Shown here piece by piece: positions 1 through 64,000 of a stretch of DNA of 64,000 nucleotides (the stretch's first letter is position 1; every line of letters begins with the position of its first letter). The position numbers and the translations under genes are program-made. The notes beneath the pieces were generated by a model. It did not search any database, was not told where the DNA came from, and saw only the letters and a program-made list of their open reading frames with translations. Origin of the DNA: Planctomycetota bacterium (GTDB taxonomy: Bacteria > Planctomycetota > Planctomycetia > Pirellulales > UBA1268); assembly GCA_018970605.1 (NCBI GenBank), contig JAGWWA010000003.1, positions 1 through 64,000 on the forward strand, in the 5' to 3' direction.

Positions 1-2310
1 GCCACGCTCAACACGCTCGTCTTCTCGGACGAACTCGAGGCATTTGGCCTCACGGTGGAGGCGGTCGCTGACGCAGGGGTCGATGCGGTGCTCGTGCAGG
101 ACGTCGGGGCGGCCCGGTGGATCCGCGATCGGCTGCCGGACCTGCCGTTGCACGCCTCGACCCAGATGACGCTCACCAGCGCCGAGACGATCGCCCTGGC
201 CGAGGAACTGGGGATGGATCGGGTCGTCGTCGCGCGGGAGCTCTCGATCGAGGAGATCACGGCGATCCGCCGGCAGACGGCGATGCCGCTCGAGGTGTTT
301 GTGCACGGGGCGCTCTGTGTGGCCTATTCAGGGCAGTGCCTGACGAGCGAATCGCTCGGCGGCCGCAGCGCCAATCGCGGCCAGTGCGCCCAGGCCTGCC
401 GACTGCCCTACGACCTCGTCTGCGACGGCAAGGACGTCGAGCTCGGCGACCGGAAATACCTGCTGTCTCCGCAGGATCTGGCCGCCTATGCGCTGGCTCC
501 AGAGTTGATCCAGGCGGGAGTAGCCTCGTTCAAGATCGAGGGCCGGCTCAAGACACCGGAGTACGTCGCCAACATCACGCGGCACTACCGCCAGGCGATC
601 GACACGGCGGTTGCAGGCCGACCGGTCGAGTTCACGCCCCGGGAGGTGGAGGAGATGGAACTCTCCTTCTCTCGCGGCTTCTCGCCTGGCTGGCTCCGGG
701 GCTGCGATCACAAGATGCTCGTGCCAGCGCTGACGAGCGCGAAGAGGGGCGTGCGGCTCGGCACCGTGGCGGAGGTTCGCCGCGACCGCGTGGTGGTCGA
801 TCTCGTGGGCAGCGTGAAGCGGGGCGACGGGATCGCGATCGACTGTGGCGAGACGAGCGACCACGCTGCCGGCGGCCGTGTGTACGAGGTCTTTGTCGCG
901 GGGCGGTCGCTGATCGCGCCCGTAGCCGGAGGCCGCGTGGAACTCGCCTTCGCCCACGGGGCGATCGACATGGCTCGGCTGAGTCCGGGGCAGGCCGTCT
1001 GGAAGACCGACGATCAGGAACTCACGGCCCGCCTGCGAAAGACCTTCATGGGCGACGGCCTTCGCCGGCGGCAGCCCGTCGATCTGCACGTGACGGTAGC
1101 CGTGGGCGAACCACTGCGCGTGACGGCTCGCACGGCGCTCGGGGCGACCTGCGAGGTGGCATCGGCCGAGCCGGCCCGCGCGGCAACCAAGCATGCGCTT
1201 TCCATCGAGACGCTTCGCGACCAACTCGGCCGGCTCGGCGGCACGCCCTTTGAGCTTCGCGATCTCACGGCCGACATCGCCGGCTCGCCGATGCTGCCCT
1301 TCAGCCTGCTCGGTGCGGTGCGGCACGACCTCGTCGCGGCCCTCGAGCAGGCTGTTCTCCGACCATCCGCATCAAGAAGCCCCGAGCGCGAGCGAGGGGT
1401 TGTCGGCACGGATGCGCGCGGGGCCGACGTCCCGCCGTCCGCCTCTCCCGTTCCGACGCTCCACATCCTCGTCCGCTCGCTCGGCCAGCTCCGGCGCGTG
1501 CTGGAACTCGGCGAGCGGCGGATTCAGGCTGAGTTTGCCGACATCCGGCAGTATCGCGACGCGGTCGAACGCTGCCGTGCCGTCGGCGGGACGATCCTCC
1601 TGGCGACGCCGCGGATCCAGAAGCCCGACGAACTGGGGATCTTCCGGCTGATGGCGAAGCAGGAGCCCGACGGCGTGCTCGTCCGCAACTGGGCGGCCCT
1701 GACGTTCTTCCGCGCGGCCGGCCTGCCGGTCGTCGGTGATTTCTCGCTCAATGTCACCAACGAACGCACGGCCGAGTTCTTCATGGCCGCCGGCTGCGAC
1801 CGCGTGACCGCCTCCTACGACTGCAACCGCGAACAGCTGCTCACGCTGGTCGATGCGGTGCCGCCGGAGTGGCTGGAGGTTGTCGTCCACCAGCACATGC
1901 CGATGTTTCACATGGAGCACTGCGTGTTCTGCGCCGTGCTCTCGCCGGGCACGAACAAGACCAACTGCGGCCGGCCCTGCGACGACCACGCCGTGAAGCT
2001 GCGGGACCGCATCGGCGTGGAGCATCCGCTCACGGCCGACGTCGGGTGCCGCAACACGCTTTACAACGCGGTGGCGCAGAGCGGCGCCGAGGCGGTACCG
2101 GCCCTGCTGGCGAAGGGCGTGCGGCATCTCCGCATCGAACTGCTCGACGAGGACGACGCGGCGATCGGCAGGGTGATCGCCGCCTATCGTGACCTCATGG
2201 CTGGTGTGACGACCGGCCGAGACGTCTGGACGGCGCTTCGGGCCACCAACCGCGTAGGCGTCACCCGCGGCACGCTCGAAGAGAAGCGAAACCCGCTGGC
2301 GATTCTCTGA
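1..2310 (+). CDS. Peptidase U32 family protein (collagenase-like), 5' truncated by window edge
   Basis: Frame is open from base 1 (ATLNTLVFSDELEAFGLTVEAVADAGVDAV...); U32-like motifs (HGALCVAYSGQCLTSESLGGRSANRGQCAQACRLPY, SFKIEGRLKTPEYV) and a second C-terminal U32-like half. Confidence 0.9.
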   Translation, partial: ATLNTLVFSDELEAFGLTVEAVADAGVDAVLVQDVGAARWIRDRLPDLPLHASTQMTLTSAETIALAEELGMDRVVVARELSIEEITAIRRQTAMPLEVFVHGALCVAYSGQCLTSESLGGRSANRGQCAQACRLPYDLVCDGKDVELGDRKYLLSPQDLAAYALAPELIQAGVASFKIEGRLKTPEYVANITRHYRQAIDTAVAGRPVEFTPREVEEMELSFSRGFSPGWLRGCDHKMLVPALTSAKRGVRLGTVAEVRRDRVVVDLVGSVKRGDGIAIDCGETSDHAAGGRVYEVFVAGRSLIAPVAGGRVELAFAHGAIDMARLSPGQAVWKTDDQELTARLRKTFMGDGLRRRQPVDLHVTVAVGEPLRVTARTALGATCEVASAEPARAATKHALSIETLRDQLGRLGGTPFELRDLTADIAGSPMLPFSLLGAVRHDLVAALEQAVLRPSASRSPERERGVVGTDARGADVPPSASPVPTLHILVRSLGQLRRVLELGERRIQAEFADIRQYRDAVERCRAVGGTILLATPRIQKPDELGIFRLMAKQEPDGVLVRNWAALTFFRAAGLPVVGDFSLNVTNERTAEFFMAAGCDRVTASYDCNREQLLTLVDAVPPEWLEVVVHQHMPMFHMEHCVFCAVLSPGTNKTNCGRPCDDHAVKLRDRIGVEHPLTADVGCRNTLYNAVAQSGAEAVPALLAKGVRHLRIELLDEDDAAIGRVIAAYRDLMAGVTTGRDVWTALRATNRVGVTRGTLEEKRNPLAIL

Positions 2311-2334
2311 GTCGTGTCAGGGCGAGAACTCAGC

Positions 2335-2470
2335 GAGGGGCTGCCCATGCCCTCGAGCGAGCTATGGGAGCAAGCGCAGCCAGGATGGCGAAGCGCAGCG
2401 GACATGCAGTGAGTCGAGGCCGGGAAGGCCGAGACGAACGTCCAGCGAGAGGGCGTGGGCAGCCTCGAGC
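2335..2470. repeat. MITE-like dispersed element, copy 1 (family A)
   Basis: Shares a long near-identical core (GGGAGCAAGCG.AGCCAGGATGGCGAAGCGCAGCGGACA.GCAG) with 28423-28560 and 48177-48316; termini are inverted repeats (GAGGGGCTGCCCATGCCCTC / GAGGGCGTGGGCAGCCTCGAGC). Confidence 0.85.
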
Positions 2471-2487
2471 CCCCGCGATAGGCAGAC

Positions 2488-2510
2488 ACAGGTTGACAAC
2501 CTGCGCGACG
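2488..2510. repeat. Short palindromic CAGGTTgacAACCTG repeat (family F)
   Basis: Perfect 6-bp stem; similar motifs at 39742-39797. Confidence 0.5.
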
Positions 2511-2550
2511 AGCCTCCCCGAGCCTCCCACCGTGATCGTGCTGCCGCTGT

Positions 2551-2600
2551 GCCAAAAATGAACCGGCCCGGATCGGCGGGGCCGATCCGGGCCGGGTTTG
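2551..2600 (-). terminator. Rho-independent terminator of the DUF937 gene
   Basis: Perfect 15-bp stem CCGGCCCGGATCGGC / GCCGATCCGGGCCGG with 3-nt loop; on the minus strand it is followed by TTCATTTTT. Confidence 0.75.
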
Positions 2601-2624
2601 ATCACGCCTGGCTGCGCCGAGGGC

Positions 2625-3764
2625 TCACTTCGACATCTTGGTGAGCGTCTCGACCATCGGGCCGACGACCGGGCCGAGCAGGTCCTTGACGCCCGGGAGC
2701 GCCATGACCGTGTCGATCACCTTCGTCAGCATGCCCAGGTTCTTGCCGATGAAGTCGGCGAACACGGGCTGCTCCTCGGCCGGCAGCTTGCCGGCCTCAT
2801 CCTCGAGCGAGGTGAGCATCGGGGCGAGCTTCTCGAGTTCCGGCACCGCGAGGCGGGCCGTCTCTTCGTTGGTCACGCCCTTGAGGACGCTCGACAGGCC
2901 GCCGAAGAGTTCGGTGGCGTTCTTGCCGATGCGGACCGCCTCCAGGAACTTCGGGTCGATCGAGAACGAGTCGACGACGGTGTCGGTCACGTTCCGACCC
3001 TGACGCTCGATCACCTCGGTGACCCGCTCGGTCACGGGGCCGATCTTCCGCTCGCCTTCGACCACCACGGCCTCGCCGGCCTTCTTGGCCTGATTCTGGT
3101 TCCAGAGGTACCAGCCAAGGCCGAGGGCGCCGAGCGCCAGCAGCGGGAGGAGCCAGCCGGGCAGGCCGCCGGCAGGCTGCGGCTCGTGCGAGTGGCTGCC
3201 GTGGCGGGCGGGGGTGGCCGAGCCACCGCTCACCGCGCCGAAGTCACCGAGCGACAGGCCGCGCGGCAGGGCGTTGCGGATGTTGCCGGACTGCTCCGAG
3301 AACAGACGCGACACGCTGGCAGCGTCGGGCTTGCCCGTGAACTGCTTGGCCACCATGCCGAGCACCATCGGGGCGAGGTAGGTGAGCAGCGTCTTCATGA
3401 TGCCCGGCTGCATGCCGGCGAACGACGCAATCGTGCCGACGAGGCTCGAGAGGTTGTTGCCGCCGCCGAGCAGCGAGGTCAGGAGGTTGCCGCCGAGGCT
3501 GCCGAGGCCCGATGCCTGGCTGCCGCCGAGCAGGCCGGCGAGGTTGCCGAGCATGCCGAGGTCGAGGCCGCCCATCGCCTTGGCGAGTTGGTCGGCGCCA
3601 CTGTTGGTCTGCGCCATCTTGCCAAACACGTTGAGCAGGGCCGGCACGGCGGCGCTCGTCGCGGTCTTGGTCTGCGAGTCGTTGGCGCCGATGAGGCCGC
3701 CCAGCTTGCTCAGCACGTCGGGCGACGTGAGCTGGCTCATGATCAGATCCGAAATGTTCATCAT
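2625..3764 (-). CDS. DUF937 (YidB-like) domain-containing protein
   Basis: N-terminus MMNISDLIMSQLTSPDVLSKLGGLIGANDSQTKTATSAAVPALLNVFGKMA is DUF937-like; TM segment LPLLALGALGLGWYLW. Confidence 0.75.
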   Translation of the reverse strand: MMNISDLIMSQLTSPDVLSKLGGLIGANDSQTKTATSAAVPALLNVFGKMAQTNSGADQLAKAMGGLDLGMLGNLAGLLGGSQASGLGSLGGNLLTSLLGGGNNLSSLVGTIASFAGMQPGIMKTLLTYLAPMVLGMVAKQFTGKPDAASVSRLFSEQSGNIRNALPRGLSLGDFGAVSGGSATPARHGSHSHEPQPAGGLPGWLLPLLALGALGLGWYLWNQNQAKKAGEAVVVEGERKIGPVTERVTEVIERQGRNVTDTVVDSFSIDPKFLEAVRIGKNATELFGGLSSVLKGVTNEETARLAVPELEKLAPMLTSLEDEAGKLPAEEQPVFADFIGKNLGMLTKVIDTVMALPGVKDLLGPVVGPMVETLTKMSK

Positions 3765-3992
3765 CTAACTCCAGAAGGAAGATACGAGGGTAAAAAACCA
3801 CGAAACGAGTTCAGTCATTGTCCCGCCCCGCCGGGCGGCGGCCTCGGATCGCGGAGGGGTGTGGAACCATTCCCCGGATCGTCGGAACGGACAGTTTTTG
3901 TAAATGCTGTCAGGGCGGTTCGCAACGCACCGGCAAAAACCGCTGGGCCGGGGTGTTCGGGGGCGTCTTTTCCGCCGAAAGGACGTGCTCCC

Positions 3993-6797
3993 TCACCAGT
4001 AGACGTACTGTAAAAAGCGCTCGCGGTCGGCCGCGGGCAGGTCGTCGATCCTGGGCACGACCCAGCGGTTCTCGTCGGTGTCGATGAGCATCTTGCCACC
4101 GGTGCCGAAATCAAAAGCCTGGCCCTGAGTCCAGCGTGCCGTGAACCGCCGCCGGCCCACGTCGCTCTCGACGTCGAAGTCGAGATAGCCGTGCACGAGC
4201 CGCACGTCGTGCACCCGGCGGATGTCGCGGATCAGCGCCCGCCGCTGCAACGCGACGCGGATGACGTCCTGTTCCGCTGCCGGCCAGTCGCCGAGCCGAC
4301 GAATCATGCCCAGTTCCACCTCGTCGCCGTGCTCGTCCCATCCGCGGACGGAGAGATACTCTTCGGGATGCGTCGCCGGAAATGTCCGAATGATGAAGAT
4401 GCCGGAGGCCGCTGCGCCACCGGACGAGTGCATCTCGATCCGCTCCTGAGCGCCGATGCTGAAGTGGTGCCGGGCGGGCTCCAGCCAGGCAATGCTTGCG
4501 GCCGTGGAGGAGGTTGACTCGGGCGGCGAGTCGTCCGGGCCCGACGCCGACTCCTCTTCGGCGATCAGCGTGTCGATCGTCGGCTGCTTCGTGACCTGCG
4601 TCTGGATCCGCACGAGGCGGGCGTAGACGCCGTCGGCGGCGAGCAGTTCGGCGTGTGTGCCCTGCTCCACCAGGCGGCCACGGTCGAAGGCCAGGATGCG
4701 GTCGGCGTTGCGGAGCGTGGAGAGCCGGTGGGCGATTGCGATCGTCGTCCGCCCGCGGACGAGCACGGCGAGCGCTTCCTGGATCGCCTTCTCCGCCTCG
4801 GCGTCGATGTTGCTCGTGGCCTCGTCGAGCACGAGGATCCGCGGGTCGTAGAGGAGCGTGCGGGCGATCGAGAGCCGTTGCTTCTCGCCGCCGGAGAGCC
4901 CCGCGCCGTGCTCGCCGAGCAGGGTTTCGTACGCCAGCGGCTGCCGGCAGAGGAAGTCGTGGGCCCCGGCCGCCTTGGCGGCGGCAAGCCCCTCCTCGAT
5001 CGTCGCCTGCGGCCGGCCGAAGGAGAGGTTTCGCCAGATCGTGCCGCGAAACAGGAAGGAGTCTTGAAAGACGATCCCGAGCCGCTCGCGGAGATCATGG
5101 GACGCGAGCTGGCGGATGTCGTGGCCATCGACCGTGATCGAACCCTCCTGGACGTCGTGGAAGCGGGCCAGGAGGTTCACCAGGGTGCTCTTGCCGGAAC
5201 CCGACCGGCCGACGATCCCGATCATTTCGCCCGGTTGCACCTCGAACGACACGTCGTGCAGCACGGGCTGATTGCGGTCGTAGCCGAAGGTGACGTTCGC
5301 GAAGCGGATCTCGCCCCGCACGTCGTGCCAGGGCTCCGGCTTCGCGGGCTCCGTGACCAGTGCCGGGGTGTCGAGCAGTTCGAGCACCCGCTTGCTGCCG
5401 GAGAGGAAGCTGGTGAGCCAGGTGGTGAAGTTGGAGAGCGCGCCGAGCGGGGCGTAGAACATGGCGAGGTAGGCGAGAAACGCGATCAGCTGCCCGAGCG
5501 TCATGCTGCCGCCGATCACATCGCGGCCACCGACATACCAGACGATCAGGCCGCCGAGGCTGAAGACGATCTGCATCGACGCGGCGTAGGTGGTGTTGGT
5601 GTGCTCCACCCACTGCCGCCAGCGGCGGAGGTGGTCGCTGGCGGCGTGGAAGCGTTCGAGCTCGCGGGACTCCTGGGCGAAGGCCTTGACGACGCGGATG
5701 CCGGAGAGCATCCCGGAGAGCGTGGTCATTTGTTTGCTGGCCGCATCCCAGAGCCGGTAGTGCCGCGGGTAGACGTGCCGCCAGAAAATCCACGACCCGA
5801 GAATCACCAGTGGCACCGGGATGAGCGTGAACATCGCCAGCTTGGGGTTGATCCAGACGAGCATCGCCCCGACGGCGACGAGCTGCACGATCTGGAGCAG
5901 GAAGCCGCCGGTGATCTGGTGCATGAGGCCGTGCAGCACTTCGCTGTCGTGCGCGACCCGGCTGATCATCGAGCCCACCTGGTGGCGGTCGTAGTAGGCG
6001 ACCGACAGGCCTTGGAGCTTCCGAACCATCTCCTCCCGGAGCGCCGAGGTGATCCCCGAGCCGATCGCGGAGGTCAGCCGCCCCTTGATCACGCCCACCA
6101 CGGCGAGGAGCACGCGGGAGAACGCCAGTGCGAGAACGACGACGAGCAGGGCCGTCTTGAAGTCGGGTGCGCTGCCGCCCGCTTCGCCGGCCTTGGCTGA
6201 GAGGATGTCGTCAACCATGTACTGCTGGAGCTTCGGCGGCACCAGTTCCGCGACCACGCCCACGAAGGTGAGCAGGCAGAGGAACACCGAGCCGCGGGCG
6301 TAGGGAGCCAGCAGGCCGCCGACCCGTCTGAGGATCTGCCCCTTCTGGAGGCATCGCGGACACGAATCCTCGGCCGTCTGGAGCCGCAGGCCACACGACG
6401 GGCACGCGGGAGGGTCGAGCGATCCCTCGAGTCCCTCCACCTCTCCGGGCAGTCCCGCGGCGAGCCGCTCACGCGATCGATCGAGTGCCCGCGACACCTT
6501 GTGGAACCTGGTGGCAAGGGCGTTGGAGTAGCGGACGAGGTCGATCCAGACGCCGTCGGTGCGGACCTGCAGCGAGCCGCCGCCGATGCCGGACGTCGTG
6601 CGGACTTTCTCCACGCCCTGCCAGGCGACTGCGCGGAGGGTGTCGTGGCCGTCGGTGGCCGCGAGGTGGTCGGGTGTCACCACCAGCCATTCGGCCGCGG
6701 GTTCGCCTGCGAGGCCGACGTCGGTGCCGACCGAGAGCAGGACCGGGCGGTGGTTGAGCCCTGCCGCATCGAGGCGGCGATGCACGTGGTCGGGCAT
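3993..6797 (-). CDS. ABC transporter permease/ATP-binding protein with N-terminal zinc-ribbon-like segment and C-terminal DUF1854-like domain
   Basis: Walker A GRSGSGKS, signature LSGGEKQRLSIART, Walker B ILVLDEATS; CPSCGLRL...CPRC near the N-terminus; start chosen at the internal Met (MPDHVHRRL) because the ORF-track start at 6902 abuts the divergent gene start. Confidence 0.85.
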   Translation of the reverse strand: MPDHVHRRLDAAGLNHRPVLLSVGTDVGLAGEPAAEWLVVTPDHLAATDGHDTLRAVAWQGVEKVRTTSGIGGGSLQVRTDGVWIDLVRYSNALATRFHKVSRALDRSRERLAAGLPGEVEGLEGSLDPPACPSCGLRLQTAEDSCPRCLQKGQILRRVGGLLAPYARGSVFLCLLTFVGVVAELVPPKLQQYMVDDILSAKAGEAGGSAPDFKTALLVVVLALAFSRVLLAVVGVIKGRLTSAIGSGITSALREEMVRKLQGLSVAYYDRHQVGSMISRVAHDSEVLHGLMHQITGGFLLQIVQLVAVGAMLVWINPKLAMFTLIPVPLVILGSWIFWRHVYPRHYRLWDAASKQMTTLSGMLSGIRVVKAFAQESRELERFHAASDHLRRWRQWVEHTNTTYAASMQIVFSLGGLIVWYVGGRDVIGGSMTLGQLIAFLAYLAMFYAPLGALSNFTTWLTSFLSGSKRVLELLDTPALVTEPAKPEPWHDVRGEIRFANVTFGYDRNQPVLHDVSFEVQPGEMIGIVGRSGSGKSTLVNLLARFHDVQEGSITVDGHDIRQLASHDLRERLGIVFQDSFLFRGTIWRNLSFGRPQATIEEGLAAAKAAGAHDFLCRQPLAYETLLGEHGAGLSGGEKQRLSIARTLLYDPRILVLDEATSNIDAEAEKAIQEALAVLVRGRTTIAIAHRLSTLRNADRILAFDRGRLVEQGTHAELLAADGVYARLVRIQTQVTKQPTIDTLIAEEESASGPDDSPPESTSSTAASIAWLEPARHHFSIGAQERIEMHSSGGAAASGIFIIRTFPATHPEEYLSVRGWDEHGDEVELGMIRRLGDWPAAEQDVIRVALQRRALIRDIRRVHDVRLVHGYLDFDVESDVGRRRFTARWTQGQAFDFGTGGKMLIDTDENRWVVPRIDDLPAADRERFLQYVYW

Positions 6798-6900
6798 TCC
6801 GGACGGTGGCCCGTGGCCGGCCGCGGCCGTATGCTCCTGCCTGTGAGCGGTCGTGGTGATCGCGGTTTCCTTCGCGCGGGTCCTTCGGAGAGCTTCGTCC

Positions 6901-7557
6901 ATGATCTACGAGCGTATGCCAGGGGTGGTTCGGCAGGCCATCGGGGCGGTGGTCGCCCTGGCGGTGGCGGTGGTCGCAGCAGACCGTGCCCGGGCCGTGG
7001 AAGAGGGCTTTGAGAGCCTGTTCAACGGGACGGACCTTGCCGGCTGGAAGGCCAACGAGAATCCTGACAGCTGGTCGGTGAAGGACGGCGAGATCGTCTG
7101 CAAGGGGCCCCGCAGCCACCTCTTCTACGTGGGGGCCGACCCGGCAAAGCCCGAAGAGTTCAAGAACTTCCACCTCAAGGCGGAGGTCCTGACGAAGCCG
7201 GTGGCCAACTCCGGCATCTTCATTCACACCGCCTTCCAGCCGGACGGCTGGCCGGCCCAGGGCTATGAAGTGCAGGTCAACAACTCGCAGCAAGACCCGG
7301 TTCGCACCGGCAGCATCTACAACGTCGTCAAGAACTTCACGCCGCCCGCCAAGGACGACACCTGGTTCGCGATGGACGTGATGGTCAACGGCAAGGCCGT
7401 GGGTGTGGCGGTGGACGGTCGGGTGCTCTTCGAGTTCGTCGAGCCGGACGGCGCGACGGGCACACGGAAACTCTCGCGGGGCACCTTCGCCCTGCAGGCC
7501 CATGACCCAGGCAGCGAAGTCCATTACCGCAACATCCGCGTGAAGCGGATGCCGTAA
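6901..7557 (+). CDS. DUF1080 / 3-keto-disaccharide hydrolase domain protein, secreted
   Basis: Signal-like N-terminus then FESLFNGTDLAGWKANENPDSWSVKDGEIVCKG...HYRNIRVKRMP; SD-like GGAGAG before ATG 6901. Confidence 0.85.
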   Translation: MIYERMPGVVRQAIGAVVALAVAVVAADRARAVEEGFESLFNGTDLAGWKANENPDSWSVKDGEIVCKGPRSHLFYVGADPAKPEEFKNFHLKAEVLTKPVANSGIFIHTAFQPDGWPAQGYEVQVNNSQQDPVRTGSIYNVVKNFTPPAKDDTWFAMDVMVNGKAVGVAVDGRVLFEFVEPDGATGTRKLSRGTFALQAHDPGSEVHYRNIRVKRMP

Positions 7558-7649
7558 CTCCTGGCCCTGCCGCACCGCTCAGGGCTGCCCGTGCCCGTCG
7601 CCGGACGCTCGTTGCGGACCAGCAGGCCTTTTGGGGCAGCAGGGCGTGA

Positions 7650-7724
7650 ACCCCTCGCTTCCGCTCGGGGTTTCCTGATGTCGATCATGGCACCGCCAGG
7701 AAGCCCCGAGCGGAAGCGAGGGGA
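7650..7724. repeat. Long inverted repeat from two convergent family-B copies
   Basis: CCCCTCGCTTCCGCTCGGGGTTTCCT (7651-) versus AGGAAGCCCCGAGCGGAAGCGAGGGG (7699-7724), ~26-bp arms with one mismatch and a ~21-nt loop. Confidence 0.8.
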
Positions 7725-7770
7725 TCAACGGTTGCGAATGGTCACGCCTCGTTGTGAGGAGACCGCGCAT

Positions 7771-7797
7771 CCCCTCGCTGGCGCTCGGGGTTTCCTG
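7771..7797 (+). repeat. Family-B repeat (CCCCTCGCTGGCGCTCGGGGTTTCCTG)
   Basis: Same motif as at 7650, 7699 (inverted), 1374 (inverted) and 23125. Confidence 0.7.
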
Positions 7798-7922
7798 TCA
7801 GGCTGACACTGTGCAGACCCCTGCGGCTGCATTTTTGAGCCGCCTATGCCGATAATGCCGGTGGTGCGGGCTGCGCCGGCGAGGGGCCGGAGGCCGCCCG
7901 CGACCAGACTCGGGAGGGATTC

Positions 7923-8885
7923 ATGGTCACCGGGAAACTGCCGGCGGGGATTCGCGACGACATCACCCAGTGCATCGGCCGCACGCCGCTGGTTCGGCTG
8001 CGGCGGGTCTCCGAGGGCTGCGTGGCCACCGTCGCCGGCAAGATCGAGAACATGAACCCGCTCTGGAGCGTGAAGGACCGCATCGCCGGCGCGATGATCG
8101 AGGCCGCGGAACGCGACGGCCTGATCGGTCCCGACACGGTGATCATCGAGCCCACCAGCGGCAACACGGGCATCGGCCTGGCCTATGTCTGCGCCGCCCG
8201 CGGCTACAAGCTGCGGGTCACGATGCCCGAAAGCATGAGCCTCGAGCGGCGGCGGATGCTCAAGGCGCTTGGCGCGGAGCTCGTGCTCACGCCCGCGGCC
8301 GAAGGGATGCCCGGCGCCGTGCGGCATGCCGAGGAGATCAGCCACTCGAGCACGCAGTTTTTCATGCCGCAGCAGTTCAAGAACCCGGCAAACCCCGACG
8401 TGCACCGGCGGACGACGGCCGAGGAGATCTGGGCCGACACCGAGGGGCAGGTCGATATCGTCGTCTGCGGCGTGGGCACCGGCGGCACGATCACGGGCGT
8501 CGGTGAGGCCCTCAAGGCGAAGAAGCCGGGCATCAAGGTCGTGGCTGTCGAGCCGGCCAACAGTCCGGTGATCACGCAGAAGCTTTCGGGTCAGCCGATC
8601 AAGCCGGGTCGCCACACGATCCAGGGAATCGGCGCGGGATTCATCCCCGATATCCTCAATCTCGACATCATCGACGAGGTGGTGAAGGTGGACGACGAGG
8701 ATGCGATGGAGACGGCCCGGCAGCTCGCCAAGCGCGAAGGGCTGATGTGCGGCATCAGCTGCGGCGCCGCCGCGTGGGGGGCGCTGCAGGTGGCCCGACG
8801 ATCGGAGAACGCCGGCAAGCTTGTGGTCGTGGTATTGCCCGACCTCGGCGAGCGGTATCTCTCGACGCGGCTCTTTCCGGAGTAG
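7923..8885 (+). CDS. cysK: Cysteine synthase A (O-acetylserine sulfhydrylase)
   Basis: [62 protein letters not shown]. Confidence 0.93.
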
Positions 8886-8958
8886 GTGGAAGTCGCGCCC
8901 GTCTCGGGAAGCCCCATCGCGTGAGCGGTGAGGGCAGAGGTCAGGTCTGACGAGGGGA

Positions 8959-9160
8959 GCCGTACGCCTCACGGCGTTACGCTTCCTGGGCAGAGGGGGA
9001 GCCGTACGCCTCACGGCGTTACGCTTCCTGGGCAGAGGGGCAGCCGTACGCCTCACGGCGTTACGCTTCCTGGGCAGAGGAGCAGCCGTACGCCTCACGG
9101 CGTTACGCTTTCTGGGCAGAGGGCAGCCGCACGCCTTACGCTTCCTGGGCAGGAAGCCCA
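8959..9160 (+). repeat. 42-bp tandem repeat array, four near-perfect copies plus one degenerate copy
   Basis: GCCGTACGCCTCACGGCGTTACGCTTCCTGGGCAGAGG starts at 8959, 9001, 9043, 9085 and (degenerate) 9126. Confidence 0.95.
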
Positions 9161-9193
9161 ATCGCGTGAGCGATGGGGGCTGTGTGGAGCGCC

Positions 9194-9982
9194 TTACCGC
9201 CGCCGCTGGGCGAACAGCCAGTCGAGCACCGCGGGATTGCGATAGGCCGCCGTCCACGAGTCGTGGCCGACGCCCTCGAGTTCCGAGTAGATGGGTGTCC
9301 CGCCGGCGGCCTTGAGCGCCGCGATCATCGAGCGGGAAAGCCCGACGGGCACGAGCGGATCCGACTCACCGTGGAAACACCACGTTGGCAGCGCCGCGAT
9401 CCGTGTCGCCGTGGCTTCGTCGCCACCGCCGCAGATCGGCAGGATCGCGGCGAATGTGCCGGGCGACCGGGCCGCAAGATCCCACGTGCCATAACCCCCC
9501 ATCGAGAGTCCGGTGAGGTAAAGGCGATTCCGGGCGGCCGCCGGCTCAGAGGCCAGCACGGCCTCGAGGGCGGCGATCGCTGCGGCCCCGTCGGTGGTCG
9601 GCGTGTCGGGCAAGGCCGCTGTCTTCTTGGTCTGCCAATCGAACGCGCTCCAGGAATGCTCCTCGCGACACTGCGGCGCGACGAGAAAGCAGGGATGCCG
9701 GCTCCGCAGCGACGGCTCCGCCATCCACGTGGGGAAGAACTTCAGCTGCCGCTCGTTGTCGTTGCCCCGCTCGCCCGCGCCGTGCAGAAACAGCACGACG
9801 GGATAGGTCGTCGCCGGCTCGATCGTGGCCGGCCGCAGCAGCCGGTAGCGGAACTCGACCGGCTCGCCCCGTTCGGTCACGGTGAGCGTTCGCGACTCGT
9901 AGGCATCGGCGTCCGACTCCCCGGCCACCAACTGCGTGTGCATCAGCACGACCGCTCCCAGGATGAGGCCTCGAACCAGCAT
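9194..9982 (-). CDS. Alpha/beta hydrolase (prolyl oligopeptidase/esterase-like), secreted
   Basis: YPVVLFLHGAGERG, nucleophile elbow GLSMGGYG, GVGHDSW. Confidence 0.8.
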   Translation of the reverse strand: MLVRGLILGAVVLMHTQLVAGESDADAYESRTLTVTERGEPVEFRYRLLRPATIEPATTYPVVLFLHGAGERGNDNERQLKFFPTWMAEPSLRSRHPCFLVAPQCREEHSWSAFDWQTKKTAALPDTPTTDGAAAIAALEAVLASEPAAARNRLYLTGLSMGGYGTWDLAARSPGTFAAILPICGGGDEATATRIAALPTWCFHGESDPLVPVGLSRSMIAALKAAGGTPIYSELEGVGHDSWTAAYRNPAVLDWLFAQRRR

Positions 9983-9983
9983 C

Positions 9984-10682
9984 TCACTCCTCGTCGGCCG
10001 TGTCGCCGATGGCGAGCTTCACCCGTCGCGGCATCGTCATCCGGGCGAACATCCCCAAGGCCCCCTTCGGCAGGCCGAGGAACTCGAGGTGCTCGAACCA
10101 GCCAGGCACCTCGGCGGCGAGTTTGCCGACGCGGGTGCCCCGGAGGTCGAGTCGCCGGAGGTTCTTGAGGTCCTTGAGCTGCAGCAGCCCCTCGTCGGTG
10201 ATCGGGCCACCCACGAGGTCGAGCACCGTCAGATCCTTGAGGGAGTCCGATCGAAAACCGAGCAGCACCGCGAACACATCGTCGGCACGGCCATTGGCGA
10301 GCCGCACCGCCACGAGCTTGTCGGCCACGTGGCCGAAGTCCTCGCCGAACGACCGCCGGAGCCAGTCGGTCTCCTCCATCTCGATGCTGCCCCCGCGCTC
10401 GATCGTCTCCGTGGCGACCTCCTGCTGTTGCGCGTAGGCGTCGATCTTCGATGCGAGCCACTCGATCTTGCTGGCCTTGAACTTGACGTACTCGTTGGCT
10501 TCGTCGAACGCCTTCTGGAGCCGAATGAATTCCTGTGGATCACCGCCGCGGTCGGGGTGGGCCTTCATCGCTTTGGCCATGTAGGCCTGCTTGACGTCCT
10601 CGAGCGTCAGCGGGGGACGGAGGCCGAGCATCGCCAGGCATTCCGGGATCTGGGCGTCGGGGAGTGGGGCGGCGTGCGACAT
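9984..10682 (-). CDS. J-domain (DnaJ-like) protein with C-terminal leucine-rich segment
   Basis: LTLEDVKQAYMAKAMKAHPDRGGDPQEFIRLQKAFDEA with HPD motif; LKDLTVLDLVGGPITDEGLLQLKDLKNLRRLDLRGTRV. Confidence 0.75.
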   Translation of the reverse strand: MSHAAPLPDAQIPECLAMLGLRPPLTLEDVKQAYMAKAMKAHPDRGGDPQEFIRLQKAFDEANEYVKFKASKIEWLASKIDAYAQQQEVATETIERGGSIEMEETDWLRRSFGEDFGHVADKLVAVRLANGRADDVFAVLLGFRSDSLKDLTVLDLVGGPITDEGLLQLKDLKNLRRLDLRGTRVGKLAAEVPGWFEHLEFLGLPKGALGMFARMTMPRRVKLAIGDTADEE

Positions 10683-10847
10683 GTGGGCGCTCTGGGAAAT
10701 CGGGGTGGACGAAGCCTACGCGACGACCGTGCGGCCGTCCACGCGCGGCGGCCGTGGTTCGGCTTGATCGCCACCGCCGGATTGCCTATCTCCACAGTGC
10801 CGCGGCCGGAGGGATCCGGTCGGATGCGGCATCCAAGGAGGGCAGTC

Positions 10848-12788
10848 ATGGGTTTCGACGCGTCGAGATGGGTGGTTGCGCGTGAGGTCGCCGCGGCGGC
10901 GGTGATCGTGGCGGTGGGCATCGGCTGGCGGTTGATGACCGGCAGCCTCGAGGCGGACGCCACGCCTCCTCAGGCATCGGCACCGGCGAACCCCGGCCCC
11001 AAGCCGGTCGCGATCGTCAACGGGGTCGAGATCACCTCGGATCAGCTCGCAACGGAGTGCCTCGGTCGTCACGGCGGCAGCGTCCTGGAGACGCTCGTCA
11101 ACCGTCGCATCATCGAGCAGGCCTGCCAGCGGCAGGGCATCACGGTCTCACCGCAAGACGTCAGCGGCGAAATCGACGCGATGGCCCGGCGGTTCAGCGT
11201 GCCACGCGACAAGTGGCTGGACATGATCCAGCAGGAACGCGGGATCACGCCCAAGCAGTATGCCGACGACATCGTCTGGCCGATGCTTGCCCTTCGGACG
11301 ATCGCCCGCGGAGCGGTCGAGCCGTCGGCCGAAGAGCTTCAGCAGGCCTTTGAGAACAGGTTTGGTCCCGCCGTGAAAGCCCGCATCATCGCCTGCCGCA
11401 GCCGGCAGGACGCGGATGCCGTGCGCGCCAAGGCTCTCGCCACCCCCGAGGAGTTCGGTGCCCTCGCCCGCCAGCATTCCGTCGACGTCGGCAGCGCCAG
11501 CGCCAACGGCTGGGTGCAGCCGATCCGCCTGCATTCGGGTGATGTGGGGTTCGACAAGGCCGCGTTTGCCCTTCAGGAAGGCGGCATCTCCGAGGTCGTC
11601 CAGGTGGCCGATCAGTTCATTGTGATCAAGTGCGAAGGACACCTGCCGCCCTCGGGCGCGACGCTCGACGAGGTCCGTCCGCACCTGGCCGAGGAACTGC
11701 GGGAGCGGAAGAGCCGCCAGGCATCGAGCGAGGTCTTCAAGAAGCTCCAGGATGCGACCACCATCGAGAACGTCATGAACGATCCCACGAAGGCCGGCAC
11801 TCGCCCCGGGGTGGCCGCCCTCGTCAACGGCCAGCCGGTGACGCTCGAGGAAGTGAAATCGGTCTGTCTCGAGCGGTACGGCCGCGATGTGATCGAGGTG
11901 CTGGTCACGAGGACGCTGGTCGAGCAGGCCCTGAAGAAGCAGCAGCAGACGGTGACGCAGGCCGACCTGGACGCGGAGATCGCCCGTGCCGCCGCGCAGA
12001 TGGGCTTCACGAAGGCCGATGGCACCGCCGACACCGCCGCCTGGCTCGAGCGCGTCACCCGTGAGGAGAAGGTGCCGATGCGGCATTACATGGAGGACGT
12101 CGTGTGGCCGACCGTGGCCCTCAAGAAACTCGTGGGTGGCGTGTCGGTGTCGCAGGAGGATCTCGACAAGGCGTTCGCGGCGACCTTCGGCCAGCGGGCG
12201 AAGTGCCGGGTCATCGTGCTCGACAGCCAGCGGCGGGCGCAGGAGGTCTGGCAGATGGCCCGACAGAACCCCACCGTCGAGCACATCGCCACGCTCGCCG
12301 AAACCTATTCCGTCGATCCGACCACGCGATCGCTCCGCGGCGAGGTGCCCCCGATCCAGCGGTGGGGCGGCCAGCCGACGCTCGAACGGGAGGCCTTCGC
12401 CCTCAAGCCGGGCGAACTCTCGGGCGTCGTCCAGGTGGCCGACCGCTTCATGGTGATCTACTGCGAGGGCTTCACCGAGGCGGCGAAGGTGTCGTTCGCC
12501 GAGGTGCGGAACGAACTCTACGACGACATCTTCGAGAAGAAGCAGCGGATCGAGATGGGGCGTCACTTCACGCACCTGCGCGAGTCGGCCGCCATCGACA
12601 ACTTCATCGCCGGCACCAGCCAATCGCCCACGCAGGCAGCCCGGGCGGGCGGACCCGCCGGCGCCGGGCTGCCGGCCACGACCCTCTCGAAGACCGAGGC
12701 GGCCGATCTCGCCAAGCCCCGCGCCGGCAGCGCGAAGGCGGCGCAGGGCGTCGTTCCGGCGGTCCATCAGGCGCCAGTCCCGAAGTAA
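10848..12788 (+). CDS. SurA/PpiC-type peptidyl-prolyl isomerase with two tandem chaperone-parvulin modules
   Basis: TM N-terminus; two repeats VAIVNGVEIT...FALQEGGISEVVQVADQFIVIKCEG and VAALVNGQPVT...FALKPGELSGVVQVADRFMVIYCEG; start set at in-frame ATG 10848 rather than the 9936 extension. Confidence 0.8.
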   Translation: MGFDASRWVVAREVAAAAVIVAVGIGWRLMTGSLEADATPPQASAPANPGPKPVAIVNGVEITSDQLATECLGRHGGSVLETLVNRRIIEQACQRQGITVSPQDVSGEIDAMARRFSVPRDKWLDMIQQERGITPKQYADDIVWPMLALRTIARGAVEPSAEELQQAFENRFGPAVKARIIACRSRQDADAVRAKALATPEEFGALARQHSVDVGSASANGWVQPIRLHSGDVGFDKAAFALQEGGISEVVQVADQFIVIKCEGHLPPSGATLDEVRPHLAEELRERKSRQASSEVFKKLQDATTIENVMNDPTKAGTRPGVAALVNGQPVTLEEVKSVCLERYGRDVIEVLVTRTLVEQALKKQQQTVTQADLDAEIARAAAQMGFTKADGTADTAAWLERVTREEKVPMRHYMEDVVWPTVALKKLVGGVSVSQEDLDKAFAATFGQRAKCRVIVLDSQRRAQEVWQMARQNPTVEHIATLAETYSVDPTTRSLRGEVPPIQRWGGQPTLEREAFALKPGELSGVVQVADRFMVIYCEGFTEAAKVSFAEVRNELYDDIFEKKQRIEMGRHFTHLRESAAIDNFIAGTSQSPTQAARAGGPAGAGLPATTLSKTEAADLAKPRAGSAKAAQGVVPAVHQAPVPK

Positions 12789-12897
12789 GGCGTTTCATGC
12801 GAGATCCCGGCGAGTCGCAGCATTTCCGCAGCCGGCCGGAGGCACGGCCGGACAGGTGCGACCCGGATCAGGTGGGCCGTACGACCCAGTCGCCGGC

Positions 12898-14916
12898 CTA
12901 CGGCGCCGGCATCTCCCAGGCGGTCTGCAAGGAGATGCCGTTGTCGTCAGCGCGGAGCGTCGTCGCCCCCACGCCGAACATGCCCTCCATCTCGTCGTCG
13001 CTCGGAAGCAGTTTCTGCATGCCCGCGAGCAGATCCCGGTAGGACTCCTCGACGTCTTCCGGCACCAGCGACTGCATCATGTCGCGGAGCACCCCGAGCG
13101 TGCCGCCCGACCGCGAACTGTCGCTGATGCCGAACATCCGCGCCGGCTCCAGCGCCAGCAGTTCGGCGGCTCGGCGGGGCACGTCGCTCTCGCGGAGCGA
13201 CGATTCGCCCGTGGGTGGATTGCGGATCGCGGTGAGCGTGCGCTCGAGGGTGTCGGCGCCGATGCCGACCACGAGGTGATCCTGGCCGAGAAACACCGCG
13301 GGTCCGTCGGGCAGTCGGACGCCTCGAAAACCCTGCTCCTCCTGCAGGTCGCCGCCGGCCATGCCGGCGAGTCGCTGGAGGATCTTGCCGAAGGGGGCGT
13401 CGTCGGTGATCTGCCAGATCACCGCGAGTCGGTCGGCGATCTGTCGGGCCTGCTGGCCGCCGTCGCGTCCGCGTGCCCGCCGGGCCTCCGCGAAGGCCTC
13501 GGCCACGCGGGGTGGATAGCTCACGATCCAGTGGCGGCTGCCGAGGGACGTGAGCACCCGCGGCAGGTCCACTCCCAGCCATCCCTGGGCCTGCATCTCG
13601 ACGGCCATGAACATGGTGGCGGTCTGCTCGCCCCCGGCGGCCACCGCGTATTCTTTCACGGTCTCGTAGGCCTTGCCGAGATCGAGCGAGATCTGCGAGA
13701 AGTCGATCGCCTCCCGGGTCACGAACGACGGCACCTCGGCGGCATCGCAGTCCTGATCGAGGATCCGCATCAGGCTGGTTCGGGGAGCCGGCAGCGCGGC
13801 GAACAGGCCGCTGCGGAAGCGGCCCTCGTCGAGCGTCTGACGCCAGGCGATCGGCCCCAGCGTGTCGGCCCCGATCATGGCGAGCCCGTCCCGGGTCGGT
13901 TCGTCGCCGTAGGCCGCCATGACGACCCGCGGATCGACCGCGACGTCGAGCAGGGGCAGTCCCGCGGGAAGCGCCGCGGCCATGCCGGGTGTTTCGAGCG
14001 CCTCGGCGACCGGCGAACGGAGCGCGTCTTCATCGGCCGCATGGGCCGCGAGGAATCGCTCGAAGATGTCGCGTGACTCCTCGGCCCCGCCCTCGACGTC
14101 GAAGTCTCGCTCACCGGCCCTGGGGCGGGCGGCCGTCGGCGGCAGCGTCTGCCCGATCACGAGCCGCCCGCCCAGCCGTGCGAGGAAGCCGTAGGTGTGC
14201 CCGGTCTTCACCAGTTTCGCGTTTTTGACCCGCTCCTGGAGTTCCGCCAGTCGCTTCTCGACGGCCGCCTCGTCGTTGCCGTCGATCGACACGTCGCCGA
14301 GGTCGAGTGCCGACGGGTCGATGCCCATCATCGGCTCCACCATCCAGAGCACCTCCTGGCCCGCCATCTCGAGGTCGACCCGCCTGGTGGTACCGGTCTC
14401 GTCCTTGGCGATGTCCTCCTCCAGTTTCCGCTGCGCAGCCGTGATCATGCGCGCCGCCGTTTCCTCCCCCGGCTCGAGCCACAGGAGCATCATCGCCAGC
14501 GGCGGCAGCCCGTCGTCGCGCCGCCGCATCACGAATCCGGCGCCCATGTCGCCCCGGAAGGCGGCGGAAAGATCCTCCATGCGCAGGTCGTAGCGGCCCA
14601 GGGCGTCTTCGAGGTCCTCGAGGTCGCCGCTCGCCCCGTCCGCGCGGAACGTGTCGAGCAGCACCTTCCATGCTCCCTGCAGCCGCCGCTCGGAGAGGGC
14701 CACCGCGCCGAACTTCGTCCGCCCGCGGATGGCCTCGAGAAACTCGGCCGGCTGCGGCATGCGGACCATCACGGCGGTGCCCTCCGGAAGACACGCCCAA
14801 CTGGGTCGGATCTCGGCGGCGCCCGCGAGTCCGGCGGAGGCGGCCACGAGGAGGACGACACACCGGAAGCGGTCGGCGCGGAGGCGCATGACGAATCCTT
14901 TCGTAATGGAGAGCAC
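12898..14916 (-). CDS. Hypothetical secreted protein
   Basis: Long ORF with signal-like N-terminus (CVVLLVAASAGLAGAAEIRPSWACLPEGTAVMVRMPQPAEFLEAI); no family recognised with certainty. Confidence 0.65.
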   Translation of the reverse strand: MLSITKGFVMRLRADRFRCVVLLVAASAGLAGAAEIRPSWACLPEGTAVMVRMPQPAEFLEAIRGRTKFGAVALSERRLQGAWKVLLDTFRADGASGDLEDLEDALGRYDLRMEDLSAAFRGDMGAGFVMRRRDDGLPPLAMMLLWLEPGEETAARMITAAQRKLEEDIAKDETGTTRRVDLEMAGQEVLWMVEPMMGIDPSALDLGDVSIDGNDEAAVEKRLAELQERVKNAKLVKTGHTYGFLARLGGRLVIGQTLPPTAARPRAGERDFDVEGGAEESRDIFERFLAAHAADEDALRSPVAEALETPGMAAALPAGLPLLDVAVDPRVVMAAYGDEPTRDGLAMIGADTLGPIAWRQTLDEGRFRSGLFAALPAPRTSLMRILDQDCDAAEVPSFVTREAIDFSQISLDLGKAYETVKEYAVAAGGEQTATMFMAVEMQAQGWLGVDLPRVLTSLGSRHWIVSYPPRVAEAFAEARRARGRDGGQQARQIADRLAVIWQITDDAPFGKILQRLAGMAGGDLQEEQGFRGVRLPDGPAVFLGQDHLVVGIGADTLERTLTAIRNPPTGESSLRESDVPRRAAELLALEPARMFGISDSSRSGGTLGVLRDMMQSLVPEDVEESYRDLLAGMQKLLPSDDEMEGMFGVGATTLRADDNGISLQTAWEMPAP

Positions 14917-14945
14917 GGAGAGCCGCCGGCCTGGTCAGGCGCCCG

Positions 14946-15902
14946 CTACGGCGCCGTTTTTGCCCCTTCCGCCGCCGGTCCGCCAGGGTGGTGCGGAGGG
15001 GGCAGGTAGGTGACGCCGTTCTGGGGCTGCGACTCGTCGTACGGGTACGTGTCGCGGTGGACGAGGAAGTCGATCAGTTCGTTGGCGGGGATGCCGAACG
15101 CCAGCCCCTCGAAGACGGCGGCGCCCGCGCAGGCGACCGCCACCACCTCGCCGCGGGCGTTGAAGATCGGCCCGCCGCTGTTGCCCGGGTTGATCGCCGC
15201 GTCGGTCTGGATGAGCCGCATCTGGTCGATCGTCCGCGTGGTGCTGCTGACGATGCCCTGCGTCACGCTCCGCTCCAGTCCGGCCGGATTGCCGATGGCG
15301 AACACGAGGTCGCCGACGCGGAGGTCGTCGCGGTCATTGATCACGACCGGCTCCGGCAGCCGCCCCTTGGTCTCCTCCGGATCGAGCTGCAGGATGGCGA
15401 GGTCGCGGAGCGGCTGCAACGAGACGATCTTCACCTTGCGATACTCGTTCTTCTCGAAGCCCTTGTCGGTCCGCCGAAAGAGCGTGACCTGGATCCGCGT
15501 GTTGTTCTCGACGACGTGGTAGTTGGTCACGAGGTGGCCGTCCGGGCTGATCAGGAAGCCGGTGCCGAGGCCGCCGGGATTGCGGACCAGCACCACGGCC
15601 TCGCCGAACCGCTTCACGAGTTCGGGCACCTCGCGGGCTTCGAGCCGGCCGGTGCGAAAGATGTCGTGCTGGTGGGAGTCGCCGGCGTCGGCTTCCGGCG
15701 TTTCGGCGCGGACGTCGAGCAGCTTCTTCGCCGGGATCTGCAGCACGTCGAAGCCAAGGTCGAGCACCACGCCGTCGTCGTTCCGTCGCAGGAGCGGCGC
15801 CGTCACGCGGCTGCCGCCGACGAGCGTGACGGTCACCATCTCGGCCGCGATGGCCGAGTCACACCATGCCACGGCCACGAGCAGCAGCCACCTCGCTCTC
15901 AT
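14946..15902 (-). CDS. Trypsin-like serine protease, HtrA/DegP type (S1C)
   Basis: LVTNYHVVENN (His), LRDLAILQLD (Asp), GNSGGPIFNARGEVVAV (Ser); signal peptide. Confidence 0.85.
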   Translation of the reverse strand: MRARWLLLVAVAWCDSAIAAEMVTVTLVGGSRVTAPLLRRNDDGVVLDLGFDVLQIPAKKLLDVRAETPEADAGDSHQHDIFRTGRLEAREVPELVKRFGEAVVLVRNPGGLGTGFLISPDGHLVTNYHVVENNTRIQVTLFRRTDKGFEKNEYRKVKIVSLQPLRDLAILQLDPEETKGRLPEPVVINDRDDLRVGDLVFAIGNPAGLERSVTQGIVSSTTRTIDQMRLIQTDAAINPGNSGGPIFNARGEVVAVACAGAAVFEGLAFGIPANELIDFLVHRDTYPYDESQPQNGVTYLPPPHHPGGPAAEGAKTAP

Positions 15903-18196
15903 CGTCCGGCCTCGTCGTGTTGGTCGGGGCGGTCCTGTCCTTCCGGCCGGTCGCGGGTCTCGCCTTGTTCGTCGGCCGAGAGATACACGATCAGCCGGTC
16001 CTGGCTGACCATCGCCAGGTCGCGGTCGCCGTCGCCATCGGCGTCGAGCCCGGCGATCCGCCGCGGCTCGGGCACCATGTCCTTCGACTCGCCCCCGTCG
16101 TAGGGATACTTACGGTCTTCGAACACCTTCCACGTCACCGACCGCTGCAGTCCCTCTGGCCGACGGAGCAGCGCGGTGAGCTGGTGCTTGCGATCGTCGC
16201 AGAGGGCGATGTCGTCGCTGCGGTCGCCATCGAGGTCGGTGGCGAGGATGCGGTGGATCGTGGATTCGCTGACGCCGCTGCGACGGCCGACGCGGCCGTC
16301 GATGCTCTCGAGGAGCTTCAGTTCCCAGGGTTTGCCCCGCGAGAGCCTCACGATGCGGTCCTGATCGACGAGCAGCAGTCCGAGCACGGGATCCCACCGC
16401 AGGCCGGTACCGGCCGGCGGCTTCACGCTGGCCACGACCCGCATCACGCCCGACTCGTCGGCCGCGAGCCGATGGAGAAATCCTCCGCCCTGCTCGAGTC
16501 CCCACGCTTCGGCCGGGCGGCCGGCCACCGCGGGAAGCGGCAGATAGCTGGTGATCTTCTGGCCCTCGGTGAGCATCACCTGGTCGACCGGGTGAAGGTC
16601 GTCGCCGAGCCACTGGAGGACGCCGTCGGTGAGCCGGGCCTTGCGGAGCCGGCCATCCACCTCCAGCAGCACGTACTCGGAGAGATCAGCCTTGGCGAGC
16701 AGCGCGGGAGTCTTCACGTCGGTCTTGCCATCGACGAGCGTCACGAACTTGCCGGCCGTGGCGTAGGCATCCTGAACGAGCAGCGCATCGCCACCCAGCC
16801 ACACCACCTGCTCGACCTTGGGGCCGAGGCCCGGATAGCGGGTGACGGAGGGTTCGGGCTTGTCGGCAGGCCAGACGAAGAGGTCGAGGTCGGAGCCGAC
16901 CCGTTGGGCCCACCAGACGGTCGTGCCGACCGAATCAAGCGCGACGATCTTGCGGTCCTTGCCCTCGCGCTCCCACGGCTGCGGGTAGGTGAGCCGGCCG
17001 TTCTCCCAGCGGCAGCGATGCAGGTCGGCGGCATCCTTCGCCCAGACGAGCAGGGTGCCGGGCTGACCGGAGGGGGCGGCCAGCGATTTGACCCCGCCGA
17101 TCGACGGAAACGATTCCTCGGCGAGCCAGCCGCCGGCGCCAAGGCGGTGCATCCGCAGCCGCGGCTGCGCGGCATCGACGGCGACGATTGCGGGCGTCGC
17201 TTCCCCGCCCTCGCCCACCAGCATGCCGCACCAGCCATGGCGGGCGGCGCCGGCGAGCGGCAACGCCTCCTGCCGGCCGACGTCGTTCGCCTCGCCTTCG
17301 GCCACCTGATACCGCCGCAGCACGCCCTTGTCGGAGCCGCCGAGCAGGTAGATGTCGGCTGCTCCGGACGGACGGGAGCCGATCTGCAGCCCTTCGATCG
17401 GCTGATCGTGAAGCGTCTGGGCCGGCAGGAGGCTGCCGTCTCCGCCGCACGGATACCAGCGGACGACCTGTCGGGCCACGCTCGACCACTCGACGAGATC
17501 CTTGTCGCCATCGCCGTCGAGATCGGCGAGAAACCAATCGAGCCGCCCGCGATTCTCCCGGGGCGCGAGCCACACCGCCCGGCTGCCGCGGGTGAGCGGC
17601 AGCTGCTGGATGCCCTGCTCGCAACTCACGAGGAGCTCGTGTCGGCCGCCTGACAGGTCGCGGACGAGCAGGCATCCCGACTTGCCGGTGGGGGTCCCGG
17701 CGAGCAGGTTCCAGTCGCCGGTCTTCTTCCAGGCCGCCCGCGTGTCGTTCGGCTTGTCGGCCGCCTGCGCGTAGATCGAGAGCCGGTTCGATGGTGCGGT
17801 GAGCACGAGCAGTTCCGGACGGCCGTCGCCATCGATGTCGTGGGCCACGGCATCGACGGGCATTTCGTCGATCGATACCTCGCCGTGCGTCCAGTCGGGC
17901 GCCAGCGGAAGTTCGTTGGGCCGATCGGGGTCGCCGGCGGTGTCGCGGGCCCGTTCGGCCTCGGGCAGCCAGCGATAGAGGTCGAGCCGTGCCTGCCGCG
18001 GGTTGACCACGATCACGTCGTCACGGCCGTCGCCGCCCAGATCGGCGACCAGCAGCCGCTCGGCTCGGCCCTCGAGGGGGATGACCCGCAGGCCCTGCCA
18101 GCCGTCGAAGGAAGGGGCGGCCGCCATTCCCATGGGCATGGCGGCGGAGGCGATGGCGAGCAGCGCCACGGCGGCGTGAAACAGGGGGAATGTCAT
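15899..18196 (-). CDS. FG-GAP/VCBS repeat beta-propeller-like secreted protein
   Basis: Repeated DLDGDGDKDLVEWS, DIDGDGRPELLVL, DLDGDRSDDIALC motifs; start at MTFPLFHAAVALL; stop overlaps HtrA start by 4 nt. Confidence 0.75.
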   Translation of the reverse strand: MTFPLFHAAVALLAIASAAMPMGMAAAPSFDGWQGLRVIPLEGRAERLLVADLGGDGRDDVIVVNPRQARLDLYRWLPEAERARDTAGDPDRPNELPLAPDWTHGEVSIDEMPVDAVAHDIDGDGRPELLVLTAPSNRLSIYAQAADKPNDTRAAWKKTGDWNLLAGTPTGKSGCLLVRDLSGGRHELLVSCEQGIQQLPLTRGSRAVWLAPRENRGRLDWFLADLDGDGDKDLVEWSSVARQVVRWYPCGGDGSLLPAQTLHDQPIEGLQIGSRPSGAADIYLLGGSDKGVLRRYQVAEGEANDVGRQEALPLAGAARHGWCGMLVGEGGEATPAIVAVDAAQPRLRMHRLGAGGWLAEESFPSIGGVKSLAAPSGQPGTLLVWAKDAADLHRCRWENGRLTYPQPWEREGKDRKIVALDSVGTTVWWAQRVGSDLDLFVWPADKPEPSVTRYPGLGPKVEQVVWLGGDALLVQDAYATAGKFVTLVDGKTDVKTPALLAKADLSEYVLLEVDGRLRKARLTDGVLQWLGDDLHPVDQVMLTEGQKITSYLPLPAVAGRPAEAWGLEQGGGFLHRLAADESGVMRVVASVKPPAGTGLRWDPVLGLLLVDQDRIVRLSRGKPWELKLLESIDGRVGRRSGVSESTIHRILATDLDGDRSDDIALCDDRKHQLTALLRRPEGLQRSVTWKVFEDRKYPYDGGESKDMVPEPRRIAGLDADGDGDRDLAMVSQDRLIVYLSADEQGETRDRPEGQDRPDQHDEAGR

Positions 18197-18248
18197 GCGG
18201 CCAAGAATACCCCCACGGCCCACCGCCCGCCACGAACCCCGGGCCGCG

Positions 18249-19739
18249 TCATTCCAGCTCCGGGAGCATTTCCTCGGCGAGAGCCGCCTCGCGCAGCTTC
18301 TCAAGCGCCTTGGCCTCGATCTGCCGCACCCTCTCCTTGGTGACGCCGAGCGCCGAGCCGACTTCCTTGAGGGTCTGGGGCTCGTGCTGGTGGTCGAGGC
18401 CGTAGCGGCGGATGATGATCGTCTGCTCGCGTGAATCGAGGCGGTCGAGGAACTTGCCGACCTGGGCGAGCCGGTCATTGGCGGCCATTCGCTCCTGGTT
18501 CTCGTCCGACCGCCGGTCGGCGGCCGACTGCAGGAGCTCCATGTCGGCGGCACGGAACCGGTCGCGGTGCTTGTGCTCGTCGGGGATGGAGCGGGCGTAG
18601 TTCTTCATGATCGCCCACGACGCGTAGGTGCTGAACTTGTTGCCGCGGGCGTAGTCGAACTTTTCCACGGCGCGGATCAGCGACATGTTGCCGTCGCTGA
18701 CGAGATCGAAAAAGCTGTCGCCAGGGGAGACGCGGCGCTTCGCGATCGACACCACCAGGCGGAGGTTGGCCCGCACGATGCGGTTCTTGATCTCGACGAT
18801 CTCCCCGTAGATCCGCTCGATCTGATCCATCAGCCTGGCGCTGGGGCGTTCGAGGTCGAGCTGTTCGCGGAGCGTCGCCGCCTTGTGCTTGAGGTAGTTG
18901 AACTTCCGGAACAGCCACACCTCTTGCTCGCGGGTGAGCAGCGGCACTTCGTACAGACTCGCCAGGTAGGCGGGCAGCCCGCTGGGCCGCCGCACCCGCT
19001 TGACGTCGGGCACGCCGGGATACGGCTGATCGACGACCTTTTCCGCGCTGGCCCTCGAGAACAGGGCGTTGGGAATGTTGTCGAGCGGGAGTTGCATCAC
19101 CTGCTCGGCCCGCTGGGCGAGGATCACACGGTAGATGCTCGCCTTCGAGCGATGGTAGCGGCGGGCGATGGAATCGACGGGCTCGCCGGAGAGATGATGC
19201 TGGTAGATGCGGGCGCGGCTCTCCGGACGCAGGTGCCCATCGGCCGTGGGGAACACGGCAGTGTCGGGGTGGTCCTGGTCGTACCGCTTGAGCGTGTAGC
19301 GGATCGTCTCCACGCTCCTGCCGAGCCGTTCGGCGATGCGGCGATGCACGTCGGCCGGGCAGGCTCCTGCGACCGCGAGTCGCCGGGCCCACGACACGAT
19401 CTTTTCGTGCTCGTCGCCGGAGAGCTGGCTGAAGCGGCTGCCCCGCTCGATCCGCAACGGATTGTCGCGGATGAACCGCTCGACGGCACTGGCGAGGAAG
19501 CCAACACGTCGCCGGCCGTCAACGGAGTAGCGTTGGGCGACGAGGCCATGATCCCGCCACCGCGAGATCGTCTTGGTGGACACGTTGAAGCGGCGGGCCA
19601 ACTCCTCGATGGAGAGCACCTGCTCGCCGGCCTGGATGTCACCACACGGCCCGATCGCGGGCGGCACGTCGCCACGGCCGTCGCCGGACACGTCGTCGAA
19701 GAGCCGGATGAAGTTGTCGCTGGGAGCACTGGAACGCAT
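18249..19739 (-). CDS. Sigma-70 family RNA polymerase sigma factor with N-terminal HTH extension
   Basis: Sigma region 2 (IVRANLRLVVSIAKRR...DLVSDGNMSLIRAVEKFDYARGNKFSTYASWAIMKNYARSIPDEH) and region 4 (TLKEVGSALGVTKERVRQIEAKALEKLRE); N-terminal MerR/excisionase-like HTH LSIEELARRFNVSTKTISRWRDHGLV; SD AGGAG 5' of ATG. Confidence 0.88.
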   Translation of the reverse strand: MRSSAPSDNFIRLFDDVSGDGRGDVPPAIGPCGDIQAGEQVLSIEELARRFNVSTKTISRWRDHGLVAQRYSVDGRRRVGFLASAVERFIRDNPLRIERGSRFSQLSGDEHEKIVSWARRLAVAGACPADVHRRIAERLGRSVETIRYTLKRYDQDHPDTAVFPTADGHLRPESRARIYQHHLSGEPVDSIARRYHRSKASIYRVILAQRAEQVMQLPLDNIPNALFSRASAEKVVDQPYPGVPDVKRVRRPSGLPAYLASLYEVPLLTREQEVWLFRKFNYLKHKAATLREQLDLERPSARLMDQIERIYGEIVEIKNRIVRANLRLVVSIAKRRVSPGDSFFDLVSDGNMSLIRAVEKFDYARGNKFSTYASWAIMKNYARSIPDEHKHRDRFRAADMELLQSAADRRSDENQERMAANDRLAQVGKFLDRLDSREQTIIIRRYGLDHQHEPQTLKEVGSALGVTKERVRQIEAKALEKLREAALAEEMLPELE

Positions 19740-20002
19740 GATCATTCTCCTACTGGCGGCCGTGCCAGCTGTTGTGACGGGGCGCAGCGACCGCACGGGC
19801 GTGCTGCCCGAGCCATTCGCCTCGCTCCGACTGGGTCGTGACCGAGACACACCGTCCCATGCGTATGGCGGACATCCCTGGCCGCCGTCCGTGCTTGAGG
19901 ACGTGCTTTTTATACGGAGCCGCCTCAAGTCCGGTTCATGGACAACTGGGATTCTTGAGTGTTTTTCAATTGACCGGCTGACGAGAATGGTCTCAAAAAC
20001 GA

Positions 20003-20031
20003 CGTAAGTGTATTCGGTGAAATGACTTACG
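20003..20031. promoter_or_regulatory. Short dyad CGTAAGT-N15-ACTTACG in the AT-rich divergent intergenic region
   Basis: Perfect 7-bp arms between the sigma factor gene and the 20275 gene. Confidence 0.3.
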
Positions 20032-20274
20032 GCACGCGATGGGCTCTGGCGGATTCTCGTTTTGCTGCTGGTGTGCGGCCCTGCGGCCACGAATCCAGCG
20101 GAAAAGTTTCACCAGACACTTTCGTCGCGGGGTTTGGCGGCGGTGTCGCGGAGAACTTTGGCGGGATGAGGGCTGATGGCGACGGATGCACCTTCCTGCA
20201 GGACGAAGAAGGGAGTGTTTGGCGGCCGGTGGGCGTCGCCGGGCCGGATGGATGGTGGAGCGGGGGTGCGGCAG

Positions 20275-21945
20275 ATGGCAGGAACGTCGACGAACCGGAG
20301 TCGATCATGGGCGGGCCTGCTGCTCGCCTCGGCCATCCTTCTGGAGTCATGCCTGCCGGGTTTTGGCCTCCTGAGTCCCGGGACTCCGTTGGCTCGGGCC
20401 GATGACGAGCGTGGTGGTGACGAACCAATCGTTGTCGCCGAGTCGCCGGTCGCCGGCGCCGAGGCGGAGGATACGCCCGCCGCGGTCGAATCGGATGCGT
20501 CGGGCGAAGCACAGGAGTCGGCGGAGCCCCAGCCAACCGCTGCATCGGATCCGCCGGAAGAGCCCTTGACGGCCGGCCCGGTCGAAACTGCCGACAACGG
20601 CGTGCTCGCATCGTCGCCATCCCACCGCATTCGGATCAAACTTGACGTCGCGGGCGAGATCTTCGCGCCGGCGGGTCGCGATGTGCCACCCGTGAGACGG
20701 CCGATCGCGGTCGATGCGCGGTTCGACTTCGTGGAGACGCACTCCGACGAACCGGGCCGCGGCGTGACCCGCCGCTATCGCGACGCCGTCGCCGATGTGC
20801 GGGTCGATGACGCCGTTCGCACGACACGTCTGCCGCCCGACGCCCGCAGGCTGCGGGCGGTGCTCGAAGGGTCGACGCCGATGCCGTGGCTGGAAACGGG
20901 CTTCCTCAGCCGTGCGGAACTGGACCTGCTGGAGACGCCGTTCGATCCGCTCCTGCTCGACCGCCTCCTTCCGGAGAAGCCTGTCACGATCGGCGATTCA
21001 TGGACGGTCTCGGCTGACGCCGTCGCCGGCCTGCTGGCGATCGATACGGTGGAGTCGGGGAACCTCGACGCGAAACTCGTCGAGGTCGTCGATGGACGCG
21101 CCGAGGTGAAACTCGCGGGGATCATCGACGGGGCCGTTGACGGGGTGCCCACGCACGTCGTTGTGGAAGGCGCGTGTGGTGCGGCCGCCAGCGAGGTCGA
21201 TGGCGGCGTGCGTGTGGGCGACGGGATCGCGAACCTTGCCGTGACGATTCAGGAACGACGCGAGGCGAGCCACGTCGCTCCCGGCTTCGACGTCGAGGCC
21301 AGGCTCACGGTTGCCCGCGTGTCGACGGAGGAGCAGGCAGATGCCGGCGGCGAGTCGGCGGAGCCCACCGGCACCGAAGGACGACGGCGGGGCAGCGGCA
21401 GGCCGGGATTCGTCTCACACCGCGATGCGGTGGGCCGCTACGACCTCGTGCACGACGCGAGGTGGCGGGCGATCGAGGACGGTCCGGAGGGCTTGGTGAT
21501 GCGGTACGTCGATCGCGGGGCCCTGGTGGCGCAGTGCTCGATCACAGCGCTGCCTCGGGCGTCGTCGCAGTCGCCGCCCACCATCGCCGAGGTGGAGCGG
21601 GATCTCCAGCGTTCCCTCGCGGGGCAGTTCGGCAGGCTCGAGCACTCGTCCGAAGCGACGCGAAGCGACGGTGTCCGGCTGGTGCGGGTGGTGGCGACGG
21701 GCCGGGCTGACGGGCTGGCATTTCGCTGGATCCACTACGTGCTCACCGATGCGGACGGCGACCGGTTGGCCGCGACGTGCACGCTCGAGGATTCGCTCGA
21801 AAAGCGGTTTGGGACGGCCGATCGGGAGTTGGTGGACGGCATCAGGCTTCCGGCCGGCGTCGAATCGGGAGCCGAAACAGCGGGGAAAGATGGGAGCGGC
21901 CCCGACCGCGAGGCCCGGCTGCCGCAGGAATCCCGCACGCCTTGA
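20275..21945 (+). CDS. Hypothetical secreted protein
   Basis: Signal-like MAGTSTNRSRSWAGLLLASAILLESCLPGF; no family recognised. Confidence 0.6.
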   Translation: MAGTSTNRSRSWAGLLLASAILLESCLPGFGLLSPGTPLARADDERGGDEPIVVAESPVAGAEAEDTPAAVESDASGEAQESAEPQPTAASDPPEEPLTAGPVETADNGVLASSPSHRIRIKLDVAGEIFAPAGRDVPPVRRPIAVDARFDFVETHSDEPGRGVTRRYRDAVADVRVDDAVRTTRLPPDARRLRAVLEGSTPMPWLETGFLSRAELDLLETPFDPLLLDRLLPEKPVTIGDSWTVSADAVAGLLAIDTVESGNLDAKLVEVVDGRAEVKLAGIIDGAVDGVPTHVVVEGACGAAASEVDGGVRVGDGIANLAVTIQERREASHVAPGFDVEARLTVARVSTEEQADAGGESAEPTGTEGRRRGSGRPGFVSHRDAVGRYDLVHDARWRAIEDGPEGLVMRYVDRGALVAQCSITALPRASSQSPPTIAEVERDLQRSLAGQFGRLEHSSEATRSDGVRLVRVVATGRADGLAFRWIHYVLTDADGDRLAATCTLEDSLEKRFGTADRELVDGIRLPAGVESGAETAGKDGSGPDREARLPQESRTP

Positions 21946-22115
21946 CGCTGCCTGGTTTCACGGCGACACTCCTTTTCGTGCGGAAATGCCCCTTTCGCTC
22001 GCGTCGGGGCGCTGCCGCAGTACGAGTTCGACAGGAGATCCGCCGGCCCGGTGTGCGAGCAGCACGACGTCGTTCCGGCTGGCGGTCATCCGATCCGCGG
22101 CCGGAGGCGTGAGCC

Positions 22116-22616
22116 ATCGAGAAGCAGCATCGCATCAACGAGCAGATCCGGATCACTCCGATCCGGGTGATTTCGGCAGAAGGCGGACAGCTCGGCATCA
22201 TTTCGACCGACGAGGCGATGAGCCTCGCGCGGGAAGCAGGTCTCGACCTGGTGGAGGTGGCGCCCAATGAGAAGCCGCCCGTCTGCCGGATCATGGACTT
22301 CGGCAAGTTCAAGTACCAGCAGAAGAAGAAGCATCACAAGACCCACGTTCATCACGCAAAGATCAAGGAGATCCGCCTCCGTCCCAAGACGGGTGAGCAC
22401 GACATCGAGTTCAAGGTCAATCAGGCGAAGGGCTTTCTGCTCCACAAAGACAAGGTGGTCGTCTCGGTTGTCTTTCGCGGCCGAGAACTCGCCCACATCG
22501 ACGAGGGGCAGCGTGTCATGAAGCAGATCGTCGAGCAGCTCGAGCCCGTCAGCAAGGTCGAGGCGCCTCCGCAGCAGATGGGCCGCAGGCTCGTGTGCAC
22601 CTTGTCGCCCAAGTAA
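22116..22616 (+). CDS. infC: Translation initiation factor IF-3, probable AUC start codon
   Basis: [67 protein letters not shown]; in-frame TGA at 22110, GGAGG at 22103 and ATC at 22116; first GTG (22167) would delete the conserved N-terminus. Confidence 0.85.
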
Positions 22617-22674
22617 ACCCAGCCGCACGTTCCCGCAAGCACCACCACCGTACCTCGCACCAGGAGCATCACCC

Positions 22675-22878
22675 ATGCCGAAGCAGAAGACCCACAAGGG
22701 CGTCAAGAAGCGTTTCCGGATCACCGCCACCGGCAAGGTGAAGCATCGCCGCGCCGGCACGAGCCACTTGCAGGTCCGCCTGACGGCGAAGCGGAAGCGG
22801 AAGCTCCGTGGCACCGGCGTGCTGGCGGAGTCGGACGTGCACCGGATCCACGACGCACTCGGCAAGTACAGCTACTGA
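22675..22878 (+). CDS. rpmI: 50S ribosomal protein L35
   Basis: MPKQKTHKGVKKRFRITATGKVKHRRAGTSHL... Confidence 0.95.
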   Translation: MPKQKTHKGVKKRFRITATGKVKHRRAGTSHLQVRLTAKRKRKLRGTGVLAESDVHRIHDALGKYSY

Positions 22879-22997
22879 GTTCACGCATGCACCGCCCTCG
22901 TGGCCGGTGCATGCTGGGCGTGAGAGCCCGCCATCCGGGCGGGCAGTTGGGTGGCGCTTCGTGGCCATGTTCGGGCTCCGCGTGATCCTCGCGTACG

Positions 22998-23050
22998 AGC
23001 CCAACGCCGTGAGGCGTGGGGCGAACTGCCGCCAGACGTCGCCTCCCGTT
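22998..23050 (-). repeat. Family-E dispersed repeat, copy in rpmI-rplT gap
   Basis: Reverse complement contains GTCTGGCGGCAGTTCGCCCCACGCCTCACGGCGTTGGGCT, matching 39641-39722 and 47401-47474. Confidence 0.7.
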
Positions 23051-23124
23051 TGATGCGCCGGGGACTCACCCTCTGCCATCCCCGACCTGCCATCCCTGAC
23101 CCACGACGAACCGCAGGCCCGTAT

Positions 23125-23151
23125 CCCCTCGCTCGCGCTCCGGGCTTCCTG
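23125..23151 (+). repeat. Family-B repeat in rpmI-rplT gap
   Basis: CCCCTCGCTCGCGCTCCGGGCTTCCTG. Confidence 0.6.
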
Positions 23152-23252
23152 GGCAGGCCGGTCATCCGGGCGGTGCGGGGCACGCTACCGGTGCGAGCCG
23201 ACGGTCGGGGGCACGCGCAGCGGCCGGTGACATGTGCGGACGCTGGTCGCCG

Positions 23253-23322
23253 GGATACCGTTGGGGCAGAGAACTCGCACATGCCGCCGGCTGCGAGCAT
23301 GTCACCGCCGGCGGCTCGTCCT
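23253..23322 (+). repeat. Family-G dispersed repeat in rpmI-rplT gap
   Basis: TACCGTTGGGGCAGAGAACTCGCACATGCCGCCGGCTGCGAGCATGTCACCGCCGGCGG; reverse-complement relative at 43577-43655. Confidence 0.7.
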
Positions 23323-23471
23323 ACCGTTTGATCTCGCGCCCCTTCCCGCCCCCCGCTCACGAAAACCCGCCGAAATTTCCCCCCGCCCTTGCAATTGCGT
23401 CGATTCACGCCAGATTTTAGGGTTCTCCATTCCGGGCCCCAGAGGCCCCCAGCCGTCCAAGGTTTCGAGCC

Positions 23472-23849
23472 ATGCGTACCAAGAGCGTCGTCCCGCGTCT
23501 CCGTGCCAAGAAGCGTCTCTTCAAGCGGGTGAAGGGCTCCGTCGGCGGTCGTCGCCGCCTGCTCCGCACCGCCAAGGAGTCGATCATCCGTGCCGGTGTC
23601 TACGCACGCCGCGACCGGCGGCGGAAGAAGCGGGACTTTCGGCGGCTCTGGATCGTGCGGCTCAATGCAGCCTGCCGCGAGCGGGGCTTCCGCTACAGCC
23701 AGTTGATCGCGGGCCTCGACAAGATCGGCTGCGAGCTCGATCGCCGGACGCTCGCCGAGATGGCGGTGCTCGACCCGACCGGGTTCGATGCCATCGCCGC
23801 CGAGGTGCGGAAGGCCCTCGGCCTGCCGGAGCCGGCCGCGGTCGCGTGA
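23472..23849 (+). CDS. rplT: 50S ribosomal protein L20
   Basis: [72 protein letters not shown]. Confidence 0.93.
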
Positions 23850-23853
23850 CGCC

Positions 23854-24873
23854 GTGACAGCCGTGCCGCTCGACATGTTCCGCGCCGAACTCGATCGGCT
23901 GCGGGCCGACGCGGAACTGGCCCTGTCGGCGGCGATCGATGCCGCCGCTCTCGAAGCGGCGAGAATCGAGTTTCTCGGCGCCAAGAGCGGGAGACTGAAG
24001 GCGATCCAGAAGTCGCTCGGTGGCCTCGCCCCGGCCGACAAGCCCGCCGGCGGCAAGCAGTTCAACGACGCGAAGAACGCCATCACCGCCTGCTTCGAGG
24101 CAGCGCAGGCTCGCGTGGCGGCAGGGTCATCGGGGCCGGCGGTCTCGGCGATCGACGTCACGCTGCCCGCCGATCCATTCCGCCTCGGCCACCTGCATCC
24201 GATCACGAAGACGATTCGCCGCGTCCAGGAGATCATGGGCCGGCTGGGCTTCGAGAGCGTCGATGGGCCGGAAGTCGAAGACCAGTGGCACAACTTCGAG
24301 GCACTCGCGATTCCGGCCGAGCATCCGGCCCGCGACCCGCTCGACAACTTCTATCTGGCAGTCGCCCGCGGATCCGACCCGCTTCTGCTGCGGTCGCAGA
24401 CCAGCACCGTGCAGATCCGGGTGATGGAGAACCGCGAGCCGCCGCTGCGGATCGTGTCGCTGGGTCGCGTCTACCGCCCAGACACCGCCGACGCCACGCA
24501 CTACCCGATGTTCCATCAGGTGGAGGGCCTGCTCGTGGAGCCCGGCACCACCATGGCCCACCTCAAGAGCGTGCTGCGGATGTTCGCGTCGAGTTTTCTC
24601 GGCGGCGATGTGAAGGTGCGGTTCCGGCCGTCGTTCTTCCCGTTCACCGAGCCGAGCGTGGAGGTCGACATGGAGTGGGGTGGCCGCTGGGTTGAAATGG
24701 GCGGTGCCGGGATGGTCGATCCGGCCGTTCTCGAGGCGGTTGGCTACGACCCGGACACCGTCACCGGATTCGCTTTCGGGCTGGGCGTGGAGCGGATCGC
24801 CGCCCGACGCCACGGCGTGGACGACATTCGCGACTTCTACCGCAACGACGTCAGGTTCCTGAGGCAGTTCTGA
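23854..24873 (+). CDS. pheS: Phenylalanine--tRNA ligase alpha subunit
   Basis: [69 protein letters not shown] 23854 or ATG 23875 start. Confidence 0.94.
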
Positions 24874-24877
24874 CGCC

Positions 24878-26938
24878 ATGATCATCTCCACGAACTGGCT
24901 GGCGGATTACGTGCAGGCCCCGGGCTCGGTCGACGACATGGTCGAGCGACTGCTCATGTCGGGGCTCAACCATGAGTCGACGACGACGGTGGGCGACGAC
25001 ACCGCGGTCGAGATCGAGGTCACGAGCAACCGCCCCGACTGCCTCGGCCACATCGGCGTGGCCCGAGAGGTGGCGGTGCTCTTCGGGCGGCCGCTCCACG
25101 TGCCCGACCCGCGGCCGCTCGAGGGCGCCGGCGAGGCCGCGCGGAGCATCGCCGTCGAGATCCGTTCGCCGGAGATCTGCCCCTGCTACACGGCGAGGGT
25201 GATCCGCGGGGTGAGGGTGGGGCCGAGCCCCACGTGGCTCATCGACCGGCTGGCCACGGTGGGCGTGGCGAGCGTCAACAACGTGGTGGACGTCACCAAC
25301 TACGTCATGCTCGAGAGCGGTCAGCCGCTGCACGCCTTCGACCTCGCGAAGATCCGGGGCGGCCGGATCGTGGTGCGGCGGGCGGTCGAGGGCGAGCCGT
25401 TCGTCGCCATCAACCACAAGACCTACACGCTCTCCGAGCGGATGTGCGTGATCGCCGACGCCGAGCGACCCGTGGCGCTTGCCGGCGTGATGGGGGGCGC
25501 CGACACCGAGATCGCCGCGGACACTGCGGACGTGCTCCTCGAGTCGGCGCAGTTTGCGCCGCTGCCGGTGCGGGCCGCCGCCCGCGGGCTCGTGCTCGCG
25601 AGCGCCTCGTCCTATCGTTTCGAACGCGGACCCGACCCCGCGATGGTCGATTGGGCGAGCCGCCGGGCCGCCGGGTTGATCCTCGAACTCGCGGGCGGTT
25701 CGCTCGATCGTGGCGTCGTGGTGGCTGGGCAACTGGCCTGTGCCCCGGCCGAGATCCGGCTGGCCGCGGAGCGGGTCGGCGAGGTGCTCGGCGTCGACAT
25801 CGCCGACGCCCGCCAGCGGCAGATCCTCACGGCACTCGGCTTTGTCGAGGCCCGCGGTTCCGCCCCGCATGACCACCGCTGGCGGGCCCCCACGTGGCGG
25901 CGCGACTGCTGGCGGGAGATCGACCTGGTCGAGGAGATCGCGCGGATCGAGGGCTATGGCCACGTGCCGGAGAACGCCGTGATCGCGGCGCGGCCGATCG
26001 AACTCTCGGCCCGCGAGCAGACGGTGCGGCGGGCCTCCGAGGTGCTCGTGGCCGCCGGGCTCTGCGAGGCGATGACGCGAAGCGTGGTGGCGGAGGAGAT
26101 GGCCTCGATGCCGAGTCCGTGGGGCGACACCGCCCCGCTCGCGATTTCGCCCCCCTTGGTGCGCGGTGCCGACCGGCTGCGACGGAGCCTGCTGCCGAGC
26201 CTGCTCGACGCCCGTGCGGGGAACGAAGCCGTCGGCGTGAACGACGCCGACCTCTTCGAGATCGCCCGCGGGTATCTCGGCCGCCGCGATGGCGAGCACG
26301 CGGCGAGGGGGCCCGTGGAGGAGCCGCTCCTGGCAGGGATCGTGGTTGGCGGTGGCTTCTCGAGGGCCAAGGGGCTCTGCGACGCGGTCCTCGCCGGCTT
26401 GGGCCTCGCCGGTGACGGGATTCGCCTCGTTTATCGGCCGACCGATTGTCCGCCCTTTGCGGTTGGGCGTGCGGCCGAGGTGCTGCTCGAGCGATCCGGC
26501 CACGCGGCGGAGCGGGTGGCGGTCGTGGGGGAGGTGGCCGCCGACATGGCCGGCCGGCTGGGTCTGCAGGGGTGCGTGTCGGCCGCCGAGGTGCGGCTCG
26601 ACCGGCTCACCTTCGCAGCCTCGATCGAGCGGCCCCTCGTGAAGCCGAGCGACTTTCCGGCCGTGCAGCGGGATGTGAACCTCGTGGTGGACGAGACGGT
26701 GCCGTGGGGCGATGTCGAGGCGGCGATTCGCGCGGCGGCGGGGGCCGTCTTGGAGGACTGCCGGCTCGTGCAGATCTGGCGGGATGCCGACCGCCTGGGG
26801 GCCGGTCGTAAGAGCTTCGTCGTGGCGGTATCGCTTCGCAGCGCGACCGGCACGCTCTCGGGTGACGAGGCCGGCCGGATCGTCGATGGCGTGGTTGCCG
26901 AGTGTGGCCGTCGGGTGAACGCCGTGCTCAGGTCGTAA
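24878..26938 (+). CDS. pheT: Phenylalanine--tRNA ligase beta subunit
   Basis: [68 protein letters not shown]. Confidence 0.94.
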
Positions 26939-26977
26939 AACACCGGTCGTTGACGACCGGCTCAGCCGTCGGGAGCG

Positions 26978-28300
26978 GTGTGCATGCCCGAGCCGCGACA
27001 GATCACCGCCGCCCCTCACGGCCACGTGCTCACGAACTGCGGTGTCTGGTCACCCGACTCGCGGTGGATCGTCTACGACGTTCGGTCCACTCCGGACGGC
27101 TCGGTCTTCGACGGCACGCGGATCGAGCGGGTTGATGTGGAGACGGGGACGGTCGAGGTGCTCTACGAGTCGCGGCATGGCGCGTGCTGCGGCGTCGTGA
27201 CGGCAAGCCCGGTGGACGACCGCGTGGTCTTCATCCAGGGGCCCGAGTCGCCAGAGCCCGACTGGACGTATGGCGCCGCCCGCCGCCAGGGCGTGGTGGT
27301 GCGGGCGTCGCGGCCCGGTGTGGCCGAGAATCTCGATGCCCGCGATCTCACGCCTCCCTTCACGCCCGGCGCCCTCCGCGGCGGCAGCCACGTGCACGTG
27401 TTTTCGCCCGATGGTGCCGCGGTGAGTTTCACCTACGAGGACGCCCTGCTCGAAGCGGCGGCGGCTGGCGGTGTGGCCGCTGAGCGAAACCTCCGCGGCG
27501 TGGGGTTGAGCGTCTGCGGAAGGCCGACGACGGTGCCGAGGAGGCACCCGCGCAACCACGACGGCTCCACGTTTACCGTGCTCGGATCGCGACTGTGTGA
27601 TGTGCCGCGGCCGGGCAGCGACCAGATTTCGAGAGCCTTCGAGGAGGCTTGGATCGGTACGAACGGCTACGTGCGCGCCGACGGCTCTCGGCAGCGGAGG
27701 GCGATCGCGTTCCAGGGCCACGTGGTGACCGCCGCAGGAGCGACGATCGGCGAGGTGTTCGTCCTCGATCTCCCGGATGATCTGGCCGATCTGGCGGTCG
27801 CCGGCGACGGGCCGCTCGAGGGCACGGCGGTCACGCGGCCTGTGCCGCCGCGCTGCGTCAGGCAGCGACGGCTGACGTTCACGGCCGACCGCCGCCATCC
27901 CGGCATCCAGGGGCCGCGGCACTGGCTGCGGTCGAGCCCCGACGGCGCACGAATCGCGTTTCTGATGCGGGACGACGCCGGCGTTGCGCAGCTCTGCGTC
28001 GTGAGCCCTGCCGGCGGAGAGCCGCGGCAGGTCACGCACGACGCGACCGGCATCGCCAGTGCGTTTTCCTGGAGCCCCGACGGCTGCAGGATTGCGTGCG
28101 TGATCGACGGGAGCGTGTGTCTCGTCGCTGTCGACAGCGGCGAAGTGACCAGGGTCACGCCGCCGGTTCGCGACAGCTCGGCACCGCGACCGGAGGCGTG
28201 CGTGATCTCGCCCGACGGGAGTCGCATCGCCTACGTGCGTCATCTCGCCGCCAGCGCAGGCCGGGCCTGGAATCAGATCTTCACCGTCGGGACTGTGTAG
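26978..28300 (+). CDS. DUF3748 (YidR/TolB-propeller-like) protein
   Basis: RQITAAPHGHVLTNCGVWSPDSRWIVYDVRS...RGGSHVHVFSPDGAAVSFTYEDALL; further SPDG propeller blades. Confidence 0.75.
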   Translation: MCMPEPRQITAAPHGHVLTNCGVWSPDSRWIVYDVRSTPDGSVFDGTRIERVDVETGTVEVLYESRHGACCGVVTASPVDDRVVFIQGPESPEPDWTYGAARRQGVVVRASRPGVAENLDARDLTPPFTPGALRGGSHVHVFSPDGAAVSFTYEDALLEAAAAGGVAAERNLRGVGLSVCGRPTTVPRRHPRNHDGSTFTVLGSRLCDVPRPGSDQISRAFEEAWIGTNGYVRADGSRQRRAIAFQGHVVTAAGATIGEVFVLDLPDDLADLAVAGDGPLEGTAVTRPVPPRCVRQRRLTFTADRRHPGIQGPRHWLRSSPDGARIAFLMRDDAGVAQLCVVSPAGGEPRQVTHDATGIASAFSWSPDGCRIACVIDGSVCLVAVDSGEVTRVTPPVRDSSAPRPEACVISPDGSRIAYVRHLAASAGRAWNQIFTVGTV

Positions 28301-28320
28301 GACGAGTCACACGTGATCCG

Positions 28321-28358
28321 TGCGCACGCCCCCATCGCTCACGCGATTGGGCTTCCTG
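28321..28358 (+). repeat. Family-C repeat (CCCATCGCTCACGCGATTGGGCTTCCTG)
   Basis: Same motif at 48335-48365 and inverted at about 8905-8930 and 9148-9178. Confidence 0.65.
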
Positions 28359-28422
28359 AAGCCATCACTGCGGTGCCCCACGCCTCACGGCGGTGGGCGT
28401 CCTGAAGGCATCACTGCGAAGA

Positions 28423-28560
28423 GCTCGGGGCTACCCGTGCCCTCGAGCGGGCTGTGGGAGCAAGCGAAGCCAGGATGGCGAAGCGCAGCGGACACGCAGA
28501 GAGCCGAGGCCAGGATGGCTGAGGCGAACGTCCAGCGAGAGGGCATGGGTAGCCCCGAGC
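28423..28560. repeat. MITE-like dispersed element, copy 2 (family A), best-preserved termini
   Basis: GCTCGGGGCTACCCGTGCCCTC ... GAGGGCATGGGTAGCCCCGAGC terminal inverted repeats; core matches 2335-2470 and 48177-48316. Confidence 0.9.
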
Positions 28561-28652
28561 GTTGCAGCTGGATAGGCGTGCCCTCCGCGCTGACGAGATT
28601 GGACTTCCTGCGCCCGCGGGCGCTCCGATTGACGGAGGCGCAGCAGGTTTCG

Positions 28653-31220
28653 TCAGCGGTCGGCGTACACCCGCGTGATCTCTTCCTTCGTGATCGGCGC
28701 GGGCTGATCGGCACTCGTGAGCTGCACCTGGATTCGCTGATCGCCGGCACGGCGGCCCTTGGCGCGGATGCGGAATACCGCCTCCTCGGCCGGGGCGAGC
28801 TTGGCGAGCGGCTCGAACGTGATCGTCAGGTTGTCCACGCGGTGACCACCGGGGCCCTGGGCCTCGACCGGCTCGAGGTCGCCGAGGAGGGTGGCTGCGA
28901 GCCGCACGCCGGTGGCGGGCTTCGTGCCCTGGTTTCCGACGCGGACGACGTACTCGGTCACGCCGTCGACCTCGATTGGATCCTCACTGTCAACGACGTC
29001 GAACGAGAGCGCGGCAAGCCCCTCGACGTCGCAGGTGTGCGTGACCTGATCGGCGAGGCCATCGGCGCTGCGGGCGGCAGCCACGATCTTCTGCGGACCG
29101 AGTTCAACCGGCATCACCACCATCTGCACCGACCCGGTCTCGCCTGCGGGCAGTTCCTCGAGGTTCCAGAGCACGCGATGGGTGCGGTCGTCGTGCCAGC
29201 CGGCGTTGTTGGCCTTCACGAACTTCATGCCCGGCGGGAGTTGTGCCGCCAGTTCGACGGCCTTGGCCGGTGCGGTGCCGGCGTTGGTCATGGCGATCGT
29301 GCAGGTCGCCGGCCGTTGGAGGAAACGCCGCAGCGGCATGTCGACCGCGAGTTCGAGCGTGGGCGCCGTCACCTCGATCGGCAGCTGGTGGACCACCTCC
29401 ACGCCGCCGTCGGCGCGGGCGGCGAGCCTGGCCGCGTGGACGCCCGGGCCGCGTGTACCGAGCACCAGATCGATGGTGCGAGATTCACCCGGCCGCAGCT
29501 GGCCGACGTCGAACTCGAGTTCGCGTCCCGAGCGGTGCGATACGTTTTCGGGCAGGAATCCCTCGAGAACCACGCCGGTGGCCACGCCCGTGCCGGGGTT
29601 GGTGACGGTGATCGTGACCTGCAGGTCGCGGCCGATGAGGACCGGCTCCGGGGGCGTGCACTCGATCCGGAGGTCGGGCTTCGTGGCCCGCGAACGGACC
29701 GAGGCGTCGGTCCGAAAACTGACGCTCGCCACGCTGCCGACCTCGCCTTCGACCTGCGGCATCACCTCCATCGTGACCACCGCCTGACCGCCGGGAGGCA
29801 GTGTGCCGAGCGCCCAGACGAGTGCGCCGTCGGCGTCGCCCGAGGCCTGGTTCACCGGGCTCGCGGGGGGCGTGGTGGCCACCAGCGCCGTGCCCTGTGG
29901 GATGGCGTCGCGAAGCAGCACGTCGTGGGCCGTGGCACTTCCGACGTTGCGAACGACGATTTCGTAGCGAGCCGGCTTGCCGACGGAGATCTCCCGTGGG
30001 CCACGTTTTTCGACCGACACCTGCGGCGTTTGCACGCCCTCGAGTTGCATCGGGCCCGGACGTCCCTGGCCGGTGGCGGGGGGCTGCCTGGGTGGTGCGG
30101 CCGCCGCCGGGTGCTGCTCCGGATCGGCGGCGGCGAGGCCGCCCGGCATCACCGCTGGCGCGGCGGCGAACGGCGAGCCGCCTGAAGCCACCGTGGCCGT
30201 GATCGCGGGCGGGGATGGAGGCATCGCGGCTGCGGACGGCATGGCGGGGGGCGGCACGAATGCGGCTGGTGGAGGCAGCGGTGCGTGCGGCGCGGGGCCG
30301 GCAAACGGCGGCGGTGCGGCGCCGAAGGCAGCGGCGGGTGGAGGCGGCATGGGTGCCTGAGCAGCGGGGGCGGGCTCGGTGGCCGCCGCCGGAGGAAGCG
30401 GATCGGCGGCGGCGAGATCTCCCGTGTCCTCGGGGAGCCTGTCTGGCGTCGGGGCATGCGGTGTCGGCGAGTCCAACTCCGCGTTCACGGGCATTGCGAA
30501 GGCCGATGGCGGCGAAGGCTCGGCAGCGCGTCCGTCAGACGGCGGTGTCGGTGGCGGGACGACGGATGGAGCATCGGTGGGGGGCAGCGTGCGGTCGTCG
30601 CCCGCCGGCGACATCGGCTGCGAGTCGGCCGATACGTCAGCGGCCACCGGCAGGACCGTGTCAGGCACGGGTTCGAGGTGGGCCGCCGCGAACCGGGGAA
30701 GCGGCCGCGGCGGTGGGATGTCGCCAGATGCGGGCAGTACCGCTTCGGGCATGTCGAGCGACGTCGGCCGGACCGCATAGCGGTCATCGGCATCGGCGGT
30801 GGGTGTTTCATGGCCAGCGGGGCGGCTGTTCCACCGACCACCTCGGGCGGCGGGCTGAGCCGGCGTTGCCTCGTCCATGTGCGGCAGCATGTCGGGCTGA
30901 CGCGTCGTCGCGGTGGTCGCCTCGTCGGTCGGGCGGCGTGATTCGGATGCGTCATCAGCCTGTGCCACGGTGGGCGGTTCTGGGGCCGACTCACCGGAAG
31001 CGGATCCTCCGCGGCCGATGCCGAGTCCCCAGACGAGACCAAACCCGGCCACCGCGCAGAGGCAGGCGCCGATCACGGCCGAGAGGTTTGACTGCCGCGG
31101 AGGCACCACGAGGTCCTGCCGCGAGCCGCGCGGGCCCGGCGCGACGGCTGGCACGGCCCCGGGCATGGCCTCGGTCCCGGTCTCGGTCTCGGGCGTGGCT
31201 TCGGGCATGGATTCAGACAT
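28653..31220 (-). CDS. DUF11-repeat membrane-anchored protein with Pro/Ala-rich N-terminal half
   Basis: Single TM (LSAVIGACLCAVAGFGLVWGLGI), long low-complexity region, then repeated VEKRGPREISVGKPARYEIVVRNVGSATAHDVLLRDAIPQGT-type modules. Confidence 0.8.
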   Translation of the reverse strand: MSESMPEATPETETGTEAMPGAVPAVAPGPRGSRQDLVVPPRQSNLSAVIGACLCAVAGFGLVWGLGIGRGGSASGESAPEPPTVAQADDASESRRPTDEATTATTRQPDMLPHMDEATPAQPAARGGRWNSRPAGHETPTADADDRYAVRPTSLDMPEAVLPASGDIPPPRPLPRFAAAHLEPVPDTVLPVAADVSADSQPMSPAGDDRTLPPTDAPSVVPPPTPPSDGRAAEPSPPSAFAMPVNAELDSPTPHAPTPDRLPEDTGDLAAADPLPPAAATEPAPAAQAPMPPPPAAAFGAAPPPFAGPAPHAPLPPPAAFVPPPAMPSAAAMPPSPPAITATVASGGSPFAAAPAVMPGGLAAADPEQHPAAAAPPRQPPATGQGRPGPMQLEGVQTPQVSVEKRGPREISVGKPARYEIVVRNVGSATAHDVLLRDAIPQGTALVATTPPASPVNQASGDADGALVWALGTLPPGGQAVVTMEVMPQVEGEVGSVASVSFRTDASVRSRATKPDLRIECTPPEPVLIGRDLQVTITVTNPGTGVATGVVLEGFLPENVSHRSGRELEFDVGQLRPGESRTIDLVLGTRGPGVHAARLAARADGGVEVVHQLPIEVTAPTLELAVDMPLRRFLQRPATCTIAMTNAGTAPAKAVELAAQLPPGMKFVKANNAGWHDDRTHRVLWNLEELPAGETGSVQMVVMPVELGPQKIVAAARSADGLADQVTHTCDVEGLAALSFDVVDSEDPIEVDGVTEYVVRVGNQGTKPATGVRLAATLLGDLEPVEAQGPGGHRVDNLTITFEPLAKLAPAEEAVFRIRAKGRRAGDQRIQVQLTSADQPAPITKEEITRVYADR

Positions 31221-31344
31221 GCGACAACCCTCCTGGCCTCATGGCGTCGGCGTGGCACACCCCGGCGTCTGCGGGAAGTAGCAAAGCCCGCGGCCAGGGA
31301 GAAGGTCAGTCGATCGCGGTGGCTGTCCGGGAGAGGGACGGCGA

Positions 31345-32238
31345 TCAGGCGGACGCGAGAATCTGGCGAAGATGGAAGTGAAACTTTCCCAGGGCGCCGC
31401 CGTAGTTGCCGGCTGAGATCGCCGGCACGTCGTTGCCGGCGGCGGCACGGATGCCCGCAGCCATGGCGGTGGCCACGGCCTGCTCCGACGAACCGTCGAT
31501 CACGAGCTCCAGGCAGGCGGTCGCGTCGGGATGAAGGCTCGTGGGTTCGCGGCCGACGAGGCTGGGGCAGAAGGCCTCGTTGGTGGACGCCCGCAGGGAC
31601 TCGTAGATCGACCCGACCTTGCTTCCCGACCGGACGACGCCCCCCGGAAACGGTGTGATCGTGCCGGGTAGCGGTTCGATCGCGGCCACGGCCCGGCGGG
31701 CAGCGGCGAGTGCGGCCTCGATGGATCGGCCCTGGATGACGAAGTTGCCCCCGCCGATCCCCTTGGCGACGCCGGCCGTCTCCTCGACGAGGAACTCACC
31801 GTCCATCACGGGGATTCTCCAGAAGCGGCGCCCCTCGATGACCTTGGTTTTCTCGCGGCCATCGCCGAAAAACCGCACGTGGCCGCCGAGCGGAACCCGC
31901 TCCGACTCCGATGGCAGGCCATCGAAGACCGCCGTGGTGGGGCAGGTGAGGAGGCATTGGCTGGTCCGGTTGGCGACCGCCTTGGCGAGGGCCTCCGTCG
32001 AAAAGCCGAACAGCATGATCGACGCTCCGGGACGGCCGTCGGGCGTGTCGTCCGCGGAGATTCGCCGCTCGACGCCCACCTCGGCATCGCAACCGATCAC
32101 GCTGGTGCCGTATCCGCATGTTGCCCGGATGGCCGCGTCGAGCCAATGGCCGTCGTGGGCCGTGACGAGCAGGCGGGCGAACCGGAGGCGAAACGCCTCG
32201 GCGAAGGTGTCGAGGATATGCGTGGTGCCGATGTGCAC
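31345..32238 (-). CDS. ftr: Formylmethanofuran--tetrahydromethanopterin N-formyltransferase
   Basis: MHIGTTHILDTFAEAFRLRFARLLVTAHD, GYGTSVIGCDAEVGVE, CLLTCPTTAVFDGL, GVAKGIGGGNFVIQG, ISAGNYGGALGKFHFHL. Confidence 0.9.
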   Translation of the reverse strand: MHIGTTHILDTFAEAFRLRFARLLVTAHDGHWLDAAIRATCGYGTSVIGCDAEVGVERRISADDTPDGRPGASIMLFGFSTEALAKAVANRTSQCLLTCPTTAVFDGLPSESERVPLGGHVRFFGDGREKTKVIEGRRFWRIPVMDGEFLVEETAGVAKGIGGGNFVIQGRSIEAALAAARRAVAAIEPLPGTITPFPGGVVRSGSKVGSIYESLRASTNEAFCPSLVGREPTSLHPDATACLELVIDGSSEQAVATAMAAGIRAAAGNDVPAISAGNYGGALGKFHFHLRQILASA

Positions 32239-32391
32239 GCGGGGTTCTCCTTGCTGCGAGAAAAGCCTCGGGCGGTGGGCCGCCGAGTCGAGTCGGGTGT
32301 TCCCACCGTCGAGGGATCGCGTATCTTAAGGTTTCCCGCCGCGCGCCTGGGTTGCGGTGGGCTGAACGTCCCGCCGGGAAGGATGCCGCCG

Positions 32392-34725
32392 ATGATGTCG
32401 CTGTTTCTCTGGGTGATGCCCCGCCGCGTCTGGGTGGGATCGGCCTTCCGCCGCGGCTCGCTTGCCTGCCTCGCGCTGGCGGCGAGTGCGGCCGCAGTGA
32501 CGGCCGACGAACCCGCGACCTCGCGTCTCGGAGGCCTGGGGGTGGCGATGGTTCCGCAGGACGCCGCGTTTTTGTCGTCGTCGCTTCGGATCAGGGAGCA
32601 GTACGACGCGATCGTGAACAGCAACGCGTGGAAGTCGATCCTGCAACTCCCCGCGGTGCGGCGGGCCCTCGACTCGCTCGACGAGCAGCGTTCCACGCCC
32701 GGGAGTCCGTTCTCGACATTCGACACGTTCATGCAACTGCCGGAGAACGAGGATGCGGTCGAACTCCTCGCCGACATGGTGGCGACCGACACGTTCGTCT
32801 ACGGCGAGCCGTCGTGCGTGTCGTTCTGGCAACTCGTTCGCAAGCTGGCCGATGCGCAGCAGCAGGCCGGCGTCGGCGAGGCGACCGACGGCGAGGTCGA
32901 CATCGTCGTCGAGTCGATCGAGGATGAGGATGGCGAGACGGAACTCCGCGGCGGGGCGGTCGACTCGGTCGATGCCGTTCGGCAGGCCCGCGCGGTGATC
33001 ACCGCCCTGGCCGGCAATCTCGATCTGCTCGTGGTGCCCGACCTCGTCTGGGGTTTCAAGACCGCGAAGGGAGACCTCGCCACCGACCAGATCAAGCGGC
33101 TCGAGGTTCTCGCCACCCTCATGCTCCAGGCCGATCCCGATCTCGCTCAGGCGGTCACCCGGCGGAAGGTCGCCGGCGGCGACTTCCTCACGTTCACACT
33201 CGACGGGGCGTTGGCGCCCTGGGACGAGATCGAACGGTCGGCCGTCGAGACGACCGACGACGCCAAGGGCGTGGCGAAGGTCTTCGGGCGGCTCAAGCAA
33301 CTCGACGTCGTGGTCGCCATCGGTCGGGTGGGCGACTGGGTGATCGTGTCGCTGGGCGACTCGGCCGATCACCTCGAGAAGCTCGTCCTGCCGAACGGTG
33401 GGCGGAAGGGGCTGCTGACGCTGCCCGCCCTCGCACCGCTCGTGGAACACGGCGACAAGCGTCTCACGGGCATCGCGTACATGAGCGAATCACTCTGCGA
33501 GGCCGTGAACTCGTCGCGGTCCGACGTGGAGTCGCTGCTGGGCGTCGTCGAGCAGCTCGACGAATCGGCAGGCGTGACAGCCGAAGCCAAGAAGGACTTC
33601 CGCGGCCTCGCCGAGACGATCGTCGACGAGTGGGGCAAGCGGGTGCCGGAGCCGGGCCCGTGGCTCGCGTTCTCGTTTCTCGCCGACCGCGGCTACGAAG
33701 GCTATTCCTGGAACTGGGCGCGGAACCAGCCGTTCGACGGCACGAAACGGCTCGACCTGCTCGAGCACGCCGGCGGCGCGCCCCTGGGCGTGATGGTCTC
33801 CAGGATGAAGAACGACCCGGAGGGAATCGACGCGGCCGTCGACATCATCCGGGGGGCGTGGGCATTGTTTCAGAAGCACGGCCGACCTGAGATGGGGATC
33901 GACGACCGCGAGAAGCTCGATGCGTTTTCCGAGCACGTGGCGCCGCTGGGCGGCAAGTTCGCCGCGATCCTGCGAGACAAGCTTGCCAAGTCATTGGCCG
34001 ACGGGCAGATCGGCCTGGTGCTCGACTCCAAGGCAAGGACCAAGCGAATCCAAGGTGAGCTGCCGCCCTCGGCCGAGCCGCTTCCGCTCATCGAGCCCGC
34101 CGTGGTCGTGTCGCTTGCCGACCCGAAGCTCTTCAAGGAGGGGCTCAGCGACCTGTTCGCGCTCGGCGACGATCTCACCGATGCCCTACGGCAGATGGAC
34201 CCCGGCACCGTTCCCGAAGGCTACCGGATTCCCGAGCCCGAGAAGTCCAAGGGGGACGAGGGCTCCGTGTGGTCGTGGAAGCTCCTGAACAGCCGTCTGG
34301 ACGAGCAGATTCGCCCGACGATCGGAGTGGGCGACGACGTGGCGGTGTTCTCAATGGCGCCCAAGCAAGCCGGGCGGATGCTCGTGGAGAGCCGGCTCGA
34401 GACGGGTTCGCAGCTCGCCACGTTCGACGAACCGCTGGCGTCGGCGGCGGCCTTCGACGTCGCCGGCGTGATCGATGCGATCGAACCCTGGGTCACCTAC
34501 CTCACCCGCTACGGCTGCGTGCAGGAACGGGATGGTGCGGTCGATCCCGACGACGAACTGACCGCGGCCGACGAGAATGAGCAGGCCAAGGAGGTGCTCG
34601 AGCACGTGCAGGTGGTGCTCGCCGCGGCCAAGTCGCTCCGGGCGGCTGCGGCCGAGACGTCGTATCAGGGCGATGCCCTGGTCACCCACTGGCGAAACGT
34701 CATCCGCGACACTCCGGCGAAGTGA
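32392..34725 (+). CDS. Hypothetical secreted protein
   Basis: Signal-like N-terminus (SLACLALAASAAAVTADEP), long continuous ORF; 5' extension to 31879 overlaps ftr and is not credible. Confidence 0.65.
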   Translation: MMSLFLWVMPRRVWVGSAFRRGSLACLALAASAAAVTADEPATSRLGGLGVAMVPQDAAFLSSSLRIREQYDAIVNSNAWKSILQLPAVRRALDSLDEQRSTPGSPFSTFDTFMQLPENEDAVELLADMVATDTFVYGEPSCVSFWQLVRKLADAQQQAGVGEATDGEVDIVVESIEDEDGETELRGGAVDSVDAVRQARAVITALAGNLDLLVVPDLVWGFKTAKGDLATDQIKRLEVLATLMLQADPDLAQAVTRRKVAGGDFLTFTLDGALAPWDEIERSAVETTDDAKGVAKVFGRLKQLDVVVAIGRVGDWVIVSLGDSADHLEKLVLPNGGRKGLLTLPALAPLVEHGDKRLTGIAYMSESLCEAVNSSRSDVESLLGVVEQLDESAGVTAEAKKDFRGLAETIVDEWGKRVPEPGPWLAFSFLADRGYEGYSWNWARNQPFDGTKRLDLLEHAGGAPLGVMVSRMKNDPEGIDAAVDIIRGAWALFQKHGRPEMGIDDREKLDAFSEHVAPLGGKFAAILRDKLAKSLADGQIGLVLDSKARTKRIQGELPPSAEPLPLIEPAVVVSLADPKLFKEGLSDLFALGDDLTDALRQMDPGTVPEGYRIPEPEKSKGDEGSVWSWKLLNSRLDEQIRPTIGVGDDVAVFSMAPKQAGRMLVESRLETGSQLATFDEPLASAAAFDVAGVIDAIEPWVTYLTRYGCVQERDGAVDPDDELTAADENEQAKEVLEHVQVVLAAAKSLRAAAAETSYQGDALVTHWRNVIRDTPAK

Positions 34726-35830
34726 CCAGGCGGTTCCCGATCGTGCCGCGAATCAGGATGTCGCCGCCAGGGAACGACACGTGTTCGACCGCGAGCCGCG
34801 GCACGTCCTGAAGCGGTGCCGATCCCCCGGTCGTGCCGCCCCCGAGGATGATCGGCGCGACGAAGGCCCAGACCTCGTCGACCTGATCGGCCGCGAGCAT
34901 TCCGGCGAGCAGGGTCGGCCCTCCCTCCACGAGCAGGTTCGTCAGCCGTCGGCGTCCGAGTTCGGCAAGCAAGGCCGCCGTGCGGGCGGCCGGATCGGCC
35001 TCGTCTCCCCGCCAGACTTCACAGCCGGCTGCCTCGAGCGCCGCCACCCGATCGTGCGGCGCACGCGGACCGACGGCGACGAGCACCGTCAGCTGGCGCG
35101 CCGTGCGGACGAGCTTGCTCGTGAGCGGCAACCGGGCCTGGCTGTCGAACACGATCCGCAGCGGCTGTCGTGGCCCCGCCGACGATCCGTCGGCCGGCCT
35201 CGCCGTCAGCAGCGGGTCGTCGGCGACCGCCGTGTCGATGCCGACGGCGATGGCATCGATGCGGCTTCGCAGGTCGTGAACGATCCCGCGCGACTCGACC
35301 GACGAGATCCAACGGTCCTGGCCGGGCGAGGCCGTGAGCCGGCCGTCGAGGCTCATCGCCCACTTGGCGATCACCCAGGGCCGGCCCTGGGTCACGAGCG
35401 TCCGGAACGGCGCCGTGAGCCGCTCGGCTTCGGCGGCGAGCAGGCCCGTCTCGACATCGATGCCGGCTGCACGAAGCGCCTCGATTCCGCGGCCGGCGAC
35501 CGCCGGAAACGGGTCGCCTGCGGCGACGATCACGCGAGCGATCCCCGCGGCACGGATCGCATCGGTGCACGGGGGGGTCTTGCCGTGGTGGCAGCAGGGC
35601 TCGAGCGTGACGCAGAGAGTCGCGCCCCGGGCCTGGGAGCCGGCGGCGCGCAGCGCCGCGACCTCCGCGTGCGGTCCACCGAACCGCTCATGCCAGCCTT
35701 CGCCGACGATCTCGCCGTCCCTGATGACGACGGCGCCGACCAGGGGATTGGGCTCGACAAAACCGCGGCCACGGGCCGCGAGTTCGAGCGCCCGTCGCAT
35801 CGCCGTCACATCGAAGGCCGCACGTGCCAT
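34700..35830 (-). CDS. ribD: Bifunctional diaminohydroxyphosphoribosylaminopyrimidine deaminase / reductase
   Basis: MRRALELAARGRGFVEPNPLVGAVVI, GGPHAEVAAL, TLEPCCHHGKTPPCTDAI, KWAMSLDGRLTA, LLVEGGPTLL. Confidence 0.93.
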   Translation of the reverse strand: MARAAFDVTAMRRALELAARGRGFVEPNPLVGAVVIRDGEIVGEGWHERFGGPHAEVAALRAAGSQARGATLCVTLEPCCHHGKTPPCTDAIRAAGIARVIVAAGDPFPAVAGRGIEALRAAGIDVETGLLAAEAERLTAPFRTLVTQGRPWVIAKWAMSLDGRLTASPGQDRWISSVESRGIVHDLRSRIDAIAVGIDTAVADDPLLTARPADGSSAGPRQPLRIVFDSQARLPLTSKLVRTARQLTVLVAVGPRAPHDRVAALEAAGCEVWRGDEADPAARTAALLAELGRRRLTNLLVEGGPTLLAGMLAADQVDEVWAFVAPIILGGGTTGGSAPLQDVPRLAVEHVSFPGGDILIRGTIGNRLVTSPECRG

Positions 35831-35838
35831 GGGCCGCG

Positions 35839-38028
35839 TCAGTTCGGCGTCCAGATGACCTTCTTCTCGCCGCCGCCCGCGGCGGACGATTCGCCTCCCG
35901 GCGTCCAGAGCTTGCCAGCCTCGGCGGCCGGCGCCGCTGCGGGGATCGCGGCACCGCCGGCTGGGCCCGCGCCGCCCGGCATCGCCCTGCCGGCGAGGGC
36001 CGAGATGTCGATCCCCGCCTCCATCAGCACCTCGGCGAAGGCCTGGATCACCTGCTGGTCGCGGCCGTGCTCGCGGCGGACGTGCTCGAGCAGCCGCACC
36101 ACGTCGGCCTCGTCGCCCCGCTGCATCCGGACGCGGAGTTCGGCCACGTCGAGCATGCCATCGTTGGCCTTGAGCGTCTTGGCTATGCCGCGAAGCTCGG
36201 CGATGATCTCGAGCTTGCGGACGCTCGAACTGGCTCGTTCCTCGAGCGCCCCGAGTGCCTCCCAGCGATCGGCAGGCGTGGCGTCGGGCCGGGCAGCGAG
36301 GGCCTCGGCCGCGAGGCCGGCCGCCTTTTCGAAACCGGCATCGAGAGACGTCACCAAGACTCCGCGGAGTTCGTCGATCGAGAGCTTCGCCATGTCGAGC
36401 CGATGCCAGCGCAGGGGCGGCACCGCGTCTTCAAAGGGCTGCGTCGAATCGACGGTCGCCGGCCGCTGCATGCCCAGCCGCTCCCGAACCGCGGTCCACG
36501 CCGCGGAGGCGTCGGGTCGTCGTGCCGTCGCCTCCCCCTCGTCCACCAACGCCGCCACCCGGAGGGCCGTCTGGGGATCGCGAAGGGCCTCGCGAGGAGT
36601 CTTGCCGAGCAGTTCCGGCAGGGGCGTGTCGGGCCAGACGGCGAGGAAGCGGTCCCAGAGCGCCTTCCGTTGCTCCTCGACGAACGAGTCGAAGAATGAC
36701 GGCTGGCCGGCAGGTGCCGGCGGCGGTGCCGACGTCGGCTGCTGCATGCGGAACTGCGATCCCATCAGCCAGTTCGTCGGCGAGACCGCCGGCATCGACT
36801 CGGTCGTCATCTCGGCACCAAACGCGCAACCGACCGTCGCCTCGACGGCGGGCCGGGCCTGCTCGACGTCGGCCGCGAATCCCTGCAAAACCGCCTCGGG
36901 TTCACGATCGGTCTGCCGGCCGAAGATCAGGAGCGTCGCCAGCAGCCGCGCCGGCGAGCCATCGTCGTAGACCCGCCACGCGGAACGCGGCGGGGCCGCG
37001 CCGCGCGAGACCCACTGGGCACGGTCGAAGGCCGCCTGGTCAAACCTCCCGGCGTGGCGGATCTTGTCTTCCAAGAGGTCGATGGCGGCGCTGCCCTCCT
37101 CGCCCGCGGGCACCGCCAGCGGGGCGATCCGGCTGGCAAATCGCACCAGCGGCGAGCGGTCGGGGTCGGCCTCGGTCTCGAGCGTCATCGCCCGGCCGGT
37201 CATCTCGACGGCGTCGTCATGGGGCGTGCCGTTCATCCGTGCCACCGTCAGCCATGCCTCCGAGGCCTCGACGGGTCGGGCGAGCATCTCGCAGAGCACG
37301 GCGATGTTGGTGAAGAGCGGCCGCGAATCGCCCGCCACGCCCTTGAGGCTGCGGAATGCCGTCAGTGCCTTCGACAGTCGCCAGTGCCGCGCATGGTCGA
37401 GCGCGGTGTCGAACTCGATCCGCCACGGTGAGTCGCCCTCGAGGGGCTCCAGCCGCATCCTCGTTCGCAGCGCCGCCGGCACGCCGGACGAGCCGACGAT
37501 CGCCGCCAGCAGCCGCCGTTCCTCCTCGGTGCCGAGTCCGGCGTCGCCGAGCCAGTCGACGATCCCCTGTGCGAAGCCGACGTGGCCGAGTTGGGCTGCG
37601 GCCTGGACGAGCGTGGCGGCGATCCGCACGAGTTCGGCCGATGCCTCCGCCCCTGCGCCCGCGGCTGCGGCGCGGGCTTTGTCGAACAAGGCCGCGGCTT
37701 CCTGCACGCGGCCGGCGAGCGCGTCGTTGATCGCGGCATGGCCGAGGGCCAGCGGATTGTCGGGGAAGGCGTCGAGGAAGGCCTTGCTGCTGGCCGCCGC
37801 CTCGGCGTATCGCTTCGATGCCAGTTCCAGCTTGGTTCGCGTGGCCATCAGGCAGGCCCGGCCTGGGTGCTTTTCCTCGAGCCGCCTCACCTGGTCGAGG
37901 GCGGCGGACACCTGGTCACCCTCCACGAGCGTGTCGAGCTGCTCGAGATCGCCGACGAGATCGGCGCAGCAGAACTTGATCTTCTTGCCGGTGCCACCGG
38001 GGCAGGGGGCGTAGGTGTCGATCGCCAT
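35839..38028 (-). CDS. TPR-like protein with N-terminal SEC-C-like motif
   Basis: MAIDTYAPCPGGTGKKIKFCC resembles SEC-C (CPCGSGKKYKKCC) with the second Cys replaced by Gly; helical repeats follow. Confidence 0.7.
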   Translation of the reverse strand: MAIDTYAPCPGGTGKKIKFCCADLVGDLEQLDTLVEGDQVSAALDQVRRLEEKHPGRACLMATRTKLELASKRYAEAAASSKAFLDAFPDNPLALGHAAINDALAGRVQEAAALFDKARAAAAGAGAEASAELVRIAATLVQAAAQLGHVGFAQGIVDWLGDAGLGTEEERRLLAAIVGSSGVPAALRTRMRLEPLEGDSPWRIEFDTALDHARHWRLSKALTAFRSLKGVAGDSRPLFTNIAVLCEMLARPVEASEAWLTVARMNGTPHDDAVEMTGRAMTLETEADPDRSPLVRFASRIAPLAVPAGEEGSAAIDLLEDKIRHAGRFDQAAFDRAQWVSRGAAPPRSAWRVYDDGSPARLLATLLIFGRQTDREPEAVLQGFAADVEQARPAVEATVGCAFGAEMTTESMPAVSPTNWLMGSQFRMQQPTSAPPPAPAGQPSFFDSFVEEQRKALWDRFLAVWPDTPLPELLGKTPREALRDPQTALRVAALVDEGEATARRPDASAAWTAVRERLGMQRPATVDSTQPFEDAVPPLRWHRLDMAKLSIDELRGVLVTSLDAGFEKAAGLAAEALAARPDATPADRWEALGALEERASSSVRKLEIIAELRGIAKTLKANDGMLDVAELRVRMQRGDEADVVRLLEHVRREHGRDQQVIQAFAEVLMEAGIDISALAGRAMPGGAGPAGGAAIPAAAPAAEAGKLWTPGGESSAAGGGEKKVIWTPN

Positions 38029-38200
38029 GCGCGAAGGGGCTCCGAAGGCCGCGAAAACGCCGAATCAAACCGAGTTCGAATGTACCAGAGGCACCTGTCG
38101 GCGAAAGCGGCGACGGCGGTTGCCCGGTGCCACAGGTGGTTGCATACTTGTCGCGGCAGACGCACGGTTGGCGGCCGCATGGCGTCCAAGGTGCGGTTTC

Positions 38201-39592
38201 GTGCAGCAGCCCCGTATCATCATCATCGATTCCGCCGGCGCCGCCGCCCTGCCCTACTCACGGCTGGTGGCGCGGCTCCAGCCGCTCGACGTGCGGGTGG
38301 AGACGTCGCTCGAGGCGGCACTCGCCACGCTCTCCCGCGATTCCTGGGATCTCGGCGTGGTGACGGCCCGTTCGGGGCCGACTGCCGACGTGCTCTTCAC
38401 GGCCCTCCGCAAGGCGGACCCCCAGCTGCCGATGGTGGTGATCGACCCCAAGCCGAGCGTCGAGACCGCCCGCGCCTGCCTGAATGCGGGTGCCGGCGAC
38501 TACCTCGACATCGCCCTCGTCGAAAACGACCTCGAGGACTCGCTCGAGAAGCTTCTGCTGACGTCGCGGCGGCGGGCCCAGGAGGAGGTGCTTCGCCGCG
38601 CGGTCGAGCGGCCCTATTCGTTCGCCGAGTTTCTCGGCGAGAGTGGGGCGATGCAGCAGGTCTACTCGATCATCGATCGCGTGGCCACCAGTTCCGTCGA
38701 TGTGCTCGTCACCGGCGAAACCGGGACCGGCAAGGAACTCGTCGCCCGCGCGATCCACGCCCGTAGCCGACGGGCCGAGGGGCCGTTCGTGCCGGTCGAC
38801 TGTGGGGCGATCCCCGACGCCCTGATCGAGAGCGAACTCTTCGGCCACGAGCGCGGGGCGTTCACGGGCGCCGATGCCCGGCGAATGGGGCTCGTGGAGT
38901 TCGCCGACGGGGGCACGCTGTTCCTCGACGAGGTGGGCGAACTGCCCTTGCCGCTGCAGGCGAAGCTGCTTCGTGTGCTCCAGGAGCGGCGGGTGCGGCG
39001 GGTCGGAGCGAGGCAGGAGAACCCGGTCGATGTCCGGGTGGTCGCCGCCACCTCCCGCGAGATCGATCAGATGGTGCAGCGGGGCGAGTTTCGCCGCGAC
39101 CTCTTCTACCGGATCAACGTGGTGCGGATCGACCTGCCTCCGCTCCGCACGCGGGGCGACGACATCGGCCTGCTCGCCGAGCACTTCGCCAACAAGGCGG
39201 CCGCTGAGATGGGGCGGAGCGTCGGCGGGCTCTCAACCGATGTCTACCAGGTGCTCAAGGGCTACCACTGGCCGGGCAACGTCCGCGAGTTGCAAAACGT
39301 GGTTCGTCGGGCGATCGCGATGACGCGGTCGTCGATGGCAGGCATCGACGACCTTCCTGACGACGTGGTGAGCGCGGCGGGCCGGACGGTCGGGGCCGAG
39401 GCAGGAGCGGTCGGCTTCTTTGCCCAGCGGGCGGAACACGTGGCGCGGTTCGAGAAGCAGTTCCTCACCGACCTACTCACGCGGCACCTCGGCGACGTGT
39501 CGGCGGCCGCCCGCGAGGCACGGCTGCCCCGGGGAACGCTGTATCGGCTGATGAAGGGACACGGCCTCGACGGCGGTCAGTTCCGGAAGTGA
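38201..39592 (+). CDS. Sigma-54-dependent transcriptional regulator (NtrC-like) with degenerate receiver domain
   Basis: AAA+ GETGTGKELVARAIH, GAFTGA, LFLDEVGELPLPLQAKLLRVLQE; C-terminal Fis-type HTH; GTG start 38201. Confidence 0.9.
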   Translation: MQQPRIIIIDSAGAAALPYSRLVARLQPLDVRVETSLEAALATLSRDSWDLGVVTARSGPTADVLFTALRKADPQLPMVVIDPKPSVETARACLNAGAGDYLDIALVENDLEDSLEKLLLTSRRRAQEEVLRRAVERPYSFAEFLGESGAMQQVYSIIDRVATSSVDVLVTGETGTGKELVARAIHARSRRAEGPFVPVDCGAIPDALIESELFGHERGAFTGADARRMGLVEFADGGTLFLDEVGELPLPLQAKLLRVLQERRVRRVGARQENPVDVRVVAATSREIDQMVQRGEFRRDLFYRINVVRIDLPPLRTRGDDIGLLAEHFANKAAAEMGRSVGGLSTDVYQVLKGYHWPGNVRELQNVVRRAIAMTRSSMAGIDDLPDDVVSAAGRTVGAEAGAVGFFAQRAEHVARFEKQFLTDLLTRHLGDVSAAAREARLPRGTLYRLMKGHGLDGGQFRK

Positions 39593-39640
39593 TGCGGGTC
39601 ACGATCGAACATCGTGCTCGAGGTTTCGGCGAGTGAAAGC

Positions 39641-39722
39641 CGACCGGCCGTGAGGCCGCGGGCGAACGACGCTGGACGCTGCGTCTGGTGGTGGTTCGCC
39701 CCACGCCTTACGGCGTTGGGCT
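39641..39722 (+). repeat. Family-E dispersed repeat
   Basis: CGACCGGCCG...GGACGCTGCGTCTGGTGGTGGTTCGCCCCACGCCTTACGGCGTTGGGCTT; matches 47401-47474 and inverted 22998-23050. Confidence 0.75.
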
Positions 39723-39741
39723 TGGACGGTGCGGGGCGAGT

Positions 39742-39797
39742 TGCACAGGGTTTCAACCTGTGCCGGATATGCCGCAGGTTGAAAACCTGCGCTACGG
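39742..39797. repeat. Family-F double palindrome (CACAGGgtttcaACCTGTG and GCAGGTTgaaAACCTGC)
   Basis: Two adjacent hairpins; related palindrome at 2488-2510. Confidence 0.55.
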
Positions 39798-39835
39798 GGC
39801 CGCCGGGGGGCCACGCCGCGACTGCGTGCCGACCT

Positions 39836-41254
39836 TCAGTTCTTCTTTTTGCGGTCCCAGGTCTGGCCAGCCTTGTAGCGGGCGACCCGTTCCCGGAGCT
39901 CTTCGTTCGTGGTGATCCCGAGCACCCTGTCGAGCGCCTTCGTGAACTCGTCCTTATTGGCGTCGCGGAGCTTCTGGTGGTGTGCGAGCTCCACCACGCT
40001 GCGGCAGGCCGGCTCGGCGAGCGCGGGGTCGTCGAGATAGGGAACGACGAAACGGAACGTCTCGATCGTGCGGATCGCGTTGGCCCGCTCCAGAATCCGG
40101 GCCTTGTCCTCCGTCCGTTCGCAGAGCGCCATGGTCTTCACGAGCAGGTCGAGCTTTTCGCGGTCGTTGAGCTTGTTGTCGGGCAGCGGGGCGATCCGGA
40201 TGAGCGTGCCGAGCAGCAGGTCCTTCTCCTGCGGATCGTCCGCCTTGCCGAGGAGGTCCAGCAGCCGGTCCTTCACGGTGGCATCCGGCCACTTGGAGAG
40301 GGCTTCGAGTCCCTGCGGCCGTCGTGCCGGATCAGCGAGCATCGCATCGACGATCACCATCACCTTCGGGCCGCCGACGCGAGCCAAGGCGGGCAGAAGC
40401 TTTGACCGGGACGGCTCGTCGGCCGCCTGATATCGATCGATGAGCACGTCGGTCGAGGGGCCGGCGTTTCGCGCGGCGGTGCAGACGGAGGCGATGGCGA
40501 GTTCCGCGGCCCGTTGCTCGTCCCCCGACGCCTTCAGCAGCGACTGCACCATGGCCGGGATCTCGTTCGGTCCGCCGAAGCGGGCGAGCGCCCGCATCGC
40601 CGCCTGGCGGACCGCAGCGTCGCCGTCGGCGGCGGCCTGCACGAGCACCGGCAACGCTGCCCGATCGCGGCGTTCGGCCAGCGCGTCGATCACGGCCGCC
40701 CGCGTGGCTGGGGAGCCGGTCGCGGCGGCGGCCCGGATCGCCGCGGCGGCGTCGGGGCCGGCGATCTCCACGAGCCCACGACGGGCGGCGTCGCGCTGGG
40801 GCCCGTCGGCTGAGAGCGAGGTCACCAGCACCGCCACGTCGGCCGGACCGCCGAGTCGGCCGATGAGTTGCACGGCGGCGGCTCGGACCTCGGCGCTGCT
40901 CGCCGAGGCGGCCACCTGTGCGGCGGCGGGCAAGGCCGCCGCGTCGCCGCGATCGGCGAGCGCGAGGAGAAGGGCTGCCTGCCGGGACGGAGGCAGGCTC
41001 GCAAGCTGGTCGGCGACCATCCGCGTGGCCCAGTCTCCCTTCAGGCCGTGGCGGATCGCGTCGAGCGCCACCGCCCGGAGGTCGGCGTCGCCCGAACCGA
41101 GCAGCGACACCACGTCGTCGGCGGCCTGCCTGGTCGAGGCAGAGATGGCATCGGCGGCCGTGAGGATCTGCGGCACGATCAGCGACGTGAGCACCAGGGC
41201 CGTGATCAGGGCTGTGGTCGGGCTCATGGGACCGTGCTGACTGGTGACTGGCAT
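39836..41254 (-). CDS. HEAT-repeat domain protein, secreted
   Basis: Signal-like N-terminus and repeated AAAQVAASASSAEVRAAAVQLIGRLGGPADVAVLVTSL-type helical repeats. Confidence 0.75.
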   Translation of the reverse strand: MPVTSQHGPMSPTTALITALVLTSLIVPQILTAADAISASTRQAADDVVSLLGSGDADLRAVALDAIRHGLKGDWATRMVADQLASLPPSRQAALLLALADRGDAAALPAAAQVAASASSAEVRAAAVQLIGRLGGPADVAVLVTSLSADGPQRDAARRGLVEIAGPDAAAAIRAAAATGSPATRAAVIDALAERRDRAALPVLVQAAADGDAAVRQAAMRALARFGGPNEIPAMVQSLLKASGDEQRAAELAIASVCTAARNAGPSTDVLIDRYQAADEPSRSKLLPALARVGGPKVMVIVDAMLADPARRPQGLEALSKWPDATVKDRLLDLLGKADDPQEKDLLLGTLIRIAPLPDNKLNDREKLDLLVKTMALCERTEDKARILERANAIRTIETFRFVVPYLDDPALAEPACRSVVELAHHQKLRDANKDEFTKALDRVLGITTNEELRERVARYKAGQTWDRKKKN

Positions 41255-41304
41255 GAGATGAGGCTCGTGGAGTGCGGGGCGATGATGCTCGAGGTTCGGC
41301 GGAT

Positions 41305-42051
41305 TCAGGGGGCGACGGTGTCGTCGAGGCAGGCCAGCAGGCCGCTCTGCGCCGCGACCCGGACCGCTCGTGACCGGTGTGTCTTTGGCGCGTCGCCGAC
41401 GGTGGCGGCGACGGAACGGTAGATCGTGCTCGCGGCCTCACGATCACCGGCGGCGAGAAAGGCGTCGGCGCAGGCGAGTCGGGCGTCGATCACGGCATCG
41501 GCCACCGGACCCGCCTGAGGCTTTGCCGCGGCGAGCGCCGCCGCGGCATCAGGCGTGGCGATCCGGCCGAGCGCGACGGCCGCGGCGGCGGCGAGCTTCG
41601 CATCGCCACCGAGGAGTGCCGCCAGCGGCTTCACGCTCGCGGCATCCCGTCGGTTGGCGAGCGACGAGATCATGCCGATCGCGAGGTCACCGCTGACCGA
41701 TCCGAGGGCGTTCCGGATCGCGTCGCCCGCCGCCGGCACCGGGATTCGCTCGAGGGCGAACCGTGCCATGTGGGATTCGGCGGGGTCGGCGAGCCGCGGC
41801 GCGAGCACGGGCACCGACGCCGCCGTGCCGATCATCGAGAGCTTGCGGCAGGCGTATTCCTTCGCCGCCCGGGATGCCTTCCCGGTGACGATTTCACCGA
41901 AGCGTCGCTCCAGGTCGGCGGTCAGGGCGGCGTCGCCGTGGCACGCGATGACGGCGGCATCGAGCTTCGCCAGCGGCGCCGCGTCGGCCCCCCAGTCGAA
42001 TGCCGCGAGGGCCTTGAACTCGTCGTCGAGCGGAATGTGGTCGTATGCCAT
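41305..42051 (-). CDS. HEAT-repeat-like protein
   Basis: Helical repeats ACRKLSMIGTAASVPVLAPRLADPAESHMARFALERI, PLAALLGGDAKLAAAAAVALGRIATPDAAAAL. Confidence 0.65.
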   Translation of the reverse strand: MAYDHIPLDDEFKALAAFDWGADAAPLAKLDAAVIACHGDAALTADLERRFGEIVTGKASRAAKEYACRKLSMIGTAASVPVLAPRLADPAESHMARFALERIPVPAAGDAIRNALGSVSGDLAIGMISSLANRRDAASVKPLAALLGGDAKLAAAAAVALGRIATPDAAAALAAAKPQAGPVADAVIDARLACADAFLAAGDREAASTIYRSVAATVGDAPKTHRSRAVRVAAQSGLLACLDDTVAP

Positions 42052-42066
42052 GCGGAATGCTCCGGG

Positions 42067-43377
42067 TCAGAGTGTCCAGGGTTCGCGGCGGGCTCGGTCG
42101 AGCAGGCGGTTGGCCTCCTCGTCGTTGACGAATCGCTGCGCGGCGCGATCCCATTCGAGCGAACGCTCCAGCCGGCGGACGAGGCCGAGCATGTGCGGCG
42201 CCGTCATCGTGTTGATGGCCACCTCGAGGTCGCGGAACGGCCGCTGCCGCGTCTTGACGCATTCGATGAAGTCGCCATAGATGCCGCCGCTGCCGCGGTA
42301 GGCGGGTACCGCCCGGGGAGTCGCCGCGTTTCCATCGCCGCGGATCGTGATGCCGCGCTCATGCGAGATCGTGGCGGCGGTGTCGGCGGGGCGAAGCTGT
42401 TTCGGCCGGTTGCAGTGCACCTCGACGCCATTGGGGTAGACGAGCGTCGCGTAGGCCGACGCCTGACCGTCGGCCGCGGCACGATGCCAGACGGCCTTCG
42501 TGGGCTGGAGATCGAGGAGCCCGGCGGCGAAGATCGTGCCGCCGAAGTTGTGGGCGCCCCAGTCGGTGAGGCTGCCGCCCGAGTAGTCGATGTACGACCG
42601 CCAGCTGTTGCCCCCGGTGCCGAAGTTGCCGTCGCAGCGGCCCGGGTTGTACGGCTCCCAGGGAGCCGGACCAAGCCAGAGTTCCCAGTCGATGTCCGAC
42701 GGCGTGGCGACCGCCGGCAGGTAGCAGGCCATCGAGGACGGGCCGGGGTCGATGTCGACCGACGTGATCCGGCCGAGTTCGCCGGCCCAGCAGGGATCGA
42801 CGATCTCGCGGTAGTCTTCCAGCACCCGCTGGCTGCCGCCGGAGACCACGCGACCATAGCGGCGTGCGGCCTGGATCATCAGTGGCCCTTCGCGGAGCGT
42901 GAGCGTCTCGGGCTTCTGGAGGTAGATGTCCTTGCCGGCGCGGCAGGCCGCGATGGTCATCAGCGAGTGCCAGTGGTCGGGCGTGGCGATATGGACGGCG
43001 TCGATGTCGTCGCGGCCGAGCAGTTCACGAAAGTCGACGTAGGCCGCGCAGTCGCGGGAGCCCTGCTTTTCGTCCACGCGGCCCTTGGCGTCATCCCGCC
43101 ACTTCTTCCGAACATCGCAGACGGCGACGTATTGCACGTCGGGCCGGGCGAGAAACGCCCGCTGGTCGCCCGAGCCCATGTTGCCCATGCCGATGCCACC
43201 CATCACGATCCGGTCGCTCGCCGGCGGCGTCGTGGCGTCGCCGAGCGCCTTCGAGGTGATCACGTAGGGCGCCGCGACGACGGCGGCCGAGGCCTGGAGT
43301 GAAGCCGCCAGAAAGCGGCGCCGGGTGGGTGGGAGTTTGTCTCGCATGGTCCCCTCTCTGGATGCGGTCAGTGGCAT
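42067..43377 (-). CDS. Gfo/Idh/MocA family oxidoreductase with Tat-like signal
   Basis: TRRRFLAASLQASAAVVAAPYV; GGIGMGNMGSGDQRAFLARPDVQYVAVCDVRKKW; HIATPDHWHSLMTIAACRAGKDIYLQKPETLTLREG. Confidence 0.9.
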   Translation of the reverse strand: MPLTASREGTMRDKLPPTRRRFLAASLQASAAVVAAPYVITSKALGDATTPPASDRIVMGGIGMGNMGSGDQRAFLARPDVQYVAVCDVRKKWRDDAKGRVDEKQGSRDCAAYVDFRELLGRDDIDAVHIATPDHWHSLMTIAACRAGKDIYLQKPETLTLREGPLMIQAARRYGRVVSGGSQRVLEDYREIVDPCWAGELGRITSVDIDPGPSSMACYLPAVATPSDIDWELWLGPAPWEPYNPGRCDGNFGTGGNSWRSYIDYSGGSLTDWGAHNFGGTIFAAGLLDLQPTKAVWHRAAADGQASAYATLVYPNGVEVHCNRPKQLRPADTAATISHERGITIRGDGNAATPRAVPAYRGSGGIYGDFIECVKTRQRPFRDLEVAINTMTAPHMLGLVRRLERSLEWDRAAQRFVNDEEANRLLDRARREPWTL

Positions 43378-43576
43378 CGAAATGTAGCGGCGTCCCCGAG
43401 GTCAAACAAACCACAAACGGGTGATATGGCTGGCCCGACACCCGGATCGTCGTCACGGGACGATCGCTTGCCAATTGCGGCGGAAATCGGCCGACCGGGC
43501 AGGCAGAGGGCATGGGGAGCCCCGAGCGCACGGTGAACGCCTCGTCAGCATCGCACGTGATGCTCGCGCGTCGTCT

Positions 43577-43655
43577 GGTCACCGCCGCCGGCCGGCGACA
43601 TGCTCGTCGCCGGCGGGACGTGTGAGTTCTCTTCCCCAACGGTACCGAGCAAGTC
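43577..43655 (-). repeat. Family-G dispersed repeat
   Basis: Reverse complement GGTACCGTTGGGGAAGAGAACTCACACGTCCCGCCGGCGACGAGCATGTCGCCGGC matches 23253-23322. Confidence 0.65.
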
Positions 43656-43799
43656 TTGCGGTGCACACGTCTCACCGGCTTCTGCGCGTGCCCCCGATCC
43701 GGCTGCTCCCCCGTCCGGAATCCCATGCCAGGGATGATGGTGCGGCGGGCATGGGCAGCCCCGAGCCTTGTGGCGCCTCACGATCACATGAAACTCGGA

Positions 43800-45797
43800 T
43801 CAGCCGTCGAGCGGCTTGATCCAGATGTTGCGGAATCGCACCGGGCTGCCGTGGTCCTGGAGGAAGAGTGGCCCTCTGCCGGTTTTTCGCAGGGTCGCTT
43901 CGATGGCCCGCAGATGGTCGGTCACGCCGTGCCGGTAGGGGATGTAGGGCGAACGTGGCTCCGTGAACTCGATCCCATCCTGGACGAGTTTTCCGTTGAG
44001 CCAGGCGGTGATGCGCCCCGGCGCGGTGATCGCTCCGTCCGCATTCCGTCGCGGCGCGAGGAAGCGAATGTCGTAGACCTGCCACTCGCCCGTGGGACGG
44101 GCTGCGTTCACCAGCGGCTTGCCGAACCGGTAGAGCGAACCTTCGTCCTGGTCGGTCGGTGGCTCGACGCCGAAGGAATCGTAGATCTGCATCTCGTAGT
44201 GGCCGTGGATGTAGAGGCCGCTGTTGCCCTTGGCGGTCGGCACGGTCATGAACTCGGCGTGGATGTCGGCGTCGCGAAACACCGGCATGGAGACGAGGTG
44301 GTTGGCGTGGCCTTTCGACGCCCCCATCACGAGCGTGCCGTCCACGACCTTCCAGTCGATCGCCCCGCCATCCATGGCCGTGAACTTCGGCCCGCCGGGC
44401 TCGCTGCCGTCGCCGAAGAGCAGGATCGCCCCGGGGGGCGGCGGGACAGGGAGCGGCTCCTGCACGGGATGGAAGTCGGCTGCGTCGCCGGTCCTCGGTT
44501 CGATGCCCCGGAGCGTGCGGTCGGCGAAGTCGGCATACCGCAGCCAGTCGTATTCGAGCAGGTCGTGCTTGCCGGTGCGGACGTGGTAGCCGATCGTCCG
44601 ACCGACCGGCGTATCAACAGGCGGCCACTCGGTCGTGCCGAGGCCCTCCAGGCCAAAGAGTCCCCAGACGGGGCCGGCGGCGACGGCGGCGAGAAACTCC
44701 CCCTTCGGATCGGCCCACCGGTCGTCGATCGCGCTGGCAACATAGAGTGGACGCGGCGCCGCCATCGCGAGCGTCACGTGGGCATCGACGGGAAGGTCGG
44801 TTTCCCGATCGGCGTACGTGCGGAACGCCGGGCAGAACCAGTGCGGAAACCGACGCGTGATCGCCTCGACGGTCTCGCCGTAGTTTCGACGCTCGAGCGC
44901 CGCGCCGCCGCAGCCTGACTCGTTGGAGACCACCATCGCGAACCGCGCGTCGCAGGCGCCGGCCCAGATGGCCGCCTTGCCGTTCCGCGAGTGACCCACC
45001 ACGACCACCTTTGCGGCATCGACCTCAGGCAATGTGACGAGCCAGTCGAGTATCCGGCAGAGCTGCCAGGCCCAGGTGGCGATCGCGCCCGGTTCGTCGG
45101 CGGCAAGGTCGCCTTCCACCGGCCTGCCGAGCGAGGCGAGGGCGCTCGCCGCACGGCCGTCGGCACGATCCGGAAAGACGTCGCCGTAGCAGGCCGTGGC
45201 CACGCCGTAGCCGCGGTCGAGCAGTTTCTCGACAGGCCAGTGCCGCGCGTCCTTGGCCCGCGAGGTGTGCGTGGCGCGATTGCCGACGATCTCCCCGCGC
45301 TTGTCGTCCGGGAGCCAGGCCTCGCACATCCGGATCGCCGGATCGGGATGCTCCGCCTGGTTGCCCTTGAAGTTGAGATGCAGGAACACCGGCACCGGGC
45401 GGTCGCTCGTCGGCAGGTAGGCGAGCACATCGGTCGTGACGGCCTGTGGCGTGTCGCCGAGCCGCAGCCGCGCCTGGAGCCGGGTGGCCTTGATGCCGTC
45501 GGCGAGCGTCACGTCAACGCGGTCGATGTCGCCGACCACGCTCACCGGCACCGCGGGTAGGCGACGGCCGTATACGGTCGTCTCGAGAAGCGCAAACTGA
45601 TGGGGCCGTATCGTCGTTCGCCAGGCATCAGGCGTCGCTGCAGTCTGACCGTCGGGGCCGGCAAGCACGTCCGGGAGCGCATAGGGCCGGATGGCCGATT
45701 CGTCGTAGTTGGCCTGCTCGGCAGCACGCGAATCGACGGCGGTCATTCCGATGGCTCCGGCAAGCATGGCGCACCGCGTGAAGGAAGCAGTCTTCAT
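43800..45797 (-). CDS. CE15-like (glucuronoyl esterase-type) alpha/beta hydrolase fused to C-terminal DUF1080 domain
   Basis: VVVVGHSRNGKAAIWAGACDARFAMVVSNESGCGGAAL...FGLEGLGTTEWPPVDTPVGRTIGYHVRTGKHDLLEYDWLRYADF then ILLFGDGSEPGGPKFTAMDGGAIDWKVVDGTLVMG...VRFRNIWIKPL. Confidence 0.8.
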   Translation of the reverse strand: MKTASFTRCAMLAGAIGMTAVDSRAAEQANYDESAIRPYALPDVLAGPDGQTAATPDAWRTTIRPHQFALLETTVYGRRLPAVPVSVVGDIDRVDVTLADGIKATRLQARLRLGDTPQAVTTDVLAYLPTSDRPVPVFLHLNFKGNQAEHPDPAIRMCEAWLPDDKRGEIVGNRATHTSRAKDARHWPVEKLLDRGYGVATACYGDVFPDRADGRAASALASLGRPVEGDLAADEPGAIATWAWQLCRILDWLVTLPEVDAAKVVVVGHSRNGKAAIWAGACDARFAMVVSNESGCGGAALERRNYGETVEAITRRFPHWFCPAFRTYADRETDLPVDAHVTLAMAAPRPLYVASAIDDRWADPKGEFLAAVAAGPVWGLFGLEGLGTTEWPPVDTPVGRTIGYHVRTGKHDLLEYDWLRYADFADRTLRGIEPRTGDAADFHPVQEPLPVPPPPGAILLFGDGSEPGGPKFTAMDGGAIDWKVVDGTLVMGASKGHANHLVSMPVFRDADIHAEFMTVPTAKGNSGLYIHGHYEMQIYDSFGVEPPTDQDEGSLYRFGKPLVNAARPTGEWQVYDIRFLAPRRNADGAITAPGRITAWLNGKLVQDGIEFTEPRSPYIPYRHGVTDHLRAIEATLRKTGRGPLFLQDHGSPVRFRNIWIKPLDG

Positions 45798-45901
45798 GAG
45801 AAGTCCCCGATCCGCAGCCTGTGACCCCTGGCGTGGCGCCGGCCTGCCGGCACCACGATGTTGTACCCTATGGTTTTGGGGCACCACAGGACATCGCGAC
45901 G

Positions 45902-47353
45902 ATGAGCCGAACCTCGCGACGAGCATTGTGCCGCGGAGCTGCTGCCGCCGTGGGCATGTGGGCGGCCTCATCGCGGCGCGGTTGCGCCGCCGGCGGGAGC
46001 AGCCTGACGACACTTCGCGTGAAGGACGTCCGCACCGGCTTTCGCGATCACCGTTATCGCACGCCCTACAAGTTTGGCGGCGTGCCGGTCGATCGCGTCA
46101 CGCTGCTCGACGTGACGATCGACACCGAACTGCCCGACGGCCGCGTGGTGACCGGCGTTGCCGCGATGCCCCTGGGGAACGTGTGGGCGTTTCCTGCTCG
46201 GGACCTGCCCTACCAGGCCACGCTCGATGCCATGAAGAGCCTCGCCGGACGGATCGCGGGCGTCGTCAGAGACTGTCCGGAGGCGGCGCATCCGCTCGAA
46301 CTCTGGCATCGCCTCGAGCCGGAGTTTCTCGCGGCGGCCGCTGCCGAGTCGGCCCGGCTGGCGCTGCCGGTGGCGATTCCGAAACTTGCCACGCTCGTGG
46401 TGGCGAGTCCGTTCGACGCGGCGCTGCACGACGCCTGCGGCAAGGCGCTCGGCCGCAGCAGTTTTCTGACCGTGGCGCCCGAACTCGTGGGACACGACCT
46501 CTCCCGCTATCTCGGCGCCGAGTTCGCCGGCGAGAGCCTTCAGGACGTGGTGCGGCCGCGGCCAGCCGACACGGTGCCGCTGTTTCACTCGGTTGGCGGC
46601 AGCGATCCGCTCTCGGCCGCCGAGGCCGATGCGATGGGCGTGCCCCGCGACGGCCTGCCGCGGACGCTCGCCGAGTGGATCGCGTTCAACGGCCTGTGGA
46701 ACATCAAGATCAAGCTCCAGGGCGAGTCGCTCGACTGGGACGTCGACCGCACGCTGGCGGTTGATCGCATCGCCCGCGAAACCCGTCCCGATGGAGGGTG
46801 GCGGTATTGCGTGGACTTCAACGAGCGCTGCCCGAACGTCGACTACGTGCTCGAGTACCTGCGGCGGGTGAAGGCGGGGTCGGCACGGTGCCTGGAGAGC
46901 ATTCTCTACGTGGAGCAACCGACCGTCCGCGATCTTGCCACCGTGCCGCGAAACGACATGCATCTCGCGGCGAAGCTCCGGCCCGTGGTGATCGACGAGT
47001 CGCTCACCGACCTCGAGACGCTGCTCCTCGCCCGCGACCTCGGCTACACCGGCGTGGCGCTCAAGGCATGCAAGGGGCAGTCGCACTCGCTCCTGATGGC
47101 GGCGGCGGCTCGACGGCACGGCATGTTCGTGTGCGTGCAGGATCTCACCTGCCCCGGCGCGGCGCTCGTGCATTCGGCCGGCATCGCGGCCTGGGTGCCG
47201 GGTGTGGCGGGGATCGAGGCGAACGCGCGGCAGTACGTACCGGAGGCGAACCGGGAGTGGGAGGACCGGCTGCCGGGAATTTTTCGCGTGACGGACGGGT
47301 CGATGCACACGGCCTGTCTGGCCGGCCGGCCAGGCCTCGGGGCGGCGGACTGA
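45902..47353 (+). CDS. Enolase-superfamily (mandelate racemase/muconate lactonizing-like) protein with Tat-like N-terminus
   Basis: MSRTSRRALCRGAAAAVGMWA; IKIKLQG, YCVDFNERC, ILYVEQPTVRD, PVVIDESLTDLETLLLARDLGYTGVALKACKGQS. Confidence 0.75.
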   Translation: MSRTSRRALCRGAAAAVGMWAASSRRGCAAGGSSLTTLRVKDVRTGFRDHRYRTPYKFGGVPVDRVTLLDVTIDTELPDGRVVTGVAAMPLGNVWAFPARDLPYQATLDAMKSLAGRIAGVVRDCPEAAHPLELWHRLEPEFLAAAAAESARLALPVAIPKLATLVVASPFDAALHDACGKALGRSSFLTVAPELVGHDLSRYLGAEFAGESLQDVVRPRPADTVPLFHSVGGSDPLSAAEADAMGVPRDGLPRTLAEWIAFNGLWNIKIKLQGESLDWDVDRTLAVDRIARETRPDGGWRYCVDFNERCPNVDYVLEYLRRVKAGSARCLESILYVEQPTVRDLATVPRNDMHLAAKLRPVVIDESLTDLETLLLARDLGYTGVALKACKGQSHSLLMAAAARRHGMFVCVQDLTCPGAALVHSAGIAAWVPGVAGIEANARQYVPEANREWEDRLPGIFRVTDGSMHTACLAGRPGLGAAD

Positions 47354-47400
47354 TCTGCGCCTTTGTGATGTGCATGATCGAGTGCGTGGCGACTGATGGC

Positions 47401-47474
47401 CGACCGGCCGCGGTCGAATGCCGGCTGGACGCCGCGCCTGGTGGCGGTTCGTCCCACACCTTACGGCGTTGGGC
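47401..47474 (+). repeat. Family-E dispersed repeat
   Basis: CGACCGGCCGCGGTCGAATGCCGGCTGGACGCCGCGCCTGGTGGCGGTTCGTCCCACACCTTACGGCGTTGGGCT. Confidence 0.75.
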
Positions 47475-47622
47475 TGGTGCGAATGGTGGCTCGCTTTTTA
47501 AGCAGGTTCCGCACACGTCAGCGTGTCGCGCGGGTGCGACGATCGGCGGCCGGATTCACGCGTGCGCGACAACTGCGAGGCCACCAGCAGCAGAAAAACA
47601 GCCTGTTTTGTGAGTGATGGCT

Positions 47623-47639
47623 TTGGCACGCGACGTGCA
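47623..47639 (+). promoter_or_regulatory. Sigma-54 (-24/-12) promoter of glnB
   Basis: TTGGCACG-CGAC-GTGCA; GG and GC dinucleotides separated by exactly 10 nt, about 100 nt upstream of glnB. Confidence 0.75.
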
Positions 47640-47651
47640 GTTCCGTGATAG

Positions 47652-48074
<423 letters not shown>

Positions 48075-48086
48075 TTGGCATCGCAG

Positions 48087-48133
48087 ACCCGCGGGGGCCG
48101 TCCAAGGCCCCCGCGGGTGCTTGCTGCCACCCT
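48087..48133 (+). terminator. Terminator-like hairpin downstream of glnB
   Basis: Perfect 13-bp stem ACCCGCGGGGGCC / GGCCCCCGCGGGT, 6-nt loop, T-rich run (CCCTTTTTCCTTT) about 12 nt downstream. Confidence 0.65.
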
Positions 48134-48176
48134 TTTTCCTTTCTGCAAACCACCGGGCGACCTATCCGCAAGGCGA

Positions 48177-48316
48177 GCGAGGGGCTGCCCGTGCCCGGGA
48201 GCCGGGCTGTGGGAGCAAGCGAAGCCATGGATGGCGAAGCGCAGCGGACACGCAGCGAACGGAGGCCCGGAAGGCCGACGTGAGCGTCCGGCGACGGGCA
48301 TGGGCAGTCCCTCGCG
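48177..48316. repeat. MITE-like dispersed element, copy 3 (family A)
   Basis: GAGGGGCTGCCCGTGCCCG ... CGGGCATGGGCAGTCCCTC termini; core shared with 2335-2470 and 28423-28560. Confidence 0.85.
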
Positions 48317-48334
48317 CTGAGGCTGCGCCGGCGT

Positions 48335-48365
48335 GCCCCCATCGCTTACGCGATTGGGCTTCCTG
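48335..48365 (+). repeat. Family-C repeat
   Basis: GCCCCCATCGCTTACGCGATTGGGCTTCCTG. Confidence 0.65.
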
Positions 48366-48457
48366 AGTTTGCAGTGAGCGTCCGGCGACGGGCATGGACA
48401 GGCATGACGCCATCGCCCACAATCCGCTGACGTTTGAGTGACTCCCGGAGTGATCGC

Positions 48458-49906
48458 ATGACAACGTGGCCCGTCCATGGCACGATCGATGGTCCTATCG
48501 TCATGATCGGCTTTGGTTCGATCGGTCGGGGCACGCTGCCGCTGCTTGAGCGACACTTCGCGTTTGACCGCTCCCGGCTGGTGGTCATCGATCCGGACGA
48601 CAGCAGCCGCGACATCCTCGACCGCCACGGGGTTCGGTTCATCCATCAGGCCGTGACCCGCGACCGCTATCGGCATCTTCTCGAGCCGCTGCTCACGACC
48701 GGCGGGCAGGCATTCTGCGTCAATCTCTCGGTCGATACGTCGTCGCTCGACATCATGCGACTCTGTCGGGAGGTCGGGGCGCTCTACATCGACACGGTGG
48801 TCGAGCCCTGGCCGGGCTTCTACTTCGACCGCAGTGCCGGTCCCGAGGCTCGCACCAACAACGCCCTGCGGGCGACGGTCCGCGAGGAGAAGGCCCGGCA
48901 TCCCGGCGGCACCACCGCCGTCTCCTGCTGCGGCGCCAATCCCGGCATGGTTTCCTGGTTCGTCAAGCAGGCACTGGTGGATCTCGCCCGCGATCTGGGC
49001 CGCAGGCTGCCCACACCGGCCGCCGACGATCAGCCCGGCTGGGCGAGGATGATGCGGGATCTCGGCGTCAAGGGAATTCACATCGCCGAACGCGACACCC
49101 AGCGGTCGCGGAATCCCAAGCCGATGAACGTGTTCGTCAATACGTGGAGCGTCGAGGGCTTCCTTTCCGAGGGCATGCAGCCGGCGGAACTCGGCTGGGG
49201 CACGCACGAGAAGTGGCTGCCTGAGAACGGCCGCCTGGAGACGATCGGTTCCAAGGCCGGCGCCTATCTGCTCCAGCCCGGGGCCAACACCCGGGTTCGC
49301 TCCTGGTGTCCGACGCCCGGTCCGCAGTACGGCTTTCTCGTCACGCACAACGAGTCGATCTCGATCGCCGACTACTTTACGGTTCGCGACGGCACGTCCG
49401 GCGGCGGCTGCGTCTACCGTCCCACCTGTCACTACGCCTACCATCCCGCCGATGACGCCGTGTTGTCGCTTCATGAGCTCTTCGGCCGTGCCGGCGCTCG
49501 TCAGGAGCGGATCCACATCCTCGACGAGCACGAGATCGTCGACGGGATCGATGAGCTGGGGGTGTTGCTCTACGGCCACGAGAAGAATGCCTACTGGTAC
49601 GGCTCGCAGCTCTCCATCGACGAGACCCGCGATCTCGCTCCGTACCAGAACGCCACGGGCCTGCAGGTGTCGTCCGCCGTGCTCGCCGGGATGGTCTGGG
49701 CGCTGGAAAACCCCACCGCGGGAATCGTGGAGGCCGACGAGATGGACTTCCAGCGGTGCCTGGAGGTTCAGCGTCCCTACCTCGGGCCCGTCACCGGCCA
49801 CTACACCGACTGGACGCCACTGACCGGCCGCCCCGGGCTGTTCAACGAGAACATCGACGCCAGCGACCCCTGGCAGTTCAAGAACGTCCTCGTGCACGGG
49901 GCGTGA
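48458..49906 (+). CDS. Homospermidine synthase (saccharopine dehydrogenase-like)
   Basis: MIGFGSIGRGTLPLLERHF, YIDTVVEPWPGFYFD, SCCGANPGMVSWFVKQAL, GAYLLQPGANTRVRSWCPTPG. Confidence 0.88.
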   Translation: MTTWPVHGTIDGPIVMIGFGSIGRGTLPLLERHFAFDRSRLVVIDPDDSSRDILDRHGVRFIHQAVTRDRYRHLLEPLLTTGGQAFCVNLSVDTSSLDIMRLCREVGALYIDTVVEPWPGFYFDRSAGPEARTNNALRATVREEKARHPGGTTAVSCCGANPGMVSWFVKQALVDLARDLGRRLPTPAADDQPGWARMMRDLGVKGIHIAERDTQRSRNPKPMNVFVNTWSVEGFLSEGMQPAELGWGTHEKWLPENGRLETIGSKAGAYLLQPGANTRVRSWCPTPGPQYGFLVTHNESISIADYFTVRDGTSGGGCVYRPTCHYAYHPADDAVLSLHELFGRAGARQERIHILDEHEIVDGIDELGVLLYGHEKNAYWYGSQLSIDETRDLAPYQNATGLQVSSAVLAGMVWALENPTAGIVEADEMDFQRCLEVQRPYLGPVTGHYTDWTPLTGRPGLFNENIDASDPWQFKNVLVHGA

Positions 49907-49913
49907 CGCCCGG

Positions 49914-51326
49914 TCAGGCCGGCAGCGGCCGCGTCATCTCCACCGGCACGACCCACTGGTCGTACTGCTCCGGCGTGACATAGCCCAGGGCCACGGCGGC
50001 CGCCTTGAGGCTCGTCCCCTCGACGTGGGCCTTCTTGGCGATCTTCGCCGCCTTCTCGTAGCCGATGTGGGTGTTGAGCGCGGTGACGAGCATCAGTGAA
50101 TCGTCGAGATGATGCTTGATTCGCGCCAGGTTTGGTTCGATGCCGGTCGCACAATGGACCCGCATCGAATCGCACGCGTCGGCCATCAGGTCGGCGCTCT
50201 CGAGCACGTTGTGGATCATCAACGGCTTGAAGACGTTGAGCTGGAAGTGGCCCTGCGACCCGCCGAAGGCCACGGCCGCGTCGTTGCCGAACACCTGGAC
50301 GCAGACCATCGTCATCGCTTCGCATTGGGTGGGGTTCACCTTGCCCGGCATGATCGAGCTGCCGGGCTCGTTCTCGGGGATCGAGATCTCGCCGATCCCG
50401 CACCGCGGCCCCGAGGCCAGCAGGCGGATGTCGCTGGCGATCTTGAACAGCGCCATCGCCAGGCCGCGTTCCGCGGCGCTCATGTCGACCATGGCGTCGT
50501 GGGCGGCCAGCGCCGAAAACTTGTTGGCTGCCGACACGAACGGGTGGCCCGTCTCCTTGGCGATGGAGGCCGCCGCCACGTCGCCGAACCGCGGGTGGGC
50601 GTTGAGGCCCGTGCCGACGGCGGTGCCGCCGATCGCGAGTTCGTAGAGGCCGGGGAGCGACCGTTCGACCGCCGCGATCCGGTCGTCGAGCTGGGCGCGC
50701 CAGCTCGAGATCTCCTGGCCGAGCGTGATCGGCGTGGCGTCCTGGAGGTGCGTGCGGCCGATCTTCACGAGGTCGGCATGCTTCTTCTCCAGTCCGAGGA
50801 AGACGTCGCGGAGCTGGCGGACGGCCGGCAACAGCCGGCTGCTGATCACATCGACGGCCGCGATGTGCATCGCCGTGGGGAACGTGTCGTTCGACGACTG
50901 GCCGCGGTTGACGTCGTCGTTGGGGTGCACCGGCTTCTTCGAGCCCATCACGCCGCCGGCGATCTCGATCGCCCGGTTCGAGATCACCTCGTTGGCGTTC
51001 ATGTTCGACTGCGTGCCGCTGCCGGTCTGGAAGACGACGAGCGGAAAGTGGTCGTCGAGCTTTCCCGCGATCACCTCGTCGGCTGCCTGCGTGATCAGCT
51101 TCACGGTCTCGGCGGGCAGCTGGCCCAGCTCGCCGTTGGCGAGCGCCGCGCACTTCTTGAGGATCCCCAGGCTCTTCTTGACCGCCCGGCCCCACTGGAA
51201 GCGATCGACGCCGATCTTGAAGTTGTCCCGCGAGCGTTCCGTCTGTGCACCCCAGTAGCGGTCGGCGGGGACCTTGATCTCCCCCATGCTGTCAGACTCG
51301 ATGCGGAAGGCGGACGCTGCGGACAT
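49914..51326 (-). CDS. fumC: Class II fumarate hydratase
   Basis: [75 protein letters not shown]. Confidence 0.95.
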
Positions 51327-51453
51327 CGGCGAGGCTCCGGAAGGTGGGTGGGTGACGGTGCCGCATTGTAGGTGGCGGACGCTGCACCGGCTGCGGCGTC
51401 CTGTCCGCGGGCCTGTGGAGCGGTCGAGCCGGGTCCGCCATCCGGTGTTTTTG

Positions 51454-53268
51454 TTACCGCGTCTCGTTCCAGAGGACCGTCACCGAGGCGGGCTCCGGCG
51501 GGGCGGCCAGCGGCAAGTGGTGCTGCACGGTGGCCGTGCGGCCCTGATGCTCGATCGTGAGGTCGTAGAGGCCGGCGTGCCCGCGGAAGCGGGCGAGGCC
51601 GGCGGCGTCGGCCGTCGTGGTCGTGTCGGTTCGCCATCGCTCGGAGACGAGTTCCCGCCAGACGCGGCCGTTGGGCTTTTCGCTGCCGTCGCGGCGGAAC
51701 AGGGCCGCTTCCGGCCGCCAGCCGGCGCCTTCCCACCAGACCCACATCAGGAAGCCCCGGTAGGCGGGATGCGAGTAGGCCGCGATCAGCGTGTCGCGGA
51801 GGTAGTCGGCCTGGAGATCCTCGTCGCCGTTGGTCATCACGTCCCACTCGGTGAGCATGAGTGCCGGCACGAGGCTTGCGAACCGGTCGCTGACCCGGAG
51901 AACCTCCTCCGGCGCGACCAGCGAGCCGGAGTGGAAGTGGCCCTGGATGCCGATGCCATCCGGCGGGGCGCCTGCATCGAGCAGCTCCTGCACGCAGGAA
52001 AAGTAGTGGTCCTGCTGGAAGCCGGGATTGAAGGTGCGGTCCTCGTTGATCCAGAGGGGCCGGTCGGTGAGCCCGCGAGCCTCGCGGATCACGTCGGTGT
52101 AGAAGCCTGATCCGAGAACGCTGCGAACGGTCTGCGGCGGGTTGGACCAGCCCACGGGATGGTTGAGCACGTCGAAATCATGGACGAACGGACCGGCCTT
52201 TTCGGCGAGCAGCCGCATGTGGCTGAGCAGCCGGTCGCGGAGCGTGGGATCGGTCGAACGGTCGCGGGAGGCGAACGAGCCCCAGACTCCCGCCACCATG
52301 TAGTGGCCTCGGATGGCCACGTTCCGCTGCCGACACCACTCCGCCGCGGCTTCCGTCCATGCCCAGCGGACGTGGTCGTCGCCGCCGCTGAGGGAATCCT
52401 CGAGTGCGCCGGGCTTGAGGTCGTTCTCGAAGACCACGGCGCTGAAGTGGCGGTCGATCGTGTCGCGGTACGTCCGCCAACGCGTGTCGCCGGGCTTGAA
52501 AAACTCCCCCTTGATCGTGCCGCCGAAGAGAAACTCATGGCGGGCAAGTCGGGCTCGTACCGTCGCTGTTGGAAGCGGCCTGCCTGACTCGTCCAGCAGC
52601 CGGAGCCCAAACTCTCGAACGCGGTGCTTCTCGATGCGGGCGATCGCGTCCGTGCGCCAGGCCGCGTCGGCCTCGCGGCCGGGGTAGTGGATGGCGGCCC
52701 GGGGCAGATCGGCAAGCCGCACGCCCCGCCGGTGGTTCGTGACGATCACGTCGGCGATCTGGAGCCGCTGTGGTCGATCGCCAAGCTGGAAGGCGAGCAC
52801 CGCCTTCCCGGGGATCGCCTCGACGCCAGCCAGAAAAGGCACGTCGATTCGCCGCCACTCGCCGTCGATCGTGAAGCCGCCCATGCCCAGCTTCGGGCTG
52901 CCGGGTGTCCTGTTTTCCACGGCGATGATCCCGCCGGCGGTGCCATCCGGCGGCGGCCGCTCCGCCCGTGCCCAGAACGTGATCAGCACGGCGTCGCCTG
53001 CGGCTACGGGGCCGTCGAGTGGAATCGCGAGCTGCACCGACCAGAGCCGCAGCCCCGCACGCGCGGTGTCGATTGTCCAGCCGTGAGGCCGCCCCGGGAC
53101 GCCGTCGAGCGGGCCGAAGGTGCCGCTGGCCACCGCGTCCGCCACGGTGAACGACGCCTGGGCGAGGGCCTCGGCCGAGATCACCGACGTGGCGTCCTCG
53201 GCTGCGCGGGCAAACGCCGTGGCCACGGTCAGCAGCATCAGGCAGGTAAAAACGTGCGGGGATTTCAT
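51454..53268 (-). CDS. Glycoside hydrolase family 10-like (endo-xylanase-like) secreted protein
   Basis: [92 protein letters not shown]. Confidence 0.82.
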
Positions 53269-53302
53269 GGACGATGTCGTGGCGGTGGTGCCACCCGCGG
53301 CC

Positions 53303-54001
53303 TCACTGCATTCGCCGGTAGCGCTCGACGGCGTGGTGCCGGGAATGAACGTGAAGCTTCTTGTAGATGCGGCGGATGTAGGTGATCACGGTGTTGCGGC
53401 TGACGCCAAGCTGCTTGGCGACCTCCTTGTACATCGCGCCGGCGGCCAGCAGGTCGAGCACCTCGCGCTCGCGCGGGGCGAGTTCCAGCATCTCGTTCCC
53501 CTTGGGAAGCGGTGCCACGTGCACCGGTGCATGCCGCTCGAAGGACCGCACGATGCGCCTCGCCACCATGCTCGACATCGGCGAGCCACCCTCGACGACG
53601 TCACGGATCGCGGCGAGCAGTTCGTCGACCCGGACAGGCTTGATCAGGTAGCCGTGGGCACCGGCGGCGAGGGCGTCGAAGAGGATGTCGCCGTCCTGGT
53701 AGAGCGTGAGCATCACGAACTCCGTGGAGGGCATGGTCGGCGCAAGCCTCCGCACGCAGTCGACGCCGGTGCCGTCGGGAAGGTTGACGTCGACGAGCAC
53801 CACCTTCGGCGCGGCCGTCGGAATGCCCGCGATGGCTTCGGCCACCGAGCGAAACTCGCCCACGCAGCGGCAGTCTGCCGCGCTTTCGATGATCTCGCGG
53901 AGGCTCGCGCGGGTGCCGGAATCATCCTCGATCAGGGCCACGTTGATCGGATCCGACGCCGGGGACTGGGCCAGTTCCTTCGGGCCTCGCTCAGCTGTCA
54001 T
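53303..54001 (-). CDS. NarL/LuxR-family response regulator
   Basis: NVALIEDDSGTRASLREII, VVLVDVNLPDGTGVD, GYLIKPV; LAPREREVLDLLAAGAMYKEVAKQLGVSRNTVITYIRRIYKKL. Confidence 0.92.
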   Translation of the reverse strand: MTAERGPKELAQSPASDPINVALIEDDSGTRASLREIIESAADCRCVGEFRSVAEAIAGIPTAAPKVVLVDVNLPDGTGVDCVRRLAPTMPSTEFVMLTLYQDGDILFDALAAGAHGYLIKPVRVDELLAAIRDVVEGGSPMSSMVARRIVRSFERHAPVHVAPLPKGNEMLELAPREREVLDLLAAGAMYKEVAKQLGVSRNTVITYIRRIYKKLHVHSRHHAVERYRRMQ

Positions 54002-57000
54002 GAATTGTCTCCAGGGGTGTCGTGCCGGTGCCGTGGCGCCGAAAAGTCAACGGGAACGCGGAACGTCACGGTCGTTCCCGAGTGGGGTGTGGAGGCGATG
54101 GCGACGCTGCCGCCCACCTCGCCGATGCGGTGTCGCATGTTGGCCAGTCCGTCCTGTTCGGCCGCGGGTGGGCGATCGGTCGCGAAGCCGACGCCGTCGT
54201 CACGAACCGCGGCGTTGATCGACGCTTCATCGACGCGGATCGAGAAGTCGACGTGGTTCGCCTTCGCGTGGCGGAGCACGTTCTGCAGGGCCTCGCGGAT
54301 CGCCAGGCAGACGTGGTGTCGCACGTGCGTCGGCAGCGGCCGCTCGTCGGGCGGGCCGTCGGGCACGTCGAGCCGCAGCGAGAGATCGCCGGCGTGCACG
54401 AACTCCTCGACGTCCTGCACGACGTAGGAAATGAACTGGGCCACGGTGTCATTGCGGGGATTCACCGCCCAGACGATCTCGTCGACCGAGCGGGCAAGGC
54501 TCCGGGCGCTGCGGTAGATGGCGTCGAGCCGGTCAGGGAGGTTCGTCTGGGGGGCCGCTCCCTTGCGGGCGAGGTCGCTCATCATCGCCATGCGCGTCAG
54601 GCCTGCGCCAAGGCTGTCGTGGATGTCTCGGGCGATTCTCGCGCGCTCGCGGTCCATCGCCCGCTGCCATTCGAGCGCCTCGATCACCCGCCGCGACCGC
54701 CGTCGAGTCACCTCGCGTGCGATCGCTGCGGCCGTGCCCGCGAGGGCGACGCCGAAGGCCGCCAGCGTCGTCGGCCGTCGCCACCACGGGGTCGCGACCA
54801 TCACCGGGAGCGATGCCACCGGAAAGTCGCGGTCGGTTTCGCCGGCGATCGACCGAACCTCGAAGACGTGCTCGCCGGGAGGCAGCGATGCGTAGTCGCG
54901 GCGGTTGGCCCGGCTCGGGGATGCCCATGCGTCATCCACTCCGGAGAGCCGCGTCTGGTGCAGCGGGGGTGTGGACCAGTGGAGCCCGGGCGTCTCGAAC
55001 CGGAACCCGTATGGCACGTCCGTGTCGCGAGACACCCGCGGCCCGGCGGCCGTCGATGTGGCCGAGGCGATGGTGGCGGGATCGAACCGCATCATCCCGT
55101 TCGAAACCGGCACGGTGATCCGCTCCAACCGCTGGTCGCCCGTGCGAAAGGGGCGGTTCATCCGGCCGATGCACTCCGCATCGCCGACGCCATCGAGGGG
55201 GCCGAGGATCACGCCGCGGACGATCGAGAGTTGGCCCTGGGCGAGCTGCTCGAGATCGGCGAGCCGCAATCCCTGGAGGTGGCCGCTGCGGGTGGCGATC
55301 CAGAGCCGTCCCAACGTGTCTTCCTCGATCTGTCGGACGGTGTCGTCGACGAGCCCGGTGGCCGTGGACAGCCGCAGGGGTGGACTGCCGGTGCGGTGGC
55401 GGACCAGACCCCGCTCTCCCCCGATCCACAGGTCGCCGTGCGAATCGCGGCGAAACACGATCGTCCTCCGCCCGGGCATGTCGGCTGCGGCAAGGATTTG
55501 GCTCGTGCTGCCGTCGGCGGCGACCCGCTCCACACCCCTGCTCTGGATGGCGGCGAGCATCGAGCCATCATCTTCCGCGGCAAGGCCGATCACCACGGGT
55601 TGCGCGGTGCGGTCAGCGGGCGTGATCGTCCGGAAGGAGTCGGTCGCTTCATCGTGAACCGCCAGGCCGTTGGCGGTCGCCGCCCAGATGCGGCCCGTCG
55701 CATCGCAGACGAGCGCGTTGATGTTGCGGAGTTCGCGGAACGGCTCGGCGGGCTTCGTCACCTGGGTCACCCGGCCATCCTCGATGCGCAGGATGAAGTT
55801 GTCCTGCGTTCCCACCCAGACGCGTCCCGCCCCGTCCTCCTGGATGGCCGTCGGCACCGACGCGCCGGCGAGCGAACCGATCGGACTGATGGAGCCCGAG
55901 GTGAACGGGGCGAGGGCCGCCACGATTCCTGGGCTGCCCACGAGCAGGGATCCGTCGGCCCGCTCGAATGCGGCGCGGCAGTCGGCGACCGGCTCCACGT
56001 GGAGCGTGGTGCGCCGCACCGCGAGCAGGCCGCCGAAGCAGGCCGCCCAGATGCCCCCCTGTCGGTCGCCGACGATCGCACCGGTTCGCAGCGAGAAGCC
56101 GGGCAGCCCGCTGGTCACCTGCTCTGCGATGCCGTCGCGGCAGGCGATGATCCCGTTGTGGCTCGAGATCCAGACGGTGCCGTCGGCGGTCCACGAGATC
56201 TTGCCGCTGCGGCGATAGTCGGCATCCGGCAGGATCGGCGGCAGTCGCTGCCAGCCGTCGGCGCCGCGGACCGCGCCGCATTCGGGCAGCAGTGCCAGCG
56301 GGCCCTCGGGGCAGAAGCTCAGGGAGATGACGTCGCCACCGGTCGCCATGTCGGACACGATCTCGAGCGGCGTCACGAGCCCTCGCGAGATCGAGCCGCG
56401 CCGAATATCCCCGGGACGGAGCGTGTCGCCCCAGAGCCAGAGTTCTCCCGATGTCGGATCGATGTCTCCATATCGCCACAGCACCCGCCGGTCGTTGCGG
56501 ACGACGGTTGCGACCTCGCGAAACCGCTTGCCGTCGAAGGCGTGCACCTCGTTCGGGCCCACGAGCACCGGCTGGCCTGCGGTGGTGAACGCGAGGCTGT
56601 TGAACCGTCCTTGGGGATGGACGTGCACGGTCCACCGGCGGCGGCTCGATCGGCGGTTGTCGCCGTGCAGCATCGCCGCGGCGCGGCCCCCCTGGACCCA
56701 GAGCCGCCCTTCACGGTCGAAGCCGATGTTCGAGAAGCCGCCGATCGCCTCCCGCACGGGATTGGTGAGGGCCGTGGGGAGCGGCTCGAAGGAGATGCCG
56801 TCGAAGCGGGCGATCCGCGTCGGTGTGGTGCAGTACAGCGAGCCGTCGGGGGCGAAGGCGACGCCGTTGACGGGTGCCTCGGGGAGACCGTCTTCGATCG
56901 TCCACCACTGGATCGCAAATCGGCCGGTGCGATCGAGCGTGGAGGCCGCCGGGGCTGGCACGGACGGCACGAGGATCGCTGCAAGCATCACGCCGGCGCA

Positions 57001-57042
57001 CAGCAGCGCGGATAGCCGGGCACCGCGCGCTGGAAACCGCAT
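53998..57042 (-). CDS. Sensor histidine kinase with periplasmic two-component-regulator propeller (Reg_prop) and Y_Y_Y-like domain, HisKA_3
   Basis: Repeated GRLWIATRSGHL/GRVWVGTQDNFI blades; TM; ERARIARDIHDSLGAGLTRMAMMSDLARKG; ATPase DGVGFATDRP...GLANMRHRIGEVGGSV; 4-nt overlap with response regulator. Confidence 0.9.
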   Translation of the reverse strand: MRFPARGARLSALLCAGVMLAAILVPSVPAPAASTLDRTGRFAIQWWTIEDGLPEAPVNGVAFAPDGSLYCTTPTRIARFDGISFEPLPTALTNPVREAIGGFSNIGFDREGRLWVQGGRAAAMLHGDNRRSSRRRWTVHVHPQGRFNSLAFTTAGQPVLVGPNEVHAFDGKRFREVATVVRNDRRVLWRYGDIDPTSGELWLWGDTLRPGDIRRGSISRGLVTPLEIVSDMATGGDVISLSFCPEGPLALLPECGAVRGADGWQRLPPILPDADYRRSGKISWTADGTVWISSHNGIIACRDGIAEQVTSGLPGFSLRTGAIVGDRQGGIWAACFGGLLAVRRTTLHVEPVADCRAAFERADGSLLVGSPGIVAALAPFTSGSISPIGSLAGASVPTAIQEDGAGRVWVGTQDNFILRIEDGRVTQVTKPAEPFRELRNINALVCDATGRIWAATANGLAVHDEATDSFRTITPADRTAQPVVIGLAAEDDGSMLAAIQSRGVERVAADGSTSQILAAADMPGRRTIVFRRDSHGDLWIGGERGLVRHRTGSPPLRLSTATGLVDDTVRQIEEDTLGRLWIATRSGHLQGLRLADLEQLAQGQLSIVRGVILGPLDGVGDAECIGRMNRPFRTGDQRLERITVPVSNGMMRFDPATIASATSTAAGPRVSRDTDVPYGFRFETPGLHWSTPPLHQTRLSGVDDAWASPSRANRRDYASLPPGEHVFEVRSIAGETDRDFPVASLPVMVATPWWRRPTTLAAFGVALAGTAAAIAREVTRRRSRRVIEALEWQRAMDRERARIARDIHDSLGAGLTRMAMMSDLARKGAAPQTNLPDRLDAIYRSARSLARSVDEIVWAVNPRNDTVAQFISYVVQDVEEFVHAGDLSLRLDVPDGPPDERPLPTHVRHHVCLAIREALQNVLRHAKANHVDFSIRVDEASINAAVRDDGVGFATDRPPAAEQDGLANMRHRIGEVGGSVAIASTPHSGTTVTFRVPVDFSAPRHRHDTPGDNS

Positions 57043-57184
57043 GTCTGCCGCCTCGACTCACGCCACGCACGGGCGTCGACTCCACACCGTCGAGATTGTA
57101 TCGCACCGCGGTGGGCGGCTGGTGACGGCGTCCCGCCGCCGCCACGGTCGCACCTTTATGCGACGGGTTGGGCGTCGCCGGGGC

Positions 57185-59887
57185 TCAGCGGCGGAGAATC
57201 CGCTGCGGAAGCTCGGGCGGCCTGACCGCCGTCGGCGACGTCCTGCCCGAGGCGGGCGGCGTCACCGGGGCCAGGGCCACCGCCAGCCACCCGTCGGCCG
57301 TCACCGCCTGCACCGCCTGCACGCCCGCGAACCGCGGATTGGCCACCAGCGTCTCGGGCACGAGTCGCACCGGACGCTCCTTGGGAAACATCTTCCCGAA
57401 GATCGTCCGCAACCCGAACTCCATGCGTCCCTTCTGCCCCGGGCCGCTGAGCTGCACCGGTCCATCTCGTTCGAGCGTCACCTGCATTCCCGAGACCGTC
57501 GGGCGGTAGGCCACGTGGGCGACGATGTCGTACCAGTTGTTTCGCCGACCGCTCTCCAGCGCGTCGAGAGCCACGTGAACATGCACGAGTCCGTCGCGGC
57601 ATTCCACGCGGATGGGATCGATCGCGGCGAACGTCACCTCGACTCCAGCGGGCAGGTCGTCTGGAACGGTCGGCGGAAGCCCCAGGTTGGTGCAGACGTG
57701 GCGGGTGAGTTGCTCGAGGCCCATCTTCTGCCCCGCGAGCCCGAGGCGACCGCAGGCGTTGTTCACCGTCGACTCGTGCACCTGGATGCTGAACAGCGCA
57801 TCCTCCGGCGCCCGTGGTCGTGGGGTGTGGGCGGCGAGCTGCGTGGGGGCCGCGAGTCGCAGCCGCGCCGTGGCCGCGCCGGCCGTGGTCTCGAGGGCCA
57901 CGGTGGTCGGTTCGAGGCCCAGCCGTTCCATCGGCGCCCAGAAACGTTCGCGGACGCGTTTTGCCGCCGCGGTGAGCTGCGGTTCCGTCTGCGCGTCGAC
58001 CTCACGGCAGGCGCGATTCACGATCTTCGCGTTCACCTCGCGGGTCGCCTGGTCGAGGTTTTCATCGTGCTGATTGCGGGCGATGCTGCGGACGAGCGGG
58101 CCCATCAGGGGGACCGCATCGAAGCCGGTCTCGATGCCGGCGAGCCGTGACTGGTTCGAGGCGGTGCCGCGTGCCGCGTCGAAGCTGAGTCCTCGAGGTG
58201 AGACGTGGATCGGCTTGTAGACCGTGAAGCTCGATTGGCCTCGGGAGTGGATCGACACCGATCCCGCATCGGTGACGGTTCGCGATGCGACCTCGCCGCT
58301 GACGAGGAGATCGAGGCGGATCTCGCTGGGATGCGGTTCGAAGAGCACGGCGGTCGATTGCTCCACGGTCTTCGTGCCGTGGACTTGGCGACCGAGCACG
58401 TAGTCGTGGAGCGGGCTGGTGGTGACCGTCGCCGCGGGGAGGAGCTTTTCGACGAACTGCTCGTTGACGGAGATCCGCACGTTGGGCGACAGATAGTGGT
58501 CGTGGACGGCGCGATCGACGCCTGCTGCGGTCGCCAGCCGCGTGGCCATGACGAGCCGCGTCGCCTCCCGCACGCCGCGGGCATCGGCCGGGTCCCGCGA
58601 CGATTCGAAGCGTTCGATCGCCTCCAGCAGCATCGCCACCTCGGTGGTGGAACTGGCGGCAGCGATGCCCGAGCTGATGTCGGCGGCTGGCGCGGCCCGT
58701 GGTGCCGCGGCGATCTCGGCGCAGCATGCCGCGGCGGCCCGCCACACGGCCACCCGCCGGGCGACCGCGAGTGCGGCTCGGCGGGCCCGTGACGCGAGCC
58801 CGTGGTCGGACAGCGCGTCCGCGGCCCGCATTCCCTCCGCAACGCGGTCACCGAGCGTGATCAGGGCGGCCTCGCCGGCGGCGTCGCGCGGGCCGCCCGT
58901 GGCCAGCACGGCGGCGAGGCTGTCGAGCGTGGCGGCGGCCCATGCGGCCGTGGGGTCGGCGGTGCGGCTTGTGGCGAGGGAGTCGAGGTGTCCGCGCAGC
59001 GACGTAGGCTCCGGCCACCGGGAGCCGTCCGGGGCGGGAGCCGCCTCCACTCGGCGCTGGTCCTCGCCGTCGCTTCTCGCATCGTCTGGTTTCGGGGTGA
59101 ACCGATCTCGAACGCGGTCCAGGAGCCGTCCGGTGGAAGGCGGCCCGGCTCCGGTGGTTGCACGGTCGGTGTCGCCGCGCCGCTCGACGATCCGACCCAG
59201 GAGCCTGCCGCCGCGGACGGGTGTCGCGGCGCGTGGCTCGGACTCTCCGGACGGTGAGTCGGACCAGTTGCTGCCGTCGGGATCGGTCCAGGCTTCACCC
59301 GGCAGCGGCGCTGCCGGGCTGGTCGGCGAACCGGAGCGCGGATCCGGGGGCGGCTCGATCGGTGCCGCGACGGTCGGCGGACTCGTCTGCAGCCGCGAGA
59401 CAAGTGCGCGAAGTTCGGACGATTCCTCCGGCACGGGCTGAGGAGGCTCGGCTTCGGAAACCGCGATCGTCGCCGCCGGGTCGGGAGTCGGCACGAGATC
59501 CGTGTCTGCCTCGGAGGCCGGCGTCGGTGCGGATGGCGGGGCATGCTCGCGAGCCCCGACGCCGTCGCCGGACGTCGGCAGAGCCTGCGCGACGATCGCC
59601 GCGGTGATGGGCACCGGCGCATCGGCCAGCGCGAGACGCTCCGGTGACGCCGCGGCGGGGTGCGGCTTGGCCGCGAGCAGCACCGCCGTGCGGGGCAGAT
59701 CATCGACGACCACGACCGGTGGTCGCTCCGCCTCGACCGCGGCTGCGTCGATCTGGAACGACGATTCGGGAGGCGGCTCCCAGGCAGCGGGGCCGACGGT
59801 CAGGATCGCGAACGCCAGGCCGGCGAAGAACGCCGCCGCCACGATGAAGCCGGCGCGGCCGTCGGCGGTCCGCTGGGTCGTCGCCAT
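57185..59887 (-). CDS. Hypothetical secreted/membrane-anchored protein
   Basis: TM anchor (AGFIVAAAFFAGLAFAILTVG), Pro-rich region and large C-terminal domain; start set at ATG 59887. Confidence 0.6.
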   Translation of the reverse strand: MATTQRTADGRAGFIVAAAFFAGLAFAILTVGPAAWEPPPESSFQIDAAAVEAERPPVVVVDDLPRTAVLLAAKPHPAAASPERLALADAPVPITAAIVAQALPTSGDGVGAREHAPPSAPTPASEADTDLVPTPDPAATIAVSEAEPPQPVPEESSELRALVSRLQTSPPTVAAPIEPPPDPRSGSPTSPAAPLPGEAWTDPDGSNWSDSPSGESEPRAATPVRGGRLLGRIVERRGDTDRATTGAGPPSTGRLLDRVRDRFTPKPDDARSDGEDQRRVEAAPAPDGSRWPEPTSLRGHLDSLATSRTADPTAAWAAATLDSLAAVLATGGPRDAAGEAALITLGDRVAEGMRAADALSDHGLASRARRAALAVARRVAVWRAAAACCAEIAAAPRAAPAADISSGIAAASSTTEVAMLLEAIERFESSRDPADARGVREATRLVMATRLATAAGVDRAVHDHYLSPNVRISVNEQFVEKLLPAATVTTSPLHDYVLGRQVHGTKTVEQSTAVLFEPHPSEIRLDLLVSGEVASRTVTDAGSVSIHSRGQSSFTVYKPIHVSPRGLSFDAARGTASNQSRLAGIETGFDAVPLMGPLVRSIARNQHDENLDQATREVNAKIVNRACREVDAQTEPQLTAAAKRVRERFWAPMERLGLEPTTVALETTAGAATARLRLAAPTQLAAHTPRPRAPEDALFSIQVHESTVNNACGRLGLAGQKMGLEQLTRHVCTNLGLPPTVPDDLPAGVEVTFAAIDPIRVECRDGLVHVHVALDALESGRRNNWYDIVAHVAYRPTVSGMQVTLERDGPVQLSGPGQKGRMEFGLRTIFGKMFPKERPVRLVPETLVANPRFAGVQAVQAVTADGWLAVALAPVTPPASGRTSPTAVRPPELPQRILRR

Positions 59888-60085
59888 GGTCGCTGGAGTT
59901 CCGCCTCTCGAACGAGCGGGGCGTTCCGAATCGGTACGACCCTTGCGGATGGATCGACAGGCACCCGCGGAAAAATCGATTCGGGGCACCGCGGCCGGCA
60001 GGGTCGATGCCGCTCACCTCGGGGATCTGGCAAGGTGGGCAGAGTGCGCGGCCGCGGGAAAGCCGGGCGTCGCTGCCGATCTCGC

Positions 60086-61141
60086 TCAGCGGAGCCGACC
60101 GAGCCGAGGTTCCTCGAGCACGGCGGACCAGGCATCGACGAGCATGCCGAGGTTGGCGTTGCGTTCGATCGCATCGGCGGCATCGAGCGTGCGATCGACG
60201 GCGGAGGCCGTGGCGTCGATGTCGACGGACCAGGTCTCAGCGGCCCTGTCGAGCGCGGGATCGCCGCCGGCGAAACCCACGCCGCGTCGCGATGCCTGCC
60301 GGAGCACGTCGAGCGCAGCATCGAGCACCAGGCGGAATCGGGCTCGTCGCGGAGGAGCCTCTTTTCCCGCGGCCTCCACGAAGGCGAGCGTCTCGCGAGA
60401 GAGATCGACGCCGTGCAGCGGCCGCGTCGCGAGCAGGTCGAAGAGGCGGCTGCGAAAGGCCGTCACCTCGGGATCGAGCAGGAGCCGCGCCCGGGTGAGG
60501 CTGCCGCCCGCCGCGTTGCAGCAGCGGTCGAGGGCGGCGGCATCGCCGGGCGTGCCGGCGACGGCGGCCTCGCGAACGAGCACGCGCCGCACGACGTCGG
60601 CGGCGAGGGGCGCGAAGCGGATCACCTGACAGCGGGAGCGGATCGTAGGCAGTTGCCGCTCGATCGCCGTGCCCACGAGGATGATCGCCGCTCCGTCCGG
60701 CGGTTCCTCAAGCGTCTTCAGAAGGCAGTTGGCAGCCTCTTCCGAGAAGTGGTCGGCATCCATGATCACCGCGACCTTGCGCGGGCCGAGCGCCGGCTTG
60801 AGAAGGATTCGCCAGCAGAGCCCCTCCCGCATCCGGTGCTCGTCGTCGCCGATCAGCAGTTCCAGCGGGATCGTCGAGCGGTCGTCGGGCTTGCGGACGA
60901 CGTCGATGTCGGGATGGCTGCCGGCATCGGCCTGCACGCACGACGCACAGCCGCCGCAGGCGACGAGGCCATGCTGGGGGCGTTCGCAGGTGAGCGACTT
61001 GGCGAGCGCCAGTGCGAACGTGCCCTTGCCGACGCCGGGCGGCCCGACGAAGAGATACGAGCCCGAGACCCGCCCGCGGGCGTGTGCGGCGACGAACCGC
61101 TCGGCGATCTCATCGTGCCCCTCGATGCCCTGCCAGGCCAT
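60086..61141 (-). CDS. holB: DNA polymerase III delta-prime subunit
   Basis: YLFVGPPGVGKGTFALALAKSL, CGGCASCVQADAGSHPD, VAVIMDADHFSEEAANCLLKTLEEPPDGAAIILVGT. Confidence 0.88.
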   Translation of the reverse strand: MAWQGIEGHDEIAERFVAAHARGRVSGSYLFVGPPGVGKGTFALALAKSLTCERPQHGLVACGGCASCVQADAGSHPDIDVVRKPDDRSTIPLELLIGDDEHRMREGLCWRILLKPALGPRKVAVIMDADHFSEEAANCLLKTLEEPPDGAAIILVGTAIERQLPTIRSRCQVIRFAPLAADVVRRVLVREAAVAGTPGDAAALDRCCNAAGGSLTRARLLLDPEVTAFRSRLFDLLATRPLHGVDLSRETLAFVEAAGKEAPPRRARFRLVLDAALDVLRQASRRGVGFAGGDPALDRAAETWSVDIDATASAVDRTLDAADAIERNANLGMLVDAWSAVLEEPRLGRLR

Positions 61142-61149
61142 GCGTCCTC

Positions 61150-61776
61150 CTACGCCAGTTCGGGGAATCGCGCGGTCACGGCGAGGCGGATCGCCGCTGC
61201 GACCTCGTCGATTCCTGCCGTGGCATCGATCGTGACGATGCTCTCCGGTTGCCGCGCCGCCTCGGCGCGATAGCCGGCCCGAAGCCGCGACCGGTATTCA
61301 TCGCCGCGGTTCTCCAGCTTGTCGAGCGGCCGCGCGAGCCGCCGGGCGCTCGTATCGAGGTCCACATCGAGGAGGATCACGAGATCGGGCATCCGGCCGG
61401 CCGTTGCGACCCGGCCCACGTCGCGGATCGTCTCGGGGTCGAGGCCGCCGGCGTATCCCTGATAGACGATGTTGGAGAGGAGGTAGCGGTCGGAGACCAC
61501 CCACTCGCCGCGGCCGACCGCCGGCTCGATCGTTTCGGACACCATCTGCGCCCGCGCCGCCATGTAGAGAAACATCTCCGCCGTCGCGACGAGGTGCAGG
61601 TCGTGACGGTCGAGGAGGATCGCGCGAACCGCGTCGCCGACCGGCGTGGAGCCAGGATCGCGACAGGTGACCACGCGGCGGCCCGTGGATCGCAGCCACT
61701 CCGCGAGCCGCCCGATCTGCGCCGATTTGCCGGCGCCGTCGATGCCTTCCAGCGAGATAAAGCGGCCGCGGGTCAC
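61150..61776 (-). CDS. tmk: Thymidylate kinase
   Basis: FISLEGIDGAGKSAQIGRLAEWL, VVTCRDPGSTPVGDAVRAILL, VVSDRYLLSNIVYQGYAGGLD. Confidence 0.94.
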   Translation of the reverse strand: MTRGRFISLEGIDGAGKSAQIGRLAEWLRSTGRRVVTCRDPGSTPVGDAVRAILLDRHDLHLVATAEMFLYMAARAQMVSETIEPAVGRGEWVVSDRYLLSNIVYQGYAGGLDPETIRDVGRVATAGRMPDLVILLDVDLDTSARRLARPLDKLENRGDEYRSRLRAGYRAEAARQPESIVTIDATAGIDEVAAAIRLAVTARFPELA

Positions 61777-61836
61777 ACGAGTCTCCAGGTCAGGGAATCC
61801 ACCATGCGGCCGGGTTCATGGCCATGAGCATGAGCG

Positions 61837-62793
61837 CTAAAACCCCTGTGCGGCAAGCCAGCGGCGACATTCGTCGGTCCAGGGGTGAAGGGTCTTCGAA
61901 GGCTCGTAGGGGCGGACGCCGAGGCCGAGGCCATGGCCGCCCTGCTCGTAGACGTGAAGCTCGTAGGGCCGTGCGTGCGACTTGAGTTTCATGCAGAGTT
62001 CGAGGATCGGCTCGAGCTTCACCGACTTGTCCTCCCAGGTGTGCCAGACAAAGAGCGGCGGAACATTCTCGTGGGCGGCGAGTTCGCCAGAGAGCTGCCG
62101 AGCGATTTCGTCAGCGGGCGACTCGCCGAGGAGATTCTTCCGCGAGCCGCCGTGGGTCTTCTCCGGCAGCATGCTCACCACGGGGTAGCAGAGGATGCCA
62201 AGATCTGGCCGGGCCGACACGCGGTCGATCGGGTCGGCAGCCTGCTCGTCGCCCGCGGCGCCGTGGATGCACGACGTGAGGGCGAGGTGGCCACCGGCCG
62301 ACGAGCCCATCACGCCGACCCTCGCAGGATCGACGCGAAACCGTTCATGGCCGTGTCGCACGAGGCGAATCGCCCGCGACACGTCGCCGAGCATCACCGG
62401 GTGGCGGTAGCCCTTGCTCCCGAGACGGTAGCGGAGCACGAAGGCCGAGATGCCCTGCGTGTTGAGCCACCGGGCGTAGTCGCTCCCCTCGTGGTCGGCG
62501 AGATGGCCGTAGCCGCCGCCGGGACAGATCACGAGCGCCGCCGAGGCCACGGCCTCCTTCGCTGCCGGCCACCAGGCGACGACGGGCACGTCGTGGTCGG
62601 CGGTGCCAAGTGCTCCGGGTGGATCGCCCTCCCAGAGGCGGATCGTCTCGGCGGCGACAGCGATAGCCGCGCCGTCATCTGCCCGCGTGCCGCCCATGGC
62701 GGCCAGGATCACGAGACACGCGAGCGAGGCGTGGGAACGGAATCGTATGACCACGTTCAAGGCTCCGAGGATGGACGACACGATCGACATCAT
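61837..62793 (-). CDS. Alpha/beta hydrolase (acetyl-esterase-like), secreted
   Basis: ALVICPGGGYGHLADHEGSDYARWLNTQGISAFVLRYRL, VGVMGSSAGGHLA, FVWHTWEDKSV. Confidence 0.85.
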   Translation of the reverse strand: MMSIVSSILGALNVVIRFRSHASLACLVILAAMGGTRADDGAAIAVAAETIRLWEGDPPGALGTADHDVPVVAWWPAAKEAVASAALVICPGGGYGHLADHEGSDYARWLNTQGISAFVLRYRLGSKGYRHPVMLGDVSRAIRLVRHGHERFRVDPARVGVMGSSAGGHLALTSCIHGAAGDEQAADPIDRVSARPDLGILCYPVVSMLPEKTHGGSRKNLLGESPADEIARQLSGELAAHENVPPLFVWHTWEDKSVKLEPILELCMKLKSHARPYELHVYEQGGHGLGLGVRPYEPSKTLHPWTDECRRWLAAQGF

Positions 62794-62828
62794 ACGATCG
62801 CCGTGCCGAGCCGGCTCACTGCCGGCGG

Positions 62829-63365
62829 CTACCGCTGCGCGATCCGCTGGATGCCGAGCGGGTCGGATGGATCGAGCGGGGCGATCCGCTGGCAGACCTC
62901 CTTGGCGGCCTGTTTCCGGCCGATCTCCATCAGGCTGTGGACGAGTCCCTTGGCCGCCTGGAAGAAGGGTTTGTTGCCATCGAGGTGATACGGCAGCGGC
63001 TGCGTCGCGCCGGCGGCGTCGAGGGCACGGATCGCCAGTTCGTACGCGCGGCCGAAGTGACCGCGGGCGAGTTTGGCGTCGTCTTCCTCCAGCGCGATCA
63101 GGCCGAGTTGGACGTGGGCTTCGAGAAAGTCCGGGCACTCCGAGAGGAGCCAGACGAGTTCGTCGTGGGCGATCTCCGTCTCGCCGGCCTCCACCATCGC
63201 CTCGACCTCCTCGATGTCCTCCCGCCGCTTCCGGCTGCAGCGGGGGTGGACGAGTTCCCAGGCCGGACCCCCGGGCGTGTCGCGGCGGGCGACCGCGAGC
63301 TTTTCCCGGCCCAGCCCGCGCCGTCGGCGTGGACCCTGTCCGCCGTGTGATGACTGATTGCTCAT
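62829..63365 (-). CDS. TPR-like hypothetical protein
   Basis: DELVWLLSECPDFLEAHVQLGLIALEEDDAKLARGHFGRAYELAIRAL. Confidence 0.6.
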   Translation of the reverse strand: MSNQSSHGGQGPRRRRGLGREKLAVARRDTPGGPAWELVHPRCSRKRREDIEEVEAMVEAGETEIAHDELVWLLSECPDFLEAHVQLGLIALEEDDAKLARGHFGRAYELAIRALDAAGATQPLPYHLDGNKPFFQAAKGLVHSLMEIGRKQAAKEVCQRIAPLDPSDPLGIQRIAQR

Positions 63366-63436
63366 GCGGGTGCGAAAGCCGACCACCGGGCTCGATACAC
63401 TGCCGTGGTTTGACCGCAGGAAAACGAGGATTGCAA

Positions 63437-64000
63437 GTGGCGAGAGTCCGGAAGGCGGCCGGAAAGACCGTGCGAGCGGCGACCGAGGCCCTGCCCCCGT
63501 TGCTTGCCGACGCCGCCGCCCTGCGGCGGCGGCTCCAGCGGTGGTACGCCCGCGCGAAACGCGACCTTCCCTGGCGGCGGACCCGCGATGCCTATGCCGT
63601 GTGGGTCAGCGAGGTGATGCTGCAGCAGACGCAGGTTGAACGGGTGAGGGATTTCTTCGAGAGGTTCATGCGACGGTTTCCCACCGTCGGCGACCTGGCG
63701 GCGGCCCGCGAGGCCGAGGTGCTCAAGCACTGGGAGGGGCTCGGCTACTACCGCCGGGCCCGGCAGCTGCACGCGGCTGCGAAGGCCGTCGTCGCGGAGC
63801 ATGGCGGGGAGTTTCCGCGGTCGCTCGAGGGGCTGCGGTCGCTGCCGGGTATCGGCCGCTACACCGCCGGCGCGATCGCCTCGATCGCGTTCGATCTGCC
63901 TGCCGCGATCGTCGAGGCCAACTCCCGGCGGGTGCTCGCCCGACTCGCCGGCCACGACCGGCCCGTGGGCGGCGCGGGCGACGAGCCGATCTGGGAACTC
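63437..64000 (+). CDS. mutY: A/G-specific adenine glycosylase, 3' truncated by window edge
   Basis: Open to window end from GTG 63437 (SD-like GAGGA at 63426): RDLPWRRTRDAYAVWVSEVMLQQTQVERV...WEGLGYYRRARQLHAAAK...LPGIGRYTAGAIASIAF; absent from the supplied ORF track. Confidence 0.92.
   Translation, partial: MARVRKAAGKTVRAATEALPPLLADAAALRRRLQRWYARAKRDLPWRRTRDAYAVWVSEVMLQQTQVERVRDFFERFMRRFPTVGDLAAAREAEVLKHWEGLGYYRRARQLHAAAKAVVAEHGGEFPRSLEGLRSLPGIGRYTAGAIASIAFDLPAAIVEANSRRVLARLAGHDRPVGGAGDEPIWEL

Follow-up and report, generated by a model that had tools for sequence, protein, structure and literature searches.

The element at positions 28423-28560 belongs to a high-copy family of structured repeats, and we propose, with a probability of about 60%, that it is a large REP/REPIN-like palindromic repeat, mobile but non-autonomous, which acts by way of a folded single strand. 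The conservation of its fold, its turnover among relatives and its orientation along the chromosome together suggest a family of small mobile elements, not recognised before, that depends on one folded strand. The window, the stretch of 64,000 nucleotides that was analysed, contains three copies (Table 1), at positions that agree within a few bases with those in the first-pass annotation; a covariance-model (CM) search of the window with filters off found no fourth. The CM matches (R1, all with E ≤ 6.4e-23) extend over 2331-2472, 28421-28562 and 48175-48317 (+), including 2-nt flanks. The three copies align with a mean column identity of 80% (flanks included) and their ends pair as that annotation described, bearing out its shared core and inverted ends. 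Its placement of all three copies between genes also holds, according to gene calls that are codon-usage predictions made for the present analysis.

Table 1. Positions in the window of the three copies, their neighbouring genes, the parts of copy 2 and the accompanying small hairpins
Feature	Position	Strand	Basis or remark
Copy 1	2333-2470	+	CM R1 144.3 bits; gene calls, Pfam
Copy 1 neighbours, convergent	55-2310 (peptidase U32); 2625-3764 (DUF937)	+; -	gene calls, Pfam
Copy 2, full length (focal element)	28423-28560	+	CM R1 153.9 bits; gene calls, Pfam
Copy 2 neighbours, convergent	26984-28300 (DUF3748/PD40); 28653-31220 (DUF11 repeats)	+; -	gene calls, Pfam
Copy 3	48177-48315	+	CM R1 136.1 bits; gene calls, Pfam
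Copy 3 neighbours	47736-48074 (P-II); 48458-49906 (saccharopine dehydrogenase-like)	+; +	gene calls, Pfam
Copy 2 outer stem, 5' strand (left terminal inverted repeat of the first-pass annotation)	28423-28444	+	pairs with 28539-28560; structure, covariation
Copy 2 outer stem, 3' strand (right terminal inverted repeat of the first-pass annotation)	28539-28560	+	structure, covariation
Copy 2 arm A, TGTGGGAGC...GCGGACACGCA, GNA/GNA internal loop, GGA apex	28454-28498 (approximate)	+	pair counts
Copy 2 arm B, GAGAGCCGAGGCCAGGATGGCTGAGGCGAAC, GA/GA at base, GGA apex	28499-28530 (approximate)	+	6/9 pairs changed on both sides
REP2 small hairpin CCCCCATCGCTCACGCGATTGGGCTTCCTGA, upstream of copy 2, orientation as element	28330-28359	+	
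REP2 hairpin downstream of copy 3, orientation as element; a piece of the element's 3' end follows	48336-48367 (approximate)	+	

A genome-wide search raised the number of copies far above three. BLAST of the home assembly (G000; 2.86 Mb in 164 contigs, 76% complete) gave 45 matches to the element, and a CM built from 42 copies gave at least 146 matches with E ≤ 0.01 among 150 candidates scored, so that the family comprises at least 140 confident copies in this assembly. The concern that only the three copies might exist is thereby removed, as is the concern that they might be conserved at syntenic positions as parts of adjacent genes, since the copies are not conserved in that way. The element was found in 21 of the 24 genomes of the same taxonomic family in the order sample (most of the copy counts being lower bounds), in none of the 124 genomes that represent the order's other families and, besides the home genome, in none of 248 genomes of the phylum sample. 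Within the family, G123 and G131 are poor in the element and G076, G127 and G154 are free of it. A pattern scan of GTDB representatives returned 57 stretches, all in metagenome-assembled genomes (MAGs) titled Planctomycetota, Planctomycetia, Planctomycetaceae or 'Candidatus Kuenenia', several of which bear lake names. Viral contigs (IMG/VR, one pattern) and plasmids (PLSDB) gave no match, and Rfam 15 gave none either at the gathering threshold or at E ≤ 1. The open-licence literature yielded no earlier description of the repeat family, although one may exist elsewhere. MAGs titled 'Candidatus Kuenenia stuttgartiensis' (CAMBSN, CAMDFJ, CAMDDJ) carry the element in loci of 65-69% GC (L048, L049, L051, L062, L072, L096, L101). 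Kuenenia has a genome of low GC content, and CAMBSN01 is G016, from the genus of the window's organism; these titles therefore look wrong.

Comparison of syntenic sites shows that the element turns over by gain and loss between close species. At the DUF937 locus the home genome carries copy 1, whereas L228, L229, L230 and L232 have the same convergent genes and no element (in L230 the neighbour gene was recognised from its gene-end sequence alone); in G006 a different copy of the element occupies the gap. Joined-flank searches of two close species found many sites filled in both and others without a full copy. One site in G016 retains just the last 11 nt of a copy and others retain larger fragments, while at another G016 site the copy is absent and one lies ~100 nt away. 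Because fragments remain at the best sites, some of the presence/absence differences are deletions. Orthologous sites without a copy, which the first-pass annotation had recommended looking for, thus exist, but none of those compared showed an insertion with clean, exact junctions. That annotation's broader description of a non-autonomous mobile or structural element agrees with a repeat that is dispersed, intergenic and present in many copies, encodes no transposase and varies in presence at syntenic sites. Most relatives retain a hairpin such as CCGGCCCGGATCGGCGGGGCCGATCCGGGCCGG beside the end of the DUF937 gene (window 2400-2620, L228-L241), whether or not they carry the element, and this hairpin has the appearance of the true terminator.

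The fold was characterised in an alignment of 42 copies made with MAFFT, in which structure was not used. It comprises two stems, an outer one of ~20 bp and an inner one, and a pair of arms at a three-way junction, and 28421-28562 folds far better than shuffled sequences (z = -9.8 with RNA and -5.7 with DNA parameters). In this alignment 25 pairs have changes on both sides, compared with 12.5 in shuffles. The number of double-change cells is 325 (95 expected) for 100 copies and 359 (88 expected) for 85 distinct copies from relatives, both alignments having been fitted to the CM and therefore leaning towards the model. In all three alignments the covariation signal disappears when the partner columns are slid by 1-3. 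Arm A occurs in at least six sequence types with its pairing maintained; its GNA/GNA loop is present in 42/42 copies, and G48/A50 and G63/A65 of A2 are invariant across them. GA/GA loops occur in two places, the inner stem and the arm B base, in 41-42 of the 42 copies, and the apices are GGA or CGA. Two copies lack arm A and some carry a second hairpin nested at its tip. The hairpin ACGACCAATCCGCCTGCGGCGGATCGGTGCCC is nested exactly there in L126, L127, L128, L131, L133, L199 and L202, as if one repeat had been inserted into another. The peptide that can be read from the core, already called spurious in the first-pass annotation, is one frame of arm A; as frame-breaking indels separate the copies and 138 of the 139 home-genome copies with gene calls are intergenic, it is unlikely to be real and was rejected. 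Two RNA classes were also set aside: a CsrA-type RNA binding through GGA loops (AGGAU-like apices), given that most of the loops have 5 nt and that CGA variants exist, and a hammerhead-like core (GA/GAA beside arm B), given that there is no CUGA box and no Rfam match.

The mismatches tolerated in the stems distinguish the two strands. Paired columns contain G.U and A.C in ratios of 105:11 and 271:29 (~9:1), and still of 49:11 and 103:26 when G.U-rich columns are left out. Since G.U and A.C arise from the same type of mutation on opposite strands, it is the + strand that is selected for folding, whether as single-stranded DNA or as RNA. The reverse strand scores 26.6 bits with the CM and folds worse with RNA and DNA parameters alike.

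Copies of the element often occur in mosaics with two smaller hairpins. One of these, REP2 (CCCCCATCGCTTACGCGATTGGGCTTCCTGA), has the same orientation as the element in 69/69 cases in which it lies within 130 bp of it, and tandem arrays have a period of ~195-200 bp. The final ~40 nt of the element are found again following REP2 (L001:2174, L003:1248, L031:148, downstream of L128, and window 48370-48400), sometimes forming a tandem [3' end + REP2] unit, which suggests slippage or one-ended copying. Many G000 loci (for example L006:1150-1200, L168:1440-1530, L158:1680-1740) also contain another abundant palindrome, GTAG-GTGCAGGTTTTCAACCTGCAC, whose end is of the GTAG type and which resembles the GTAG REPs of PMC3733652. 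Relatives, above all G119, which belongs to another genus, carry doublets composed of two head-to-head hairpins that differ in subtype. The spacer is 9-33 bp in most cases and the order is nearly always minus-plus, with 5' ends facing (11 versus 1 in mixed loci). Doublets are the usual form in G119 and rare in the home genome, and their outer tails often resemble GGTTGGGCGNGTTGA. Additional outer repeats, among them a hairpin like CAATCCTGTTCGGCACAAGGATTG, are common to G119 doublets (L353, L354, L356), and the boundaries of the mobile unit may therefore lie outside the doublet.

Orientation follows gene-corrected GC skew, and not genes, in G018 and G119. The contigs of G018 are long, and 28/40 pairs of neighbouring elements in this genome lie on the same strand (p=0.017); the element strand is the strand of negative third-position GC skew, corrected for gene direction, in 42/51 cases (42:9, p=3e-6); the association holds in 14 of 17 contigs, and coding strands have no bias (0.499). 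With the direction fixed beforehand, G119 gave 23/31 (23:8, p=0.011), single copies accounting for 14/16. The p-values for orientation are optimistic, as elements that share a contig are not independent. The home genome shows a trend of 63:44 after gene correction that is not significant (p=0.08), the three window copies run opposite to the trend, and same-strand runs in this genome alone (33/56) are not significant. Its raw local GC skew (39 positive, 100 negative) was given no weight, since repeats close by might bias it. If, as seems probable, GC skew marks the replication strand, the bias could reflect loss only: slippage would delete those copies whose folding strand is the lagging-strand template, and insertion need not be coupled to replication. 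The folding strand lies on the negative-skew strand, which would be the leading-strand template if G-rich means leading, and partial copies and fragments do occur. Biased loss alone leaves the 69:0 agreement of REP2 and the order of the doublets unexplained. It is compatible with the folded-strand mobility proposed here for everything else, and for the orientation signal by itself it is a serious alternative that has a real chance of being correct, although we lean against it.

The enzyme expected from classical REPs and REPINs would be a resident RAYT/IS200-type Y1 transposase that moves the element by way of its companion REP hairpins. The constant orientation of REP2 relative to the element and the REPIN-like layout of the doublets (PMC3116915) agree with this, as does the one Y1 gene of the home genome, C85 (L203:804-1295; Y1_Tnp, RAYT-like, 24.5 bits with Pfam, below the NCBIfam cut-offs). 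Short palindromic repeats (CCATCCCCTCGCTCCCGCTCGGGGCTTGCTG) with a tail resembling REP2 flank C85 on both sides, in a typical REPtron layout. Arrays of short REPs of other kinds (GCCCGAGGCGTAAGCCGAGTGGATGCCC and GCCCGAGGCCTTACGGCCTTCGGCTT) flank further RAYT-like genes (L257:1110-2110 in G086 and L260:560-1580 in G016). As a mobiliser of the element, Y1/RAYT fails on phyletic pattern and on neighbourhood. Searches of 27 family genomes detected no Y1_Tnp in 14 of them, among which are the element-rich G009, G012, G013, G030 and G111, whereas the element-free G076 has four Y1_Tnp genes; and the element lies beside none of the 20 Y1 loci inspected, some of which are flanked by short REPs. The stand-alone REP-associated transposase that the first-pass annotation had suggested seeking was accordingly not found beside the element, and the distribution of Y1 genes does not match. 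The flank profiles at both ends of the element also lack a GTAG/CGTC tag, CGTC being conserved only in its interior. We therefore consider mobilisation by a resident Y1 enzyme unlikely and propose REP-like mobility by a putative other enzyme.

Placement relative to genes bears on a role at the RNA level. The settings of the 139 copies comprise 56 between convergent genes, 3 between divergent genes and, beyond the tandem pairs, the remainder at contig or locus edges; REPs have the same pattern of placement (PMC3733652). A function for the host as structured RNAs or 3'-end elements (terminator, mRNA stabiliser or sRNA), with spread by recombination, would agree with placement at gene 3' ends and with the strong single-strand covariation and RNA-type tolerance of G.U. 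But copies in tandem gene pairs are co-directional in 31 cases and anti-directional in 29, and this lack of preference for the sense strand disfavours a directional terminator or 3'-UTR role. Presence of the element also varies among close species, the separate terminator-like hairpin persists by the DUF937 gene regardless of the element, and no Rfam family was matched. Retention for an RNA-level function is thus improbable.

The label given in the first-pass annotation, a MITE-like element, was not supported, since a single continuous fold has the terminal inverted repeats as its outer stem, target-site duplication was not detected and no parent transposon was found in the loci examined. Derivation by deletion from a DDE-type insertion sequence, which would make the element an ordinary MITE, accords with the element's size, inverted ends, intergenic position and lack of coding capacity, but is very unlikely: comparison with shuffled flanks at all offsets gave no convincing excess of target-site duplications beyond the element ends' own matches, the interior is conserved in structure throughout, which would not be expected of filler DNA, and no longer relative with a transposase and the same ends was met in the loci examined, which were not exhaustive.

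One-strand selection, the palindromic fold, the absence of target-site duplication, the doublets, the mosaics and the polar orientation together point to a likeness with HUH/RAYT-type single-strand mobility. In the mechanism that we favour, the + strand, in the form of single-stranded DNA or RNA, would adopt a three-way-junction hairpin of ~140 nt that a putative enzyme acting in trans recognises. This enzyme would copy or move the unit into intergenic DNA with no duplication of the target, either by itself, in combination with small REP hairpins or as an inverted doublet. Whether copies enter or survive would depend on the direction of replication, and those damaging promoters or genes would be purged. 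The folded form is presumably the mobility intermediate, and the nucleic acid is probably single-stranded DNA rather than RNA. A stronger version, a lineage-specific mobile class in which a putative non-RAYT enzyme recognises the ~140-nt folded strand and insertion proceeds in step with replication, is possible but doubtful; if it is true, scores to hundreds of copies would mark replication polarity on planctomycete chromosomes.

The family adds to Planctomycetota an abundant structured repeat that is absent from Rfam, and separates REP-like spread from a detectable RAYT. Its orientation signal makes the mechanism testable, as replication-coupled single-strand insertion against orientation-dependent hairpin loss. 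Many copies lie at contig ends in public MAGs, and the repeats may therefore break assemblies.

ERIC and bcr1 are of the element's length class, with a TIR-like imperfect palindrome and an intergenic position. They differ from the element, which has no target-site duplication, a conserved three-way junction with fixed loop motifs and an orientation along the chromosome. Both have been classed as MITEs (PMC3733652). The likeness to IS608 of the IS200/IS605 group, in which folded single-strand transposition is linked to the replication strand (PMC6006769), is a mechanistic analogy that resides in the folded single strand and a presumed replication-strand link, for the element by way of the GC skew of G018 and G119. 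The element has no subterminal left and right hairpins around a gene. The REPs tagged with GTAG/CGTC, a family reported in Planctomycetes too, likewise lie between convergent and co-directional genes and have frequent G.U pairs (PMC3733652), whereas the element lacks the terminal tag, is much longer and has nested and modular arms. The element is REPIN-like, yet it lacks the tag of such systems, no cognate RAYT was found beside it or matching it in distribution, and the target-site duplication of MITEs was not detected. REPs are of 20-40 nt, in contrast to the ~140 nt and three-way junction of the element with its invariant GA/GA and GNA loops, and a REPIN is an inverted REP doublet (PMC3116915) built of a much smaller unit. 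With REPINs and BIMEs (PMC3116915, PMC2817692) the element shares the absence of target-site duplication and the high copy number of intergenic palindromes without coding capacity, arranged as singles, inverted doublets and mosaics; the same genomic placement and a hairpin maintained by compensatory changes are features of REPs and REPINs as well (PMC3733652, PMC3116915).
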